Source of the DNA: Arthrobacter sp. zg-Y820
Lineage (GTDB): Bacteria; Actinomycetota; Actinomycetes; Actinomycetales; Micrococcaceae
NCBI RefSeq assembly: GCF_030142155.1
Contig: NZ_CP126247.1
Location: 1,116,001 to 1,180,000, forward strand
DNA: 64,000 nucleotides
Direction: 5' to 3'
Under the pieces are notes generated by a model, which had not been told where the DNA came from, did no database searches, and was given only the letters and a program-made list of their open reading frames with translations. Of this stretch, positions 1-64,000 are shown in pieces. The translations under genes were made by a program, and so were the position numbers. Every line of letters begins with the position of its first letter. Within the stretch, counting starts at the first letter, position 1.

Positions 1-3000
1 CCGGATCGGCGAGCCGGAGTTCGATCCGGTTGCCGAAGAAGCTCTGCTGCGAGATCCGGATCTCGTTCGTCCGGGAGCAGGTGACGATGATGTGGATGCC
101 GTAGCCGGCGCCGCGGCTGATCAGTGCGTGGACGGCTTTTTCAATCTCCTCGAATTCATCGCTGAGCTGTCCGTAACCGTCCAGGACCAGCACAATGTCG
201 GCGCTGGGCAGCTCGGGAATGTCCCCCTTCGCGCAGCGGCGGCGCAGGGTCGGCAGCGAATCCACCTGATGCTTCTCGAACACATGCTCGCGGTGGGCCA
301 GCATCGCCAGCAACTCATCCACGGTGCGGCGGACAACTTCCCGGTTGGTGCGCACCGCCACCCCGCCCACATGGGGAAGGCCTTCGAGCGGCACCAGGCT
401 GCTGCCGAGCAGGTCGATCGCATAAATGCCCACCTCGGCCGGGCTGTGGGTCAGCGAGAGCGACGCCACGATGGTGCGCAGAGCGGTGCTCTTGCCGGTC
501 TGGGGCCCGCCCACGATCGCCGCGTTGCCGCCGTTCGCGGCAAGGTCCAGCTCCCAAATGCCTTGCCACTGCTTGGCCGGGTCGTCCAGCAGCCCCACCG
601 GAACACGCAGCGATCCGCCGCTGGCCAGCCGCAGCCCCTTCTCGCCGGAGAGGCCGCCGGCGGCGCGGTCCAACGCGATTCCGCGGGGCAGCGGCGGCAG
701 CCAGATCGGGTCGACGGCACGCGGGAACGTGGCCAGGGTGTCCATCAGCGTGGAAAGGACCGTCGGTCCGGTGGTGCGCTTGGAGGACGACGTCGACGAC
801 GGCGCAGCGGCAGCGCCGGCGGTCCCGGTTCCCGCGCCCCCGGTTCCCGCGCCCCCGGTTCCCGGTGCTGCCGCGAGGGAGGCGGCGTAGCGCGGCACCT
901 GCAGGACCTGCGGCTGGTCGTCCGCCTCGGCCGGCCCGCCATCGTGCCGGGCGGCCTCCAGCGGGCCGGACACGTACCCGGCCTTGAACCGGGTGTAGGT
1001 GGTGGTGTCCACCTTCAGGTAGCCGAAGCCCGGCACCGGCGGCAGATGGAAGGCATCGGGGGTGTCCAGCACCGTGCGTGATTCGGCCTCGGAGAGGGTG
1101 CGCAGGCCGATCCGGTAGGAGAGGTAGGTGTCCAGGCCGCGCAGCTTGCCGCCCTCGATCCGCTGGCTGGAGAGCAGCAGGTGCACCCCGATGGAGCGGC
1201 CGATGCGGCCGATGGAGAGGAACAGTTCAATGAAGTCCGGGCGGGCGGTCAGCAGTTCACCGAATTCGTCGATGATCACCACCAGGTGCGGCAGGGGTGC
1301 CAGTTCGATGCCCTGGGCCTTCAGCTCCTGCCGGTGCAGCTGGTAGTCGGTGATGTTGGCGAGGTTGCCGGCCGCCTTCAGGACTTCCTGCCGCCGCTGG
1401 ATTTCGCCGGAGAGGCTGGCATAGACGCGCTCGATCAGGCTGACGTCGTCGGACAGGTTGGTGATGACCCCGGCGACCTGCGGTGCGCCGGCAAAGGGAG
1501 CGAAGGTGGCGCCGCCCTTGTAGTCCACCAGCACCATGGCCAGGACCTCGGGGGAGTGGGTGGCCAACAGTCCCACGACCATGCTGCGCAGCATTTCGGA
1601 TTTGCCGGAGCCGGTGGCGCCCACGCACAGGCCGTGCGGCCCGTGGCCGAACTGCGCCGATTCCTTGAGGTCCAGCAGGGCCGGCCGGCCGCGGTCGTCC
1701 GGGCCCAGCGGCACCCGAAGGAAGTCGACTTCGCCGCGGGGTTTCCACAGCCGGCGGATGTCGGCCGCGTCCAGGTCCGCCGAAAGGCCCAGCATTTCCA
1801 GGAACCCCTGGGCAGTTTCGGCGGTGTCATGCTCGAACGAGTCCGGCGACAGGCGCAGCGGCGCCAGCTCCCGCGCCAGCGCCTCGGCAAGCGGCACCGG
1901 GAGGAGGTCCAGGCTTCCGCGTTCGACGGCGGGATTCACCGGATCGTCGCGGTAGTTTTCCAGGATGAAGGTCCCGTCCGGTCCGCCGGAATCCTCGCTG
2001 ATGCGCACCGCCACCTCGCCAGGTTCCTGCTGCCGGTCGGCGACGAGGAAGACGGTCGTGATGCCCAGCGAGGCGGCGGAGGCCTGCTGGTCCGGCAGCT
2101 GCAGTTCCGCCGGAAGCGCGCCGTAGGAGTCGTTGACCACCAGCAGCCGGGGGAGCGCGGTGCCGACGCCGCCGCGCAGGAAGTTCTTGCGGGATTCGGC
2201 GGCGAGCGAGGAGCGGTGGTGCAGATCTTCGGCGAGGACTTCGGCCAGGGCATCAACGGTGGGTGCGAGCCGGCGGACCGGCCCCGTGGCGTGGGTGCTC
2301 TTCTGATCCGCCAGGTGCGGCAGCCAGGTGGCCCATTCCCAGTCGTTCCGCCGCTCCTCCGGCAGGACCAGGGCCAGGTGGAGGTCTTCGGGGGAGTGGA
2401 AGGCCGCGCCTTCAATGAGCAGCAGCCGGGCCACGGCAGCCACGAACCGGCGGGAACCCACCACTGAGACGTTGCCGGCGCAGTCCAGCGGCACCGTCAG
2501 CGGCAGCTCCGGGCTGGACTCGTACCGGCGCTTGAGGATTTCCAGTTCCGTGGTCATGAAGGTGTCGGTCTGGGCCAGCGCCGATCCGGTGCTCATGATG
2601 GTGACCTCGCGGTTGCGCCGGAAGCCGGTGCCGATCCGCACGTGCAGGAAATCCTCGTTGGAGCGGCGCCGCTCCCAGATCCGCCGGGTGTCCCGGAGGA
2701 TGTCGAACAGGGCGTTCGGCGGAGGGCTGGCGGCCCGGGCGACGGCCAGCGCGGCCTGTTCATCGGCGCGCAGCTCGGCACGGGAGCGTTCCAGATACTC
2801 CAGATAGTTTTCCCGCTGTTCCCGGCGCTGCTTGCCCTGCCGGCCGCGCTGGCTGAGCATCATGATCACCGACGCGATGATCGTGACAACCATCATCAGC
2901 GCCCCCACGGCAGCCAGCGGAGACCCGCGGAAGAGCATCATGACCGTCATCGACACCCCGGCGCCCAGCAGCGGAACGAGGGACATCATGTTCATGCCGG

Positions 3001-3103
3001 TCCTGCCGCCCTCGATGGGCGGCGGGGCATCCAGTGAAAAGGCCTCGATGGTCCGTGCGGGAGCGGTGGTGCGCGCGGGACGGTGCAGGATCCGGGTGCT
3101 CAT
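1..3103 (-). CDS. eccC: Type VII secretion FtsK/SpoIIIE ATPase EccC (partial, C-terminus off the window)
   Basis: Motor ATPase of the ESX/type VII secretion system in the cytoplasmic membrane; it recruits WXG100 substrates and drives export. 1034 residues lie in the window; the frame is open to base 1. Seen: two hydrophobic segments at about residues 40-85, a first nucleotide-binding domain with Walker A GATGSGKS (residues 495-502) and Walker B-like VVIIDEFGELL (around 605), then a second domain with GGPQTGKST (from 865) and IVLVLDG. Family proteins have about 1300 residues and three ATPase domains, so the third should lie to the left. The ATG start overlaps the stop of the upstream MinD-like gene (ATGA), implying translational coupling. 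A Gly/Ala/Thr-rich linker between the two domains is encoded by a 15-bp tandem repeat. Confidence 0.93.
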   Translation of the reverse strand, partial: MSTRILHRPARTTAPARTIEAFSLDAPPPIEGGRTGMNMMSLVPLLGAGVSMTVMMLFRGSPLAAVGALMMVVTIIASVIMMLSQRGRQGKQRREQRENYLEYLERSRAELRADEQAALAVARAASPPPNALFDILRDTRRIWERRRSNEDFLHVRIGTGFRRNREVTIMSTGSALAQTDTFMTTELEILKRRYESSPELPLTVPLDCAGNVSVVGSRRFVAAVARLLLIEGAAFHSPEDLHLALVLPEERRNDWEWATWLPHLADQKSTHATGPVRRLAPTVDALAEVLAEDLHHRSSLAAESRKNFLRGGVGTALPRLLVVNDSYGALPAELQLPDQQASAASLGITTVFLVADRQQEPGEVAVRISEDSGGPDGTFILENYRDDPVNPAVERGSLDLLPVPLAEALARELAPLRLSPDSFEHDTAETAQGFLEMLGLSADLDAADIRRLWKPRGEVDFLRVPLGPDDRGRPALLDLKESAQFGHGPHGLCVGATGSGKSEMLRSMVVGLLATHSPEVLAMVLVDYKGGATFAPFAGAPQVAGVITNLSDDVSLIERVYASLSGEIQRRQEVLKAAGNLANITDYQLHRQELKAQGIELAPLPHLVVIIDEFGELLTARPDFIELFLSIGRIGRSIGVHLLLSSQRIEGGKLRGLDTYLSYRIGLRTLSEAESRTVLDTPDAFHLPPVPGFGYLKVDTTTYTRFKAGYVSGPLEAARHDGGPAEADDQPQVLQVPRYAASLAAAPGTGGAGTGGAGTGTAGAAAAPSSTSSSKRTTGPTVLSTLMDTLATFPRAVDPIWLPPLPRGIALDRAAGGLSGEKGLRLASGGSLRVPVGLLDDPAKQWQGIWELDLAANGGNAAIVGGPQTGKSTALRTIVASLSLTHSPAEVGIYAIDLLGSSLVPLEGLPHVGGVAVRTNREVVRRTVDELLAMLAHREHVFEKHQVDSLPTLRRRCAKGDIPELPSADIVLVLDGYGQLSDEFEEIEKAVHALISRGAGYGIHIIVTCSRTNEIRISQQSFFGNRIELRLADP
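827..865. repeat. 15-bp tandem repeat inside eccC
   Basis: GGTTCCCGCGCCCCC occurs twice head to tail (827-841, 842-856), followed by a partial third copy. On the coding strand it encodes a Gly/Thr/Ala linker between the first and second ATPase domains, so unit-number changes would stay in frame. Confidence 0.85.
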
Positions 3104-4260
3104 ACGTAGGCGTTCCGTTCGGGTGCCAGCTCCGCGGCGGGCGGAACTCCGGTTCCGGACGCGGCAGCGGCCAGAACCCGGGAGGCGATGGACACGGCCT
3201 CGAGGCGGGTGCGGCGGGAGAGCAGGGACGGGAGAACTTCAACGCCTGCAGCCAGGTGCCGGTCGCGGCCCAAATGCAGGGCATCGATCCCGGCGCGGCG
3301 CAGCCGGCGGGCCTCCCGGGACGCGGTGAAAACCCTGTCGGGTGAGGACTGAACCACCAGCACGAGCAGGGGAACGGCAGCCAGGGCGGGTGTGTGCCGC
3401 CAGGCCCGGGAGTACTCGACGGCGTCCTCCAGGCCGGCAACACTGGCCGGCGCCACGAAGACGGCCAGATGGGAGTGCTCCACTGCCCACAGCGCGGCCG
3501 GGTCCGTGAGGCCGGGGCCGCAGTCAAAAATGGTGACAGGGCAGTAGCGGGAGATCACCCGGGAAAGCCGGGCGGCCCCGGCGGGACCTGCAGCCGCCGT
3601 GGGACTTGCAGCGCCGGCGGGACCCGTGAAAGCGGGCGCACCGACGGAAGGGGTCCACACGGGCGGCGCCTGCGGGCCGGCGGGAGTCCAGACGGCGTCG
3701 TCGGATAACCCTTGGCCGGCGGGCATCCACGGACCGGAGGCCCGCCGGCGGCCGGTGACCAGCAGGTTGGCCGGCTCGGCGACGGTCAGGAGGGCTGCGA
3801 GTCCGCGCAGTGAATCAGGAGTGCCGGCTTCCAGCCGGGCGGCGGCGGCCTCCAGCGGCGGTGCGTACGGAACGCCGAGCCGCAGCCCGAGTGTTCCGGC
3901 CGCCGGAGCGAGGTCGAGGGCGGCAACGACGTCGGCACGCATTGCGGCGTAGATCCGCGCCAGCAGGGCGGCCGCCGTCGTTCTGCCCGCACCGCCGCGG
4001 GTTCCCACCACGGCGATCCGGCGCCCCGTGGTGACGGCACGCTGGCTGCCGGCGGCTGCGTCCGCCAACCGCTGCGGATAATCGTCACCGCGGAAAAGAT
4101 CGGCCGAGCCCGCCAGGATCCGGTGCAGGGCGGATTCGGCAGGCCGGGTCCGCAGCACCCGGCGCAGCCGCTGCGGCGGCGACTCGAAGCCGTCACCGGA
4201 GGGGCGGGCGGGATCGCCGAAGCGCTCGGGCTGCGGTTGGGGTTCGAAGATGCCGTTCAT
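3100..4260 (-). CDS. MinD/ParA-like ATPase of the type VII secretion locus
   Basis: P-loop ATPase of the MinD/ParA/CpaE type, 386 aa, between eccD and eccC. The nucleotide motif GTRGGAGRTT (about residues 84-94) is a deviant Walker A in which the usual lysine before TT is arginine; the fold continues with a conserved aspartate in AALDLAP and IFDCGPG around the switch II position. A Pro/Ala/Thr-rich insert precedes the C-terminal half. The chosen start, ATG at 4260, overlaps the eccD stop (TGATG); the longer open frame upstream lies inside eccD. The stop overlaps eccC. ESX loci commonly carry such ATPases (EspI-like); the role is unclear and the Lys-to-Arg change makes ATPase activity uncertain. 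Confidence 0.85.
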   Translation of the reverse strand: MNGIFEPQPQPERFGDPARPSGDGFESPPQRLRRVLRTRPAESALHRILAGSADLFRGDDYPQRLADAAAGSQRAVTTGRRIAVVGTRGGAGRTTAAALLARIYAAMRADVVAALDLAPAAGTLGLRLGVPYAPPLEAAAARLEAGTPDSLRGLAALLTVAEPANLLVTGRRRASGPWMPAGQGLSDDAVWTPAGPQAPPVWTPSVGAPAFTGPAGAASPTAAAGPAGAARLSRVISRYCPVTIFDCGPGLTDPAALWAVEHSHLAVFVAPASVAGLEDAVEYSRAWRHTPALAAVPLLVLVVQSSPDRVFTASREARRLRRAGIDALHLGRDRHLAAGVEVLPSLLSRRTRLEAVSIASRVLAAAASGTGVPPAAELAPERNAYV

Positions 4261-5597
4261 CAGAAGCTTCCCAGCAGCTGGCCGAACACACCGAAAAGTC
4301 CGGCAGCCAGCGGCACCGAAACCAGGATGGCCCCCGTCTCCGCGCGCTTGGCCAGCAGGCGGAAACGGGCCTGCGTATGGTCGGGAAACGTGGCGGTCAG
4401 CGATACGGCGGCGGCGGCCGCGGTGCCCAGAACCCCCAGTCCCACTGCCCACGGCTGATCGGGGACAAAACGCAGCGCGGCCAGCGCCCCCGCGCAGAGG
4501 CCGACGGCGACGGCCAGGTAAAGCGCTGTCCGCTGCGGCGCGAGCGGAAAGGACCGGGTGCGCAGGAACACGGCCAGCGTCAGTGCCAGCAGCAGGGGAA
4601 GCGTCCAGTGCTGGCGGTTGGGATCAGTGCCGAGCAGCCACAGCCCAGGCGCAATGGACAGCGCCGTGATGGCTGTTCCCAGGGTCAGGCTCCGGTGGGC
4701 AGCGGCCACGGCAGCCACGGCGTCGGTGCGGGTGATCGAGCCGCCCTTGGCCCGCTGATCATCCAGCGTGGCAAGACCGGACGAGCCGAGGGCGAGCTTG
4801 GGCAGCAGGCCCAGCAGCAGGATGCTCGCCAGCGTCGCCAGGGCAGCGGTGCCCACGGCGTCGCCCGTGACGGCGCCGGCGGCAGTCCACAGTCCGGCGG
4901 CCAGGGCGAGCGTTGCGGCTCCGCTGAACCAGGCCCGCCGCTGGGCAGCCCCGGTTCCGACGGCGGCCAGCGCCAGAACCGACAGCCCGGCCAGGACCAG
5001 CGCCGCGGTCGGCAGCCGCTCCGGTACGCCGTCGTACAGGTGGAAAACTCCGCCCAGCCCGCTGAGCCAGCCCGCGCCGAGCAGCGCCGGTCCGAGTGCC
5101 GTGCGGCGGGGCGGACGCCCGGCGGCGGCTCCGGCGGCCAGCCCGAGCAGGGACAGGGCAAGGAGCATCCACCAGGCCGCATCCGGTGCCAGCGAGGTCA
5201 GCAGGATTTCGGACCCGGCCCAAAGGCCTGCCGCGGCAAAGAGGCCCGCGGTGAGATCCTTGCAGCGGCGGTTCCACCGGCCGGCCACGGCTCCGCTTTC
5301 GCTGACCACCAGGTCCGTGACGTCGTACACGACGGCGGAGGGAGGGGCTTCGGAGGCGTTGCACAGCAGCAGGGAGGACCCGTCCAGGACCCGGGCCTGG
5401 CTCAGCGACGTTTCGGCATTCAGCTCAGTGCCGTCGGGCGCCACCAGCACCTTCGCCGCAACCGCCTCGGCCGGCGGGTCATCAAGCAGGTTCAGGACCT
5501 GCGGGAGGAGCAGACCAACGGGCTGGTCGGAGGGCAGGAGCAGGTCAACGTGCTTCCGTGAGCCGACGAGAGTGACCCGGGTGAAGGCGTGCGCCAT
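4260..5597 (-). CDS. eccD: Type VII secretion integral membrane protein EccD
   Basis: 445-aa polytopic membrane protein, the channel-forming ESX component. The first about 90 residues form the YukD/ubiquitin-like cytosolic domain (FTRVTLVG, VLVAPDGTELN, LDGSSLLL); from about residue 120 to the end there are roughly eleven hydrophobic helices. Family members are usually 450-500 aa, so this is complete. The start at 5597 follows the upstream small membrane gene by 3 bp, and the stop overlaps the next start, so the whole cluster reads as one operon. No EccB, EccE or mycosin gene is visible in the window; they may lie to the left of eccC. Confidence 0.92.
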   Translation of the reverse strand: MAHAFTRVTLVGSRKHVDLLLPSDQPVGLLLPQVLNLLDDPPAEAVAAKVLVAPDGTELNAETSLSQARVLDGSSLLLCNASEAPPSAVVYDVTDLVVSESGAVAGRWNRRCKDLTAGLFAAAGLWAGSEILLTSLAPDAAWWMLLALSLLGLAAGAAAGRPPRRTALGPALLGAGWLSGLGGVFHLYDGVPERLPTAALVLAGLSVLALAAVGTGAAQRRAWFSGAATLALAAGLWTAAGAVTGDAVGTAALATLASILLLGLLPKLALGSSGLATLDDQRAKGGSITRTDAVAAVAAAHRSLTLGTAITALSIAPGLWLLGTDPNRQHWTLPLLLALTLAVFLRTRSFPLAPQRTALYLAVAVGLCAGALAALRFVPDQPWAVGLGVLGTAAAAAVSLTATFPDHTQARFRLLAKRAETGAILVSVPLAAGLFGVFGQLLGSF

Positions 5598-5600
5598 GGC

Positions 5601-5954
5601 TCAGGCACCTGTCCCGTAGTGGGGCGTACTGCTCCCGGCCCCGGACGCATCAGGCCAGCGCGCATCGGGCCCGGGCCAGGAGCCCTGCTGTCTGTCCGCC
5701 GGAAGGATCTGCCGTAACTGACCGGTCTGTTGTTCCTGCTTGGCGCGGTTCTCCGCCAGCAGGTTGGTGACGAAGGAGTAGCCCACGCAGACGGCGGCAA
5801 TCACGGCGGCGGCGGCAACGCTGAGGATGAACCACCGCAGGCTGTCCAGCCAGCGGCGCTCGTTGGGATTGTCTCCGAAGAGCAGCGCCGTGAGCAGCCG
5901 GTGCCGGCGCACGGTGACGGACTCGATGAGTTGATTGTCGTAGTCGCTGGCCAT
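5601..5954 (-). CDS. Small single-span membrane protein heading the type VII secretion operon
   Basis: 117 aa: about 55 basic and acidic cytosolic residues, one membrane helix (around residues 48-68, ILSVAAAAVIAAVCVGYSFV), and a short Gln-rich exterior tail. An AGGGGA ribosome site precedes ATG 5954. First gene of the ecc operon, 3 bp before eccD. The basic RRHRLLTALL stretch followed by one helix is reminiscent of the N-terminus of EccB, but the large periplasmic domain of EccB is absent. It could be a truncated EccB-like protein or an unrelated accessory protein; no family is assigned with confidence. Confidence 0.75.
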   Translation of the reverse strand: MASDYDNQLIESVTVRRHRLLTALLFGDNPNERRWLDSLRWFILSVAAAAVIAAVCVGYSFVTNLLAENRAKQEQQTGQLRQILPADRQQGSWPGPDARWPDASGAGSSTPHYGTGA

Positions 5955-6141
5955 TGAGGTCCCCTCGCCCTTGGACACGTTGCGTACATCCTTGCACCGC
6001 GGGCATCGTCCGGCAGCGGGTATTTCCGGTCTGGGGATAACTTCGCCAATCCATGTGCCGCGGCGAGCGGAGGCGGGGCGTTGTGCAAAACAGCGGCCGG
6101 TGCTAATCCTTGATGCACCAGTCCGCACCGAAGGAGATGCC

Positions 6142-6459
6142 ATGAGTTCCAACCCTGACGCCGAAGAGCGCACTCTGAGCGATTGGAGCCGCCGCCTGAC
6201 CCAGGCGCTGCAGATCCTCGACTTGGAAGTGGACCACAAGATGCTGGTGGAACTGGCGGAGCAGTCCTCCAAGACGGTGGGACCCAACGCCGGTCTGATC
6301 AGCACGTTTGTGGTGGGGTACGCGGCGGGACTGTCCAAGACGAGCGGGCGGAAAGAGGCGGAGGAGGCGGTCCGCGGTGCTGCGGACACGGCTTTTCGGG
6401 TTGCCGCCACCGGCCTGGACGGTCCGGACACGCCGGGCTGGAAGGATTCAGGCCAGTAG
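6142..6459 (+). CDS. DUF6457 family protein
   Basis: 105 aa, soluble. The family pattern is visible: a leading LSDWSRRLTQAL, then DHKMLVELAEQSSKTVGP and the signature STFVVGYAAGL. In actinobacteria this domain is often near, or fused to, molybdopterin-guanine dinucleotide (MobA) genes, which fits the convergent molybdopterin oxidoreductase next door. Start ATG 6142 is set by AAGGAG five bases upstream. The exact biochemical role is unknown; a part in molybdenum cofactor handling is inferred from family context. Confidence 0.85.
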   Translation: MSSNPDAEERTLSDWSRRLTQALQILDLEVDHKMLVELAEQSSKTVGPNAGLISTFVVGYAAGLSKTSGRKEAEEAVRGAADTAFRVAATGLDGPDTPGWKDSGQ

Positions 6460-6468
6460 GGGAAGCCG

Positions 6469-6499
6469 GACTGCCGGGGCTCGGGAAGCCCCGGCAGTC
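6469..6499. terminator. Bidirectional hairpin between convergent genes
   Basis: A 13-bp perfect stem, GACTGCCGGGGCT with its complement, and a 5-nt loop, between the stops of the DUF6457 gene and the oxidoreductase. No U-run follows, so termination efficiency is uncertain. Confidence 0.7.
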
Positions 6500-6507
6500 C
6501 CGCAGGG

Positions 6508-8850
6508 TTAGGCGCGGGTGCGCGACTTGAAGTCCTCGGCCTGGTCCTGGGCCGGGGCGCTGTTGGGTTCCACCCGCACCAGTACCGTTTTGGACACCGG
6601 GGTGTTGCTGCCCTCTGCGGTGTGGTCCATCGGCACCAGGACGTTGGCCTCGGGATAGTACGCGGCAACACAGCCCCGCGGCGTTGGATAGGAGACCACG
6701 CGGAACTTCCGCAGGATCCGCTCCGCGTTGTCGTGGTGCACGCCGTGAATGTCCACGTACTGGCCGTCCTTGAGGCCCAGTTCCGTGATGTCTTCAGCGT
6801 TCATGAACAGCACGTGCCGGCCGCCGCGGATGCCCCGATAGCGGTCGTTGTGCCCGTAAATAGTGGTGTTCCACTGGTCGTGGGAGCGCAGCGACTGCAG
6901 GATCAGGGTGCCCTCGGGGCGCTCCACGGCCTCCAGATCGTTGACCGTGAGGATCGCTTTGCCGGTCGGCGTGCGGAAGGTGCGCGAGTCCCGGGGGCCG
7001 TTGGGCAGCACAAAGCCGCCGTCCTGCCGGATCCGCTCGTTGTAGTTGTCGCACCCCTCGACGACGCGGCCGATGTGGTCGCGGATGAGGTCGTAGTTTT
7101 TCTCGTATTCCGCCCAATCGGCATCGATTTTGTTCCCGACGATGAGTGCGCCGAGCCGCGAGACAATGGCCGGCTCGGAGAGCAGGTTCTCGCCCACCGG
7201 CTCCAGATTTCCGCGCGAGGGATGAACCACGCAGACCGTGTCCTCGACCGAGACAAACTGCGGTCCGCTCTCCTGGACGTCGATCTCCGTGCGGCCCTTG
7301 GTGGGCAGGATCAGCGCCTCCTGCCCGGTGATGAGATGGGAGCGGTTGAGCTTGATCGAAATCTGTACCGTCATCTCGGTCTTCTGCATCGCCGCCTCGG
7401 CGAACTGGGTGTCGGAGATCGCCGAGATGAGGTTTCCGCCGAGTGCCACGAAGACCTTGATGCGCCCGTCCTGCATGCCGTAGAAGGTTTCGACGGCGTC
7501 GGTGCCGTGATCGCGGGGCGGATCGAAACTGAATTCCTTGCCGAGGGCATCGAGGAAGGCCGGGGGCATTTGTTCCCAGATGCCCATGGTCCGGTCGCCC
7601 TGGACGTTGCTGTGCCCGCGGATGGGCGCCGCGCCGGCACCCGGCTTGCCGATGTTTCCGCGCAGCAGCAGCAGGTTGATCATTTCCTTGATCGTGGGAA
7701 CTGCCTTCTTCTGCTGGGTGATGCCCATGGCCCAGCAGATGATGACCTTGTCGGCCTGCAGGTACCGGTCGGCGAGCTCGTTGATTTCCTCAATGGGCAG
7801 GCCGGTGGCCTCCACCACCGTCTGGTCATCGAGGTGGACCAGGTGCTCTCTGAGGTCGTCCAGGCCCTCGCAGTGCTTCTCCAAGAAGTCATGGTCCAGG
7901 ACGGTGCCGGGGTTCCGGTCCTCGGCCTCCAGGACGCGCTTGGAAATGGCCTGCAGCAGGGCCATGTCGCCCCCGAGGCGGATCTGCAGGAACTGGTCGG
8001 CGAGCTCGGTTCCCTTGCCGGCGACGCCGCGGACCTTTTGCGGGTTTTTATACCGCCGCATGCCGGCTTCGGGGAGCGGATTGACGGCGACGATGCTGCC
8101 GCCGTTGCGCTTGCAGCCCTCAAGGGCGGTCAGCATCCGTGGATGGTTTGTCCCCGGGTTCTGGCCCATCAGGATGATGAGGTCCGCTTTGCCGAAGTCG
8201 TCATAGGTGACTGTGGCCTTCCCAATGCCGATGGTCTGGCCCATGGCCCAGCCCGAGGACTCATGGCACATGTTGGAGCAGTCCGGCAGGTTGTTGGTGC
8301 CGAAGCCGCGCACCATGAGCTGGTAGAGGAAGGCAGCCTCGTTGGAGGTGCGGCCGCTGGTGTAGAACGCGGCCTCATGCGGAGAGTCCAGGCTGTTGAG
8401 CTTGTCCGCGACGATGCGGAAGGCCTCGTCCCAGCTGACCGGATGGTAGTGGTCTGCTCCGGCCGGTTTGTAGACCGGTTCGGTCAGTCGGCCCTGCATG
8501 CCCAGCCAGTATTCGGTGCGGTCGCGAAGTTCGCTGACACTGTGCTCGGCCCAGAACTCCGAGGAGATGACCACGGGCGCGGCCTCCCAGGTGACCGCCT
8601 TGACGCCTTCTTCGCAGTACTCGAATTTGCTGCGGTGGTTCGGATCCGGCCAGGCGCAGCTGGGACAGTCAAAGCCGTCCTTCTGGTTCATCTTAAAGGT
8701 GGCTTCCAGCGTCCGTTTGACGCCCATGTGCTGAATCGCCGGCTTCAGGGAGTTGTAGACGCCGGGCAAACCCGCAGCCCACTCCTTGGGCGGCTTGACC
8801 TCTATGTCCTTTTCATCCACGTTTTCAACGCGGGGTTCCTTCCGTACCAC
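6508..8850 (-). CDS. FdhF/YdeP family molybdopterin oxidoreductase
   Basis: 780-aa molybdopterin oxidoreductase of the FdhF/YdeP branch. An N-terminal FDCPSCAWPDP segment and a later Cys (FEYCEEG) look like a reduced iron-sulfur site; the Mo-ligand region reads CSNMCHESSG, so cysteine, not selenocysteine. Further conserved blocks: ILMGQNPGTNHPR, RGNIGKPGAGAAPIRGHSNVQG and the C-terminal molydopterin dinucleotide-binding domain (RGGRHVLFMN). E. coli YdeP is linked to acid resistance; whether this enzyme is a true formate dehydrogenase is unknown. I chose GTG 8850, preceded by AGGGAAG, over an upstream ATG at 8916 that has no ribosome site. It is cytoplasmic (no Tat signal). Confidence 0.9.
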   Translation of the reverse strand: MVRKEPRVENVDEKDIEVKPPKEWAAGLPGVYNSLKPAIQHMGVKRTLEATFKMNQKDGFDCPSCAWPDPNHRSKFEYCEEGVKAVTWEAAPVVISSEFWAEHSVSELRDRTEYWLGMQGRLTEPVYKPAGADHYHPVSWDEAFRIVADKLNSLDSPHEAAFYTSGRTSNEAAFLYQLMVRGFGTNNLPDCSNMCHESSGWAMGQTIGIGKATVTYDDFGKADLIILMGQNPGTNHPRMLTALEGCKRNGGSIVAVNPLPEAGMRRYKNPQKVRGVAGKGTELADQFLQIRLGGDMALLQAISKRVLEAEDRNPGTVLDHDFLEKHCEGLDDLREHLVHLDDQTVVEATGLPIEEINELADRYLQADKVIICWAMGITQQKKAVPTIKEMINLLLLRGNIGKPGAGAAPIRGHSNVQGDRTMGIWEQMPPAFLDALGKEFSFDPPRDHGTDAVETFYGMQDGRIKVFVALGGNLISAISDTQFAEAAMQKTEMTVQISIKLNRSHLITGQEALILPTKGRTEIDVQESGPQFVSVEDTVCVVHPSRGNLEPVGENLLSEPAIVSRLGALIVGNKIDADWAEYEKNYDLIRDHIGRVVEGCDNYNERIRQDGGFVLPNGPRDSRTFRTPTGKAILTVNDLEAVERPEGTLILQSLRSHDQWNTTIYGHNDRYRGIRGGRHVLFMNAEDITELGLKDGQYVDIHGVHHDNAERILRKFRVVSYPTPRGCVAAYYPEANVLVPMDHTAEGSNTPVSKTVLVRVEPNSAPAQDQAEDFKSRTRA

Positions 8851-9217
8851 TGCGCACTTCCCTTCGCTCCGCCGTCGGCCGCCCGGGCGCCCGGAGCGTC
8901 CCGGACCGGCTGCCACACCCGTAGGAACAGGCCTAGCAGGTGACGCACCTCATAGCAAGGTTCACGCCGCGCGCCGTGAAAGGCGCTGCCGGTCCGGCAG
9001 GCCGGCACCGGCCGGCCCTCCTCCGGGCCCGTCCGGACGGGGCCGCACTGCAGTTATCCACAAGTGTCGTGCCCCGCATGGCGTTTCCCGGACCGGCCGC
9101 GTTGGATGGGGCCATCGGCAGCCGGGCGGGCCTCCGCAGGGAGCCCCGCAGGGAAGCACCCTACGGCGCCGAAGACCAAGCCGGACGAGGGCGCGCACGC
9201 GCTGAAGGTGGGCAGTG
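8851..9217. other. Divergent spacer between oxidoreductase and WXG100 genes
   Basis: About 370 bp without a supported gene. It holds the putative minus-strand promoter described separately and several GC-rich self-complementary stretches (for example around 8988-9020). No plus-strand promoter for the WXG100 pair stands out. Confidence 0.6.
8930..8958 (-). promoter_or_regulatory. Putative promoter with internal palindrome, oxidoreductase gene
   Basis: On the minus strand TTGCTA (8958-8953) and TAGGCC (8935-8930) are separated by 17 bp. The spacer holds the inverted repeat AGGTG-N3-CACCT (8938-8950), a possible operator. The -10 box is weak. Confidence 0.4.
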
Positions 9218-9553
9218 ATGAAATTTGATATGGGTTCACAGACGCTGGGAACGCTGACGCAGCAAACGGGGTCCTCCAATCAGGACCTGGGCCAGTTGGT
9301 GCGTGCACTGGTGGAAGCCGTGGCTCCGCTCGAGGGCAAGTTCAACGGTTCCGGCCGGGTGAAGTTCGACGAGTTCAAGGCCCGCACCGACGAGGTGGCC
9401 AATGAACTGAACGGATCCCTGGCGGCCATCCTGATGGGACAGGCCGAAATGGACCGCTCCTTCCACATGGGTGACCAGGAAAGTGCCGACAATGCCCAGC
9501 AGCAGCAGGGAGCCGCAAGTTTTGATGCTGCCCGCTTCGGTTCCTCGCGCTGA
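9218..9553 (+). CDS. WXG100-like protein (type VII substrate), first of pair
   Basis: 111 aa, predicted helical hairpin of WXG100/ESAT-6 size. The turn normally formed by W-x-G reads FNGSGRVKFDEF (about residues 42-53), so Trp is replaced by Phe. Ends in a flexible Gln-rich tail. GAAGG lies 10 bases before ATG 9218; an in-frame GTG at 9215 is an alternative start. With the following gene it should form a secreted heterodimer exported by the adjacent EccC/EccD machine. Confidence 0.8.
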   Translation: MKFDMGSQTLGTLTQQTGSSNQDLGQLVRALVEAVAPLEGKFNGSGRVKFDEFKARTDEVANELNGSLAAILMGQAEMDRSFHMGDQESADNAQQQQGAASFDAARFGSSR

Positions 9554-9637
9554 TCGTCGCCGGATTCCCTGCATTTCTTCCGCTTTTTGTTGCTCTCCGT
9601 TACTTCTGATTTCTGACCAACTTTGAAAGGTTCAACC

Positions 9638-9943
9638 ATGTCCCAGGACCGTTTGAGCTACGACACCGACATTTCTTCAGCAGTGCAGGGCGATATCCAG
9701 TCCATTGTGGGTCGTCTTGAGTCGCTGATCGGCGAGCGGGAAAAGTCGGTGAATGCCGCCATGTCCGATTTTCAGGCCGACGGGGTGTCGGAGGATTACC
9801 AGGCCGTGGAAAACCGCTTCCGCAACGCCGCCAATGAGACCCGGAACATCATCGCGCTGGTGAAGCAAACCTTGAACCTGAACGACCAGACGGCGTCCAG
9901 CGCCGGCGCCCGGGCCAGGGGCGCGGTGCAGAACATCGGCTGA
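9638..9943 (+). CDS. WXG100-like protein (type VII substrate), second of pair
   Basis: 101 aa, two long helices with the turn FQADGVSEDYQ (about residues 44-54) in place of W-x-G. The downstream Tyr and the size fit the WXG100 family; partner of the preceding gene, 84 bp away. GAAAGG lies seven bases before ATG 9638. Confidence 0.82.
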   Translation: MSQDRLSYDTDISSAVQGDIQSIVGRLESLIGEREKSVNAAMSDFQADGVSEDYQAVENRFRNAANETRNIIALVKQTLNLNDQTASSAGARARGAVQNIG

Positions 9944-10119
9944 CTCCGGAGACGCCGAGTTGGCGAGTCACCGGGAGCACTGTTTCCCAGCCCTCTGAAA
10001 GGGGGACCAGGGAGTCTGGACTAGTCTCGACATATTCAGGGACAACAGTTTCCCGGTGGATTGCGCAAAGAAGATGTCTCGCCGCGGGACTTTGTATTCG
10101 CGGCGTTGGGAGGGCGAGC

Positions 10120-11004
10120 ATGACAGTTTTACAAAAGGCGTTGAGTCCCGAGCAGGTCAAGCTGCTTGTGGAGGGCAATCGGGACACTGTTTCCGGGTTC
10201 GCTGTGAAGGAAGCGGACGCCCGTGCGGCACTCACGCCTGCGGACCTCTTTGCCGTCCACGGTTTGGGGTTTCCGGGATCGCCATGGGACCCGGCGGCGG
10301 AAACCGTGCACCTCCTGCGCTTTAAGGCACCGCTGTCGATCTACATCCACGATGCCATGGCACCCGAGTTCGTGGACCGTCCGCCGTTCACCGGGACGGG
10401 CTTCGCGCACTGGTCCAAAGGACTGGTTCCGCTCTATTTCTTGGATGAGTGCGCCCTTACTCCGCGTGCCGAGGTGTGGCGGGTCAAGGCTGGGGCTCCG
10501 AAGGAATGCGTGGCGGTGTATTGGGGGGTGGCCGACGGCTGGATGGTCGTGACGGACGATCCGGCCGGCCCGGGGCAGCCCGGCCGGCATATCCCCTCCC
10601 ACCTTCTGGGCTGGAACGCAGTGTGGCGGGGACAGCGGTTCCGCGCCGACCTTGAGGAAGACAACGCGGTGCTGGCCGCCCCGACCCAGCCCCCGGCCGA
10701 GTTCGGCTCGTTCCGACAGTCGCCCAAGGGCTGCTGGAGCTCAACGGTTCCGTTTGCCGAAGTGGAGGACTTCTTCGAACTCCTGGCCACCTGCACCTGG
10801 CGCGGTGAACCGTTCCGAATTACCGACGTTGCCCAGGGGCAGGACGGACGAATGGTCCGACTGTTTTACACCGGGCACAATGCCGACCGGGCCGAAGCGC
10901 TGGGGCTGTACAAGGGAGATGCCGGGGTGTATTGGACGGTGGTTCCGGAGGAGGAGGTTACGGATCACCAGATGATCGAGAACCGTGTGCCGAGCAGGGT
11001 CTAG
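10120..11004 (+). CDS. Protein of unknown function beside the type VII locus
   Basis: 294 aa, soluble, no signal peptide or membrane helix. Not recognised. Trp- and Pro-rich, beginning MTVLQKALSPEQ; the N-terminal third contains VHGLGFPGSPWDP and the middle VWRVKAGAPKECVAVYWG. A similar phrase pair, WSSTVPFAEVEDF and VYWTVVPEEEV, recurs at the C-terminus, suggesting two related subdomains (inference). Start ATG 10120 has GGGAGGG upstream. Its position after the WXG100 pair allows a role in secretion or immunity, but nothing in the sequence proves it. Confidence 0.75.
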   Translation: MTVLQKALSPEQVKLLVEGNRDTVSGFAVKEADARAALTPADLFAVHGLGFPGSPWDPAAETVHLLRFKAPLSIYIHDAMAPEFVDRPPFTGTGFAHWSKGLVPLYFLDECALTPRAEVWRVKAGAPKECVAVYWGVADGWMVVTDDPAGPGQPGRHIPSHLLGWNAVWRGQRFRADLEEDNAVLAAPTQPPAEFGSFRQSPKGCWSSTVPFAEVEDFFELLATCTWRGEPFRITDVAQGQDGRMVRLFYTGHNADRAEALGLYKGDAGVYWTVVPEEEVTDHQMIENRVPSRV

Positions 11005-11180
11005 CCGGTTCGCGGCGTATTCCTGGACGAATCCGCCAGCCTGAGGGCAATGCCGATTAGCCGCTGGCGGGGCGTGAGCGAAGGGTGTGCGCCGCGCGCC
11101 AGGACGGCTGACGCGGTGCCGGCGCGGAGCCCGACGGCAGCAGCTCAGCCCTCCGGCTCCCGCAGAAGATACGAATGGGG

Positions 11181-11193
11181 CAAGATTGGTTAG
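11181..11193 (+). promoter_or_regulatory. -10 box of leaderless ligA transcript
   Basis: CAAGAT (11181-11186) sits 7 bases before GTG 11194 and no Shine-Dalgarno is present, so the transcript probably begins at the start codon. Confidence 0.55.
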
Positions 11194-14219
<3,026 letters not shown>

Positions 14220-14221
14220 CG

Positions 14222-14275
14222 CCGGACACCGGCAGCCCGGCGGTGTTGGCGCCTCAGCCGGCTGCCGGTGTCCGG
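14222..14275. terminator. Shared hairpin of convergent genes
   Basis: A 14-bp stem, CCGGACACCGGCAG (14222-14235) with its complement (14262-14275). The right arm lies inside the 3' end of the methyltransferase gene, so one hairpin serves both strands. Confidence 0.7.
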
Positions 14276-15015
14276 GCGGCCACGATGATTTCGCGGCTGG
14301 TTTCCGGAGCCAGCGGTCCGCCGTGCCAGTCGCCGAACCAGTCCACCTCGGCGAACCCGGCGTCGTTCAGCAGCCGCTCCAGCACGTCAGCCCGGGTGAA
14401 CTTCAGGGTGCTGCTGCTGGCAAACGTCGCGCCGTCGGCCAGGAAAACGGTGCGGTCCTCGAAGGTGACCAGGACGCCGCCGGGCTGTTCCTTCACAGCA
14501 AGCAGCCTCCACGTCACTTCGAGGGGCCCGGCCGAGGACTCCTGCACTGCCGGAACGTCGCCGGAGCTGTCCCATTCCAGCCACGCCTTGGCCGCAGGGT
14601 TGCGGGTCTCGAAATAGAAGGTGCCGCCGGGCGCGAGCCGGGAACGGACAGCCTTGAGGGTCTCGAGGATTTCCGATTCCGTGAGCAGGCACTGGAACGC
14701 GTGGCCGGTCATGACCGCGGCATCAAACGGGCCCACCGGAAGGTCGACGGCGGTCCCGTCCAGCCACGTCACCAGCTCGGCGCCGTCGCGCGTGCGTGCC
14801 ACCGCCAGCATTCCCTCCGCCGGGTCCACGCCGGTGACCGCATGGCCGGCCTGCGCCAGCCGCACCGCGAAGCTGCCGGTGCCGCAGCCGACGTCGGCCA
14901 CCCGCAGCGGCGCGTCGCCAAGCTGGCCGGCATAAAAGTCCGTGTCCCAGGAACCGGCGTTGTCCTCGTCGTACAGCGCGACCAGGCGCGGCTCGTTGTA
15001 ACCTGCATCGACCAT
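14254..15015 (-). CDS. Class I SAM-dependent methyltransferase
   Basis: 253 aa. Motif I VADVGCGTGSFAVRLA (about 39-54) binds SAM, the acidic motif II residue is in VTGVDPAEGML, and a motif IV-like FDAAVMTGHAFQ follows. The C-terminal half is beta-rich, typical of small-molecule methyltransferases. The substrate is unknown. Start ATG 15015 is preceded by GGGGGA at good spacing. Confidence 0.88.
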   Translation of the reverse strand: MVDAGYNEPRLVALYDEDNAGSWDTDFYAGQLGDAPLRVADVGCGTGSFAVRLAQAGHAVTGVDPAEGMLAVARTRDGAELVTWLDGTAVDLPVGPFDAAVMTGHAFQCLLTESEILETLKAVRSRLAPGGTFYFETRNPAAKAWLEWDSSGDVPAVQESSAGPLEVTWRLLAVKEQPGGVLVTFEDRTVFLADGATFASSSTLKFTRADVLERLLNDAGFAEVDWFGDWHGGPLAPETSREIIVAARTPAAG

Positions 15016-15214
15016 TCGTGTCCCCCTGAGCGGCCGGCGAATTAACTTGAGACGGCCTTGTCCTTGTTTCCGCCAATGCTAGCCCGGCCGGCAATTCCGG
15101 GCGTGCCGGCCGGCGATTAAGCCCTGAGTAAAGCGGGCTTCCGGCGCCGGGTGTTTGAGCAGGTGGGAGCGGATAATTTGGAGAACGTGCCCCTCATGGA
15201 CCGGAGGAACCACC

Positions 15215-15661
15215 ATGACCCGCAAAGTAACCGCCGCTCCCCGGAAGCCCTCGGCTGCCGCCGATACGCGCACCCCGGCCCCTCAGCACGCAACCCCGGC
15301 CGACCTGGACACCGCGCACTTCGCCCAACTGCTGGATGAACGCATGGCAGAGGCCCGGGAAAAGATCGACGCCGTGCTGGCGGACATCCGCGAAGTAACC
15401 CTCGCGGCCAAGGACACCCCCGCCGACGACGAACACGACCCGGAGGGGTCCACCGTCTCGGTCGAGCGGAACAACGAAATGGCGCTGCTGGCCGCTGCCG
15501 AGGCCTCACTGATCGAGCTGCTGGACGCACGGGTCCGCCTGGACAAGGGCACCTACGGGGTGTGCGAAAACTGCGGCAATCCGATCCCGGCGGAGCGGCT
15601 GGACATCCGGCCCGAAGCCCGGTTCTGCGTCTCCTGCGCCGCCGCTGCCCGACGGCGGTAG
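15215..15661 (+). CDS. TraR/DksA family zinc-finger protein
   Basis: 148 aa. Coiled-coil-like helical region (about 35-110) followed by a C4 zinc finger CENCGNPIPAERL...FCVSC near the C-terminus, the DksA/TraR signature. Such proteins enter the RNA polymerase secondary channel; actinobacterial members may act instead as RbpA/CarD-like helpers, which is not resolved here. ATG 15215 has GGAGGAAC just upstream; the longer open frame starting at 15155 is not needed. A GATAAT -10 (15172-15177) is a plausible promoter. Confidence 0.88.
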   Translation: MTRKVTAAPRKPSAAADTRTPAPQHATPADLDTAHFAQLLDERMAEAREKIDAVLADIREVTLAAKDTPADDEHDPEGSTVSVERNNEMALLAAAEASLIELLDARVRLDKGTYGVCENCGNPIPAERLDIRPEARFCVSCAAAARRR

Positions 15662-15773
15662 CCCGGCGCCGTGAGCCCGACGGCGGATTGCCACGCGAGC
15701 CGTGCCCGGATGCCCCCGATGGGCTCTGCCGTGCCCGGGGTCACCACCGGCGGCCGGCGGCAATTCGCCGCGA

Positions 15774-15779
15774 TAGAAT
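15774..15779 (+). promoter_or_regulatory. -10 box TAGAAT upstream of GNAT gene
   Basis: TAGAAT 42 bases before ATG 15822, giving a short leader of about 35 nt. Confidence 0.5.
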
Positions 15780-15821
15780 CTACGTTGGAAATCAAGACCC
15801 ACGTAAGGATTCGTAACACGC

Positions 15822-16316
15822 ATGAGCATCACCGTTCGGCAGGCCACCGAGGCAGACTTTGACGACATCCGCCGGATCACCCGTGATGCGTACCTAAACG
15901 CCGGTTTCATTGACGCCGACAATCCCTACGTCAAGGAACTCGAGAACGTTGAGGACCGGGCCAAGAACGCCGTGGTCTGGGTTGCCGAGCTGGACGGAAA
16001 GGTTGCTGCCTCCACGGCCATCACCTTCGCCGGCCAGCCGTACACCGACATTGCGATCGAGGGCGAGCTGGAGTTCCGCATGCTCGCCGTGGACCCCCAG
16101 CTGCAGCGCGGCGGCGTCGGCCGGGCACTGGTTGCCGCCGTCGTCGACTATGCCCGCAGCCTCGACGGAATCCGCGCCGTCACCCTCACCAGCATGACGC
16201 CGATGACCAATGCCCATGCCCTCTACGAATCCATGGGCTTCAAGCGCGTGCCCGAGCGTGACTGGTACGTGCCGAACGAGGACATCATCCTTTGGGTCTT
16301 CTCCCTGGAGCTCTAA
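15822..16316 (+). CDS. GNAT family N-acetyltransferase
   Basis: 164 aa acetyl-CoA-dependent acyltransferase. Motif A is clear (RMLAVDPQLQRGGVGRALV, residues about 86-104) and the C-terminal NAHALYESMGFKRV is the usual end of the fold. The substrate is unknown. It overlaps the convergent CPT-like gene by a few bases at the stop codons (TAA at 16314-16316). Confidence 0.9.
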   Translation: MSITVRQATEADFDDIRRITRDAYLNAGFIDADNPYVKELENVEDRAKNAVVWVAELDGKVAASTAITFAGQPYTDIAIEGELEFRMLAVDPQLQRGGVGRALVAAVVDYARSLDGIRAVTLTSMTPMTNAHALYESMGFKRVPERDWYVPNEDIILWVFSLEL

Positions 16317-16939
16317 CCCAGCTTTCTGCCTGATCCGGGGGCCCTTCGGCCGTGCACAGGTGTGCGGTCGAAGGGCCCTGTTTTGTCGTTGGGGAGCTGG
16401 AGCCAGCGCTCAATGTCGTGTGCGCATTCTTCGGTCGAACGCTTCGTGGTGTTGACCTCGAAGTCGTAGGTCACTCCGCGGTGCACGCCCCGGGCTTGCT
16501 GTCGCGCCATTCCTTCCACGCGGTCAGCCCGCTGTGCTTCGCGGGATGCAGCCACATCAGGGTCGCAGCGCACGCCCACCCACGCCATGTTCACGTCGCT
16601 GAACGCTGACCGTAAACGCTCCTGGCCGGAACCACCGGAGAGAAGAACCTCATCCAGAATCAGGTGCGCCCCGGCCCCGGCCATGCTGCCTAACCCGGTG
16701 TACCAACTGCGCTCAAGGGCCCGGTGCTCAGTGCTAAAGGTGATGGTGCCGTCCTGCTCGTAAGTGATTCCCGCCCGCGGGCTGCGGCCCCGATCGGGAA
16801 GTGCGTCGAGGAACGTGTCCACGCCGAAGGTCAACCAGATGCCGGGGAGCAGTTCCTGGAGAGCTCGAGTGATTGAGGACTTCCCGGAGCTCGAGCCCCC
16901 GTTCAACACGATCACCTGGGGATTTCGGTCCGAAGCCAT
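16313..16939 (-). CDS. Chloramphenicol phosphotransferase-like kinase
   Basis: 208 aa small P-loop kinase of the CPT family. Walker A GGSSSGKSS (about 14-22), then LTFGVDTFLDALP and HLILDEVLLSG, all typical; the catalytic Asp of CPT lies in the GVDTF motif. CPT of Streptomyces phosphorylates chloramphenicol, but many homologues have unknown substrates. Start at ATG 16939 follows the family pattern (short lead before VIVLNGG); no strong ribosome site is seen. The last about 25 residues run through the terminator hairpin of the opposite gene, so the natural end may have been lost and the frame extended. Confidence 0.85.
   Translation of the reverse strand: MASDRNPQVIVLNGGSSSGKSSITRALQELLPGIWLTFGVDTFLDALPDRGRSPRAGITYEQDGTITFSTEHRALERSWYTGLGSMAGAGAHLILDEVLLSGGSGQERLRSAFSDVNMAWVGVRCDPDVAASREAQRADRVEGMARQQARGVHRGVTYDFEVNTTKRSTEECAHDIERWLQLPNDKTGPFDRTPVHGRRAPGSGRKLG
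16338..16384 (+). terminator. Rho-independent terminator after GNAT gene
   Basis: GGGCCCTTCG (16338-16347) pairs with CGAAGGGCCC (16369-16378), extended inward by CCG/CGG, then TGTTTT. It lies inside the convergent CPT-like reading frame. Confidence 0.8.
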
Positions 16940-17090
16940 TCCGCGAGCGTAACCAAGAATCCGGGAAGCGACCATCTTCCTCAGCCGGTCCCTGACGGGA
17001 GGTTTGGCGGACTCATCGGCTTCGTCGTGCATCTCGGCTGTCGGTTGCGGCCGGCCGGGAGGGGTGCCGGCGGCCTGTGCGGCATCCTTC

Positions 17091-17332
17091 GTGCAGATCA
17101 GGTCCTCACAACAACGGAAACGGCTCTTTAGCGTGCGTGATCTGCACGAGAGATTCGGCCGGTCGATCCAGTGTGCAGATATGGCGGCTTCAGGCGACGC
17201 CCGCGCCCTCCAGAGTGCAGCTATGGTGGCTTTCGCTCGCTGTATCCCGCCGGAGCTGCGCTCTCGAGGGGCTGAGACCAGGTTAATCCGCCAGATCTGC
17301 ACGCTCGGTGCAGCTAAACCACCGCGGCTTGC
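17091..17332. repeat. Cluster of GTGCAGAT-family intergenic repeats (copy A)
   Basis: The divergent spacer 16940-17530 has no gene but carries several copies of a short motif: GTGCAGATCAGG (17091-17102), inverted TGATCTGCAC (17138-17147), GTGCAGATATGGCGGCTT (17173-17190), GTGCAGCTATGGTGGCTT (17215-17232), GTGCAGCTAAACCACCG (17308-17324). A second class, GGAGCTGCGCTCTCGAGG (17252-17269) and AGATCTGCACGCTCGGTG (17293-17310), recurs at 53.9-54.2 kb. Confidence 0.75.
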
Positions 17333-17481
17333 ACGCCGGCGCATCTGAACCACCCCGGCACGCCACCCCACCCACCAGCACCGGCACGCCGCCCCAACGC
17401 GCCGGCCCCCACGCACCCGCAACCACCCACGGCAGCGTTTCACCCCGGGCGAGACACGGAATACCGCACCAGCAAACGCCG

Positions 17482-17487
17482 TAGACT
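17482..17487 (+). promoter_or_regulatory. -10 box TAGACT of gatCAB operon
   Basis: TAGACT 44 bases before gatC ATG; the -35 box is not obvious. The leader would be about 37 nt with a GGGAG ribosome site. Confidence 0.55.
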
Positions 17488-17530
17488 GGAACGGATACCT
17501 ATTTATCCGTAAAAGACGCATGGGAGACTC

Positions 17531-17827
17531 ATGTCTGAGATCAATCGTGAGGCTGTGGCGCATCTGGCGCATCTGGCCCACATTGAGATGACCGAGGACG
17601 AACTGGCCAAAATGGCCGGCGAACTGGATGTCATTGTTGATTCGATCAAATCCGTAAGCGAAGTTGCCGGTGAGGACATCCCGGCCACCTCCCACCCGAT
17701 CCCGCTGACCAACGTGTTCCGCGAAGACGTTGTGGGGCAGACGCTGACCAATGAAGAAGCGCTTTCCGGTGCACCCGATAACGCCGCCGGCCGCTTCAAG
17801 GTCCCTGCCATCCTGGATGAGGAGTAA
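17531..17827 (+). CDS. gatC: Asp-tRNA(Asn)/Glu-tRNA(Gln) amidotransferase subunit C
   Basis: 98 aa, the usual GatC length. It begins with the family pattern [17 protein letters not shown] and ends in [15 protein letters not shown]. It wraps around GatA and stabilises the GatCAB complex, which makes Gln-tRNA(Gln), and possibly Asn-tRNA(Asn), by transamidation. GGGAG lies 4-8 bases before ATG. First gene of gatC-gatA-gatB; 8 bp to gatA. Confidence 0.97.
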
Positions 17828-17835
17828 AGACTTCC

Positions 17836-19338
17836 ATGAATGAACTGATTACTTCGAGCGCTGCCGTCCTGGCAGACAAGCTCGCGTCCGGCGAGGTATC
17901 CGCCGTAGAAGTCACGCAGGCCCACCTGGACCGGATCTCCGAGGTCGACGGCGCCGTCAACGCCTTCCTCCACGTGAACACCGACGAGGCCCTGCAGGTC
18001 GCGGCCGACGTCGACAAGGCCCGCGCCGCCGGCGAAACCCTGCACACCCTCGCCGGCGTGCCGATCGCCATCAAGGACCTCATCGTCACGAAGGGCCAGC
18101 CCACCACGGCCGGCTCCAAGATGCTTGAGGGCTGGATGAGCCCGTACGACGCGACGGTGATCTCCAAGATCCGCGCCGCGCGCATGCCGATGCTCGGCAA
18201 GACCAACCTGGACGAATTCGCCATGGGTTCCTCGACCGAGCACTCGGCATTCGGACCCACCCGCAATCCGTGGGACCTGGACCGGATTCCCGGCGGCTCC
18301 GGCGGCGGTTCGGCTGCTGCCGTGGCTGCCTTCGAAGCTCCGCTGGCCCTGGGCACCGACACCGGCGGTTCCATCCGCCAGCCCGCGGCCGTTACCGGTT
18401 CGGTTGGCGTGAAGCCCACCTACGGCGGCGTTTCCCGCTACGGAGCCATTGCCATGGCCTCCTCGCTGGACCAGATCGGCCCGGTCTCCCGGACCGTCCT
18501 GGATGCGGCACTGCTGCAGGAAGTCATCGGCGGCCACGACCCCCGCGACTCCACCTCGCTGACCGACCCCGTGGGCAACCTCGTGGAGGCCGCCCGCAAC
18601 GGCAACGTGGCCGGCATGCGCATCGGCGTCATCAAGGAACTGCAGGGCGAAGGCTACGAAGCCGGCGTCCTGGCCCGCTTCAACGAGTCGCTTGAACTCC
18701 TCAAGGATGCCGGAGCGGAAATCGTTGAGGTCTCCTGCCCCAACTTCAAGTACGCCCTCGGCGCCTACTACCTGATCATGCCCTCCGAGGCTTCCTCGAA
18801 CCTGGCCAAGTACGACGGCGTCCGCTACGGCCTGCGTGCCCTGCCCGCCGACGGTCCGATGACCATCGAACGCGTCATGGGCGCCACCCGCGCCGCCGGA
18901 TTCGGTGAAGAGGTCAAGCGCCGCATCATCCTGGGCACCTACGCGCTGTCCGCCGGTTACTACGACGCCTACTACGGCTCGGCCCAGAAGGTGCGCACCC
19001 TGATCCAGCGCGACTTCAACGCCGCATTCGCCCAGGCGGACGTCCTGATCTCCCCGACCTCGCCCAACACGGCGTTCAAGCTCGGCGAAAAGCTCGACGA
19101 TCCGCTGGCGATGTACCTGAACGACGTCGCAACCATTCCAGCCAACCTGGCCGGCGTCCCGGGCATCTCGATCCCCGGCGGCCTGGCCGATGGACTGCCC
19201 GTGGGTATCCAGTTCCTGGCTCCGGTCCGCGAAGACGCCCGGCTGTACCGCGCCGGCGCGGCCCTCGAAGGCCTGCTGGAACAGAAGTGGGGCGGCCCGC
19301 TGCTGGCCTCTGCACCCGTACTCGGAGGAGTGAAGTAA
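17836..19338 (+). CDS. gatA: Asp-tRNA(Asn)/Glu-tRNA(Gln) amidotransferase subunit A
   Basis: 500 aa amidase-signature enzyme that frees ammonia from glutamine. The Ser-cisSer-Lys triad is visible: K80 in AIKDL, cis-Ser S155 in GGSGGGSAA, nucleophile S179 in [11 protein letters not shown]. Full length. The stop shares one base with the gatB start. Confidence 0.98.
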
Positions 19339-20855
19339 TGTCTGTGCACATCCAGGACGACACCCTGTCCTTCGAAGAGGCCATGGAGAAGTACGATCCG
19401 GTGCTCGGTTTCGAGGTCCATGTGGAACTCAACACCAACACCAAGATGTTCTCCGATGCGCCCAACATCTTCGGCGACGAGCCGAACACCAACGTCACCC
19501 CGGTCTGCCTGGGCATGCCCGGCGTGCTGCCGGTGGTCAACAAGACCGCCGTGGAGTACTCGATCCTGATCGGCCTCGCGCTGAACTGCAAGATCGCGCC
19601 GTCGTGCACCTTTGCCCGGAAGCAGTACTTCTACCCGGACACGCCCAAGAACTTCCAGACCTCGCAGTACGAAGATCCCATCGCGTACGACGGCTACCTG
19701 GACATCGAACTTGAAGACGGCACCGTGTTCCGCGTCGAGATCGAACGCGCCCACATGGAAGAGGACGCCGGCAAGCTGACCCACATGGGCGGCGCCACCG
19801 GACGCATCCAGGGCGCCGACTTCTCGCTGGTGGACTACAACCGGTCCGGCGTTCCGCTGGTCGAGATTGTCACCAAGCCGATCGAGGGCGCCGGCTCCCG
19901 CGCGCCCGAGCTGGCCAAGGCCTACGTGGCCGCGGTCCGCGAGATCGTGAAGAACCTCGGAGTCTCCGACGCCAAGATGGAACGCGGCAACGTGCGCTGC
20001 GACGCCAACGTGTCCCTGCGCCCATACGGCCAGGAAAAGTTCGGCACGCGCTCGGAAACCAAGAACGTTAACTCGCTGCGCGCCGTCGAACGCGCCGTCC
20101 GCTACGAAATCCAGCGCCACGCCGCCGTGCTCGAATCCGGCAGCAAGATTGTTCAGGAAACCCGGCACTGGCACGAGGACACGCGCTCGACGACGTCGGG
20201 CCGGCCCAAGTCCGACGCCGACGACTACCGCTACTTCCCGGAGCCCGACCTCGTTCCCGTGGTCACCTCCAAGGAATGGATCGAAGAGCTGCGCTCCCGC
20301 CTGCCCGAGCCGCCGGCCGAGCGCCGCAAGCGGCTGCAGGCCGACTGGGGCTACTCGGATGCCGAGTTCCGGGACGTCGTCAACGCCGGGGTCATGGACT
20401 CCATTGAAGACACCATCGCCGCCGGCGCCTCCGCACAGGTGGCCCGCAAGTGGTGGATGGGCGAAGTCTCCCGCCGCGCCAAGGAAGCCGAGGTCGATCC
20501 GACCGAGGTTGGCGTCACGCCCGAACTGATCGTTGAACTGGACCGCCTGATCCAGGCCGGCAAGATCAACGACAAGCTGGCCCGGCAGGTCCTCGACGGC
20601 GTCCTCGCCGGCGAAGGCACTCCGGAGGAAGTCATCGAGGCGCGCGGCCTGGCCGTAGTGTCCGACGACGGCCCGCTGCTCGAAGCCATCGACGCCGCCC
20701 TGGCGGCCCAGCCCGACGTCGCGGACAAGATCCGCGGCGGCAAGGTGCAGGCTGTCGGCGCCATCGTCGGCGGCGTCATGAAGGCGACCCGCGGACAGGC
20801 CGACGCCGGCCGCGTGCGCGAGCTGATCCTCGAACGCCTCGGCGTGCAGAACTGA
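19338..20855 (+). CDS. gatB: Asp-tRNA(Asn)/Glu-tRNA(Gln) amidotransferase subunit B
   Basis: 505 aa. Kinase-like N-terminal half ([35 protein letters not shown]) phosphorylates the tRNA-bound Glu/Asp; the GatB/YqeY tail domain (about 355-505) binds tRNA. Start ATG 19338 overlaps the gatA stop (TAATG) with GGAGGAG upstream. Confidence 0.98.
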
Positions 20856-20882
20856 CACCGGCCGCTGATCTGACCTAAACGA

Positions 20883-20913
20883 ACGCCGGTCCCGGGATTC
20901 CCGGGGCCGGCGT
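20883..20913 (+). terminator. Hairpin after gatB
   Basis: A 14-bp stem (ACGCCGGTCCCGGG, 3-nt loop, complement with one G-U pair) 27 bases after the gatB stop. There is no U-run. Confidence 0.65.
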
Positions 20914-20975
20914 CCGCGTTAACCCGTGCGGCAGCCGGACATCTCCGCGGGCAGACGCAGCACTCCGGCGGGCGG

Positions 20976-20987
20976 TAGGGTCAGGGC
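20976..20987 (+). promoter_or_regulatory. -10 box of leaderless phosphotransferase transcript
   Basis: TAGGGT (20976-20981), 6 bases before ATG 20988; no Shine-Dalgarno. Confidence 0.55.
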
Positions 20988-21890
20988 ATGGCCAATCACC
21001 CTCCCGCAGAGATCTTCGTGGATGAGTCCCTGGTGCGCCGGCTGCTGCAGGAACAGCACCCGCACCTGGCGGACCGGCCGCTGCGGCCGGTGGCCAACGG
21101 TTGGGACAACTACATCTTCCGGCTCGGCACCGACTATGCCGTCCGGCTGCCCCGGCGTCTGTCGGCAGCGGCGCTGACCGCCAACGAACAGGTCTGGCTG
21201 CCCGCACTGACCGCGGACCTGACGGTCGCGACATCCGCTCCGCTCTACGCCGGCAGCCCCTCCGAGGCATTTCCCTGGCCGTGGAACGTCACGCGCTGGT
21301 TTCCCGGCACCGCCGTCTCGCTCCAGCCGCGGGACCGCAACGTGGCACTGGCCGCCCCGCTGGCCGGGTTCCTGAACGCCTTCCACCGGCCGGCGCCGCC
21401 GGACTTTCCGCGCAACCCGGTGCGCGGCGTTCCGCTCGCCAGCCGAAACGACGCCGTGCGGGGCCGCCTCGACAGCGGCATGGTGCCGCACGCGGCCCGG
21501 ATCCGCGAGCTGTGGGAGGCCAGCCTCGAGCTTCCGGTCTGGCCCGGACCGGCGCTGTGGATTCACGGCGACCTGCACCCCGCCAACCTCGTCGGCGCGG
21601 CGGACGGCACGCTGCAGGCCGTGATCGACTTCGGAGACCTGACCGCGGGAGATCCGGCCACTGACCTCGCCGCCGCCTGGCTGGTGTTTGACCGGACCGG
21701 ACGTAATGAGTTCCGGAAATCCCTGGGCACCCAGTACGACGCCGATCCGCACGTCTGGGGGAGGGCGCAGGGCTGGGCAGTCTGCATGGCCTCGAGCCTG
21801 CTGGCCAACTCCGACGACCATCCGGGCATGTACCTGCTGGGATCGGAGACCCTGATGGAAATCCTGACCGAGGGACCGGACTGGCCGTGA
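20988..21890 (+). CDS. Aminoglycoside phosphotransferase-fold kinase
   Basis: 300 aa. Eukaryotic-kinase-like APH fold: catalytic loop LWIHGDLHPANLV (about 184-196) and metal motif VIDFGDLTAGDPATDLA (about 205-221). The N-terminal DNYIFRLGTDYAVRLPRR holds the ATP-binding lysine/arginine strand. APH-fold proteins phosphorylate aminoglycosides, macrolides or metabolites such as choline; no specific substrate can be read off. Start fixed by the -10 box 6 bases upstream. Confidence 0.88.
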   Translation: MANHPPAEIFVDESLVRRLLQEQHPHLADRPLRPVANGWDNYIFRLGTDYAVRLPRRLSAAALTANEQVWLPALTADLTVATSAPLYAGSPSEAFPWPWNVTRWFPGTAVSLQPRDRNVALAAPLAGFLNAFHRPAPPDFPRNPVRGVPLASRNDAVRGRLDSGMVPHAARIRELWEASLELPVWPGPALWIHGDLHPANLVGAADGTLQAVIDFGDLTAGDPATDLAAAWLVFDRTGRNEFRKSLGTQYDADPHVWGRAQGWAVCMASSLLANSDDHPGMYLLGSETLMEILTEGPDWP

Positions 21891-21921
21891 GGGCCCGAGG
21901 AGGCAAGTAACGGACAGTGGC

Positions 21922-23067
21922 ATGGGGAAAGTCGACGGCAGCGAGAAAGGCGACGGCACCCGGGAAGCTGACGGCGTCGGGGAAGTCGACATCTTGGTGG
22001 TCGGCGGAGGAATCGCCGGACTGTCCCTCGGCTCGGCGCTGGCCGGCCGGACCAGCGTGCTGGTGGTGGAGGCTGAGGAAACCCTGGGCTTCCACACCTC
22101 CTCGCGCTCGGCACGGCAGCTCATTCCCAGTTACGGCCCGGCCGTGATTCAGGACCTGACGATCCGGACGCTCGCCTTGATCCGGGCGCTGGAGGTCCAT
22201 CTGCCGGAACCGGTGCTCACCCCGCGCAGCTTTCTGCTGGTGGGAACCGAGGGCACCGTCCGGGACCGGGCCAGCGGCCACATGCGTCCGGTCACACCCG
22301 GCGAAGTGCAGGCCCTGGCTCCCGAGCTGAAACCCGGCGCGTTTGCCGCGGCAGGCCTGGACACCACCTCCGTTGCCTGCAACACCGATGCGCTGATGGA
22401 GTATCACCGGCAGCGGATCCTGGACCGCGGCGGACGGATCCTGACCGGCCATCCGGTCCGGAGCGCGGTGTTCGAACCCGGTGCAGACGACGCGGGCAGC
22501 TGGGTGACCACGGCCGGGCCGCTGAGCATCCGGTCCCGCGTGGTGGTGAACGCGGCCGGCGCGTGGGCCGACCGGTTGGCCTCGCTGTACGGTGTCCGGA
22601 CCCGCGGGCTGCAGCCGTACCGGCGCACTGCCGCCGTCGTCGTCGTGGAAAACCCGCTGGCACCGGGCGCGCCAATGGTTGCCGACGCCGATGAGTCCTT
22701 TTATTACCGGGCGGAAGGAGAGCAGGTGCTGATCTCTCCGTCGGAGACCGTGCCGAGCGATCCGGTGGACGCCCGGCCGCGCGCGGAGGAGGTCGAGGCG
22801 CTGGTGAAACTCGTCAATTCCGTCACGACGCTGGGCATCACCGACGTGGTCCGGTCCTGGACCGGATTGCGCACCGAAGCTGCCGACGGCCTGCCGGTGG
22901 TGGGGTACGACGACGTCGTTCCCGGGTTCTTCTGGCTCGCCGGGCAGGGTGGCTACGGCTTTCAGACCTCGTCCGGAATTGCTGAACTGGCGGTTGCCCC
23001 GCTGCTGGGCGAGAGTTCGAAAACCCCGGCGGCCAAGGCCCTGGATCCAGCTCGCGCAACGCTGTGA
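21922..23067 (+). CDS. FAD-dependent oxidoreductase, DAO family
   Basis: 381 aa. Rossmann FAD site ILVVGGGIAGLSLGSALA (about 30-47) and C-terminal WLAGQGGYGFQTSSG that contacts FAD, as in D-amino-acid/glycine oxidase-type proteins. TSSRSARQLIPSYGP after the second strand is typical of the subgroup. The first about 25 residues are a Gly/Asp/Glu-rich extension; a later start is possible. The substrate is unknown. 31 bp after the phosphotransferase, probably co-transcribed. Confidence 0.85.
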   Translation: MGKVDGSEKGDGTREADGVGEVDILVVGGGIAGLSLGSALAGRTSVLVVEAEETLGFHTSSRSARQLIPSYGPAVIQDLTIRTLALIRALEVHLPEPVLTPRSFLLVGTEGTVRDRASGHMRPVTPGEVQALAPELKPGAFAAAGLDTTSVACNTDALMEYHRQRILDRGGRILTGHPVRSAVFEPGADDAGSWVTTAGPLSIRSRVVVNAAGAWADRLASLYGVRTRGLQPYRRTAAVVVVENPLAPGAPMVADADESFYYRAEGEQVLISPSETVPSDPVDARPRAEEVEALVKLVNSVTTLGITDVVRSWTGLRTEAADGLPVVGYDDVVPGFFWLAGQGGYGFQTSSGIAELAVAPLLGESSKTPAAKALDPARATL

Positions 23068-23217
23068 CCAAGATCTCACAACTACTGCGTAACGAATCGG
23101 TCCGAGGTGGCGCGTATGGTCTTTTTCACTGCCCCCGGTGCCTAAAGTTGAAGGACAAAGCCATGTCGGCTTCCTCTTCGTTTAGATCCGCCTTTTTGTC
23201 TTGAAAGGTCTGTCCCA

Positions 23218-24063
23218 GTGCCAGATATATTGCCGCCACAGCTCGTTGGCGCGCAGCAACGTCCCCTCTATGTAAAAGTACGAACAGCTATAACCGTTAT
23301 TTCCTGCGTATGGCTCATATTGGCAATAACAGACTTCGGTTTCTTTTCCGGCGGGACAACTTCTCTGGCCCTGTCCCTGGTGCTTCTTTACGGGACCGGC
23401 GCTGCGCTGATTGTGGTAATTGCCGCCGTCTACCGCCTGGTGAACAAATGGGCGCTCAAGCGGACAGAAACGGCGCCGGAAGACACCGCCGCCGTGGCAT
23501 TTCTCGGCACGACACGATCGGCGACCGAAGAAGTTCGGTCCGCCCTGCGCCCGCCTGCTGCCACGGGGCGGCCCCACCCGGCTCCCGTCAGTCCGCGGAC
23601 GGTCCGCCCCGCCGCATCGGTGTCCGCTTCGGACACGGCCGCGACGAAACCTGCCGCTCAGAAGCAGCCGGCCAACGGGCAGAACATTGCCGCCTCGGCC
23701 AAGCCTGCGCCGAAAAAGACCGTTCCGACGAAATCCGCGTCGAACCCGGCTCAGGGGATCAGGACCCAGTCGAAAATCCCGCCGGCCAAAACGGCTCAGG
23801 CAAAAGGCCGCCCCGCCAACAACGCCGGATCGAAGTCAGCGCCGGCGGAGCGCACCGACAGCTCGGGAGACCGCGTGCCGGGCAACAAGCCGGGCAGCGC
23901 GAAGGACGGCTCCTCCGGCGCCGGCGGCCCGGCGGCCCCTGCCCAGCAAATCTGCAACACAGCCAACGGTGCGCGTCCGGCGCTGGTGCTGGCCGCCAGC
24001 ACTGCCCTGCCTCAGCTGCCCCGCCAGCAGCATGTCCTGGACGGCCGGCAGCGGGCGTCCTGA
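23218..24063 (+). CDS. Two-helix membrane protein with Ala/Pro/Lys-rich tail
   Basis: 281 aa, family not recognised. Two hydrophobic segments at about residues 22-45 and 50-72, then a long low-complexity basic tail rich in Pro, Ala, Lys and Ser (residues 80-250). GTG start 23218 is preceded by GAAAGG (23202-23207). The codons near the start are unusually A/T-rich (GATATATTG) for this region. The basic tail could lie in the cytoplasm or bind wall polymers; neither is shown. A strong terminator follows. Confidence 0.75.
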   Translation: MPDILPPQLVGAQQRPLYVKVRTAITVISCVWLILAITDFGFFSGGTTSLALSLVLLYGTGAALIVVIAAVYRLVNKWALKRTETAPEDTAAVAFLGTTRSATEEVRSALRPPAATGRPHPAPVSPRTVRPAASVSASDTAATKPAAQKQPANGQNIAASAKPAPKKTVPTKSASNPAQGIRTQSKIPPAKTAQAKGRPANNAGSKSAPAERTDSSGDRVPGNKPGSAKDGSSGAGGPAAPAQQICNTANGARPALVLAASTALPQLPRQQHVLDGRQRAS

Positions 24064-24198
24064 CCTGCGGGAAAACCGCCGGACCGGGCGTTCAGGGAGT
24101 TGCCAGCTTTCCTACAGTTCCCGCCCAGCCAGGTCCATTATTGTAGAAGTACCTCATAAGGGTGCGAGTGATGAATGGATAGAGTAGTGACCTATCCG

Positions 24199-24257
24199 GC
24201 GCCGGCAGACTAGGGTTGTTCCCCCCAACCAGCCCATAGTCTGCCGGCGCTTTTCTT
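24199..24257 (+). terminator. Strong rho-independent terminator
   Basis: A perfect 14-bp stem GCGCCGGCAGACTA (24199-24212) with TAGTCTGCCGGCGC (24237-24250) and a T-rich tail TTTTCTTT. A nested GGTTG/CAACC pair extends the hairpin inside. A TAGAGT box at 24180-24185 just upstream could alternatively start a short RNA. Confidence 0.88.
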
Positions 24258-24367
24258 TGTCCGGACACAATCATCAAATTCGGGCATTGGCGTCGTACCG
24301 CCGGCGAATTCCTTTCAACTGCCCCGTTCCAAGAAAGCCCGCCCGGTGCATGAAAGAATCAAGCAAC

Positions 24368-24392
24368 GGGATGACGCCGGGATGACGCCGGG
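24368..24392. repeat. 11-bp tandem repeat
   Basis: GGGATGACGCC twice, then GGGATG; in the spacer 24064-24480 before the GH13 gene. Apart from this and the terminator the spacer shows nothing else. Confidence 0.7.
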
Positions 24393-24480
24393 ATGCTGAC
24401 GCGGAACCGTGCGGATCGAACTCTTCCCGGGACGAAGACACAAACCGGAAGAGTAAGAGCAACAGCGAGGGCAGGATTTG

Positions 24481-25803
24481 ATGAGCGCCAACTGGGTTGA
24501 GCACGTTATGTGGTGGCACGTGTATCCGCTGGGCTTCGTGGGTGCGCCGATCCGGCCCGACGACCGGGACAGCAGCGTCAGCCACCGCCTTCCGGAGGTG
24601 GAGCGCTGGTTCGACCACATCCTTGACCTGGGCTTGAACGGCCTCGCCCTTGGCCCGGTTTTCTCCTCCATGACCCATGGCTACGACACCCTCGACTATT
24701 ACGCCGTCGACGACCGGCTCGGCGACGAGTCCGACGTCGTGCATTTGGTGAACGCTGCCCACGAACGGGGGATCCGCGTCCTCCTGGACGGTGTCTTCAA
24801 CCACGTGGGGCGGGCACATCCCTGGTTCACTGATGTCGAGCGCAACGGTCAGGCCTCACCGTACGCGGACCTCTTCCGCATCGACTGGGCGGGGTGGAGC
24901 CCGGGGAAGCCGGTTAAAGCTGATGTCTTTGAAGGCCACGACGGACTGGTCGCGCTGGACCACAGATCACCCCGCGTCGCTGACCTGGTGATCGACGTCA
25001 TGAATTACTGGTTGGAGCGGGGGGTTGATGGCTGGAGGCTCGACGCAGCCTACGCCGTCCCCCCCGAATTTTGGGCCGGGGTCCTGCCGAAGGTCCGACA
25101 GCGGCATCCCGAGGCGTGGTTCACCGGGGAGGTCATCCACGGCGCCGATGTGCAGATGATTGAGGCCTCGACGATGGACTCGCTCACCCAATACGAGCTG
25201 TGGCAGGGCATCTGGCACGGTATCTCCGACCGCAACCTCCACGAACTCGGCCACGCGCTCAAGCGGCACAGCCTGCTCCTGTCCGGCTACGTCCCGTCGA
25301 CGTTCATCGGCAACCACGACGTCACCCGCATAGCCTCCGCCATCGGTTCGGACCATGTCGGGCATGCCCTCGCCGTTCTCTTCACCGTTGCCGGAGTCCC
25401 TTCCATCTACGCGGGAGACGAGTTCGGCTGGAAGGCTGTCAAGGAAGACCGGTTCGGCGGTGACGACGCCGTGCGGCCGGCATTCCCCGCCGCACCTCCG
25501 GGGGAGGATGCCCTTGATCCGGAGGCATCCAGAATTCTGCACGAGCACCAGGAGCTCATCAGCCTCCGTCGCCGGAACCCCTGGCTCCACCGCGCCACCT
25601 CGAACCTCATCGTGGCGTCGAATGAAACCCTTGCCTTCCGCACTGCCGCCAGCAGCGCCGACGCGCTCGTCACGCTGCTGAACCTTGCTCCGACCGCACA
25701 GCTTCTGCCCGGCGCCGGTGCGACCGCCGTCGTCGCCGGCAGTGCCGCCTGCGACGGCGGCGATTTCCTCGTGCCGGCGAACGGATGGGCCGTCCTCGCC
25801 TAG
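24481..25803 (+). CDS. Alpha-amylase family (GH13) protein
   Basis: 440 aa (beta/alpha)8 glycosidase. All four GH13 regions are present: I LLDGVFNHVG (from about 102), II GWRLDAAYA with nucleophile D188, III TGEVI with acid/base E217, IV FIGNHDVTR with D280. There is no signal peptide, so it acts in the cytoplasm, probably on maltodextrin or a related alpha-glucan. The start is ATG 24481 (preceded by TTG, with AGGA a few bases upstream). A C-terminal beta domain of about 70 residues is short but present. Confidence 0.9.
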   Translation: MSANWVEHVMWWHVYPLGFVGAPIRPDDRDSSVSHRLPEVERWFDHILDLGLNGLALGPVFSSMTHGYDTLDYYAVDDRLGDESDVVHLVNAAHERGIRVLLDGVFNHVGRAHPWFTDVERNGQASPYADLFRIDWAGWSPGKPVKADVFEGHDGLVALDHRSPRVADLVIDVMNYWLERGVDGWRLDAAYAVPPEFWAGVLPKVRQRHPEAWFTGEVIHGADVQMIEASTMDSLTQYELWQGIWHGISDRNLHELGHALKRHSLLLSGYVPSTFIGNHDVTRIASAIGSDHVGHALAVLFTVAGVPSIYAGDEFGWKAVKEDRFGGDDAVRPAFPAAPPGEDALDPEASRILHEHQELISLRRRNPWLHRATSNLIVASNETLAFRTAASSADALVTLLNLAPTAQLLPGAGATAVVAGSAACDGGDFLVPANGWAVLA

Positions 25804-25860
25804 CGGGATTGATCCGCGAGCCGTCGTGTTGCGTTGTGCGGTTATGCCCGGCGTTATTGG

Positions 25861-25873
25861 TACATTCCCGACC
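25861..25873 (+). promoter_or_regulatory. -10 box of leaderless GNAT transcript
   Basis: TACATT (25861-25866), 7 bases before ATG 25874. It decides this start over ATG 25844. Confidence 0.5.
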
Positions 25874-26422
25874 ATGACGTCTGCAAACATCCCTGTCCGG
25901 AACATCTCTGTCCGGCCACCTGTGGAAAGCGACGCAGACAGGTTGGCCGCAATCCACATCGCGGCTTGGCGGGCCGCCTACCGGGGAGTGATGTCCGACG
26001 AATACCTCGACGGGCTGGACAGCCCCCGGTATGCAGACAACTGGCGTCGGAACATCCTCAATCCCAGCGAAGGAACAGTTCACCTGGTGGCGCAGGCCGG
26101 CGATGAGGTCGTCGGATTTGCGGTTGTGGGACCGGCCACGGACAACCCCGAGCCGGGCACCGGGCAGGTGTATGCCATCAACCTGCATCCCGACTGGTGG
26201 GCAAACGGCATAGGAAGCGTCCTTTTTGCCGCCGCCGAAGAAACGCTGATCTCGCTGGGATACGACAGAGCCTGTCTGTGGGTTGAAGCAACCAACGAGC
26301 GCGCCATCACCTTCTACACAAAGCGGGGATGGCTGGACGACGGCGGAACCATGCAAGACACCCGCTTCGATCCGCCCGTCGCCGAACGCCGCCACAGCCG
26401 TCAGCTGAGCCGGGCGGAGTGA
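25874..26422 (+). CDS. GNAT family N-acetyltransferase
   Basis: 182 aa. N-terminal SVRPPVESDADRLAAIHIAAWRAAYRGVM and motif A VYAINLHPDWWANGIGSVLF, with C-terminal ATNERAITFYTKRGW. The substrate is unknown. It follows the GH13 gene on the same strand with its own apparent promoter. Confidence 0.88.
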   Translation: MTSANIPVRNISVRPPVESDADRLAAIHIAAWRAAYRGVMSDEYLDGLDSPRYADNWRRNILNPSEGTVHLVAQAGDEVVGFAVVGPATDNPEPGTGQVYAINLHPDWWANGIGSVLFAAAEETLISLGYDRACLWVEATNERAITFYTKRGWLDDGGTMQDTRFDPPVAERRHSRQLSRAE

Positions 26423-26466
26423 TTCCTGCTTGCCCGCTTAGCCGGTGCGGAATCAGTCCTACGGAA

Positions 26467-26796
26467 TCAGTCCGTGCGGAAATCCGGAAACTCGCCGGTG
26501 GCAGCGGAGAACGACTCCTCGACCCCGGTGACGATTCCAGGGGCAGCGGGGGACCGGAGCCACTCCAGCAGCCCGTCAACCGCCGACGGCGCCCCTTCGG
26601 CCACCACCTGCACTGACCCGTCGCTGCTGTTGGACACCACACCGGTCAGCCCCAGCCGGGTTGCCTGCTGCAGGGTCCGGTAGCGGAAGCCCACCGCCTG
26701 CACCTCGCCGGTGACCCTGGCGGTCAGGCGCCGGCCCGGGTCCGGAGAACCGGGGGAACCAGCGGAGAAACCAGAAGCGAAATCCGAAGGCGTCAT
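26467..26796 (-). CDS. acyP: Acylphosphatase
   Basis: 109 aa. Hydrolyses acyl phosphates. The phosphate loop reads GEVQAVGFRYR (about 32-42) instead of the usual GxVQGVGFR; the catalytic Arg (in VGFR) and Asn (GVVSN) are retained. An N-terminal extension of about 20 residues precedes the domain. It lies 4 bp after hutH, sharing its strand, and also has an own -10 box at 26803-26808. Confidence 0.88.
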   Translation of the reverse strand: MTPSDFASGFSAGSPGSPDPGRRLTARVTGEVQAVGFRYRTLQQATRLGLTGVVSNSSDGSVQVVAEGAPSAVDGLLEWLRSPAAPGIVTGVEESFSAATGEFPDFRTD

Positions 26797-26808
26797 AGGC
26801 CTAGAGTA
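26797..26808 (-). promoter_or_regulatory. -10 box of leaderless acyP transcript
   Basis: TACTCT (26808-26803, minus strand) overlaps the hutH stop and sits 6 bases before ATG 26796. Confidence 0.45.
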
Positions 26809-28375
26809 GCGGCCGGCCCAGCACCGAGTCAGCAGCGGCCAGCAGCGAACCGTCGGCAACCAGCACCCGTGCCGCCTCAATCTCCGGCGCCAAATACCGG
26901 TCCGGACCCGGTCCCGCGACCATCGCCCGCAGCGCCGAGCGCACCGCAGTGACCGCGGGAGCGCTGCGGGAGATGGCGACGCCGCCGTCGCGCATGTCCA
27001 GCGCCCGCGCCGAGGTCAGCAGCTCGATGGCCAGGACCCGGGTCAGGCCGTCCACGGCGCGGCGCAGCTTCAGGCCCGCCGCCCAGCCCATCGACACGTG
27101 GTCCTCCTGCATCGCCGAGGACGGAATGGAATCCACCGAGGCGGGCACGGCCAGCCGCTTGAGTTCGGAAACGATGCCGGCCTGGGTGTACTGGGCGATC
27201 ATGTGCCCCGAATCGACGCCCGGATCGAAGGCCAGGAAGGCGTTGAGGCCGTGGCTGCGGGAGCGGTCCAGGAAGCGGTCGGTGCGCCGCTCGCTTATGG
27301 AGGCGACGTCGGCGACGGCGATGGCGAGGAAGTCCAGCACGTAACCGACCGGTGCGCCGTGGAAATTGCCGTTGGACTCCAGCCGCCCGTCCAGCGTCAC
27401 CACCGGGTTGTCGATGGCGGAGGCCCGCTCACACTCCGCAACGGTTTCGGCATGGAGAAGCGTTGACCGCGCGGCGCCGTGCACCTGCGGGGCGCAGCGC
27501 AGCGAATAGGCGTCCTGCACCCGGGTGAAGCCGCCGGTTTTCTGTTCTTCGATCAGCACCGACCCGGCCAGTACCGCTCGGATGTTCGCCGCCGACTCGG
27601 CCTGGCCGGGCTGCGGGCGCAGGGCCTGCAAATCCGCGGCAAACACGGCGTCGGAACCCAGCAGTCCCTCCACGCTCATTGCCGCGGCCAGATCCGCGGT
27701 GGCCAGCAGCCGGCGCAGGTCGGCGATGGCCAGGGTGAGCATGCCCAGCATGCCGTCGGTTCCGTTGATCAGGGCCAGGCCCTCCTTCTCCTGCAGCTCC
27801 ACCGGTTCCAGCCCGGCAGCGGCCAGGGCCTGCGCTGCCGGGGTCAGTTCGCCGTCGGCCGTGCGCACGCTGCCCTCACCCATCAGGGCCAGGGCGCAGT
27901 GCGAAAGCGGCGCCAGGTCGCCCGAGCAGCCCAGCGAGCCGTACTCGCCGACCACCGGCGTGATCCCGGCATTCAGCAGCCCGGCATAGGCATGGGCGAC
28001 GACGGGCCGGACGCCCGTGCGGCCGGTGGCCAGGGTGGAGAGCCGGTTCAGCATCAGGGCGCGGATCACCTCGCGGTCCACCTCGGCGCCCGACGACGCC
28101 GCGTGGCTGCGGATCAGCGAGCGCTGCAGCTGCCGGCGCTGTTCCGGAATGATCTGCTTCACCGCCAGCGCACCGAACCCGGTGGACACCCCGTAATGGG
28201 GCTTGTCATCAGCGGCCAGTTCCTCGATGACGCTCCGGGAGGACTGCATGGCGGCAGCACTCTCAGCGGACAGCACCACTGCCGCCCCTTGCCGGGCGAC
28301 GGCGACGAGTTCCGCTTCGGTCAGCGGGCCGGTCCCCAGCGTTACTGACGTTTCTGCGCTCACTGTTGGTTCCAT
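26801..28375 (-). CDS. hutH: Histidine ammonia-lyase
   Basis: 524 aa. Deaminates L-histidine to urocanate. The MIO-forming tripeptide is C150-S151-G152 ([14 protein letters not shown]) rather than Ala-Ser-Gly; this variant is, to my knowledge, common in actinobacterial enzymes. Other conserved blocks: [10 protein letters not shown] near the N-terminus and [15 protein letters not shown]. Divergent from hutU; the 160-bp gap holds both promoters. The ATG at 28375 fits the family N-terminus. Confidence 0.96.
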
Positions 28376-28523
28376 CTCCCGGTTGTCGCGGATTTCTCAG
28401 GCCACCGCTGATCCTACGCCCGGTTCCAACCTGTTCCGGGTTCCGGACAGTGCCCTGGGCGCTGGGCATCTCCGACTCCTATTCCCGTCGTGTTCGCTGC
28501 CACTTTTCCGGAACACCGTCGGT

Positions 28524-28535
28524 TACGGTCTGGAG
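28524..28535 (+). promoter_or_regulatory. -10 box of leaderless hutU transcript
   Basis: TACGGT (28524-28529), 6 bases before ATG 28536; the GGAG touching the ATG is too close to act as a Shine-Dalgarno. Confidence 0.5.
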
Positions 28536-30242
<1,707 letters not shown>

Positions 30243-30269
30243 GAACCGGCTGCTGGTGGGAACATAGAC

Positions 30270-31550
30270 ATGGTGAATACATCGAGCGTCAACACCCTCC
30301 TGTCCGCCATCGAAGACACCGGCCGCGATGCCCGCCGCGGCGGCTATTCGCGTCCGGTCTATTCCGCTGCGGAACTGGAGCTGCGGGAGTGGTTCGCCGC
30401 AGAGGCGGCCCGCAGGAACCTGGCCGTGGAAACGGACCGCAACGGCATTCTCTGGGCCTGGTGGGACCTGCCCGGCAGTGACCCCACATCACCCGAGCGC
30501 CGGGGCGCCCTGGTCACCGGCTCCCACCTTGACTCCGTTCCCGGCGGCGGCGCCTTTGACGGCCCGCTCGGGGTGGCCAGCGCCCTGGCCGCCGTGGATC
30601 TCCTGCAGGCCCGGGAGAACAGCGGCAGCCTGTTCCGGAACCGTGCGCTCGCCGTCGCGGTGTTCCCGGAGGAGGAAGGTTCGCGGTTCGGCGTCGCCTG
30701 CCTCGGCTCCCGGCTGCTCGCCGGAACGATCGATCCGCGCAAGGCGCTGGCCCTGCGCGACGCCGACGGCAACACCTTCGCCGACGTCTCCCGTGCCAAC
30801 GGCAGAGACCCCGATGCGATGGGCCGCGACGACACCGTGCTGGGCACCATCGGCGATTTTGTGGAACTGCACGTGGAGCAGGGCCGCGGCCTGAACACCG
30901 AAGAGTTCACCGACGCCGCCGGGCGCGGTCCGGCGGTCGCGGTGGGCGGGTCCGTCCTGGGCCACGGCCGCTGGCGGTTTTCCATCTCCGGGCAGGGCAA
31001 CCATGCCGGCACCACCCTGATGGCAGACCGCGCCGACCCCATGGTCGCCGCCGCCCAGCTGATCGTGGCCGTGCGGCAGACCGCTTCCGCCCAGTCCGGT
31101 GCCCGCGCCACGGTGGGCCGGCTGGAACCGGTACCCGGAGGCACCAACGTCATTGCCTCGCGCGTGGATCTCTGGCTCGATGTCCGCCACCCGGACGACG
31201 CCGTGACGGCCGCCCTGGTGGAGAAGATCCACGGCCAGGCCCAGAAGATCGCCGCGTTTGAAGGCTGCAGCGTACAGCTGACTGAGGAATCCTACTCCGG
31301 CACCGTCCACTTCGACCCGGCCCTGCAGCGTTCCCTCGAGCAGTCCGTCGCGCGCACCGTTCCCGGAGCTCCGGTCCTCGCCACCGGCGCGGGGCACGAC
31401 GCCGGAGTGCTGGCGGCCCGCGTGCCGACCGGCATGCTGTTTGTCCGGAACCCGTCGGGGATCAGCCATTCGCCGGAGGAGTACGTCGAGGACGGCGACG
31501 CCCAGCTGGGCGTGGAAGCCCTGGCCGACGTGCTGCAGGACCTGCTGTGA
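30270..31550 (+). CDS. M20 family Zn amidohydrolase (allantoate/carbamoylase type) of the hut cluster
   Basis: 426 aa. Metal site GSHLDSVPGGGAFDGPLGV, PEEEGSRFG and ELHVEQG are the signature of the hydantoinase/carbamoylase group (allantoate amidohydrolase, beta-ureidopropionase). The lid domain with GQGNHAGTTLM and the return TGAGHDAG complete the fold. It lies between hutU and hutF, overlapping the hutF start by 4 bases (GTGA). HutF makes N-formyl-L-glutamate, which in the five-step pathway is cleaved by HutG; no HutG gene is present here, so this enzyme may do that job. That is inference from context; the family usually cleaves carbamoyl or ureido groups. Confidence 0.88.
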   Translation: MVNTSSVNTLLSAIEDTGRDARRGGYSRPVYSAAELELREWFAAEAARRNLAVETDRNGILWAWWDLPGSDPTSPERRGALVTGSHLDSVPGGGAFDGPLGVASALAAVDLLQARENSGSLFRNRALAVAVFPEEEGSRFGVACLGSRLLAGTIDPRKALALRDADGNTFADVSRANGRDPDAMGRDDTVLGTIGDFVELHVEQGRGLNTEEFTDAAGRGPAVAVGGSVLGHGRWRFSISGQGNHAGTTLMADRADPMVAAAQLIVAVRQTASAQSGARATVGRLEPVPGGTNVIASRVDLWLDVRHPDDAVTAALVEKIHGQAQKIAAFEGCSVQLTEESYSGTVHFDPALQRSLEQSVARTVPGAPVLATGAGHDAGVLAARVPTGMLFVRNPSGISHSPEEYVEDGDAQLGVEALADVLQDLL

Positions 31551-32935
31551 CCCGGACCCTGTGGTGCGAGCAGGGCTGGGTGAACGCTGCCGTGGCGGAC
31601 GGGGTCCGGCTGGAGGTTGACGACGCCGGCACGGTCACCTCGGCCACGCCGGGAACCGAGCCGCAGCCGGGAGACCTGCAGCTGCCCGGCGTCACCTTCC
31701 CGGCGGCGTCGAACGCGCACTCGCACGCCTTCCACCGGATCCTGCGCGGGCGCACCCACGCCGGCGGCGCGGGCAGCTTCTGGACCTGGCGGGAGCAGAT
31801 GTACCAGGCGGCCGGCGCCCTGACGCCGGAGCTGTACGAGCAGCTGGCCACCGCGGTGTTTGCCGAGATGGTGGTCACCGGGTTCAGCTCCGTCGCCGAG
31901 TTCCACTATGTTCACCACCGGCCGGACGGCAGCCCCTACGGCGCCGACGGATCCGGGGAGCACGCCATGGAACGGGCGCTGGCGCGGGCCGCCGTCGCCG
32001 CCGGGATCCGGCTGACCCTGCTGGACACCTGCTACCTTGCAGGCGGCTTCGATACCCCGCTGACCGCCGAGCAGCAGCGCTTCGGCGACCGGGATGCGTC
32101 GGCTTGGCTGGACCGGCTCGGGTCGCTGCGGACCGCGGTCGCCGCTGAATTCGATCCGGCGCAGGTCAGCGTGGGGGCGGCGCTGCACTCAGTGCGCGGC
32201 GTCCCGGAAGCTGACCTGGCGGTGATCGCCGCAAACCTGCCGGCGGATCTGCCGCTGCACATCCACCTCTCCGAACAACCCGCCGAGAACGAAGCCTGCC
32301 TGCGGGCCACCGGCCTGACGCCCACCATGCTGCTGCAGCGGCACGGGCTCATCCGCCCGCGGCTCTCGGCGGTGCACGCCACCCATCTGAGCGAAGAGGA
32401 CATCACCGTCCTCGGGAATGCGGGGACCACCATCGTCATGTGTCCCACCACCGAGGCCGATCTGGCCGACGGCATCGGCACGGCTGCACGGCTGCGGGCG
32501 ACCGGCGCCCGGATCGCGCTGGGCACCGACCAGCACGCCGTCGTCGACCCCTGGCTGGAGATGCGCGCGCTGGAGCACGGCGAGCGGCTGGCTTCGGGGG
32601 AGCGCGGCCGCTTCGCCCCCGCCGACCTGCACGCCGCAGCGTCCGACGCCGGAGCACACGCCCAGGGCCGGACCAGCCCGGGGCTGGAAGCCGGAAAGGT
32701 CTGTGACCTCATGAGCGTGGATCCGCGCAGCGTCCGCACGGCCGGCTCCCGCCCCGGCCAGCTGGCGCTGACCGCCACCGCGGCGGACGTGATCGCCGTC
32801 GTCGTCGGCGGGCGCGTGATAGCCGGCAACGGAAAGCACGCCACCCTGGGCGACCCGGCCACCCTGCTCAGCGCAGCCATCGCCGCGGTCGACGCCGCCC
32901 GCGACACCACTTTCGAAGGAATCCCGCAGCCATGA
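31547..32935 (+). CDS. hutF: Formimidoylglutamate deiminase
   Basis: 462 aa amidohydrolase-superfamily enzyme turning N-formimidoyl-L-glutamate into N-formyl-L-glutamate and ammonia. Zn ligands in NAHSHAFHR (about 55-63); further HIHLSEQ, AVHATHL and LGTDQHAVVD match the HutF type. GTG 31547 overlaps the M20 stop, and the stop overlaps hutI. Presence of HutF means the organism uses the five-step, deiminase route rather than HutG-type formiminoglutamase. Confidence 0.95.
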   Translation: MTRTLWCEQGWVNAAVADGVRLEVDDAGTVTSATPGTEPQPGDLQLPGVTFPAASNAHSHAFHRILRGRTHAGGAGSFWTWREQMYQAAGALTPELYEQLATAVFAEMVVTGFSSVAEFHYVHHRPDGSPYGADGSGEHAMERALARAAVAAGIRLTLLDTCYLAGGFDTPLTAEQQRFGDRDASAWLDRLGSLRTAVAAEFDPAQVSVGAALHSVRGVPEADLAVIAANLPADLPLHIHLSEQPAENEACLRATGLTPTMLLQRHGLIRPRLSAVHATHLSEEDITVLGNAGTTIVMCPTTEADLADGIGTAARLRATGARIALGTDQHAVVDPWLEMRALEHGERLASGERGRFAPADLHAAASDAGAHAQGRTSPGLEAGKVCDLMSVDPRSVRTAGSRPGQLALTATAADVIAVVVGGRVIAGNGKHATLGDPATLLSAAIAAVDAARDTTFEGIPQP

Positions 32936-34197
32936 GCCCGGTTTCGACCCTGATCACCAACATCGGCGAACTCTCCACGCAGGACTATGCCCGGGGAGAT
33001 CAGGCCGCCGTGCTCCGCGACGCGGCAGTGGTCTTCGAGGGGGAGCGGATCAGCTGGATCGGCGCCGCCCGGGACGCCCCGGCCGCCGAAGCAGTGGTTG
33101 ACGCCGGAGGCCGGGCGGGGCTGCCCGGCTGGGTGGATTCGCACACGCACCTGGTCTTCGCCGGGGACCGCGGCGCCGAGTTCGAGGCCCGGATGGCCGG
33201 GCAGTCCTACGCCGCCGGCGGGATTGCCGTGACCACCGAGGCCACGCGTGCCGCCTCGGACTACGACCTGACCCGGCTGCTGCTGGCCCGGGTTGCCGAG
33301 GCCGCCGCCGGCGGCACCACCTATCTGGAGACCAAAACCGGGTACGGGCTGAGCGTGGAGGAGGAACGGCGGCACGCGCGGATCGCCTCCACCGTGGCGG
33401 ACCAGGTCACCTTCCTGGGCGCGCACCTCGTGCCCGACGGCGCGGATGCCGAGGACTACACCGACCTGGTCTGCACGGACATGCTCGCCGCCGTGCTGCC
33501 CTATGTGCAGTGGGCGGACGTCTTCTGCGAAAAGGGCGCCTTCACCGAGGAGCAGTCACGCCGGGTGCTCCGCGCCTGCCGGGACGCCGGCCTCGGGCTG
33601 CGGGTGCACGGCAACCAGCTCGGCCACGGTGCCGGCGTGCGGCTGGCCGTGGAGTTCGGAGCGGCCAGCGTGGACCACGTGAACTACCTGTCCGACGACG
33701 ACGTCGCGGCGCTCGCCGGGACCTGGTCCGGGCGGGATCCGGGTGCCGGAGCCGGGGAATCCGGATCCGAGGACTCCGGGCCCGGAACGCCCGGCACGGT
33801 GGCGACCTGTCTGCCGGCCTGCGACCTCTCCACCCGCGCACCGCTGGCCGACGCCCGCCGGCTGCTGGACGCCGGAGTGCCGGTGGCCCTGGCCTCGAAC
33901 TGCAACCCGGGCACCTCCAACACCAGCTCGATGAACTTCTGCGTCGCCACCGCCGTGCTGCAGATGGGACTGACCGTGCAGGAAGCCGTCCGGGCTGCGA
34001 CGTTCGGCGGTGCACTGGCGCTTCGCAGGCACACCGGCAAGGACCGGAACGGACAGCGGGCGGTGGGCTCGCTCGCCGTCGGGCACCGGGCGGATCTGCA
34101 GCTGCTCAACGCCCCCTCGGCCGCGCATCTGGCCTACCGGCCGGGCATGCCGCTGACCGGCAGCGTCTGGAAGGCCGGGGTTCAGGTGCGCCGCTGA
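32932..34197 (+). CDS. hutI: Imidazolonepropionase
   Basis: 421 aa metal-dependent amidohydrolase converting imidazolone propionate to formimidoylglutamate. Metal motif PGWVDSHTHLVFAGDR (about 64-79), YLETKTGYGL, GNQLGHGAGV and ASNCNPGTSNTSSMNF. A low-complexity insert rich in Gly/Ser/Asp/Glu (about 265-285) between DDVAALAGTW and VATCLPAC is not typical of the family. Last gene of the hut set. Confidence 0.96.
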   Translation: MSPVSTLITNIGELSTQDYARGDQAAVLRDAAVVFEGERISWIGAARDAPAAEAVVDAGGRAGLPGWVDSHTHLVFAGDRGAEFEARMAGQSYAAGGIAVTTEATRAASDYDLTRLLLARVAEAAAGGTTYLETKTGYGLSVEEERRHARIASTVADQVTFLGAHLVPDGADAEDYTDLVCTDMLAAVLPYVQWADVFCEKGAFTEEQSRRVLRACRDAGLGLRVHGNQLGHGAGVRLAVEFGAASVDHVNYLSDDDVAALAGTWSGRDPGAGAGESGSEDSGPGTPGTVATCLPACDLSTRAPLADARRLLDAGVPVALASNCNPGTSNTSSMNFCVATAVLQMGLTVQEAVRAATFGGALALRRHTGKDRNGQRAVGSLAVGHRADLQLLNAPSAAHLAYRPGMPLTGSVWKAGVQVRR

Positions 34198-34306
34198 CCG
34201 GTGTGCACCTGATGCCGCGGCGGTCCGGTCCCGATTCCGACGCACGGGTCCGGCAACCGACGCCGCCACACTTGTTCTCCGTCCGAGCGCGGGGTTGAAA
34301 TGTGCC

Positions 34307-34873
34307 ATGGGAAAAATCATCTACATGCTGTCCTGCACCCTGGACGGGTACATCAATGATGCTTCCGGGGAGATCTCCTGGGCCGTTCCGGACGAAGCCA
34401 TGGTTGCGGACGTCACCGCGGACCTGGCCGGCGTGACGACGCATCTGTACGGGCGGCGGATGTACGAGAGCATGGCGGGCTGGGAAACCGATCCCTCCCT
34501 TGCCGCGCAGTCGCCGGAATCGGCTGCCTTTGCCGAGGTCTGGAAGCGGGCCCGGAAGGTGGTCTTTTCCCGGACGCTGGAGGACGTCTGGACGGAACGC
34601 ACCCGGTTGGAACGCGACCTCACGGTGGAAGCCATCGACCGGGCGAAGGCCGAAACGGCCGGCGACCTCCTCATCGAAGGACCCACCGTGACCGCAGCCG
34701 CCTTCCGGCTGGGGCTGGTGGACATGGTGAGCCTGATGATTTATCCCGTGACTGTGGGCGCCGGCACCCGGGTGTTTCCCGACGGGCTGCGGCTGAGCCT
34801 GCGGCTGCTCCGCGAACAGCGCTTCGAGAAGACCGGCATGGTCAAGGTCACCTACGAAACGGACCGCTCCTGA
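34307..34873 (+). CDS. Dihydrofolate reductase/RibD C-terminal domain protein
   Basis: 188 aa. NADPH-binding fold of the DHFR/RibD-C superfamily: SCTLDGYINDASG near the N-terminus, LYGRRMYESMAGW, and DLLIEGPTVTAAAFRLGLVD. These small stand-alone proteins have no proven substrate. ATG 34307 gives the family start. Confidence 0.85.
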   Translation: MGKIIYMLSCTLDGYINDASGEISWAVPDEAMVADVTADLAGVTTHLYGRRMYESMAGWETDPSLAAQSPESAAFAEVWKRARKVVFSRTLEDVWTERTRLERDLTVEAIDRAKAETAGDLLIEGPTVTAAAFRLGLVDMVSLMIYPVTVGAGTRVFPDGLRLSLRLLREQRFEKTGMVKVTYETDRS

Positions 34874-34893
34874 GGACAGCCGGCGGCATCCGG

Positions 34894-34906
34894 CACAATG
34901 GGAGGC
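34894..34906 (+). promoter_or_regulatory. -10 box of leaderless CPBP-protease transcript
   Basis: CACAAT (34894-34899), 7 bases before ATG 34907; the start at 34907 is preferred to ATG 34898 for this reason. Confidence 0.45.
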
Positions 34907-35695
34907 ATGCGCGCCGCCTTCCCCTCCGCCCCCGCCGAAGCCCTGGATCCGCGGGCACGGAAGATGCTCGTCTTCGAAATCCTCATTGTGCTGGGACTGT
35001 CGCTGGGCAGATCCGGGGTGTACGCCGTCGTCGAACTCCTGGAGAAGGCCTCCAAGGGCCCGCTGGAGGGGCAGACAACCACCCTGAATCCGGTGCTGGA
35101 CGAGAGCCCCTGGTTCGATCTGACCTATCAGCTGCTGGGGATCTTCTTCTCGCTGCTGCCGGTGGCCCTGGTGCTGTTCCTGCTGACCGAACCGGGCAAG
35201 AGCGCGTTCCGGCGCCTGGGCTTCACCTTCGCCAAGCCGGTGCGCGACTTCGCGCTGGGTTTCGGGCTGGCCGCCGTCATCGGCGCCGGAACCCTGGGCG
35301 TGTACGCCGCGGGCCGGGCGCTGGGCATCACCACGGCGCTGGTGCCTGCCGCGCTGGACACCTACTGGTGGACCCTGCCGGTGCTGATCCTCTCCGCGCT
35401 GCGGCATGCGGTGCTGGAGGAGGTCATTGTGGTGGGCTACCTCTTTATCCGGCTGCGGCAGCTGGGCTGGGGCACCCCGGCGATCATCCTCACCAGCGCC
35501 CTGATCCGCGCCAGCTACCACCTGTACCAGGGGATCGGGCCCGGGATCGGGAACTTCCTGATGGGACTGCTCTTCGGCTACGCCTACACCAAAACGAAAC
35601 GGGTGATGCCGCTGGTGATCGCGCACGCGCTGGTGGACATCGCCGGCTTTGTCGGGTTTGCCCTGTTCGGTTCGGCGATCGGCATCGGCGACTGA
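34907..35695 (+). CDS. CPBP family intramembrane glutamic endopeptidase
   Basis: 262 aa, about seven membrane helices. The CPBP (Abi) motifs are clear: RHAVLEEVIVVGYLF (motif 1, EExxR-like with EEVIVVGY), RASYHLYQG (motif 2 with His) and IAHALVDIAGF (motif 3 with His). Relatives include Rce1-type CAAX proteases and bacteriocin-immunity proteins. The substrate is unknown. The start could also be ATG 34898. Confidence 0.87.
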   Translation: MRAAFPSAPAEALDPRARKMLVFEILIVLGLSLGRSGVYAVVELLEKASKGPLEGQTTTLNPVLDESPWFDLTYQLLGIFFSLLPVALVLFLLTEPGKSAFRRLGFTFAKPVRDFALGFGLAAVIGAGTLGVYAAGRALGITTALVPAALDTYWWTLPVLILSALRHAVLEEVIVVGYLFIRLRQLGWGTPAIILTSALIRASYHLYQGIGPGIGNFLMGLLFGYAYTKTKRVMPLVIAHALVDIAGFVGFALFGSAIGIGD

Positions 35696-35732
35696 CCCCT
35701 CGTGCCGCCGGGGCCCGGGCCGCCCGCCGCGC

Positions 35733-35744
35733 TAGGATCTCCGG
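35733..35744 (+). promoter_or_regulatory. -10 box of leaderless GNAT transcript
   Basis: TAGGAT (35733-35738), 6 bases before ATG 35745. Confidence 0.6.
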
Positions 35745-36386
35745 ATGAGCGAATCGGCGCAGACAACTGACTTCCACGCCCTGCAGTTGTGGTCGGGCAC
35801 CCTGTTTTCGGGCCGGCACATCCGTTTCCGCGAACTGCAGGACGCCGACCTTCCGGAACTGTGTTCCTGGTGGAACAACCCGTTCCAATCGGTGCTGCAG
35901 CAGGAGCGGACAACTCTGCGTCCTCCGGAAGCCCTCGCGTCAATGTTCGCCGCCTGGAGCAAGAACGACGCGCCATCGGGATTCGGCTACAGCATCATTG
36001 ATGCGGACGGCGCACTGGCCGGGCACGTCAGCGCGTGGGGATTGTCGGTACCGGAACGCATCGCCACCATGGCCATCATCATCGGCCCGGATTTCCAGGG
36101 CCGGGGCATCGGCCGGGAAGCGCTGCAGCTGGCTCTCCGCCTGGCCTTCGATGAACTCGGCGCCCATAAGGTGGAATTGCAGACATGGTCCTACAACGAC
36201 AGGGCAATCCGGCTGTACTCCTCCCTCGGGTTCACCATCGAAGGTTGCCGCCGCGCCGCCGTCTTCCACCGCGGCAGCTTCCAGGACCAGATCCTGATGG
36301 GACTCCTGGCCGAGGAATACCGTGCTGCACCGGAACCGGACGACGTGGGCGCATCCACCAACCAGCAGGAAGAAACCGCTTCGTGA
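35745..36386 (+). CDS. GNAT family acetyltransferase (RimJ/RimL-like)
   Basis: 213 aa. IRFRELQDADLPELCSWW is the RimL-type beginning, IIIGPDFQGRGIGREALQLA motif A, and YNDRAIRLYSSLGFTIEG the end. Substrates of this group include ribosomal-protein N-termini or small amines; unresolved here. The stop overlaps the GTG of the GH2 gene, so the two are translationally coupled, an unexplained pairing. Confidence 0.88.
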   Translation: MSESAQTTDFHALQLWSGTLFSGRHIRFRELQDADLPELCSWWNNPFQSVLQQERTTLRPPEALASMFAAWSKNDAPSGFGYSIIDADGALAGHVSAWGLSVPERIATMAIIIGPDFQGRGIGREALQLALRLAFDELGAHKVELQTWSYNDRAIRLYSSLGFTIEGCRRAAVFHRGSFQDQILMGLLAEEYRAAPEPDDVGASTNQQEETAS

Positions 36387-38380
36387 CTCTGACAACCCGC
36401 TGGGGAGCGGACCTCGATCCGGACTCCGTGCTGCAGGACTATCCCCGTCCCCAGCTGGTCCGGGACAGCTACCTGAACCTCAACGGCTACTGGCAATACG
36501 CCATCACCTCGGCACGCCGCGAACAGCCGCCGGCCGACGGCGAATGGGACGGGGAGATCCTGGTTCCGTTCTCGCCCGAGGCGCCGCTCTCCGGCGTGAA
36601 CCGCCAGCTTCAGCCCCAGCAGTTCCTTTGGTACCGGCGGACGCTCCGGCTGCCCGCCGGCTTCGCGGGGGAGCGCGTGCTGCTGCATTTCGGGGCCATG
36701 GACCAGAGCTGCACCGTCACCGTCAACGGGATCGACGTGGGAGGGCACGACGGCGGCTACCTTCCCTTTTCCCTGGACATCACCGATGCGCTGGCCGCCG
36801 GCAGCGGGGACGCCGACGGGTCGATGGATTCCGGCGGGACCGGCGATACCGGGGATTCCGGGGATTCCGGACATTCCGGGGATTCCGCACACGAGCTCGT
36901 GGTCCGGGTCCGGGACATCAGCGACACCGGTTACGCCAGCCGGGGCAAGCAGACCCTGGACCGGGGCGGCATTTGGTACACCGCGCAGTCCGGGATCTGG
37001 CAGACGGTGTGGCTGGAATCGGTGCCGCGCACGAGCATTTCACAGCTGGTCCTGGTGCCGGACCTGGAATCCGTCTCGGTCACCGTGCTGCTCGACGGCG
37101 GCGGGACCGGCTCGGCCGGGACCGGCGCCTCAGCCGGCGCCTCGGCCGGCGCCTCGGCCGGCGCCTCGTCCGCCGCCTCAGCCAGCGCCTCAGCCGGCGG
37201 CTTGTCCAGCGGTCACGGCGACCTGCGGGCGGCGATCACCGTGTCCTCCGGCGGGCGCACTGTGGCGGACGCCGTCGTCGTGCCCGGAAAGCCGGTGCGG
37301 ATTCCGGTGCCGGATCCGCACCTGTGGACGCCGGAGGATCCCTTTCTCTATGACGTGTCGGTGCGCCTGCTCGCCGGATCCGGCGGCGCGGAGATCGACA
37401 GCGTGCGCAGCTACACCGGGCTGCGGACCTTCGGCACGGGGCCGGATGCTGCCGGGCACACCCGGCTGCTGCTCAACGGGCGCCCGTACTTCCACGCCGG
37501 GCTGCTGGACCAGGGGTACTGGCCGGACGGGCTGTACACGGCGCCGTCCGACGAGGCACTGGCCTACGACATTGAAGCCGCCAAGGATCTTGGCTTCACG
37601 ATGCTGCGCAAGCACATCAAGATCGAACCGCTGCGCTGGTATTACCACTGCGACCGGCTGGGCATGCTGGTCTGGCAGGACCTGGTCAACGGCGGCCGCT
37701 CATACCGGCACGCCGTCGTGACCGCCCCTGCCGTGGGGATGCCGCACCGCGACGACGGCGATTACGCAGCTTTCGGGCGTGCGGATGAGCAGGGCCGGGC
37801 GGAGTTCCGTGCCGAGCTGCGCGGGACGGTTGAACTGCTGCGCAACTGCACCTCAATAGCGGTCTGGGTGCCGTTCAACGAAGGCTGGGGCCAGTTCGAC
37901 GCCAACGCCGCCACGCAGCTGCTGCGCGGGCTGGATCCCACGCGGAGCATCGACCATGCCAGCGGCTGGCATGACCAGGGCGGGGGAGACCTCAAGAGCG
38001 TGCACGTGTACTTTGTGCCGTTTCGGCTGCGCAAGGGCTGGCTGCGGGACGGACGCGCCGTCGTGCTCTCCGAATACGGCGGATACAGTCTGCGCGTGCC
38101 GGGCCACACCTTCAACGACAAGGAGTTCGGCTACCGGCGGTTCAAGACCCGGGACGCCCTGCGGAAGGCCTACGCAAAGCTGCACCGGAAGCAGATCGAA
38201 CCCGCGGTGGAAGAGGGCCTGGCCGCCACCGTGTACACCCAGCTCACCGATGTGGAGGACGAGGTGAACGGGCTGCTCACCTATGACCGGCGCGTGGTGA
38301 AGATCGACGCCGGAACGGTCCGCGGGCTCAACGAGCGGCTGATCAGGGCGGCTGGGGCTGCTGGGGCCGGTCGGGGCTAG
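36383..38380 (+). CDS. Glycoside hydrolase family 2 protein
   Basis: 665 aa, cytoplasmic beta-galactosidase/glucuronidase-fold enzyme. Sugar-binding domain (FLWYRRTLRLP, HFGAMDQSCTVTVNG), immunoglobulin-like domain, then the catalytic barrel with acid/base E500 (VPFNEGWGQ) and nucleophile E564 (LSEYGG). Start GTG 36383 overlaps the upstream stop. Two low-complexity inserts, one Gly/Asp/Ser (around residues 140-170) and one Gly/Ala/Ser (around 244-275), are encoded by 9-bp and 12-bp tandem repeats and are not part of the normal fold. Substrate specificity cannot be told. Confidence 0.88.
   Translation: MTLTTRWGADLDPDSVLQDYPRPQLVRDSYLNLNGYWQYAITSARREQPPADGEWDGEILVPFSPEAPLSGVNRQLQPQQFLWYRRTLRLPAGFAGERVLLHFGAMDQSCTVTVNGIDVGGHDGGYLPFSLDITDALAAGSGDADGSMDSGGTGDTGDSGDSGHSGDSAHELVVRVRDISDTGYASRGKQTLDRGGIWYTAQSGIWQTVWLESVPRTSISQLVLVPDLESVSVTVLLDGGGTGSAGTGASAGASAGASAGASSAASASASAGGLSSGHGDLRAAITVSSGGRTVADAVVVPGKPVRIPVPDPHLWTPEDPFLYDVSVRLLAGSGGAEIDSVRSYTGLRTFGTGPDAAGHTRLLLNGRPYFHAGLLDQGYWPDGLYTAPSDEALAYDIEAAKDLGFTMLRKHIKIEPLRWYYHCDRLGMLVWQDLVNGGRSYRHAVVTAPAVGMPHRDDGDYAAFGRADEQGRAEFRAELRGTVELLRNCTSIAVWVPFNEGWGQFDANAATQLLRGLDPTRSIDHASGWHDQGGGDLKSVHVYFVPFRLRKGWLRDGRAVVLSEYGGYSLRVPGHTFNDKEFGYRRFKTRDALRKAYAKLHRKQIEPAVEEGLAATVYTQLTDVEDEVNGLLTYDRRVVKIDAGTVRGLNERLIRAAGAAGAGRG
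36851..36886. repeat. 9-bp tandem repeat in GH2 gene
   Basis: GGGGATTCC four times (third copy GGACATTCC), with more degenerate copies just upstream; encodes Gly-Asp-Ser units. Confidence 0.85.
37127..37198. repeat. 12-bp tandem repeat in GH2 gene
   Basis: Six units of GCCTCRGCCGGC-type sequence, in frame, encoding Ala-Ser-Ala-Gly. Confidence 0.88.
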
Positions 38381-38421
38381 CCGGCCGGATCGGCGGGCGG
38401 GAGATCCGGGCCTCGGACGAA

Positions 38422-38464
38422 ACCCTCCGGCCTGTGGCGTTCCCTCCGCTGCGCAGCGGAGGGA
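38422..38464. repeat. Left flanking repeat of the AbiEi-like gene
   Basis: ACCCTCCGG, 19 bases, TGCGCAGCGGAGGGA. The right copy (39486-39528) has the same two blocks at the same 19-base spacing. In this copy 38441-38464 is also a perfect 24-bp palindrome (TCCCTCCGCTGC and its complement). Confidence 0.75.
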
Positions 38465-38484
38465 ATGCCACAAAGCGGAGGGAA

Positions 38485-39426
38485 TCAGCGGTGGCGGGAT
38501 TGGGGCAGTCCAGCCCGGACCAGACGCTGCACCAAACCCTCCGGGTGTTGGGGTGGCCGGGTGATGTCATTCCAAGACCAGCGGACAAATCCCACGCCGG
38601 TGGCCCGAATAGCGTCTTCCCGGCGTTTCTCCCGGACGAGCGTGTCCCACGCCGGTGCACGGCTCTCTTTGCCGCGTCCGTATTTCACTGCGCCGTCGAA
38701 CTCCCCGGCGAGCCTGTGCTCGGGCCAGTAGAAGTCGGTACGGAACCGGCCTGACGAGGTGTCGAATCCGTGCTGGAGCTCAGGCTCCGGGAAACCATGC
38801 AGATGCAGCACAGCCCGCGAATAGGACTCACCGGCTGACTCGGAGAGCACCTGCGCGAAGTCGATAACCCGCTGAGCCCGGAGCCGTTTGGTGCGGCCAG
38901 GCAGCTGCTCCGCCAACTCCCGAAGGTGCTCTTTCCTCAGACCGGGAAGACTGCGAACGGGATCCGGCCGCAGCACATGGTCCATGGCCGGGACTGCACG
39001 TTCAAAGTTCAGATAGGCAGCCATGTCCAGGACGGTGTGTGCTCGGGACGTCAGGGGGACCCCGTCCCACGTGGTGACAGGTTCCAGCAGCCGGCGCTCA
39101 GCCCAGCGGAGATCCCCGCGGCGCCTGCCATGCGTGGGATGAACGGCCAGCAACAGTACTTCGGGCGATTTCCCAATCACGGGCAATCCCCAAATAACTG
39201 CCGCGGATTGTTGGATAAGGATGCGCTGCCCCGGTACCTGTTCCACGGCGGCCCGGATACGTGCCCGCTCCCGCTCCCAAGGAGGCAGGTTCAGCCAGTC
39301 GTCCGCCTGAATGTAGACACCGGGCCGGAGTCGGACAAGTTTGCCCGATCGGCACCTCAGCGCCAGGGAACGCCGGTCCGTACCGTGGGCTGCGGCAGCG
39401 GCTGAGAATATGAGTGCAGGGTCCAT
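38485..39426 (-). CDS. AbiEi-like / DUF559-type protein
   Basis: 313 aa. The N-terminal third has the pattern of type IV antitoxin AbiEi-like proteins (RSLALRCRSGKLVRLRPGVYI winged helix, then QSAAVIWGLP). The C-terminal 100 residues resemble the DUF559/very-short-patch-repair-like nuclease fold: SRAVLHLHGFPEPELQ, FYWPEHRLAGEFDG with an acidic EFDG, and REKRREDAIRATGVGFVRWSW. No AbiEii toxin is adjacent, so a working toxin-antitoxin pair is not shown. The gene stands alone between two direct repeats, as if moved as a unit. Confidence 0.78.
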   Translation of the reverse strand: MDPALIFSAAAAAHGTDRRSLALRCRSGKLVRLRPGVYIQADDWLNLPPWERERARIRAAVEQVPGQRILIQQSAAVIWGLPVIGKSPEVLLLAVHPTHGRRRGDLRWAERRLLEPVTTWDGVPLTSRAHTVLDMAAYLNFERAVPAMDHVLRPDPVRSLPGLRKEHLRELAEQLPGRTKRLRAQRVIDFAQVLSESAGESYSRAVLHLHGFPEPELQHGFDTSSGRFRTDFYWPEHRLAGEFDGAVKYGRGKESRAPAWDTLVREKRREDAIRATGVGFVRWSWNDITRPPQHPEGLVQRLVRAGLPQSRHR

Positions 39427-39485
39427 GCCTCAAGGCTGGACGGGCGGCGGACGGCCCGCGAGGGCAGGACTCCCCGTTGTGGACA

Positions 39486-39528
39486 ACCCTCCGGTTAGGG
39501 AGAATCCCGCCATTGCGCAGCGGAGGGA
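39486..39528. repeat. Right flanking repeat of the AbiEi-like gene
   Basis: Same architecture as 38422-38464: ACCCTCCGG, 19 bases, TGCGCAGCGGAGGGA. The middle of the spacer is also partly alike (TCCCKCC). Both copies are in the same orientation. Confidence 0.75.
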
Positions 39529-39537
39529 TCAGGAGAA

Positions 39538-40188
39538 CTAGATCTCGACTGAACCGTTGGCCGTGTTGAAGGTGACGGACATGATGCCGGGGGTTCCCTT
39601 GGGCGAAATCCAGGTCACGCCCACATTTTCCAGCGGTTCCTCGACCGGGGTGCCCAGCCACTGGGTCACGCGCTCGGCCGACCCGGCGATGGTCAGCGAG
39701 TCCAGCTTCACGGAGCCCGGCATGCCGGGCAGGGCGGCCGAAGGGTGCAGCGGCTCGGTGCCGTCGTCCCAGCGCAGCATGTACGGCACCTGGGGGTCGG
39801 CGATCAGGCCGTTGATGCCGATCTGCTGCCAGGTCAGTTCCTGGCCGTCGGGAAACTTCCGGTTTCCGGGCACCGACTCGCGGCCCAGACGCGCTTCAAA
39901 GGGTGAAAGGTCGTCCACGGCTACGCACCAGCCCATCCAGCCGCCGCCGCATTCGGAGCGCTGGCGCACGGCCTGGCCGAAGGGCGCCTTGTCCGACACC
40001 GGATGGTTCAGGGCCTCGACCACCTCGACATATTGGTGGTTGGCCAGGGGGAGAATCATGTTGCGGGTGCCGAAGCGAGGATGCACACCGCCCTTGACGA
40101 AGTCCGCTCCCAGAGCGGAAGCAATCCTCTCGGTAGTGGCCAAAAGACCGTCGGATTCACAGGCATAAGAAACATGGTCCAAGCGCAT
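39538..40188 (-). CDS. VOC (glyoxalase-like) family protein
   Basis: 216 aa, two VOC modules of the Glyoxalase_3-like type (LDHVSYACESDGLLATTERI and ILPLANHQYVEVVEAL in the first; TWISPKGTPGIMSVTF in the second). Possible metal ligands His and Glu are in LDHVSY and YVEVVEA. The substrate is unknown. Start at 40188 rather than 40197 because of the -10 box 7 bases upstream. Confidence 0.83.
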   Translation of the reverse strand: MRLDHVSYACESDGLLATTERIASALGADFVKGGVHPRFGTRNMILPLANHQYVEVVEALNHPVSDKAPFGQAVRQRSECGGGWMGWCVAVDDLSPFEARLGRESVPGNRKFPDGQELTWQQIGINGLIADPQVPYMLRWDDGTEPLHPSAALPGMPGSVKLDSLTIAGSAERVTQWLGTPVEEPLENVGVTWISPKGTPGIMSVTFNTANGSVEI

Positions 40189-40201
40189 GCGGCCCATAAT
40201 G
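40189..40201 (-). promoter_or_regulatory. -10 box of leaderless VOC gene
   Basis: CATTAT (40201-40196, minus strand), 7 bases before ATG 40188. Confidence 0.55.
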
Positions 40202-40437
40202 GCACGTTGTGACCGACCTCACGACCAAGGCTGGCCTAAGTCGTCAAATGGGCAGGTTTGAGCTGCAGATGTTCCGCCGGCGGCCTCATCCTGCGCCCGG
40301 TGCCGGACCACGGGAGTGCTGCGGATGCCCTAATTCTTGATCCTGTCCCGCATCCGGCACGGCCACCCGAACCCGCAGGGAAATGATCCGTCACAGAGGT
40401 TGCGGGCTTCGGGGTTATCCGTTTTCATTGGGGGAAT

Positions 40438-40518
40438 AGGTCATGAGTGCCAGCAGATAGCCCCGGCTTGCTGGCCGGCAACCCTCCAACCGCGGTGGGG
40501 TGCCCCGGGTGAAGACCT
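40438..40518 (+). promoter_or_regulatory. SAM-IV riboswitch
   Basis: The leader of metY carries the SAM-IV aptamer: GGTCATGAGTGCCAGC, then AGCCCCGGCTTGCTGGCC, CGGCAACCCTCC, the CGCGG hairpin and GTGCCCCGGGTGAAGACC. P1 is AGGTC (40438-40442) with GACCT (40514-40518). A further hairpin GTACGTC-AGAG-GACGTAC follows at 40523-40540. SAM binding is expected to lower metY-metX expression. SAM-IV is an actinobacterial class, found before methionine genes. Confidence 0.9.
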
Positions 40519-40621
40519 GGCTGTACGTCAGAGGACGTACGGCAAGCGCGGGTCACACGTGGCTGCCGGCTACCTTCGGGGCCGGAAGTCTCGGTGCGGC
40601 CCCTGGTATAGGGAGCACGCC

Positions 40622-41938
40622 ATGTCAGGAAACTGGTCATTCGAAACCCGTCAGATCCATGTGGGACAGGAGCCCGACGCCGTCACCGGCGCCCGCGCGC
40701 TGCCCATCTACCAAACCACCTCGTTCGTCTTTCCCAGCGCCGAGGCTGCGGCCAACCGGTTTGCGCTGGCTGAGCTGGAGCCGATCTACACCCGCATCGG
40801 CAACCCCACCCAGGAAGCGGTGGAAAAGCGCATCGCTTCCCTGGAGGGTGGGCTCGGGGCGCTGCTGCTCGCGTCCGGGCAGGCCGCGGAGACCGTCGCG
40901 ATCCTCAATCTGGCCGAGGCCGGAGACCACATCGTCGCCAGCCCCAGCCTGTACGGCGGCACCTACAACCTGTTCAAGCACACCCTGAAAAAGTTCGGCA
41001 TCGCCGTGACGTTCGTGGCGGATCCGGACAACCTGGAGCAGTGGCGCGCCGCCGTGCAGCCCAACACCAAGGCCTTCTTCGGGGAAGTGGTCTCCAACCC
41101 GCGCCAGGACGTGCTGGACCTCGAAGGCATCAGCGCCGTCGCGCACGAGGCCGGAGTGCCGCTGATCGTGGACAACACGCTCTCCACGCCCTACCTGATC
41201 CGGCCCATCGAATGGGGTGCGGACATCGTGGTGCACTCGGCCACGAAGTACCTGGGCGGGCACGGCAACTCGATCGCCGGCGTCATCGTGGATTCGGGCA
41301 ACTTCGACTTCGGCGCCGATCCGGAGAAATTCCCCGGCTTCAACACCCCGGATGAGAGCTACAACGGGCTGGTCTACGCCCGCGACCTCGGCGCCAACGG
41401 CCTTTTGGGCGCCAACCTCGCCTACATCCTCAAGGCCCGGGTGCAGCTGCTCCGCGACCTCGGACCGGCCGTCTCCCCGTTCAACGCGTTCCTGATTGCC
41501 CAGGGCCTGGAGACGCTGAGCCTGCGGATGGACCGTCACGTCGCCAACGCCGTGGCCGTCGCGAACTGGCTCGAAGCGCACGACGACGTCATCTCCGTCG
41601 CGTACGCCGGCCTGGAATCCAGCCCGTGGTACGAACGCGGGCGCAAGTACGGGCCGCGCGGCACCGGTGCCATTGTTTCCTTCGACATCACCGGCGGCAT
41701 TGAGGCGGGGAAGCGCTTCGTGGATGCCCTCGAGCTGCACTCCCATGTGGCCAACGTGGGCGACGTGCGCTCGTTGGTGATCCATCCGGCGTCGACCACG
41801 CACAGCCAGCTCGGGGCCGAGGCGCAGCTCGCTGCCGGTGTCAGCCCCGGACTGGTCCGGCTGTCGGTGGGGATTGAGCACGTTGATGACATCATCGCCG
41901 ACCTCGACGCCGGCTTCCGCGCCGCCAAGGGAGCGTAG
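40622..41938 (+). CDS. metY: O-acetylhomoserine aminocarboxypropyltransferase (bifunctional O-acetylhomoserine/serine sulfhydrylase)
   Basis: 438 aa PLP enzyme of the Cys/Met metabolism family. It joins O-acetylhomoserine with sulfide to form homocysteine. PLP lysine K209 in HSATKYLGGHG; the aromatic YTRIGNPT and Ser/Thr ASGQAAETVAI contact the cofactor phosphate. RBS AGGGAGC before ATG 40622. Regulated by the SAM-IV riboswitch 104 bp upstream; metX follows after 8 bp and supplies its substrate. Confidence 0.96.
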   Translation: MSGNWSFETRQIHVGQEPDAVTGARALPIYQTTSFVFPSAEAAANRFALAELEPIYTRIGNPTQEAVEKRIASLEGGLGALLLASGQAAETVAILNLAEAGDHIVASPSLYGGTYNLFKHTLKKFGIAVTFVADPDNLEQWRAAVQPNTKAFFGEVVSNPRQDVLDLEGISAVAHEAGVPLIVDNTLSTPYLIRPIEWGADIVVHSATKYLGGHGNSIAGVIVDSGNFDFGADPEKFPGFNTPDESYNGLVYARDLGANGLLGANLAYILKARVQLLRDLGPAVSPFNAFLIAQGLETLSLRMDRHVANAVAVANWLEAHDDVISVAYAGLESSPWYERGRKYGPRGTGAIVSFDITGGIEAGKRFVDALELHSHVANVGDVRSLVIHPASTTHSQLGAEAQLAAGVSPGLVRLSVGIEHVDDIIADLDAGFRAAKGA

Positions 41939-41946
41939 CGGTTAGC

Positions 41947-43140
41947 GTGGCAGTGCCTTCACCCCGGAACACCGTCCTTTCCGGTTCCACCGCGTCCGAT
42001 TCGGCTGCGCCGTTGAGCGTTCCGACGGCGCCGCAGCACCCCACCCCGGCCCCGGACGGGGTGCTGCTCCACGCCAAGATCGGTAGCCTGGAGCTGGAAA
42101 CCGGCGGGCGCCTGCCCCAGGTTTCCCTCGCCTATGAGACGTGGGGGCAGCTGAACGACGACGCCTCCAACGCCGTCCTGATCTGCCACGCCCTCACCGG
42201 CAGCACCCACGTGGCCCGGGGGGATTCCGAGGAGGACGGCTGGTGGGACACCCTGGTGGGTCCCGGAAAAACCGTCGACACCAACCGGTTTTACGTCGTC
42301 TCGATCAACATGCTCGGCGGCTGTTACGGATCCACCGGGCCGTCCTCGGCTGATCCGCAGGGCCTGCCCTGGGGCTCGCGCTTTCCGTTTGTCACGGTCC
42401 GCGACTCGGTCCGCGCCGAGGCGCGGCTGGCGGACCTGCTCGGCATCCGGAGCTGGCACACGGTGCTGGGCGGCTCGCTCGGCGGGGCGCGGGCCCTGGA
42501 GTGGGCCGTCACCGAACCCGCCCGGGTGCGGCGCTGCGCCGTGATCGCGTGCACGGCGGCCAGCTCCGCGGAACAGATTGCCTTTGGCCAGGCGCAGCTC
42601 GAAGCCATCCGGCTGGATCCGCATTTCAACGGCGGTGATTACTACAACGGCAGGACGCCGGCGGCCGGGCTGGGCCTGGCCCGGCGCATCGCGCACATCA
42701 CCTACCGCTCGGAGCCGGAACTGGAATACCGTTTCGGGCATGAACCGCAGCCGCAGGAGGATCCGTTGGGATCTGCCCTGTCGGCGGGCCGGGGACGCTA
42801 TGCCGTGGAGAGCTACCTGGACCATCAGGCCCGGAAGCTCGTGGACCGGTTCGACGCCAACAGCTACCTGGTGCTGACCGAAGCACTGATGAGCCACGAC
42901 GTCGCCCGCGGCCGCGGACCGCTGGAGCAGGCCCTGGCCGGCGTCACCGCCGAGTTCTTCATTGCCGCCGTGGACTCGGACCGGCTCTACTTTCCGCAGC
43001 AATCCGAGGTTCTGGCCGCGGCCTTGCCCGGAGACACAACGGTGCACATGATTTCCGCTCCCATCGGCCACGACGGGTTCCTGACCGACGTCGAGCAGCT
43101 TGGAGTGCCGCTGCGCCAGCGGTTCTTCGGGCCGGCCTGA
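41947..43140 (+). CDS. metX: Homoserine O-acetyltransferase
   Basis: 397 aa alpha/beta hydrolase. Acetylates homoserine using acetyl-CoA, making the substrate of MetY. Triad S177 (GGSLGGARALEW), D345 (DSDRLY) and H375 (IGHDGF). A Pro/Ala/Ser-rich N-terminus of about 35 residues precedes the fold. GTG start 8 bp after metY. Confidence 0.95.
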   Translation: MAVPSPRNTVLSGSTASDSAAPLSVPTAPQHPTPAPDGVLLHAKIGSLELETGGRLPQVSLAYETWGQLNDDASNAVLICHALTGSTHVARGDSEEDGWWDTLVGPGKTVDTNRFYVVSINMLGGCYGSTGPSSADPQGLPWGSRFPFVTVRDSVRAEARLADLLGIRSWHTVLGGSLGGARALEWAVTEPARVRRCAVIACTAASSAEQIAFGQAQLEAIRLDPHFNGGDYYNGRTPAAGLGLARRIAHITYRSEPELEYRFGHEPQPQEDPLGSALSAGRGRYAVESYLDHQARKLVDRFDANSYLVLTEALMSHDVARGRGPLEQALAGVTAEFFIAAVDSDRLYFPQQSEVLAAALPGDTTVHMISAPIGHDGFLTDVEQLGVPLRQRFFGPA

Positions 43141-43213
43141 TCCCGCGGGGCGCACTGCTCTTGCCAAGCCGGGCCGGCCATGGCAGAACAGGGTGTCATG
43201 GAAGAGCAACGTC

Positions 43214-43750
43214 ATGGGTGATTCGATCCGGGTGTCGGCCCAGGCCCAGTGTGCCCCGGCGGACCTCTGGCACGCGCTGGTGGACAACCGGGCCGTGTGG
43301 TGGCCGGAAATGGACTTCACCGCCAGCCCCGGAGCTCCGCTCACCGAGCGTCCGGCGGAGCACCCGCACGGCGCCGGGTACGACGGCGGTGGTGGCGGCG
43401 GCGATGACGACGACGGCGGCGGCTTCGTTGGTGGCGGCGTTGCCGGCGTCGGGGGCGGCGTCCCCGGGGCCGAGCAGCGGGCGACGGGAACTGTGCTGGC
43501 CGTGGCCCGGGATCGGCTTCTGTCCTTCCGCTGGACCAAACCCGGCTGGAACGCCCACACCGTCGTGAGCTTCCTGCTCGATGCCGTACCCGGGCCGGAC
43601 GCGGAAACGGACTACACCGATGTCGTGATCACCGAAAGCGGCCTCGGCATCCTGACAGCCGGCGAGGAGGTGGCCCGGATCCACACGGAGGACTGGGCCG
43701 ACCATCTCGCCGCCCTCATCCGGCTGGCCGAAGAAGCAGTAGCGGGCTGA
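43214..43750 (+). CDS. SRPBCC/AHSA1-like protein
   Basis: 178 aa. Helix-grip fold pattern: IRVSAQAQCAPADLWHALVDNRAVWWPEMDF, then FRWTKPGWNAHTVVSFLLD and HTEDWADHLAALIRLAEEA. A stretch of Gly, Asp and Val (about 55-85) encoded by GGT/GGC repeats interrupts the domain between the first and second strands. It could bind a small ligand; no function can be assigned. RBS GGAAGAG before ATG 43214. The upstream part of the open frame overlaps metX and is not used. Confidence 0.78.
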   Translation: MGDSIRVSAQAQCAPADLWHALVDNRAVWWPEMDFTASPGAPLTERPAEHPHGAGYDGGGGGGDDDDGGGFVGGGVAGVGGGVPGAEQRATGTVLAVARDRLLSFRWTKPGWNAHTVVSFLLDAVPGPDAETDYTDVVITESGLGILTAGEEVARIHTEDWADHLAALIRLAEEAVAG

Positions 43751-43843
43751 ACTGGCAAGGACTTCTACCTATTTTCGATGCAAACATTTTGACGGAGAAA
43801 TTTTGCAGATTTCAGGGCACCTCACCTCGCGCTTGAGACAGTG

Positions 43844-43856
43844 TAAGATACCGATA
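43844..43856 (+). promoter_or_regulatory. -10 box placing the 5' end at the tRNA-like gene
   Basis: TAAGAT (43844-43849), then 7 bases to G43857, the first base of the acceptor stem. A -35 box is not clear (TTGAGA at 43833 is too near). Confidence 0.4.
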
Positions 43857-43953
43857 GCGCCAGAGGTCAATTGGTAAGACGCCCGCCTTCAAACGGCATT
43901 TTTGAAGAGCCTCTTTAGAGCGGGAGAAGTGCGTTCAACTCGCACCTGGCGCA
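43857..43953 (+). tRNA. tRNA-like gene, UCA anticodon, 26-nt insertion in the anticodon loop
   Basis: Acceptor GCGCCAG/CTGGCGC (7 bp), D arm GTC-AATTGGTAA-GAC, T arm GTGCG-TTCAACT-CGCAC and variable loop AGAA all fit a class I tRNA; A discriminator 43953, no CCA encoded. The anticodon stem CCCGC (43882-43886) / GCGGG (43920-43924) encloses 33 nt. Removing 26 of them (43893-43918 or one base later) leaves the loop CTTCAAA: U33, anticodon UCA (43889-43891), A37. The insertion holds TTTGAAG (43901-43907), the exact complement of CTTCAAA (43887-43893), so in the unspliced form the anticodon is paired. Position 8 is A instead of U. UCA reads UGA (opal suppressor or Sec type). A Leu(CAA) reading allows only 3 bp of anticodon stem. 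Not a typical Sec tRNA: no long variable arm. Confidence 0.72.
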
Positions 43954-43954
43954 C

Positions 43955-44932
43955 ATGTCTATGGGGTTAGTTCTGAGGAGCAGTCGCGGACGCAAGTTGT
44001 TTAAGATGATGGTTGGTCAAAATAACCACTTTCTGATTACGATCTGTGTAGGGCTCGACGCCGTTGAGCGGGGCGTAGCCACGTTGCCCGGCAAATTTCG
44101 GACGTCGTGGAGCCCAAAGGATAAGCAGGCATCTAGTCGTCGGAGTCGAGATTTTGCGATAAAGGCGACGCTTATCTGGCTTTGTGACGCTGTTGATGCT
44201 TACTTACGAACTGGGCTGGAGGAGCCTTCTCTGTTCCCGCAGTCTTTGCGTGACAAGATCGAGTCAGCACGAAGTAACGACAAGACTGGCGTCAGTGACA
44301 GGTTGCAGATAGTTTCGCAACACGCAAATCTATCTGAGAGCGACGCGTACTATCTCACTCAGGTAGCCCTTGTCTGGCGAAACCGTGTGACGCACTACAA
44401 GCCAAGAAATCGCGTTGCATCCCTCCACGTGAAAGCGTTGATGAAAGACGCGGAGTCAATACGTGAAGGGTATCAGGGCCTTGATGTTGTTCGCCTGATC
44501 GAGCATGCAGAAAAGGCAGAACCCGAGGCGCCGACCTTCAAGGAGATAACCGCTCTTATTCGTGCTGCGCACCGTCTTATTCAAGATCTTGATGAGAAAC
44601 TCATAGATGGGATGGATATGGACGCCTATCTCCAGCAACTTATTGTGGGCTATGTTAGGGCCGAAGATGTTGATGACCAGGTCAAACGATCTGGAACGCG
44701 CATAACCCGTGTTCAGAATATCTGGGGTAAGCAAGACTCCACCGCGTCTGATGGTAGGCAGTCTTCTCGTCGTGCTTCTGCCCTAATTCAGGTGGGCCTG
44801 AACGGCGGTATGGCCCCCGTGCGGGACGGAGATTCGAATGGCACGTCCGTCCAGTTATTGGATGAACTCGTCATTCTCAGCCCTGCCGAAGTCTTCAAAC
44901 GATTTGTTGAAATAGATGAGGTAGGGGAGTAG
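43955..44932 (+). CDS. HEPN-type putative ribonuclease, foreign-looking
   Basis: 325 aa, mostly helical. Residues 142-147 read R-N-R-V-T-H, the RNxxxH (Rx4-6H) catalytic motif of HEPN RNases, preceded by the helix TQVALVW. This motif is used by toxins and defence proteins that cut tRNA or mRNA (RnlA, PrrC, Cas13 class). The rest is not recognised. Composition is near 50% GC, with stretches near 43%, and uses codons such as TTA and ATA that neighbours avoid, so it is probably acquired. ATG 43955 lies one base after the tRNA-like gene; no ribosome site precedes it, so trimming the tRNA 3' end would leave a leaderless message. Other in-frame starts (43961, 44006) are possible. No relatives were searched. 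Confidence 0.75.
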   Translation: MSMGLVLRSSRGRKLFKMMVGQNNHFLITICVGLDAVERGVATLPGKFRTSWSPKDKQASSRRSRDFAIKATLIWLCDAVDAYLRTGLEEPSLFPQSLRDKIESARSNDKTGVSDRLQIVSQHANLSESDAYYLTQVALVWRNRVTHYKPRNRVASLHVKALMKDAESIREGYQGLDVVRLIEHAEKAEPEAPTFKEITALIRAAHRLIQDLDEKLIDGMDMDAYLQQLIVGYVRAEDVDDQVKRSGTRITRVQNIWGKQDSTASDGRQSSRRASALIQVGLNGGMAPVRDGDSNGTSVQLLDELVILSPAEVFKRFVEIDEVGE

Positions 44933-44934
44933 TT

Positions 44935-44980
44935 AGCCTTCCTCTCAACCTTTGAGTCACTCTTCCGACTTTTGAAGGCT
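44935..44980. repeat. Short inverted repeat after the HEPN-type gene
   Basis: AGCCTTC (44935-44941) and GAAGGCT (44974-44980), three bases after the stop; possibly the end of the transcript. Confidence 0.4.
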
Positions 44981-45096
44981 CAGCCCAACAGCGAGTGCCG
45001 AACTGGCTGGCTGCCGCCTGCTTCGTCGGCTGCAAGTGGATCGGTCCAGTATTAGCTGACGACGCCCTCGTCGGTTTTGATCCTGGCCGAGGCCGG

Positions 45097-46032
45097 TCAG
45101 TCCGCCGAACCCGGCGGCATGCCCTGCCCGCCGAACATCGGTCCGGCGTCGGGACGCTTGGCGGCAATTCCGTCGCCGGAGGACCGGTGGCGGACCCGGC
45201 GCACCACCCACGGCATGAAGTACTCGCGGGCCCAAGAAAGATCCTCGGTGCGGGCCGTCCGCCAGTTCTTGGCCTGCAGCGGTTTCGGTTCCGAGGGCTC
45301 CAGGGTGTGCGCGACGGCGAGCGTGTCCAGCACCATCATCGCAATGGTGTGATGGCCCAGCGGTGAAAAGTGCAGCCGGTCCGGTGCCCACATTTCCCGG
45401 TTGCTCAGCTCACGCAGCGCCCACATGTCCGCGATCACGACGTCGCGGCGGGCGGCGATGGTCCGGAGGTTTTCGTTGTAGACGGCCACCCGTGCCCGGA
45501 CGCTGCCGAGCACCGGGGTGGTGCCCAGGTCCGGGCCGGTGAAGAGGACCACCGTGGCCCCGCTGCCGGCCAGCCGGGCGATTGCCGCGTCCATCTTTTC
45601 GGCGAGCTTGTCCGGATCGCCGCCGGGGCGGATCACGTCGTTGCCGCCGGCGCAGATGGTCACCAGGTCCGGCCGCAGGTCCAGCGCCGGTTGCAGCTGT
45701 TCTTCAATGATCTTGTTCAGCAGCCGTCCGCGGATGGCAAGGTTGGCGTAGGCGAAGTTGTCCCGGTCGCGCGCCAGCTCCTCGGCCACCCGGTCAGCCC
45801 AGCCGCGATGTCCGCCGGGGCTGTCCGGATTCGGGTCGCCAATCCCTTCGGTGAAGGAATCTCCGAGGGCAACAAACCGGTGCCACGGGTGCGGCGAATC
45901 AGCTTCGGCTACGCTCAGCGGATCAGTTCCGGGATCGTTCACCCGGGCGCTTGGCGCTGCTGCAATGGCGGCCGCGGCGGCTGCCGTCGACGAGGGAAGG
46001 AAGCTGTCCTGAGGATGCGATGGAGAAGTCAC
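45097..46032 (-). CDS. SGNH/GDSL hydrolase
   Basis: 311 aa. GDS block FVALGDSFTEGIGDP with the nucleophile Ser, G in YANLAIRGR, N in ICAGGNDVIRPGG, and D/H in APDRLHFSPLGH: the four SGNH blocks are present. The N-terminus (first about 45 residues, Ala-rich) is not a clear signal peptide. The substrate is an ester of unknown type. Start GTG 46032 is fixed by a -10 box. Confidence 0.9.
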   Translation of the reverse strand: MTSPSHPQDSFLPSSTAAAAAAIAAAPSARVNDPGTDPLSVAEADSPHPWHRFVALGDSFTEGIGDPNPDSPGGHRGWADRVAEELARDRDNFAYANLAIRGRLLNKIIEEQLQPALDLRPDLVTICAGGNDVIRPGGDPDKLAEKMDAAIARLAGSGATVVLFTGPDLGTTPVLGSVRARVAVYNENLRTIAARRDVVIADMWALRELSNREMWAPDRLHFSPLGHHTIAMMVLDTLAVAHTLEPSEPKPLQAKNWRTARTEDLSWAREYFMPWVVRRVRHRSSGDGIAAKRPDAGPMFGGQGMPPGSAD

Positions 46033-46044
46033 GGCTCCATCCTG
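46033..46044 (-). promoter_or_regulatory. -10 box of leaderless SGNH hydrolase gene
   Basis: CAGGAT (46044-46039, minus strand), 6 bases before GTG 46032. The two divergent genes have start codons about 75 bp apart. Confidence 0.6.
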
Positions 46045-46093
46045 CCAAGCGGGACCCCGGCTACGCGACCGTAGGTTCCGGAAGCGGCCGTGC

Positions 46094-46106
46094 CAAAATG
46101 AATGTC
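46094..46106 (+). promoter_or_regulatory. -10 box of leaderless esterase gene
   Basis: CAAAAT (46094-46099), 7 bases before ATG 46107. Confidence 0.5.
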
Positions 46107-46757
46107 ATGCCTACAACAGCTCCCTGGAATCCCACTGTCCTTTGGTCCAAGCCGGAAGCCGAGCGTGCCGGAACGCCGCTGCTCGTCCTCTTCCACGGCT
46201 ACCTCGCCAACGAGGAAGACTTGATGGGGTTGGCGGACTATCTGCCCTCCGAGTTCACGATCGTCTCGGTCCGTGCACCGCAGGCCCAGGGCCCGGGTTA
46301 CACCTGGTTCCCGCTCATGAGCGACGGTGATTTCTCCGTGCAGCGCGTGGTGGATGCCGTGCGCGATGTCTCCGACTGGCTGGACAGTGTCCGGGGCGAG
46401 CACAGCAGCGTCTCGCTGCTGGGCTTCTCGATGGGCATGGCAGTGGCGAGCACGCTGCTGCGGCACCGCCCCGCCGACTTTGCCGCCGTCGTCGGGCTTT
46501 CCGGGTTCGTGGTGCCGTCGGAGGGCAATCCGTTCTTCTCCGACGACGACCTCGCCGCCGGCGGCGTGCCGTTCTTCTGGGGCCGGGACCAGGCCGATCC
46601 GGTGATCGATGCGCCGCGCATCGAGTTCACCCACGCCTGGCTCAACGAGCACACCGCGCTGACCAAGATTCTGTACTCGAACATGGGGCACGGGATCAAC
46701 ATGCAGGAACTCGGGCATGTGAAGGAGTTCCTCACCCATCTGGTGCTCAAGGGCTGA
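46107..46757 (+). CDS. Phospholipase/carboxylesterase (alpha/beta hydrolase)
   Basis: 216 aa. Oxyanion region LLVLFHGYLANEEDL, nucleophile Ser in LLGFSMGMAVA, Asp in the WGRDQADPVI segment and His in MGHGINM. Fits the YpfH/carboxylesterase family. The substrate is unknown. Start 46107 from the -10 box; an ATG at 46098 is also in frame. Confidence 0.9.
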   Translation: MPTTAPWNPTVLWSKPEAERAGTPLLVLFHGYLANEEDLMGLADYLPSEFTIVSVRAPQAQGPGYTWFPLMSDGDFSVQRVVDAVRDVSDWLDSVRGEHSSVSLLGFSMGMAVASTLLRHRPADFAAVVGLSGFVVPSEGNPFFSDDDLAAGGVPFFWGRDQADPVIDAPRIEFTHAWLNEHTALTKILYSNMGHGINMQELGHVKEFLTHLVLKG

Positions 46758-46800
46758 GGCTTCCGCCGGCCCGAGCCTCAACCCGCTCAGACGGCGGTAA

Positions 46801-47031
46801 TCAGCCCTCTTTAACGATGCGGATCGCTTCACCGTTGACCGAGACGATGTCGCCGGGGTGCAGCTGGCGGCCGCGGCGTTCCTCGATCGCGTCGTTGACT
46901 TTCACCAGGCCGTCTTCGATGAATTGCTTGGCCTGGATGCCGTCTTCGGCCAGGCTGGCCAGCTTGAGCAGCTGCCCCAGGCGGATCATGTCGTCGCGGA
47001 TGGGAAGGTCTTGGGGGTCAATAGAACTCAT
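46801..47031 (-). CDS. S4 domain RNA-binding protein
   Basis: 76 aa, a single S4 domain (RLGQLLKLASLAEDGIQAKQFIEDGLVKVN, ending VSVNGEAIRI). Resembles YbcJ/YaaA-type small RNA-binding proteins. The partner RNA is unknown. The long open frame beginning at 47274 is not needed. Start at 47031 after the -10 box 6 bases upstream. Confidence 0.88.
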   Translation of the reverse strand: MSSIDPQDLPIRDDMIRLGQLLKLASLAEDGIQAKQFIEDGLVKVNDAIEERRGRQLHPGDIVSVNGEAIRIVKEG

Positions 47032-47043
47032 ACCTCCATTCTG
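47032..47043 (-). promoter_or_regulatory. -10 box of leaderless S4 gene
   Basis: CAGAAT (47043-47038, minus strand), 6 bases before ATG; GGAGGT abuts the ATG and is too near to act as a usual Shine-Dalgarno. Confidence 0.5.
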
Positions 47044-47089
47044 CCCGACAATGTCCGTCGCCGATTCCGGCAGCGGCTTGGTCCTGCCG

Positions 47090-47101
47090 TAGGGTTGGTG
47101 C
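47090..47101 (+). promoter_or_regulatory. -10 box of leaderless transporter gene
   Basis: TAGGGT (47090-47095), 6 bases before GTG 47102. Confidence 0.55.
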
Positions 47102-48073
47102 GTGCCAAATGCTGTGCGAATCAATCCCCTGATCGGTCTTCCCCTCGCTGTCCTGGCCGGGACGGCCATTCCTGCCCAGGCCCGGGTGAACGGTGCCCTG
47201 CGCGAGGAACTCAACGACGGGCTGGCCGCCGCCCTGGTCAGCTTCACCGTGGGGTTGGTGGTCATGATCATCATTTCCGCGGTGCTGCCGCGCGGACGCG
47301 CCGGCGCCGCCCAGCTGCTCCCGGCCCTGCGGGAGCGGCGCTTTCCGCGCTACTACGTGCTGGCCGGTGCCATCGGCGGCTACTTTGTGCTCTCCCAGAC
47401 CCTGACCGTCGCCGTCCTGGGGGTTGCCGTCTTCACGGTGGCCGCCGTCGCCGGCCAGACCATGACCGGGCTGGTGGTGGACCGCCTGGGCATCGGCCCG
47501 GCCGGAAAGAAGGCGCTGACGGTGATGCGCGTGGTCGGCGCGGTGCTGACCATAGCCGCCGTCGCCTGGGCGGTGAGCCCCAAACTCAGCGGAGCCTCGG
47601 CGGCCTCGGAGCTGCTGCTCCCGGTGCTGCTGCCGCTGACGGCCGGCATGCTGATGAGCTTCCAGCAGGCGATGAACGGCACCACCGGCATGCACTACGG
47701 CACGCCCATCACCGCCACCCTGGTCAACTTCATCGCCGGTTCCGCGGTCCTGCTGCTGTTCTGGCTGGCCAAGGTGGCAGTGTCCGGTTTCGGTGAGCCG
47801 CTGCCGGGGGAGTGGTACCTGTATCTGGGCGGACCGCTGGGCTGCGTGTTCATCGGGCTGAGTGCCCTGCTGGTGCGCAGCCTGGGTGTGCTGCTGACCA
47901 GTCTGGGCATGATCGGCGGCCAGCTGGTCGGGTCACTCCTGCTCGATATTTTCCTGCCCGCGCCCGGCAGCGTGGTGGTGGCGGCCACCGTCCTGGGCAC
48001 CCTGCTGACACTGGCCGCAATCGTGATCGCCACCCTGCCCTGGAACATGCCGGGCGTCCTGCGCCGCCGCTGA
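47102..48073 (+). CDS. DMT family transporter (DUF606/YdcZ type), copy 1
   Basis: 323 aa with about ten membrane helices in two similar halves: LAGTAIPAQARVNGALREEL / SFQQAMNGTTGMHYGTPITATLVNF. This is a fused double form of the DUF606 (YdcZ) family. Solute unknown. Clear tandem copy of the next gene. Confidence 0.88.
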   Translation: MPNAVRINPLIGLPLAVLAGTAIPAQARVNGALREELNDGLAAALVSFTVGLVVMIIISAVLPRGRAGAAQLLPALRERRFPRYYVLAGAIGGYFVLSQTLTVAVLGVAVFTVAAVAGQTMTGLVVDRLGIGPAGKKALTVMRVVGAVLTIAAVAWAVSPKLSGASAASELLLPVLLPLTAGMLMSFQQAMNGTTGMHYGTPITATLVNFIAGSAVLLLFWLAKVAVSGFGEPLPGEWYLYLGGPLGCVFIGLSALLVRSLGVLLTSLGMIGGQLVGSLLLDIFLPAPGSVVVAATVLGTLLTLAAIVIATLPWNMPGVLRRR

Positions 48074-48146
48074 GGCGCCGCCGCTGAGGCGGCCGCCGCT
48101 GCGCCCGGACGGCCCGCAACAATGCGGCTTCGGTGCGGCTCACCCC

Positions 48147-48158
48147 TAGGCTGATGGC
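48147..48158 (+). promoter_or_regulatory. -10 box of leaderless transporter gene, copy 2
   Basis: TAGGCT (48147-48152), 6 bases before GTG 48159. Confidence 0.55.
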
Positions 48159-49145
48159 GTGACTGCCGCAACGCTGCCCCGGATGGCCGGAGCCTCCCGT
48201 CTGCCCCTGGCCGCCGGCCTGCTGCTGGCCCTGCTGGCCGGTCTGGCCGTGCCCGTGCAGGCCCGCGCCAACGGCGCGCTCGGCGCCCGGATGAATGACA
48301 GCCTGGGGGCCGCCCTGGCCAGCATCGCCGTCGGGCTGGTCTGTATCGGGCTGGTGACCGTCCTGCTGCCCTCCGGCCGGGCCGGTGCCCGCCAGTTCCT
48401 TCCGGCCCTGCGCGAGCGCCGTTTTCCCCGCTGGTATGTCCTCGCCGGCGGCATTGGCGGCTACTTCGTCCTCACCCAGTCCCTGACGGTGGGCCTGCTG
48501 GGCGTTGCTGTCTTCACCGTCGCCACCGTGGCGGGGCAGACCCTGACCGGGCTGCTGGTGGACCGGATCGGCATGGGCCCGGCCGGGCGCAAACCGGTGA
48601 CTGCGGCGCGCGCGGCGGGCGCGGTCCTGACCATCGCCGCCGTCGCCTGGGCGCTGAGCCCGAAGCTCGACGGCGGATCGCCGGCTGACCTGCTGCTCCC
48701 GGTCCTGCTGCCCCTGACCGCAGGAATGCTGATCAGTTTCCAGCAGGCGATGAACGGCACCACCAGCGTTCAGTACGGCACTTCGCTGACCGCCACTCTG
48801 GTGAACCTGGTGGTCGGCACCGCGGTCCTCCTGATCTGCTGGCTGGTCAAGTCGGCCCTGTGGGGTTTCGGCGGTGCCCTGCCGACGGAATGGTATCTGT
48901 ACCTGGGCGGCCCGCTGGGCGTTTGCTATGTCGGGCTGGGCGCCATGCTGGTCCGCCATCTGGGGGTGCTGCTGACCGGCCTGGGCATGATCTGCGGGCA
49001 GCTGATCGGCTCGCTGCTGCTGGACGCGGTGCTGCCCGCGGCGGGATCCGGCGTCGGCGCCGCCACCATCGCCGGGACCGCCCTGACCCTGGCCGCCATG
49101 GTGCTGGCCACCCTGCCGTGGAGCCGGCGCAAAGTGCGCCGATAG
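48159..49145 (+). CDS. DMT family transporter (DUF606/YdcZ type), copy 2
   Basis: 328 aa. Residue for residue close to copy 1 (VQARANGALGARMNDSLGAALASI, RRFPRWYVLAGGIGGYFVL, SFQQAMNGTTSVQYGTSLTATLVNL). Tandem duplication with separate leaderless promoters, so the two can be expressed independently. Solute unknown. Confidence 0.88.
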   Translation: MTAATLPRMAGASRLPLAAGLLLALLAGLAVPVQARANGALGARMNDSLGAALASIAVGLVCIGLVTVLLPSGRAGARQFLPALRERRFPRWYVLAGGIGGYFVLTQSLTVGLLGVAVFTVATVAGQTLTGLLVDRIGMGPAGRKPVTAARAAGAVLTIAAVAWALSPKLDGGSPADLLLPVLLPLTAGMLISFQQAMNGTTSVQYGTSLTATLVNLVVGTAVLLICWLVKSALWGFGGALPTEWYLYLGGPLGVCYVGLGAMLVRHLGVLLTGLGMICGQLIGSLLLDAVLPAAGSGVGAATIAGTALTLAAMVLATLPWSRRKVRR

Positions 49146-49299
49146 CCGGCTTTCGCCGCGCTCACCTTAAGCTGGTAGTTGTAGCTTTTGCCCTCCGCAG
49201 TCCCTCACCGTGCAACCTGCCGGTGCATACCGCGGACGGGACCATGAGCGGACCGCACCCAGCGGCCCTGTAAACACGAAAGAACGGCGGTACCATTCC

Positions 49300-50688
49300 A
49301 TGGCTTCGACCAAATCCAAGCTGGATCCGATCATCTCCCTCGCCAAGCGCCGGGGGTTCGTCTTCCAGTCGGGTGAGATTTACGGCGGGTCCCGCTCCGC
49401 TTGGGACTACGGACCCCTCGGCGTCGAGCTCAAGGAAAACATCAAGAAGCAGTGGTGGCAGCACATGGTCCGCGGCCGCGACGACGTCGTCGGGCTGGAT
49501 TCCGCCGTCATCCTGCCGCGCCAGGTCTGGGAGGCCTCCGGCCACGTCGAGGTCTTCTCCGACCCGCTGGTCGAGTGCCTGAGCTGCCACAAGCGCTACC
49601 GCGCAGACCACCTCGAAGAGGCCTACGAGGAGAAGAAGGGCCACGCGCCGGAAAACGGCCTGGCCGACATTGCCTGCGTCAACTGCGGGACCAAGGGCCA
49701 GTGGACCGAGCCGCAGGAATTCTCCGGCCTGCTCAAGACCTTCCTGGGTCCGGTCGCCAACGAAGAGGGCATGCACTACCTGCGCCCGGAAACCGCTCAG
49801 GGCATCTTCGTGAACTTCAACAACGTGCTGACCACCTCGCGCAAGAAGCCGCCGTTCGGCATCGGCCAGATCGGCAAGAGCTTCCGCAACGAAATCACGC
49901 CGGGCAACTTCATCTTCCGCACCCGCGAGTTCGAGCAGATGGAAATGGAGTTCTTCGTCGAGCCGGGCACCGACGAGGAATGGCACAAGTACTGGATCGA
50001 AAACCGGTTCAACTGGTACACCGGCCTGGGCATCGATCCGGAAAACCTGCGCCTCTTCGAACACCCGAAGGAAAAGCTGAGCCACTACTCCAAGGGCACC
50101 ACCGACGTTGAATACCGCTTCGGCTTCGCCGGTTCCGAGTGGGGCGAGCTGGAGGGCGTCGCCAACCGCACCGACTTCGACCTCGGCACGCACTCCAAGC
50201 ACTCCGGCACCGACCTGAGCTACTTCAACCAGGCCACCAACGAGCGCTTCACGCCGTACGTGATTGAGCCCGCCGCCGGCCTGACCCGTTCCTTCATGGC
50301 GTTCCTGGTGGATTCCTACACCGAGGACGAGGCCCCCAACGCCAAGGGCGGCGTCGACAAGCGCACGGTCCTGAAGCTGGATCCGCGCCTGGCCCCGGTC
50401 AAGGCCGCCGTCCTGCCGCTGAGCCGCAACGAGGACCTCTCGCCGAAGGCCAAGGACCTCGCCGCGCAGCTGCGCCGCAGCTGGAACATCGACTTCGACG
50501 ACGCCGGCGCCATTGGCCGCCGCTACCGCCGCCAGGACGAAATCGGCACCCCGTTCTGCATCACCGTGGACTTCGACACCCTCGAAGACCAGGCCGTGAC
50601 CGTGCGCGAGCGCGACTCCATGGCGCAGGAGCGGGTGAGTCTGGACAAGGTCGAGGGCTACCTCGCGGAAAGGCTGATTGGCGCGTAA
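49300..50688 (+). CDS. glyS: Glycine--tRNA ligase
   Basis: 462 aa, class II, the dimeric alpha2 type. Motif 1-3 blocks: [36 protein letters not shown] (motif 2) and [11 protein letters not shown] with C-terminal anticodon domain (about 360-462). ATG 49300 follows GAACGGCGG; the stop overlaps the next start (TAATG). Confidence 0.97.
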
Positions 50689-51596
50689 TGGCATTGACGT
50701 TCCGCCCCTGGCGTGAAGATGACGACCTGGCCCTGAACGAGCTCTGGGGCGACCCGGAAACCGTGCAGGCCGGACAGTTCCGTGCCGTGCTCCGCCCGTC
50801 CTCGGACGAGCCGTGGAGCCGGTGCATCGTGGCCGAGGACGACGACATTCCGGTGGCTGCCGGCGTCGTCTACGAAACCTCGCTGCATCCGGACCGGCTG
50901 TGGGTGTACGTGGAGGTGGCCCGGGAGAACCGGCGCGCCGGCCTCGGCTCCACCCTGCTGGCCATGCTGCGGGGTGAAGCCGAAATGGCGCCGTCGGGCG
51001 TCACCGCCATGCGCGCGAAGGTGGAGCCGGGCTCGTCCGGCGCCGCGTTTGCCGCGGCGGCCGGTTTCTCCCGGATCCAGCGCTCCCGCGTGGTCGTAGT
51101 GGAGCCGGGCCGGATCAGCCTGCCCGTGTTCAACGACGACTCCGGTCCGCAGCTGGACGAGGCGGCCACCGGCTCGGTGGAACTGACGCAGGCCGTGGTG
51201 GCGTTCTACAACGCCGTGCACGGCTGGGACCGGTCCGAGATGACGCTGGGGCGCGCGCAGCAGATGCTGCTCAACGACGCCACCGGTGCCGCCGGCGCCG
51301 TCGTGCTGCGGGATGCGCCCAAGGCGCAGGGCGGGAAGATCGCCGCCTTTGCCGTGAGCTATACGAAGAACCGCACGGACGAGCCGGCCGATGTGTTCCT
51401 CGGCTACGATCCCGAGCTGGAGCAGTCAGAGCAGGAGGCGGCGCTGGAATCGCTGCTGGCGCTGCTGACCTACAAGTACCCGGTGCAGCTGGAGGTCGAC
51501 GAGTCCATGCGGCCCGTGGCCCGGATTGTCCAGGCACTGCTGCACAAGGGTGCCGCCCGCGAAGTCGGCCCGGCGACGGAGATCGTCAGCACCTAG
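50688..51596 (+). CDS. GNAT domain protein (two acetyltransferase-like halves)
   Basis: 302 aa. N-terminal half has motif A VEVARENRRAGLGSTLLAML. The C-terminal half (150-302) resembles a second, degenerate acetyltransferase domain, but lacks a clear motif A. The ATG overlaps the glyS stop, so coupled translation is likely. Substrate unknown. Confidence 0.82.
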   Translation: MALTFRPWREDDDLALNELWGDPETVQAGQFRAVLRPSSDEPWSRCIVAEDDDIPVAAGVVYETSLHPDRLWVYVEVARENRRAGLGSTLLAMLRGEAEMAPSGVTAMRAKVEPGSSGAAFAAAAGFSRIQRSRVVVVEPGRISLPVFNDDSGPQLDEAATGSVELTQAVVAFYNAVHGWDRSEMTLGRAQQMLLNDATGAAGAVVLRDAPKAQGGKIAAFAVSYTKNRTDEPADVFLGYDPELEQSEQEAALESLLALLTYKYPVQLEVDESMRPVARIVQALLHKGAAREVGPATEIVST

Positions 51597-51651
51597 GCCG
51601 GGTTTCATCGCGGCGGCTGGATTTCGGAGCTGCCGCAGGCCTGAAACAACG

Positions 51652-51697
51652 ACGACGGCGGGTGCCGGTTCCTTCGGGAGCCGGCGCCCGCCGTCGT
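51652..51697 (+). terminator. Large hairpin after the GNAT gene
   Basis: 17-bp stem ACGACGGCGGGTGCCGG with its complement at 51681-51697 (one G-U), 12-nt loop; no U-run. Confidence 0.7.
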
Positions 51698-51739
51698 TGT
51701 GCTTGCGGGGTAGCGGCCCGCGGCTCAGGTCCCTCGGTA

Positions 51740-51880
51740 GTACAGATGACGGGCCCAATCCGGGTGCCTGCCCTTCGGATGCGCGCCCAGAGTACAGATA
51801 ACGGGCCTTTCCCAAGTCTCCGACCCATCCGTAGTACAGATAACGGGCCTATTCCGGGCTGAGAAGCCCGTTATCTGTAC
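51740..51880. repeat. GTACAGATAACGGGCC repeats (copy B of the intergenic family)
   Basis: Direct copies GTACAGATGACGGGCC (51740-51755), GTACAGATAACGGGCC (51792-51807), GTACAGATAACGGGCC (51834-51849), then an inverted copy AGCCCGTTATCTGTAC (51865-51880). The last two form a stem. An additional inverted GTGCAGCTATGGC copy (copy C) lies at 52191-52208. The spacer 51597-52410 holds these, the terminator above and an imperfect inverted repeat at 52016-52089, but no gene. Confidence 0.8.
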
Positions 51881-52015
51881 TTCGAACGATCGACGCATGA
51901 CCGGGCTGCCCCGAGGCTGTGCACCTGGGGCTCCGCTCGGCACACTCGGCGCGGGCTGGGGCCTTCGGATGCCGGCCGGCGTGTGATGACCGGGTGGCCG
52001 GGTGGTGCCGGCACG

Positions 52016-52089
52016 GGTTCCCAGTCTTTGTGGCGCGTGAGCACTCCCGGGGTCCCACCTGCCTCACCAGGTAACAAAGAGTGGGAACC
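52016..52089. repeat. Long imperfect inverted repeat
   Basis: GGTTCCCAGTCTTTGT (52016-52031) and ACAAAGAGTGGGAACC (52074-52089), 15 of 16 positions complementary, 42 bases apart. Could fold as a hairpin or be the ends of a small relic element. Confidence 0.7.
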
Positions 52090-52410
52090 AATGCGCGGAA
52101 CCGGCCGCCGCGGCCACCGAGGGCCGTCGCGGGCCGCCGCGGGCCGCCGCGGGAGGAGCCGAGACGCCGAGGTGCACTCGCTGGCGCAAAGTCGCCATAG
52201 CTGCACACTCGTGGCCAGTCCCGGCCGCGCGCGTCGTGGCCGGGTACCCGCCAGCCTGACCCGCCGCTCCCGCCGTCGTCGCCTCCCGCCGGCGACCCGC
52301 GGGCGGGTGAATTCGCAGAGACCGTCCTGACTTGCGACAATGATGCCGAACCGTGTTTCCTGCGTCCGTTCCGGTGGGCCGCAGCTCCGTGCCGACGCCG
52401 AAGGACCCCG

Positions 52411-53927
52411 ATGGGACACAGCCATTCTCCGCACTCCGACGAGCCGCCGTCGCCGGCTGCGCTGGCCGCCCGGCGCCGGGCGAACTGGCTGCTGACCTGG
52501 ATCCTGGTGCCGCTGGGGCTGCTGGCTGTGGTCGGAATGGTCCTGATGTGGCCGTCGGGGGACCGCAGCAGCATCACCGTCTCCGATCCGTACGCCACCG
52601 CCGACGGGGTCAAATTCGACACCGGCGAGGTGCAGCGTGTCAGCGAGGAGGACTGCCCGTCGTCGCAGGCGCTCGTGGAGGCCGGCGGCACCGCCCAGCA
52701 GTGCCTGGTTGCCTACACCGTTCCGAACGCCGGCGGTCCGACCATCCAGATCGAGGTGCCGCCGGAGGTCGCCAAGGGCGAGGTCATCGAGGCCGGCGAC
52801 ACCATCCGCTACCTCAACCTCGAGGCCGTGATGCAGGGCGGCGGGGGAGCTCCGCCGTATGTCTTCGTGGACTTCGTCCGCTCCGTCCCGATGGCGGCGC
52901 TGACCGTGCTGTACGCGGGAGTGGTGATCGCCGTCGCGCGCTGGCGGGGACTGCGTGCGCTGGTGGGGTTGGTCGGGGCCTATGCCGTGCTCGCCGGGTT
53001 CATCCTGCCGGGGCTGGTGGAGGGCAAGCCGCCGCTGCTGCTGGGGCTGATTGGTTCAAGCGTGATCATGTTCGGGGTGCTCTACTTTGCGCACGGCTTC
53101 ACCGCCCGGACCTCCACGGCGCTGCTCGGTACCCTGTTCGGACTGTCGATCACGGCGTGCCTGGCGGCGTGGGCCACCGATGCCGCCCACTTGGTGGGGG
53201 TCGACGACGAAAACGCCTACACGCTCATCAACTCGTCCGAGAGCATCTCCGTTTCGGGCATCATCCTGTGCGGGCTGATCATTTCCGGGTTGGGGGTGCT
53301 CAACGACGTCACCATCACCCAGTCCTCGGCGGTCTGGGAAATGTACGAGCTGGCTCCTGGCGCCAGCGCGAAACGCTCTTCTCCGGGGCGATGCGGGTGG
53401 GCCGGGACCACATTGCCTCCACCGTCTACACCATCGCCTTCGCCTACGCCGGCGCTGCCCTGCCCGTGCTGATCCTGGTGTCCCTGTACGACCGCCCCTT
53501 CCTGGACAGCATCACCAGCGGGGAGCTGGCCGAGGAAGTGATCCGCACGCTCGTGGGATCCGTCGGCCTCGTGCTGGCCATCCCGGTGACCACGGCGATC
53601 GCCGTGCTGGTGGTCAAGGCGGTCGGGATCAAGGGCGTTGGGGCGGAGGGCCCGCCCCGGAATCCTGCCGCGGTTGCGGGCGGGCTTGCGAATGGGGCGG
53701 GGCCCGACGGCAGGGGCGTGGGCGGCGTTGGCGTAGGCGGCGTTAAGCCGCACGGCCGGGACAGCTCTGCCGCGGTAGTTGCCGGTGTCCGTCCGCATGT
53801 TCCCGGGGGAACCGCCGAGGCGGACGAGCCCCAGGATCCGGCCGACGGCAGCACCCCTGACCTGCCCACTCGCCGGTCACTGAGCAGCCGGACGCAGCTC
53901 CCGACGGCTAGGGACGCGGAAGGCTAG
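52411..53927 (+). pseudogene. YibE/F family membrane protein, broken by a frameshift
   Basis: The first reading frame (52411-53472) encodes an N-terminal helix, a periplasmic domain and several helices, through VTITQSSAVWEMYEL, then ends in a nonsense tail. The family sequence continues at once in the next frame (RETLFSGAMRVGRDHIAST ... LVGSVGLVLAIPVTTAIAV), which stays open to 53927. The junction is at about 53366-53371 (CAGCGCGAAACG); one missing base there, for example AGC[C]GCGAA, would restore a product of about 505 aa. This may be a real mutation or a sequencing error in a GC-rich stretch. Start ATG 52411 has GAAGGA upstream. Confidence 0.82.
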
Positions 53928-53943
53928 AGCCGGGGACTGGAAC

Positions 53944-54439
53944 CCGCCAAGACCGCCGGATCTGCACTCTCGGTGTTGGAAGGGCGTTTATGGCTACCGA
54001 GACTGCAGATGTGCTGGTTTTGGCGCGTCGGTTCCCGTCGAGAGTGCATGTCTGGTGGCTTTGGCGCGGTGGATCCCGCCGGATCTGCGCTCTCGGTGCT
54101 GGAAACCCGCCAAGACCCGCTGGATCTGCGCTCTCGGTGCTGGAACGGGATCTCACGTGCAGATAATGGGGCTTCGGGAAATCTATCGTGCAGATCAGGG
54201 GCTGAAAAGGCCCGAAAACCGGCTTTTGGGCCCGTTATCTGCACTATGGATCGGCTCCGGGGGCTTGAGGTCAACCGTCGTGCAGAACAGGGGCTTTCGC
54301 GGGATCTTTCGTGCAGATAATGCTGCCTCGGGAAATCTCTCGTGCAGATCCGGCTGTCTGAAACGCCAAAAGGCGGTCCGGGAGTGCATTATCTGCACGA
54401 AGGATCCAGAGAGGGGCTGGGGGAGTGCATTATCTGCAC
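53944..54439. repeat. GTGCAGAT-family repeats (copy D, richest cluster)
   Basis: The spacer 53928-54608 has no gene. Class 1 copies: GTGCAGATAATGGGGCTT (54157-54174), GTGCAGATCAGGGGCT (54188-54203), inverted CCCGTTATCTGCAC (54231-54244), GTGCAGAACAGGGGCTT (54280-54296), GTGCAGATAATG (54311-54322), GTGCAGATCCGGCT (54342-54355), inverted CATTATCTGCAC (54387-54398, 54428-54439). Class 2 copies: GGATCTGCACTCTCGGTG (53958-53975), GGATCTGCGCTCTCGGTG (54081-54098, 54122-54139). The last two inverted copies are part of a 41-bp tandem duplication beginning with GGGAGTGCATTATCTGCAC. Confidence 0.85.
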
Positions 54440-54596
54440 AAAGGAATCCTGACAGGTGGCCGTCACCTCGAGCCCGGTCCGAATCGTGCGATCCACCCCG
54501 CCAACACCCCCACCCCAACACCCCACCCCAACGCCCACCCCAACCTCACTCCACACCCCGAACCCCACACCGCAAGCAGGATTTGCATCCACTTGC

Positions 54597-54608
54597 GAGA
54601 ATGGGGGT
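54597..54608 (+). promoter_or_regulatory. -10 box of leaderless dus gene
   Basis: GAGAAT (54597-54602), 6 bases before GTG 54609. Confidence 0.5.
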
Positions 54609-55781
54609 GTGACTGTTTTATCCCCTGAACTCAAGCTCGAGCTGCCGCCGCTGCAGCTGGGTCCCATCACCGTGGACACGCCGGTGATCCTGGCACCCAT
54701 GGCCGGCATCACCAACAAGGCCTTCCGCCGCCTCTGCCGCGAATACGGCGGCGGCCTGTTCGTGACGGAGATGGTCACCTCGCGGGCCCTCGTTGAGCGC
54801 TCGCCGGAGTCGCTGCGCATCATCGAGCACGACGACGACGAAAAGGTCCGCTCCGTCCAGCTGTACGGCGTGGATCCCGTGACCGTCGGTGCAGCCATCC
54901 GCATCCTCGTCGAGGAAGACCGCGCCGACCACATTGACCTGAACTTCGGCTGCCCCGTCCCCAAGGTCACCCGCAAGGGCGGCGGCTCGGCCCTGCCCTG
55001 GAAGCTGGACCTGTTCAAGGCCATCGTGCAGACCGCGGTGAAGGAAGCCTCCAAGGGCAATGTTCCGCTGACCATCAAAATGCGCAAGGGCATCGACGAG
55101 GACCACCTGACCTTCCTCGACGCCGGCCGGATTGCCCGCGACTCCGGCGTCGCCGCCGTCGCCCTGCACGGGCGCACCGCGTCCCAGTTCTACTCCGGCA
55201 AGGCCGACTGGTCGGCCATCGCCGAACTCCGCGAAGCACTGCCGGACATTCCGGTGCTGGGCAACGGCGACATCTGGTCCGCCGAGGACGCCATCGCCAT
55301 GGTGCGCGAAACCGGCGTCGACGGCGTCGTCATCGGCCGCGGCTGCCAGGGCCGGCCCTGGCTGTTCGGCGACCTGCAGGCCGCCTTCGAGGGCAGCGAC
55401 GTGCGCCACCGCCCGGGACTCAAGGAAGTCTCCGAGAGCGTTTACCGGCACGCCGAACTGCTGGTGGAGACCTTCGGCGGGGAAATGATGGCGCTGCGCG
55501 ACATCCGCAAGCACATGGCCTGGTACTTCAAGGGCTACGTGGTGGGCGGAGACCTCCGCGCGCAGCTGGCCACAGTGCCCACGCTGGAAGTGCTGCGCGA
55601 GCTGCTGGACCAGCTCGACCCCGAGGCCCCGTACCCGGGCGTCGACGCCGAAGGTCCGCGCGGGCGCGCCGGATCACCCAAGAAGACAGCACTGCCGGAA
55701 AACTGGCTGGAATCGCGCGAGCTCAACGCCGCGCAAAAGTCAGTCATTTCCGCAGCCGAACTCAACATTTCAGGTGGCTAA
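54609..55781 (+). CDS. dusB: tRNA-dihydrouridine synthase (Dus family)
   Basis: 390 aa FMN enzyme reducing uridines in tRNA D-loops. LAPMAGITNKAFR (FMN binding), LNFGCPVPKV with the catalytic Cys, IKMRKGID, ALHGRTASQFYSG and IGRGCQGRPW are Dus signatures; the active-site pattern is of the bacterial DusB-like clade common in actinobacteria. A C-terminal helical extension follows. Start GTG 54609; the ORF extends upstream into the repeat cluster without support. Followed by dgt after 6 bp. Confidence 0.92.
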   Translation: MTVLSPELKLELPPLQLGPITVDTPVILAPMAGITNKAFRRLCREYGGGLFVTEMVTSRALVERSPESLRIIEHDDDEKVRSVQLYGVDPVTVGAAIRILVEEDRADHIDLNFGCPVPKVTRKGGGSALPWKLDLFKAIVQTAVKEASKGNVPLTIKMRKGIDEDHLTFLDAGRIARDSGVAAVALHGRTASQFYSGKADWSAIAELREALPDIPVLGNGDIWSAEDAIAMVRETGVDGVVIGRGCQGRPWLFGDLQAAFEGSDVRHRPGLKEVSESVYRHAELLVETFGGEMMALRDIRKHMAWYFKGYVVGGDLRAQLATVPTLEVLRELLDQLDPEAPYPGVDAEGPRGRAGSPKKTALPENWLESRELNAAQKSVISAAELNISGG

Positions 55782-55787
55782 ACACCC

Positions 55788-57071
55788 ATGACCTTTCCGC
55801 AGGCTTTCCAAACCGCAGGCTATACCGACGTTGACCTTGCCCGCTGGGTCACCGAGCCTGCGAAAAACACCAACCGCACCCAGTTCGGCCGCGACCGCGC
55901 CCGGGTCCTGCACTCCTCGGCGCTGCGCCGGCTGGGCGCCAAGACCCAGGTGGTCGCCCCGGACACCGACGACTTCGTCCGGACCCGGCTGACCCACTCC
56001 CTCGAGGTGGCGCAGGTGGGCCGCGAGCTGGGCAACGCGCTGGGCTGCGATCCCGACGTCGTCGACGCCGCCTGCCTTTCGCATGACCTGGGGCACCCGC
56101 CGTTCGGGCACAACGGCGAGACCGCGCTGAACGACATCGCCCACGCCATCGGCGGCTTTGAGGGCAACGCGCAGACGCTGCGGCTGCTGACCCGGCTCGA
56201 GCCCAAGATCATTGCGCCCGACGGCGGGCCGGCCGGCCTGAACCTGACCCGCGCCTCCCTGGACGCCTCCTGCAAATATCCGTGGCGGATGGCCGACGCC
56301 CCGCTCGTCAACGGGCACCGCACCACCAAGTTCGGGGTCTACGAGGACGACATGCCGGTCTTCACCTGGCTGCGCGACGGCGCCCCCGCCGGCCGCTCCT
56401 GCCTCGAGGCGCAGGTCATGGACCTGGCCGATGACATTTCCTACTCCGTGCACGACGTCGAAGACGCCATCGTCGCCGGCCACGTGCAGCTCAAGTGGCT
56501 GGACAACCCGGACCAGCGCGCCCGCGTGGTCGGCTACACCCAGCAGTGGTACCTGCCCGGCACCGACGGCGCCGCGATCGAGGAGGCGCTGAAGCGGCTC
56601 GAGGCGGATCCGGTCTGGGTCCGCGAATCCGACGGCAGCCGCAAGGCGATGGCAGCGCTGAAGGACATGACCAGCCAGCTGATCGGCCGGTTCTGCAACA
56701 GCGCCCTGGAAGCCACCCGCGGCATTTACGGCACCGACCCGCTCACCCGCTACCACGCCGAGATGGTGGTGCCCGAGGAAACCCAGCTCGAAATCGCCGT
56801 CATGAAGGGCCTGGCCACCACGTTCGTGATGACCACCGACCAGCGCCAGCCGCTCTACGAACGGCAGCGCGAAATCCTCACCGCCCTCGTGGCGCAGCTG
56901 TCGGCCACCGGGGACCGGCACCTGGAGCCGATGTTCGCCGCGGACTGGCGGGACGCGGACGACGACGGCGCCCGGCTGCGCGTCGTCGTCGACCAGGTCG
57001 CCTCGCTGACGGACGGTTCGGCACTCGCCCTCCACGAACGGCTGGTGGGCCCGGTTCCTGCGCTCTGGTAG
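55788..57071 (+). CDS. dgt: dGTP triphosphohydrolase-like HD domain protein
   Basis: 427 aa. HD metal site: RTRLTHSLEV, CLSHDLGHPPFGHNGE and MDLADDISYSVHDVEDA. Hydrolyses dNTPs to nucleoside and triphosphate; the family occurs in actinobacteria next to dnaG and dus. Complete; ATG 55788, 6 bp after dus, so one operon. Confidence 0.93.
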   Translation: MTFPQAFQTAGYTDVDLARWVTEPAKNTNRTQFGRDRARVLHSSALRRLGAKTQVVAPDTDDFVRTRLTHSLEVAQVGRELGNALGCDPDVVDAACLSHDLGHPPFGHNGETALNDIAHAIGGFEGNAQTLRLLTRLEPKIIAPDGGPAGLNLTRASLDASCKYPWRMADAPLVNGHRTTKFGVYEDDMPVFTWLRDGAPAGRSCLEAQVMDLADDISYSVHDVEDAIVAGHVQLKWLDNPDQRARVVGYTQQWYLPGTDGAAIEEALKRLEADPVWVRESDGSRKAMAALKDMTSQLIGRFCNSALEATRGIYGTDPLTRYHAEMVVPEETQLEIAVMKGLATTFVMTTDQRQPLYERQREILTALVAQLSATGDRHLEPMFAADWRDADDDGARLRVVVDQVASLTDGSALALHERLVGPVPALW

Positions 57072-57195
57072 GGAATGTGGCCGGCTCTCTGGTGAACCGG
57101 CGGCTGAACCGTTAGCCTCTGGCGCGGGGTGGTTCAGCGTCCGGCGATTCACTATCGCCGGGCGGTCGGCCGGACACGCGCACCAGAGGACCGCT

Positions 57196-60100
57196 ATGAG
57201 CACTGAGCAGACAACCCGTTCCCGCCAGCTACGCCGCGTCAGGAACGGAAGCCGACGGTTCCACTCTCGGAGCCTCCTGGTTTTCCTGCTAGGCCTGGCG
57301 ATGTTGCCGCTGGGGCTGCCCGCGCAGGCCGCCCCGGATCCCGGGCCTGTTCTGGGTGCGCCTCCTGCCGACGCGACGAATACGGACATCGTGGTCACCT
57401 CGCTGGGTGCCGGGAGAAACGTTTCGGGAGGGTTGCCGCCCCTGGGGCAAACCTGGCCCATTGACGCCTATCCCGCCGGTGTGCCGGCCGGGTACCAGAC
57501 GGAAAACGTCAGCTTTGCCGGCATCATCAACACCCAGGACGCCAGCGGCACCACCACCGCCGAGATGTACTGCATCGACCTGCGCACCTCCACTAGGGTG
57601 AGCATCGGTTACGAAAACGGCAGCTGGGATGAATCCAACGTCCCGAATATCGGATACGTCAACCGGATTCTGAATACGTACTACCCGAGCACGAATCTCC
57701 CTGCCGGCGTAAACAACAACACCAAGGCGGCCGCAGTGCAGGCAGCCATCTGGTTCTTCACTGACGGCTACGTGGTCAATCGCACGAGTTCCCTCTACCC
57801 GACCGTCGCTTCCATCGTGAATGCCACCATTGACGCCGGGCCGCTGGAGGAGCCCGACCCGCCGGCCATTGCCATCACACCGCCCACCACCGGAGCACCC
57901 GTGACCGGAGTCGCCGGGCCGCATACGGTGACGTCCGAGGCGGACGAAATTGAAGTGACGGTCGATGAAGGCTTCAGCCTCTACGCGGATGCCGAGGGAA
58001 CGGTTCCGTTGAACAGTCCAGTGCCGAGCGGAACGCAGGTCTGGGTGCGGAGCGATACGGGTGCTACGGGACCGGCAAACCTTACGGCCCGGGCCGCGGT
58101 CACCGTACCCACGGGCAGCGTCTATCTTTACGACGCGGCAACACCGGGGGTGGACAACGCCCAGAAGCTGATCCTGGCGGTTACGCGGGAGCTCAGCTCC
58201 AATGCGACGGCGGCCGCAGCCTTCACCGAAGTGGGCTCCCTGACCGTCACGAAGTCGATCGCCGGTCCGGCCGCCGGCAGCCAGGGCACCGTAGTCATCA
58301 ACATCGACTGCGGCACCGGGAACCAGTTCACCTTCACCATTGACGCGGAGGCCACCGGGACGCAATCGGAGACCTTCAACGACATTCCCGCCGGTTCCAC
58401 CTGCACCGTTACCGAACCGACCACCGGCGCCAGCGACAGCGTCGAAGTGAGCACCATCCTGCCCGGCGCCGTCACGATCGTCTCCGGCACGACGGCGACG
58501 GCGGCAGTAACTGACACCTATACCTTTACGCCGGGAACGCTGGTGGTGACCAAAACCAACACGGGGGAGGCCGCCGGCGCCCAGGGCGCGGTGACGATCT
58601 CCGTCGTCTGCACCCTGAACGGAACCACAGTGCTGGACACCACGGTGACCATTCCGGAGGGAACCATTACCCCGGAAGCGGCCGAATTCCCCGACCTTGA
58701 CGCCGGCACCAGCTGCACGGTGACGGAAACCGTGAACGGTTCAAGCGCCGCCGTGGCCGTCACCGTGACCGGGGAAGGGACCGTAACGGTTCCCGCCGCG
58801 GGCAGCGTTACTGCGGCACTGACCAACGACTACACCTTCACCACCGGAACCCTCGCCGTCCGAAAGGACATCGCCGGAACCGGGGCCGGACGGCAGGGCG
58901 TCGTCACGCTGCAGGTGACCTGCACCGCTTCAGGCGCGACGGTCCTGAACGAGACGGTGACCGTTGCGGCCGGCACCACTGAACCGACCACCGAGGAGTT
59001 CGAGGACCTGCCCGCGGGCGCCAGCTGCACGGTCACCGAGACCGCCGACGGCGCCACCACCGAGGTCAGTGTGGAAACCGTCGTTGATCCTGCGGGTGGA
59101 ACGGTAACGATTCCTGCCGGCGTTGGCGTGGAAGTGGTTTTCACGGACACGTACACGGTGAACCCCGGTGCCCTGACCGTTGACAAGGTGATCGCAGGCC
59201 CGGCAGCCCGGGAGCAGGGTCCCATCACGGTCGAGGTCATCTGCACCGTAGACGGAGTAGAGGTGATACGCCAGGACATCACCATTGAAGCAGGCGCCGG
59301 AGGCACCGTTCCCGGCACGGTCAGCGGAATCCCGGAAGGTGCGAGCTGCGGCGTCACCGAACCCGGAACGGGTGAAACCCCCGCGGTGGGTGTCACCGTG
59401 GAACTGCCCGAAGACGTGACCATAGCCGCTGGGGAAACTGCGGAGGCTAGCGTCATCAACACTTACGAGGTGAATCCCGGCTCCTTGGTCGTCACCAAAG
59501 TTATTGCCGGTGAGGCGGCAGGAAACCAGGAATCCGTGGAGGTCGATGTCCTGTGCACCCTCGACGGGGTGACGGTGTTCGAGGAGGTTTCCCAGGTTCC
59601 GGCCGGGACCACCGAAGACGTGGGCGCGGTGTTCTCGAATATCCCGGCAGGTGCCTCCTGCTCCATTACCGAACCGGTGACCGGGGCCACCGCCGCGGTC
59701 ACCGTGACCACCGAATTGCCCGCTGACATCGAAATTCTCGCCGGCGATACCGTCGACACCACGGTGACGAATACCTACAGCTTCCTTCCGGGTGTCCTGG
59801 TGGTCACCAAGGTCATCACCGGGGCTGCCGCGGGCGAACAGGGTGAAGTCGTCCTGGAAGTCCGGTGCGGCACAGACGGGTCCGCCCTGGACGAGACGGT
59901 AACCATCCCTGGCGGCACCACCGGAGAGGTGACCACCGAGTTTGCGGGCCTTGCCGCCGGCACCGAATGCACCGTTACTGAGACCAGCACGGGTGCCACC
60001 TCAACAGTGGAGGTGGAATCCACGCTGCCCGCACCGGTGACGGTACCGGCCAGTGACACTGTGACGGCTGTGGTCACCAACAGCTACGAATTCGCTGCCC

Positions 60101-60279
60101 AGCCCGCACCCGTTCGTCCCGAGCCGCAGCCCGCCCGTCCCGAGCCGCAGCCCGCCCGTCCGGACCTGCCGGATACCGGTGCCACCTCGGTTGCAGGTCC
60201 TCTGGCCCTGGCTGCCGGGCTGCTCCTAAGCGGGGGACTGGGAATGTACCTCAGCCGCCGTCGGCAGGCAGAGGAGTAA
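57196..60279 (+). CDS. Thioester-domain surface adhesin with six DUF5979 repeats and LPXTG anchor
   Basis: 1027 aa. Signal peptide of about 46 residues (RRFHSRSLLVFLLGL to LPAQA). Thioester domain: C126 in MYCIDL and Q182 in AVQAAIWFF, a Cys-Gln pair that can form an internal thioester for covalent host or surface attachment. Then six DUF5979-type repeats of about 100 residues beginning near 347, 448, 551, 658, 762 and 866, each starting GxLxVxKxxxG and containing a Cys-T-V-T-E motif. A Pro/Arg/Glu stalk leads to LPDTG (991-995), a hydrophobic anchor and RRR tail. Start ATG 57196 follows AGAGGA. It should be exported and joined to peptidoglycan by a class E/A sortase; none is in the window. 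No operon partner. Confidence 0.93.
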   Translation: MSTEQTTRSRQLRRVRNGSRRFHSRSLLVFLLGLAMLPLGLPAQAAPDPGPVLGAPPADATNTDIVVTSLGAGRNVSGGLPPLGQTWPIDAYPAGVPAGYQTENVSFAGIINTQDASGTTTAEMYCIDLRTSTRVSIGYENGSWDESNVPNIGYVNRILNTYYPSTNLPAGVNNNTKAAAVQAAIWFFTDGYVVNRTSSLYPTVASIVNATIDAGPLEEPDPPAIAITPPTTGAPVTGVAGPHTVTSEADEIEVTVDEGFSLYADAEGTVPLNSPVPSGTQVWVRSDTGATGPANLTARAAVTVPTGSVYLYDAATPGVDNAQKLILAVTRELSSNATAAAAFTEVGSLTVTKSIAGPAAGSQGTVVINIDCGTGNQFTFTIDAEATGTQSETFNDIPAGSTCTVTEPTTGASDSVEVSTILPGAVTIVSGTTATAAVTDTYTFTPGTLVVTKTNTGEAAGAQGAVTISVVCTLNGTTVLDTTVTIPEGTITPEAAEFPDLDAGTSCTVTETVNGSSAAVAVTVTGEGTVTVPAAGSVTAALTNDYTFTTGTLAVRKDIAGTGAGRQGVVTLQVTCTASGATVLNETVTVAAGTTEPTTEEFEDLPAGASCTVTETADGATTEVSVETVVDPAGGTVTIPAGVGVEVVFTDTYTVNPGALTVDKVIAGPAAREQGPITVEVICTVDGVEVIRQDITIEAGAGGTVPGTVSGIPEGASCGVTEPGTGETPAVGVTVELPEDVTIAAGETAEASVINTYEVNPGSLVVTKVIAGEAAGNQESVEVDVLCTLDGVTVFEEVSQVPAGTTEDVGAVFSNIPAGASCSITEPVTGATAAVTVTTELPADIEILAGDTVDTTVTNTYSFLPGVLVVTKVITGAAAGEQGEVVLEVRCGTDGSALDETVTIPGGTTGEVTTEFAGLAAGTECTVTETSTGATSTVEVESTLPAPVTVPASDTVTAVVTNSYEFAAQPAPVRPEPQPARPEPQPARPDLPDTGATSVAGPLALAAGLLLSGGLGMYLSRRRQAEE

Positions 60280-60298
60280 CGGATAGGGACACAACAGT

Positions 60299-60340
60299 GG
60301 GGGCGTTCCCCGGCCGGCTTCGGACGGCAGGGACGCCCCC
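60299..60340 (+). terminator. Hairpin after adhesin gene
   Basis: GGGGGCGTTCCC with GGGACGCCCCC, about 19-nt loop; lies ahead of dnaG. Confidence 0.6.
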
Positions 60341-60378
60341 GCTGCTATGCCTCCCGGCGCCGGTTTGGCGGGGAAGAA

Positions 60379-60391
60379 TAGACTGGGTTGC
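60379..60391 (+). promoter_or_regulatory. -10 box of leaderless dnaG transcript
   Basis: TAGACT (60379-60384), 7 bases before ATG 60392, no Shine-Dalgarno. Confidence 0.65.
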
Positions 60392-62467
60392 ATGGCCGGT
60401 TTGATTAAACGCGAAGACATTGACGAAGTACGTTCCCGCACCGACATCAAGGCCGTGATCGACGGCTACGTGACGCTGAAGTCCGCAGGCATCGGCTCCT
60501 ACAAGGGGCTGTGCCCCTTCCACGACGAGCGTTCACCGTCCTTCCACGTCCGGCCGCAGGTGGGCAGCTACCACTGCTTCGGCTGCGGCGAGAGCGGCGA
60601 CGTCATCTCCTTCGTGCAGAAAATGGATCACGGCACGTTCTCCGAAACGGTGGAGAAGCTCGCCGCCCGGCTCGGCTACGAACTGCACTACGAGGACGGC
60701 GGCACCGGACCCCGCCGCGAGGACGTCGGCAAGCGGCAGCGCCTGCTCGACGCCCACAAGATCGCCGCCGAGTTCTTCGCCGCCCAGCTGCGCACCCCCG
60801 GAGCGCAGGCCGCCCGGGACTTCCTGCAGGAACGCGGCTTCGACCCGGCGGCCGCGGCCCACTTCGGCGTCGGCTACGCCCCGCAGGGCTGGGACTCGCT
60901 GCTCAAGCACCTCACCGACAAGGGCTTCACCCGTGACGAGCTCGCCGGCACCGGCATGTTCTCCACCGGCTCGGACGCCTCCCGGTTCTACGACCGCTTC
61001 CGCGGCCGGCTGATCTGGCCCATCCGCGACCTGACCGGCGCCGTGATCGGCTTCGGTGCGCGCAAGCTCTACGAGGACGACCAGGGCCCGAAGTACCTGA
61101 ACACTCCCGAAACGCAGCTCTACAAGAAGTCCCAGGTGCTGTACGGAATCGACCTGGCCAAGCGCTCGATCGCCAAGGACCGGCAGATCGTAGTCGTCGA
61201 AGGCTACACCGACGTGATGGCCTGCCACTTGGCGGGCATCACCACCGCCGTCGCCACCTGCGGCACGGCCTTCGGCGAGGACCACATCAAGATTGCCCGC
61301 CGGCTGCTCTCCGACGACGGCACCGGGGGAGAAGTGATCTTCACCTTCGACGGCGACGCCGCGGGCCAGAAGGCCGCACTGCGCGCCTTTGAGGAGGACC
61401 AGCGCTTCACTGCGCAGACGTACGTGGCGGTGGATCCGGAGGGTATGGATCCCTGTGACATCCGGCAAAAGCACGGCGACTCAGCCGTCGTCGAACTGAT
61501 CCGCTCGCGCCGGCCGCTGTTTGAATTCGCGATCCGCTCCACGCTGCGCAAATTCGATCTGAACACCGTCGAAGGCCGGGTGCAGGCACTGCGCGCCGCA
61601 GCCCCTGTGGTGGCCGAGATCCGCGACCCGGCCATGCGTCCGGCCTACGCCCGCGAGCTCGCCGGCTGGCTGGGGACCGACGTCGACGACGTCACCCGAG
61701 CCGTCGCCGGAGCCGCCAAACGGCTGCGCGAAGGTGCCGCGCACGGCAAATCCGGGCACGGCAAGACCGGGTCCGGGACGGCAGCGCACGACGACGGACG
61801 CGGCTCCCAGCGCGGCTACCGGGACACTGGCCAGCAGGGAAGCCAGGGCCAGCGGGGAGGCCAGCACGGAGGCCGCGGTTCGCAGCAGGAGTCCCGCGGC
61901 GGATACGGGCAGCCGCAGGGAAGCCAGCAGCAGGGCTCGCAGGCCGGTTACCAGCAGCAGGTGCCGGAACCCACTCTCGAGCCGCCGGCGTTCTCCCGGC
62001 CGGACCCGCGGGATCCCGCCGCACGGATGGAACGGCAGGCGCTGGAGGTGGCGCTGCAGCAGCCGGGCCTGCTGGATGAGGGGCAGTGGGAGCGCTTCAA
62101 GGCCGCCCGCTTCTCCGTGCCGGCCTACCTGGCGGTGCACAACGCGATCATTGCCGCCGGCCACGCCGGCACCGCACCGGCGCAGTGGGTGGAACAGGTC
62201 CGCCAGGAGCTGCCTGACACGCTGCGGGATTTCGTCAGCGAGCTCGCGGTGACTCCGCTGCATGCCCGCGACAACGACGCCCTGGCGCGCTACTGCCGGG
62301 ACATCCTGAATCGGCTCTTTGAACTGCAGGTGACCCATTTGAAGGCCGAGAAGCTGGGCCAGCTGCAGCGCCTGGACCCCAACGCCGATCCGGCCCTGTT
62401 CCAACAGCTGAACCGTGACCTGATGGAGCTGGAGATGCAGCGCCGGGCACTGCGGGGGGACCAGTAG
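60392..62467 (+). CDS. dnaG: DNA primase
   Basis: 691 aa. CHC2 zinc finger (CPFHDE, YHCFGCGESGD, about 42-67), catalytic core with TOPRIM (VVVEGYTDVMA, about 271-281, and FDGDAAG), and the C-terminal DnaB-interacting domain (from about 555). A Gly/Gln/Ser-rich low-complexity linker (about 450-545) separates core and C-terminus. Start from the -10 box. Followed by tRNA-Asn. Confidence 0.95.
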   Translation: MAGLIKREDIDEVRSRTDIKAVIDGYVTLKSAGIGSYKGLCPFHDERSPSFHVRPQVGSYHCFGCGESGDVISFVQKMDHGTFSETVEKLAARLGYELHYEDGGTGPRREDVGKRQRLLDAHKIAAEFFAAQLRTPGAQAARDFLQERGFDPAAAAHFGVGYAPQGWDSLLKHLTDKGFTRDELAGTGMFSTGSDASRFYDRFRGRLIWPIRDLTGAVIGFGARKLYEDDQGPKYLNTPETQLYKKSQVLYGIDLAKRSIAKDRQIVVVEGYTDVMACHLAGITTAVATCGTAFGEDHIKIARRLLSDDGTGGEVIFTFDGDAAGQKAALRAFEEDQRFTAQTYVAVDPEGMDPCDIRQKHGDSAVVELIRSRRPLFEFAIRSTLRKFDLNTVEGRVQALRAAAPVVAEIRDPAMRPAYARELAGWLGTDVDDVTRAVAGAAKRLREGAAHGKSGHGKTGSGTAAHDDGRGSQRGYRDTGQQGSQGQRGGQHGGRGSQQESRGGYGQPQGSQQQGSQAGYQQQVPEPTLEPPAFSRPDPRDPAARMERQALEVALQQPGLLDEGQWERFKAARFSVPAYLAVHNAIIAAGHAGTAPAQWVEQVRQELPDTLRDFVSELAVTPLHARDNDALARYCRDILNRLFELQVTHLKAEKLGQLQRLDPNADPALFQQLNRDLMELEMQRRALRGDQ

Positions 62468-62533
62468 GCGCGGCCGCGGGGCGGGAAAAAATCCCCGCCG
62501 GCGCACCGATTTCGCTTCCCTGCGAAACCTCTG

Positions 62534-62552
62534 TAGAGTAGGACACGCGCTT
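62534..62552 (+). promoter_or_regulatory. Promoter of first tRNA-Asn
   Basis: TAGAGT -10 (62534-62539) with TSS expected just before the acceptor stem at 62553; the second tRNA-Asn has a matching TATAGT at 62940-62945 and the same CGCGCTTT leader. Confidence 0.5.
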
Positions 62553-62625
62553 TCCTCCGTAGCTCAATTGGCAGAGCATTCGACTGTTAATCGAAGGGTT
62601 ACTGGTTCAAGTCCAGTCGGAGGAG
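62553..62625 (+). tRNA. tRNA-Asn (GTT), copy 1
   Basis: 73 nt cloverleaf: acceptor TCCTCCG/CGGAGGA, D stem GCTC/GAGC, anticodon loop CTGTTAA (GTT at 62586-62588), T loop TTCAAGT. Discriminator G; no encoded CCA. Followed by a terminator. Confidence 0.96.
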
Positions 62626-62632
62626 CAAAAGA

Positions 62633-62677
62633 ATGAGGCTCTGACTTGGCATTATGCCGGTCAGGGCCTCATTTGTT
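62633..62677 (+). terminator. Terminator after first tRNA-Asn
   Basis: Stem ATGAGGCTCTGAC with GGTCAGGGCCTCAT (imperfect), followed by TTGTTT. Confidence 0.75.
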
Positions 62678-62770
62678 TCCCGGGCCAAGCCCGTCTCGGG
62701 TGCTCATCCGGCGCCGTTCCGGGAGGAATCGACCGTTGTGGGAAATCCCTGCCACTGCGGACCGGCAGCA

Positions 62771-62828
62771 GAATCCCAAAGAGGCGGCAGAAATCCCGAA
62801 GCGGCGGCGGAATCCCGAAGCGGCGGCG
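62771..62828. repeat. 19-20 bp tandem repeat between the tRNA-Asn genes
   Basis: Three units (62771-62789, 62790-62809, 62810-62828) of the type GAATCCCGAAGCGGCGGCG; the 330-bp spacer has no gene. Confidence 0.8.
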
Positions 62829-62939
62829 GAAATTTCAAAACCCGCAGGGACCAGCGTGTGCCGCGGGGCCGCGGAGTGGCGGGCCGAAAGTGAGAGCCTG
62901 AACACATGGAAACCGTGCGCGGGCACTCCGAAAAGCCTG

Positions 62940-62958
62940 TATAGTAGAACTCGCGCTT
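62940..62958 (+). promoter_or_regulatory. Promoter of second tRNA-Asn
   Basis: TATAGT -10 at 62940-62945; the leader is nearly the same as for copy 1. Confidence 0.55.
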
Positions 62959-63031
62959 TCCTCCGTAGCTCAATTGGCAGAGCATTCGACTGTTAATCGA
63001 AGGGTTACTGGTTCAAGTCCAGTCGGAGGAG
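62959..63031 (+). tRNA. tRNA-Asn (GTT), copy 2
   Basis: Same sequence as copy 1 over the entire 73 nt, including the immediate 5' flank; acceptor 62959-62965 / 63024-63030, discriminator G63031. A duplication of the whole tRNA plus leader. Confidence 0.96.
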
Positions 63032-63039
63032 CAAACAGG

Positions 63040-63080
63040 CTCCCCGGCCAGCATCACTGCTGGCCGGGGAGTCTTTTTTT
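63040..63080 (+). terminator. Strong terminator after second tRNA-Asn
   Basis: 13-bp perfect stem CTCCCCGGCCAGC with its complement (63059-63071), then a run of T (63072-63080). Confidence 0.92.
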
Positions 63081-63437
63081 GACCTTTTTCCGGCGGCACG
63101 CCCGGCATCCGAGTGACGTCCGGCACTCCCGTGACACCGCGGAAGCGCGCTGACCGACACGCAGGTGCGGCGCCCGCTGCAGCGATGGCTGCCGCCGTCG
63201 TGCGCCAGGCGCGCCGCCCGGACGCAGCCCGCCGCCGCGAACTGGCGGCGCAGCAACGGCTGGCAGCAGGCCTCCGCCCGCAATCCGGCGCAGGCCTGCT
63301 GTTTCTTTCCAGCCCCTCTTGTCTGCTCCCCGGCTTACGTGTTCCCTCCGCCGCCCGTCGTGCCTAGGGTTATGCGTAGGATTACTAGGTTTGGGGCGGA
63401 ACTTTCAAATAACCAACGAGAGACAGAGGATCCTTCC
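63081..63437. other. Spacer before the transporter gene
   Basis: About 350 bp without a supported gene. A TAGGAT box at 63377-63382 is a possible promoter of the transporter, leaving a leader of about 50 nt. Nothing else is apparent. Confidence 0.5.
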
Positions 63438-64000
63438 ATGGGCGCGAGCCAACCAAGGCCTAATCCGGGCGAGTCCGAGAAGGTGGCCCATCCATTCAAG
63501 GTGATTGCAGTCACCGTTGCGGCGGCTGTGGGCGGTCTGCTCTTCGGCTTTGACACTGCCGTCATCAACGGCGCAGTGGACGCCATTGGCGAAGAATTTA
63601 CGCTTACTCCCGGCGTGCTGGGCTTCACCGTCGCCATCACCCTGCTGGGCTGCGCCGTCGGCGCCTGGTTCGCCGGGCAACTCGCCGACCGCCTGGGCCG
63701 CAAGAAAGTCATGGTCGGCGCCGCGGTGCTGTTCGCCGCCAACTCGATCGGGTCGGCCTACGCCTTCAGCGAGTGGGACCTGATGTGGTGGCGTCTGGTC
63801 GGCGGCCTCGCCATCGGAACCGCGTCGGTGATCGCCCCGGGGTACATTGCCGAAGTCGCGCCCAACAAATGGCGCGGCGCCCTGGGGTCCGTCCAGCAGT
63901 TGGCGATTACCCTGGGCATCTTTGCAGCGCTGCTCTCCGACGCGTTCCTGGCCAATTCTGCCGGCAGCGCCCTGGGCGAGCTGTGGTGGGGGCTGGCCGC
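63438..64000 (+). CDS. Sugar porter family MFS transporter (partial, 3' end off the window)
   Basis: Sugar transporter of the MFS sugar-porter type. Seen: first helices, the motif VGGLLFGFDTAVINGAVDAI at the start, GQLADRLGRKKVMV (the D-R-x-GR-R/K signature) and GTASVIAPGYIAEVAPNKWRGALGS. Family proteins are about 450-500 aa; only the first 187 codons are here. RBS AGAGGA before ATG 63438. Solute probably a hexose or inositol; not decided by sequence. Confidence 0.92.
   Translation, partial: MGASQPRPNPGESEKVAHPFKVIAVTVAAAVGGLLFGFDTAVINGAVDAIGEEFTLTPGVLGFTVAITLLGCAVGAWFAGQLADRLGRKKVMVGAAVLFAANSIGSAYAFSEWDLMWWRLVGGLAIGTASVIAPGYIAEVAPNKWRGALGSVQQLAITLGIFAALLSDAFLANSAGSALGELWWGLA

Follow-up and report, generated by a model that had tools for sequence, protein, structure and literature searches.

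Why does an RNA gene shaped like a tRNA stand directly ahead of a gene for a predicted RNase, and what might it do there? The question is raised by a locus of Arthrobacter sp. zg-Y820, which lies in the 64,000-nucleotide stretch of contig NZ_CP126247.1 analysed here (hereafter, the window). The original prediction placed the two genes one base apart in a low-GC islet, and both features are borne out: the RNA ends at 43953 and the open reading frame (ORF) starts one base further on, at 43955, while the GC content is 0.557 in the RNA and 0.518 in the ORF versus 0.675 in the window. The features of the locus are the following.

43733..45092, no strand assigned: inserted cargo segment; its flanks are 57-427 bp apart in five relatives of the same genus
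43857-43953, + strand: tRNA-like RNA (RF00005, 50.0 bits; family model R2, 88.4 bits; covariation in 18 RNAs)
43857-43863 with 43946-43952, + strand: acceptor stem of the RNA, seven pairs
43866-43868 with 43878-43880, + strand: D stem of the RNA
43882..43924, + strand: anticodon arm, with a stem of five pairs (43882-43886 with 43920-43924) and an enlarged loop (43887-43919)
43889..43891, + strand: UCA triplet at the anticodon place, inside the conserved CUUYA motif
43895..43911, + strand: inserted hairpin (43895-43897 with 43909-43911; the window has three of the four conserved pairs)
43929-43933 with 43941-43945, + strand: T stem, five pairs, with T loop UUCAACU
43953, + strand: discriminator A of the RNA
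43955..44932, + strand: predicted HEPN-type RNase gene, 325 aa (alternative start ATG at 43961)
44378..44395, + strand: codons of R142-N-x-x-x-H147, the predicted catalytic motif with invariant R, N and H

The RNA and its gene in the window

The RNA forms a cloverleaf at the curated Rfam score, with 50.0 bits at 43857-43953 versus a gathering score of 29 for RF00005. An ARAGORN run on the window did not call it as a tRNA. Its anticodon loop begins with CUUCAAA and comprises 33 nt instead of the normal seven (26-38 nt across 18 RNAs of the family), so a seven-nucleotide loop able to decode is absent. No repeats of at least 14 bases, direct or inverted, were found in 43600-45200.

The original prediction also supposed one promoter shared by the two genes. 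This is not supported: no sigma-70-like site was found in 43600-45200, although TTGACA occurs within 60 nt upstream of the RNA in 6 of 18 copies, all of them alphaproteobacterial. A terminator-like site between the RNA and the gene is likewise absent from the window.

The Rfam gathering scan of the window returned SAM-IV and tRNA only. The SAM-IV riboswitch (40439-40554, 125.9 bits) precedes two ORFs that by eye look sulfhydrylase- and acetyltransferase-like, as in methionine synthesis. Two tRNA-Asn (GTT) genes at 62553-62626 and 62959-63032 have equal scores and matching letters in the Rfam alignment, and the tandem ORFs 47102-48073 and 48159-49145, similar in sequence by eye, are likely paralogous membrane proteins.

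Recurrence of the pair

In all 21 loci with readable upstream DNA, the homologous gene is immediately preceded by such an RNA, and the compact RNA-plus-RNase module is thus conserved at every locus read. Eighteen of these loci, the window included, defined the family; the 17 others among them come from 14 species genomes, two viral contigs and one Sinorhizobium plasmid. Three more were found after the RNA model had been built, with scores of 63.0 bits (L094), 44.3 bits (L095) and 31.0 bits (L097, with filters off only). Three of the 21, L017, L095 and L097, do not reach the scores of the best ordinary tRNAs; their acceptance relies on position and anatomy. The hosts, named as in the sequence records and assigned to phyla by us, fall in four phyla and include Actinoplanes, Mycolicibacterium, Neobacillus, several Alphaproteobacteria and Bacteroidales. 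Hence, the two-part module of the original prediction holds, and no protein without its RNA was met among the 21 loci. The converse check, for an RNA without its protein, is a weak one: model R2 finds one strong copy (63-97 bits) in each of 15 genomes, always beside the gene, and the remaining matches listed reach at most 53.7 bits, with 150 first-look candidates scored per genome and the figures taken from the matches listed.

In 18 loci the spacer from the RNA to the start codon, as chosen by us, varies between 1 and 25 nt; the leaderless layout that had been proposed from the window is therefore not general. Pairwise identities of the RNAs correlate with those of the proteins (Mantel r 0.80, p 0.0001), and the correlation is r 0.43 (p 0.0005) when the close alphaproteobacterial group is thinned to leave 13 loci. 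By these identities, RNA and protein diverge jointly.

Structure of the RNA family

A structural alignment was made of 18 RNAs (the window and 17 other loci), and the structure was drawn by hand from these sequences. In it 93.2% of cells are paired, and both-sided changes occur in 22 of 24 pairs. The covariation score is 0.723, whereas shuffling gives 0.280 on average, and no shuffle out of 500 attains any of the five structure measures. When the partner columns are slid by one to three positions the pairing falls to 29-46%, a control that favours the proposed structure because the structure was derived from the same sequences. All five helices covary, the inserted hairpin included. The anticodon stem is paired in 97.7% of cells, with covariation in 5/5 pairs; in the hairpin 4/4 pairs covary, yet only 83.3% of cells are paired.

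The loop usually runs from the stem through about 7 nt (CUUYAnn), the hairpin and another 7 nt or so back to the stem. In its 5′ part C, U, U and A are invariant in 18/18 RNAs. At the anticodon place, ten RNAs have UCA, seven have UUA and one has UAA; among the later RNAs, read by eye, L094 and L095 have UCA and L097 has UUA, one base later in the loop. In total, 20 of 21 RNAs carry UCA or UUA, which are cognate to the stop codons UGA and UAA, and the exception is L011 with UAA. CCA directly follows the discriminator in 6 of 18 RNAs. The discriminator base and the acceptor sequence differ among copies, so that a function as a single kind of charged tRNA is disfavoured.

The window had been read as holding a masked, self-paired UCA. 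This reading fails, since the CUUCAAA/UUUGAAG helix on which it would depend is not the predicted minimum-energy fold and is not the conserved structure either. In 15 of 18 RNAs the triplet has its middle base unpaired with a probability P ≥ 0.70; this base is mostly paired in L003, L008 and L011.

The predicted RNase

A protein search gave 50 homologues, and an alignment-based search gave 322, of which the best 120 were listed. R142, N143 and H147 are invariant in 129/129 proteins, as in 50/50 of the first homologue set, and the expected conservation of R and H is thereby confirmed. The HEPN rule, as worded in the available part of PMC3710099, is a conserved Rx4-6H in which the R is usually followed by N, D or H; R142-N143-x-x-x-H147 conforms to it. 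In the AlphaFold2 model (pLDDT 93.4) the fold is helical, and RNxxxH lies at the end of the helix 130-146.

The ORF of the window has no Pfam match below E 0.08, no PADLOC match and no other domain found, and comparison of the modelled fold gave no significant match. Among 28 members searched against Pfam up to E 0.5, DUF3644 (0.015), HEPN_RiboL-PSP (0.087) and HEPN_Apea (0.25) were each reached by one or two members, no better than unrelated families listed with them. In hhalign against four ApeA HEPN domains P was 0.012 and the probability 3.6%. One family member, P0052, is named Apea-like HEPN by one source. The HEPN assignment is thus weaker than the original prediction had it, since no significant profile or fold match supports it. 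HEPN membership is predicted from the motif and its place in the predicted helical fold.

In a distant clade (L097, 763-1812, minus strand) about 49 additional amino acids precede RNxxxH and H25 is absent; RNxxxH is kept in 11/11 of its proteins, and a tRNA-like RNA still precedes the gene. N-terminal extensions occur in 24 of 140 NH-motif proteins, these being metagenomic. Several of them (P0010, P0013, P0021 and P0100 among others) resemble by eye a translated 3′ half of the RNA, for example QSGRRAFESR, which hints that such an RNA precedes these genes too.

Insertion, spread and neighbours

In five relatives (L103-L107) blastn of the flanks reveals an empty site, with the flanks 57-427 bp apart versus about 1.36 kb here. 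Among 59 genomes searched, its own included, the gene is present only in its own. Similar scarcity is found around other loci, where the protein occurs in 0/296 genomes of the host order of L004, 1/392 of the host order of L013, 0/300 of the host family of L003 and 2/393 of the host family of L008, the centre genome being left out in each case and the first-look candidates of some genomes being scored in part. A query from the distant clade found 2/394 genomes in the host family of L097, both already known. The distribution, like that of mobile cargo, is patchy and sparse. The upstream ORF (43100-43750) has a Gly/Asp-rich run at 43374-43470 (GGGGGDDDDGGG), which is absent or poorly aligned in several relatives.

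No gene is shared as a neighbour by more than two of the 17 loci compared, so the unit consists of the RNA and one protein. PADLOC matched six of ten hand-picked neighbour proteins: PD-Lambda-4_A (L004), PDC-S39 (L008), PDC-S73 with an Argonaute-TIR type N-terminus (L011), NsnA/PD-T4-2_A (L013), AbiO/Nhi (L015) and Cas13-ApeA/PDC-S58 (L018). The count of PADLOC families close to the module is 47 among 101 ORFs and does not exceed that of the control, 60 among 99 ORFs; hence no enrichment is demonstrated.

Some neighbours may be recorded individually. On the Sinorhizobium americanum plasmid (L018, 1-12780) an ApeA gene and a RES-domain gene follow the module and a caspase-family gene lies upstream. 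A 286-aa gene is found downstream of the module in L004 (9038-9898) and L007 (8963-9823), 90% identical between both and with a weak DUF5677 match in L004. In a Prevotella MAG (L013, 7034-7675) a separate HEPN_RiboL-PSP gene is located just upstream of the module.

Comparison with known systems

The nearest described system is AbiF of Clostridioides difficile. According to the available part of PMC12373285, the ncRNA RCd22 lies upstream of the gene under one promoter, binds and neutralises a toxin with a HEPN motif, and most transcripts end before the gene. The present module similarly has a structured ncRNA directly before a single gene for an RNxxxH protein, and shares with AbiF/RCd22, here as a proposal, an RNA antitoxin and abortive infection. 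However, the abiF motif (RF03085) has no match in the window, and the present RNA forms an entire cloverleaf of tRNA type; Abi_2 (PF07751) is not among the 19 Pfam families reached with 28 members at E up to 0.5; and, unlike in AbiF, where that account has most transcripts stopping before the gene, the window is devoid of a terminator-like site between RNA and gene. Since both the RNA and the protein fall outside AbiF and its ncRNA by the tests run, we regard the module as a new pair of a HEPN-type RNase with a structured RNA partner. A literature search for a module of such an RNA with a HEPN-type protein gave no match.

The layout is also that of type III toxin-antitoxin systems such as ToxIN, with the RNA gene directly before an RNase-like gene in 21/21 loci. 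Type III antitoxin RNAs are built of tandem repeats and fold into a pseudoknot; the RNA of the module is tRNA-like instead, occurs as a single strong copy per genome in the matches listed for 15 genomes, and lacks tandem repeats, with no direct repeats of at least 14 bases in 43600-45200. ToxN is not known to have a HEPN-like motif, whereas the toxin candidate of the module has one.

With ApeA (HEPN_Apea, PF18739) the protein shares RNxxxH and a preceding S..R, which align in register. Nevertheless, the low hhalign probability given above and the unmatched N-terminal domain of ApeA set them apart, and no tRNA-like partner of ApeA is known.

The RNA resembles tRNA (RF00005) in its cloverleaf, T arm and seven-pair acceptor, and differs from it in the anticodon loop of 26-38 nt with the inserted hairpin. 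Among the non-canonical tRNAs covered in the available part of PMC7609411, none is described with such an enlarged, hairpin-bearing loop. Like PrrC and RloC (PMC3710099, in part), the protein carries RNxxxH, and a tRNA anticodon loop is its possible target; the same holds for Cas13a, which the available part of PMC11042736 presents as a HEPN RNase cutting U-rich anticodon loops. Unlike PrrC, RloC and Cas13a as these sources portray them, it has 325 aa and no other domain found, and its partner RNA has the shape of a tRNA; no CRISPR array was noticed.

Proposed mechanism and its alternatives

We suggest that the RNA is most likely an antitoxin, because of its analogy with RCd22 of AbiF as the available account describes it, and our best reading is an AbiF-like layout with different parts. 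In full, a tRNA-mimicking antitoxin RNA, directly before the gene in 21/21 loci, would likely bind the predicted HEPN RNase, so that the enzyme stays inactive until the RNA is removed by phage infection; we give this complete proposal about an even chance of being correct. Sequence-level support comes from the joint occurrence of RNA and gene at every locus read, the covarying cloverleaf and hairpin, CUUYA, the invariant RNxxxH, the joint divergence and the empty site. Three results count against the proposal: no profile or fold match to HEPN is significant, PADLOC families around the module do not exceed the control, and the window has no terminator-like site ahead of the gene by which the RNA might outnumber the protein.

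In the resting cell the RNA and the gene would be on one transcript, from which the RNA would be trimmed like a tRNA. The HEPN protein, likely a dimer, may recognise the tRNA body and the U-rich loop. The tRNA shape of the RNA suggests, by analogy, that the RNase recognises tRNAs, and the U-rich loop resembles the U-rich anticodons that Cas13a is described as cutting (PMC11042736, in part). The inserted hairpin would make the RNA a poor substrate and thus leave the active site blocked.

With the loss of the RNA, through phage transcription shut-off or tRNA damage, the RNase would cut cellular tRNAs, probably in their U-rich anticodon loops, and translation would stop. The stop-cognate triplet lies outside what the antitoxin model explains. 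We tentatively, and with considerable doubt, consider an extended form that would accommodate it, in which the module is an alarm for tRNA integrity: the nuclease would be locked on a tRNA look-alike that is matured like a real tRNA, phage depletion or cutting of tRNAs would destroy the look-alike first and free the nuclease, and the look-alike would be kept from normal decoding by its UCA or UUA.

Other roles of the RNA have to be weighed against the antitoxin. It might be a bait or activator that the protein holds as a tripwire, with the RNase switched on once a phage activity for the cutting, modification or repair of tRNAs acts upon the RNA. The intact tRNA-like body, which covariation shows to be preserved across four phyla, and the CCA after the discriminator in 6/18 RNAs, fit an RNA intended to be treated as a tRNA, and phages act on tRNAs in response to the HEPN anticodon nucleases PrrC and RloC in the account of PMC3710099, as far as its available part goes; but AbiF, the nearest described system, uses its RNA as an inhibitor according to the corresponding part of PMC12373285, and we regard a bait as unlikely. 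Quite improbable, in our estimate, is a cis-acting leader whose folding and tRNA-type processing would only set the amount of protein. The RNA is indeed always in cis and directly upstream, with a spacer of 1-25 nt in 18 loci and, in the window, a start codon one base past its end; however, the spacer length is not conserved, and the enlarged loop, the invariant bases and the covarying hairpin exceed the needs of a leader.

The hairpin might also be a removable insert, excised by the HEPN protein together with a host or phage ligase to give a stop-codon suppressor tRNA with the loop CU-UCA-AA or CU-UUA-AA. The stop-cognate triplet in 17/18 RNAs, and by eye in 3/3 later ones (in L097 one base later), would suit such a product, as would an insert near 37/38, where the tRNA introns of archaea and eukaryotes usually lie. 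L011 has UAA instead, and no single charging enzyme is evident, since discriminator and acceptor vary; we hold this explanation to be very improbable. The chance that a tRNA pseudogene merely lies beside an unrelated gene is negligible: the window by itself does look like a degraded tRNA gene, uncalled by ARAGORN, but the recurrence in 21/21 loci, the covariation and the joint divergence refute it.

We thus retain the antitoxin as our preferred reading. The module is about 1.1 kb long, occurs in four phyla and is transferable to laboratory strains, which makes the idea directly testable. If the tRNA-integrity alarm is true, no immune RNA with the build of a tRNA would have come before this one. 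If the antitoxin reading is true, a complete tRNA body would serve as the regulator of a toxic RNase, and a new RNA family would come with a protein family that has no Pfam name. This would also give, next to AbiF, a second pair of a structured RNA with a HEPN-type RNase, which bears on the possible origin of RNA-guided HEPN enzymes, and bacteria could by such means monitor their own tRNA pool under phage attack.
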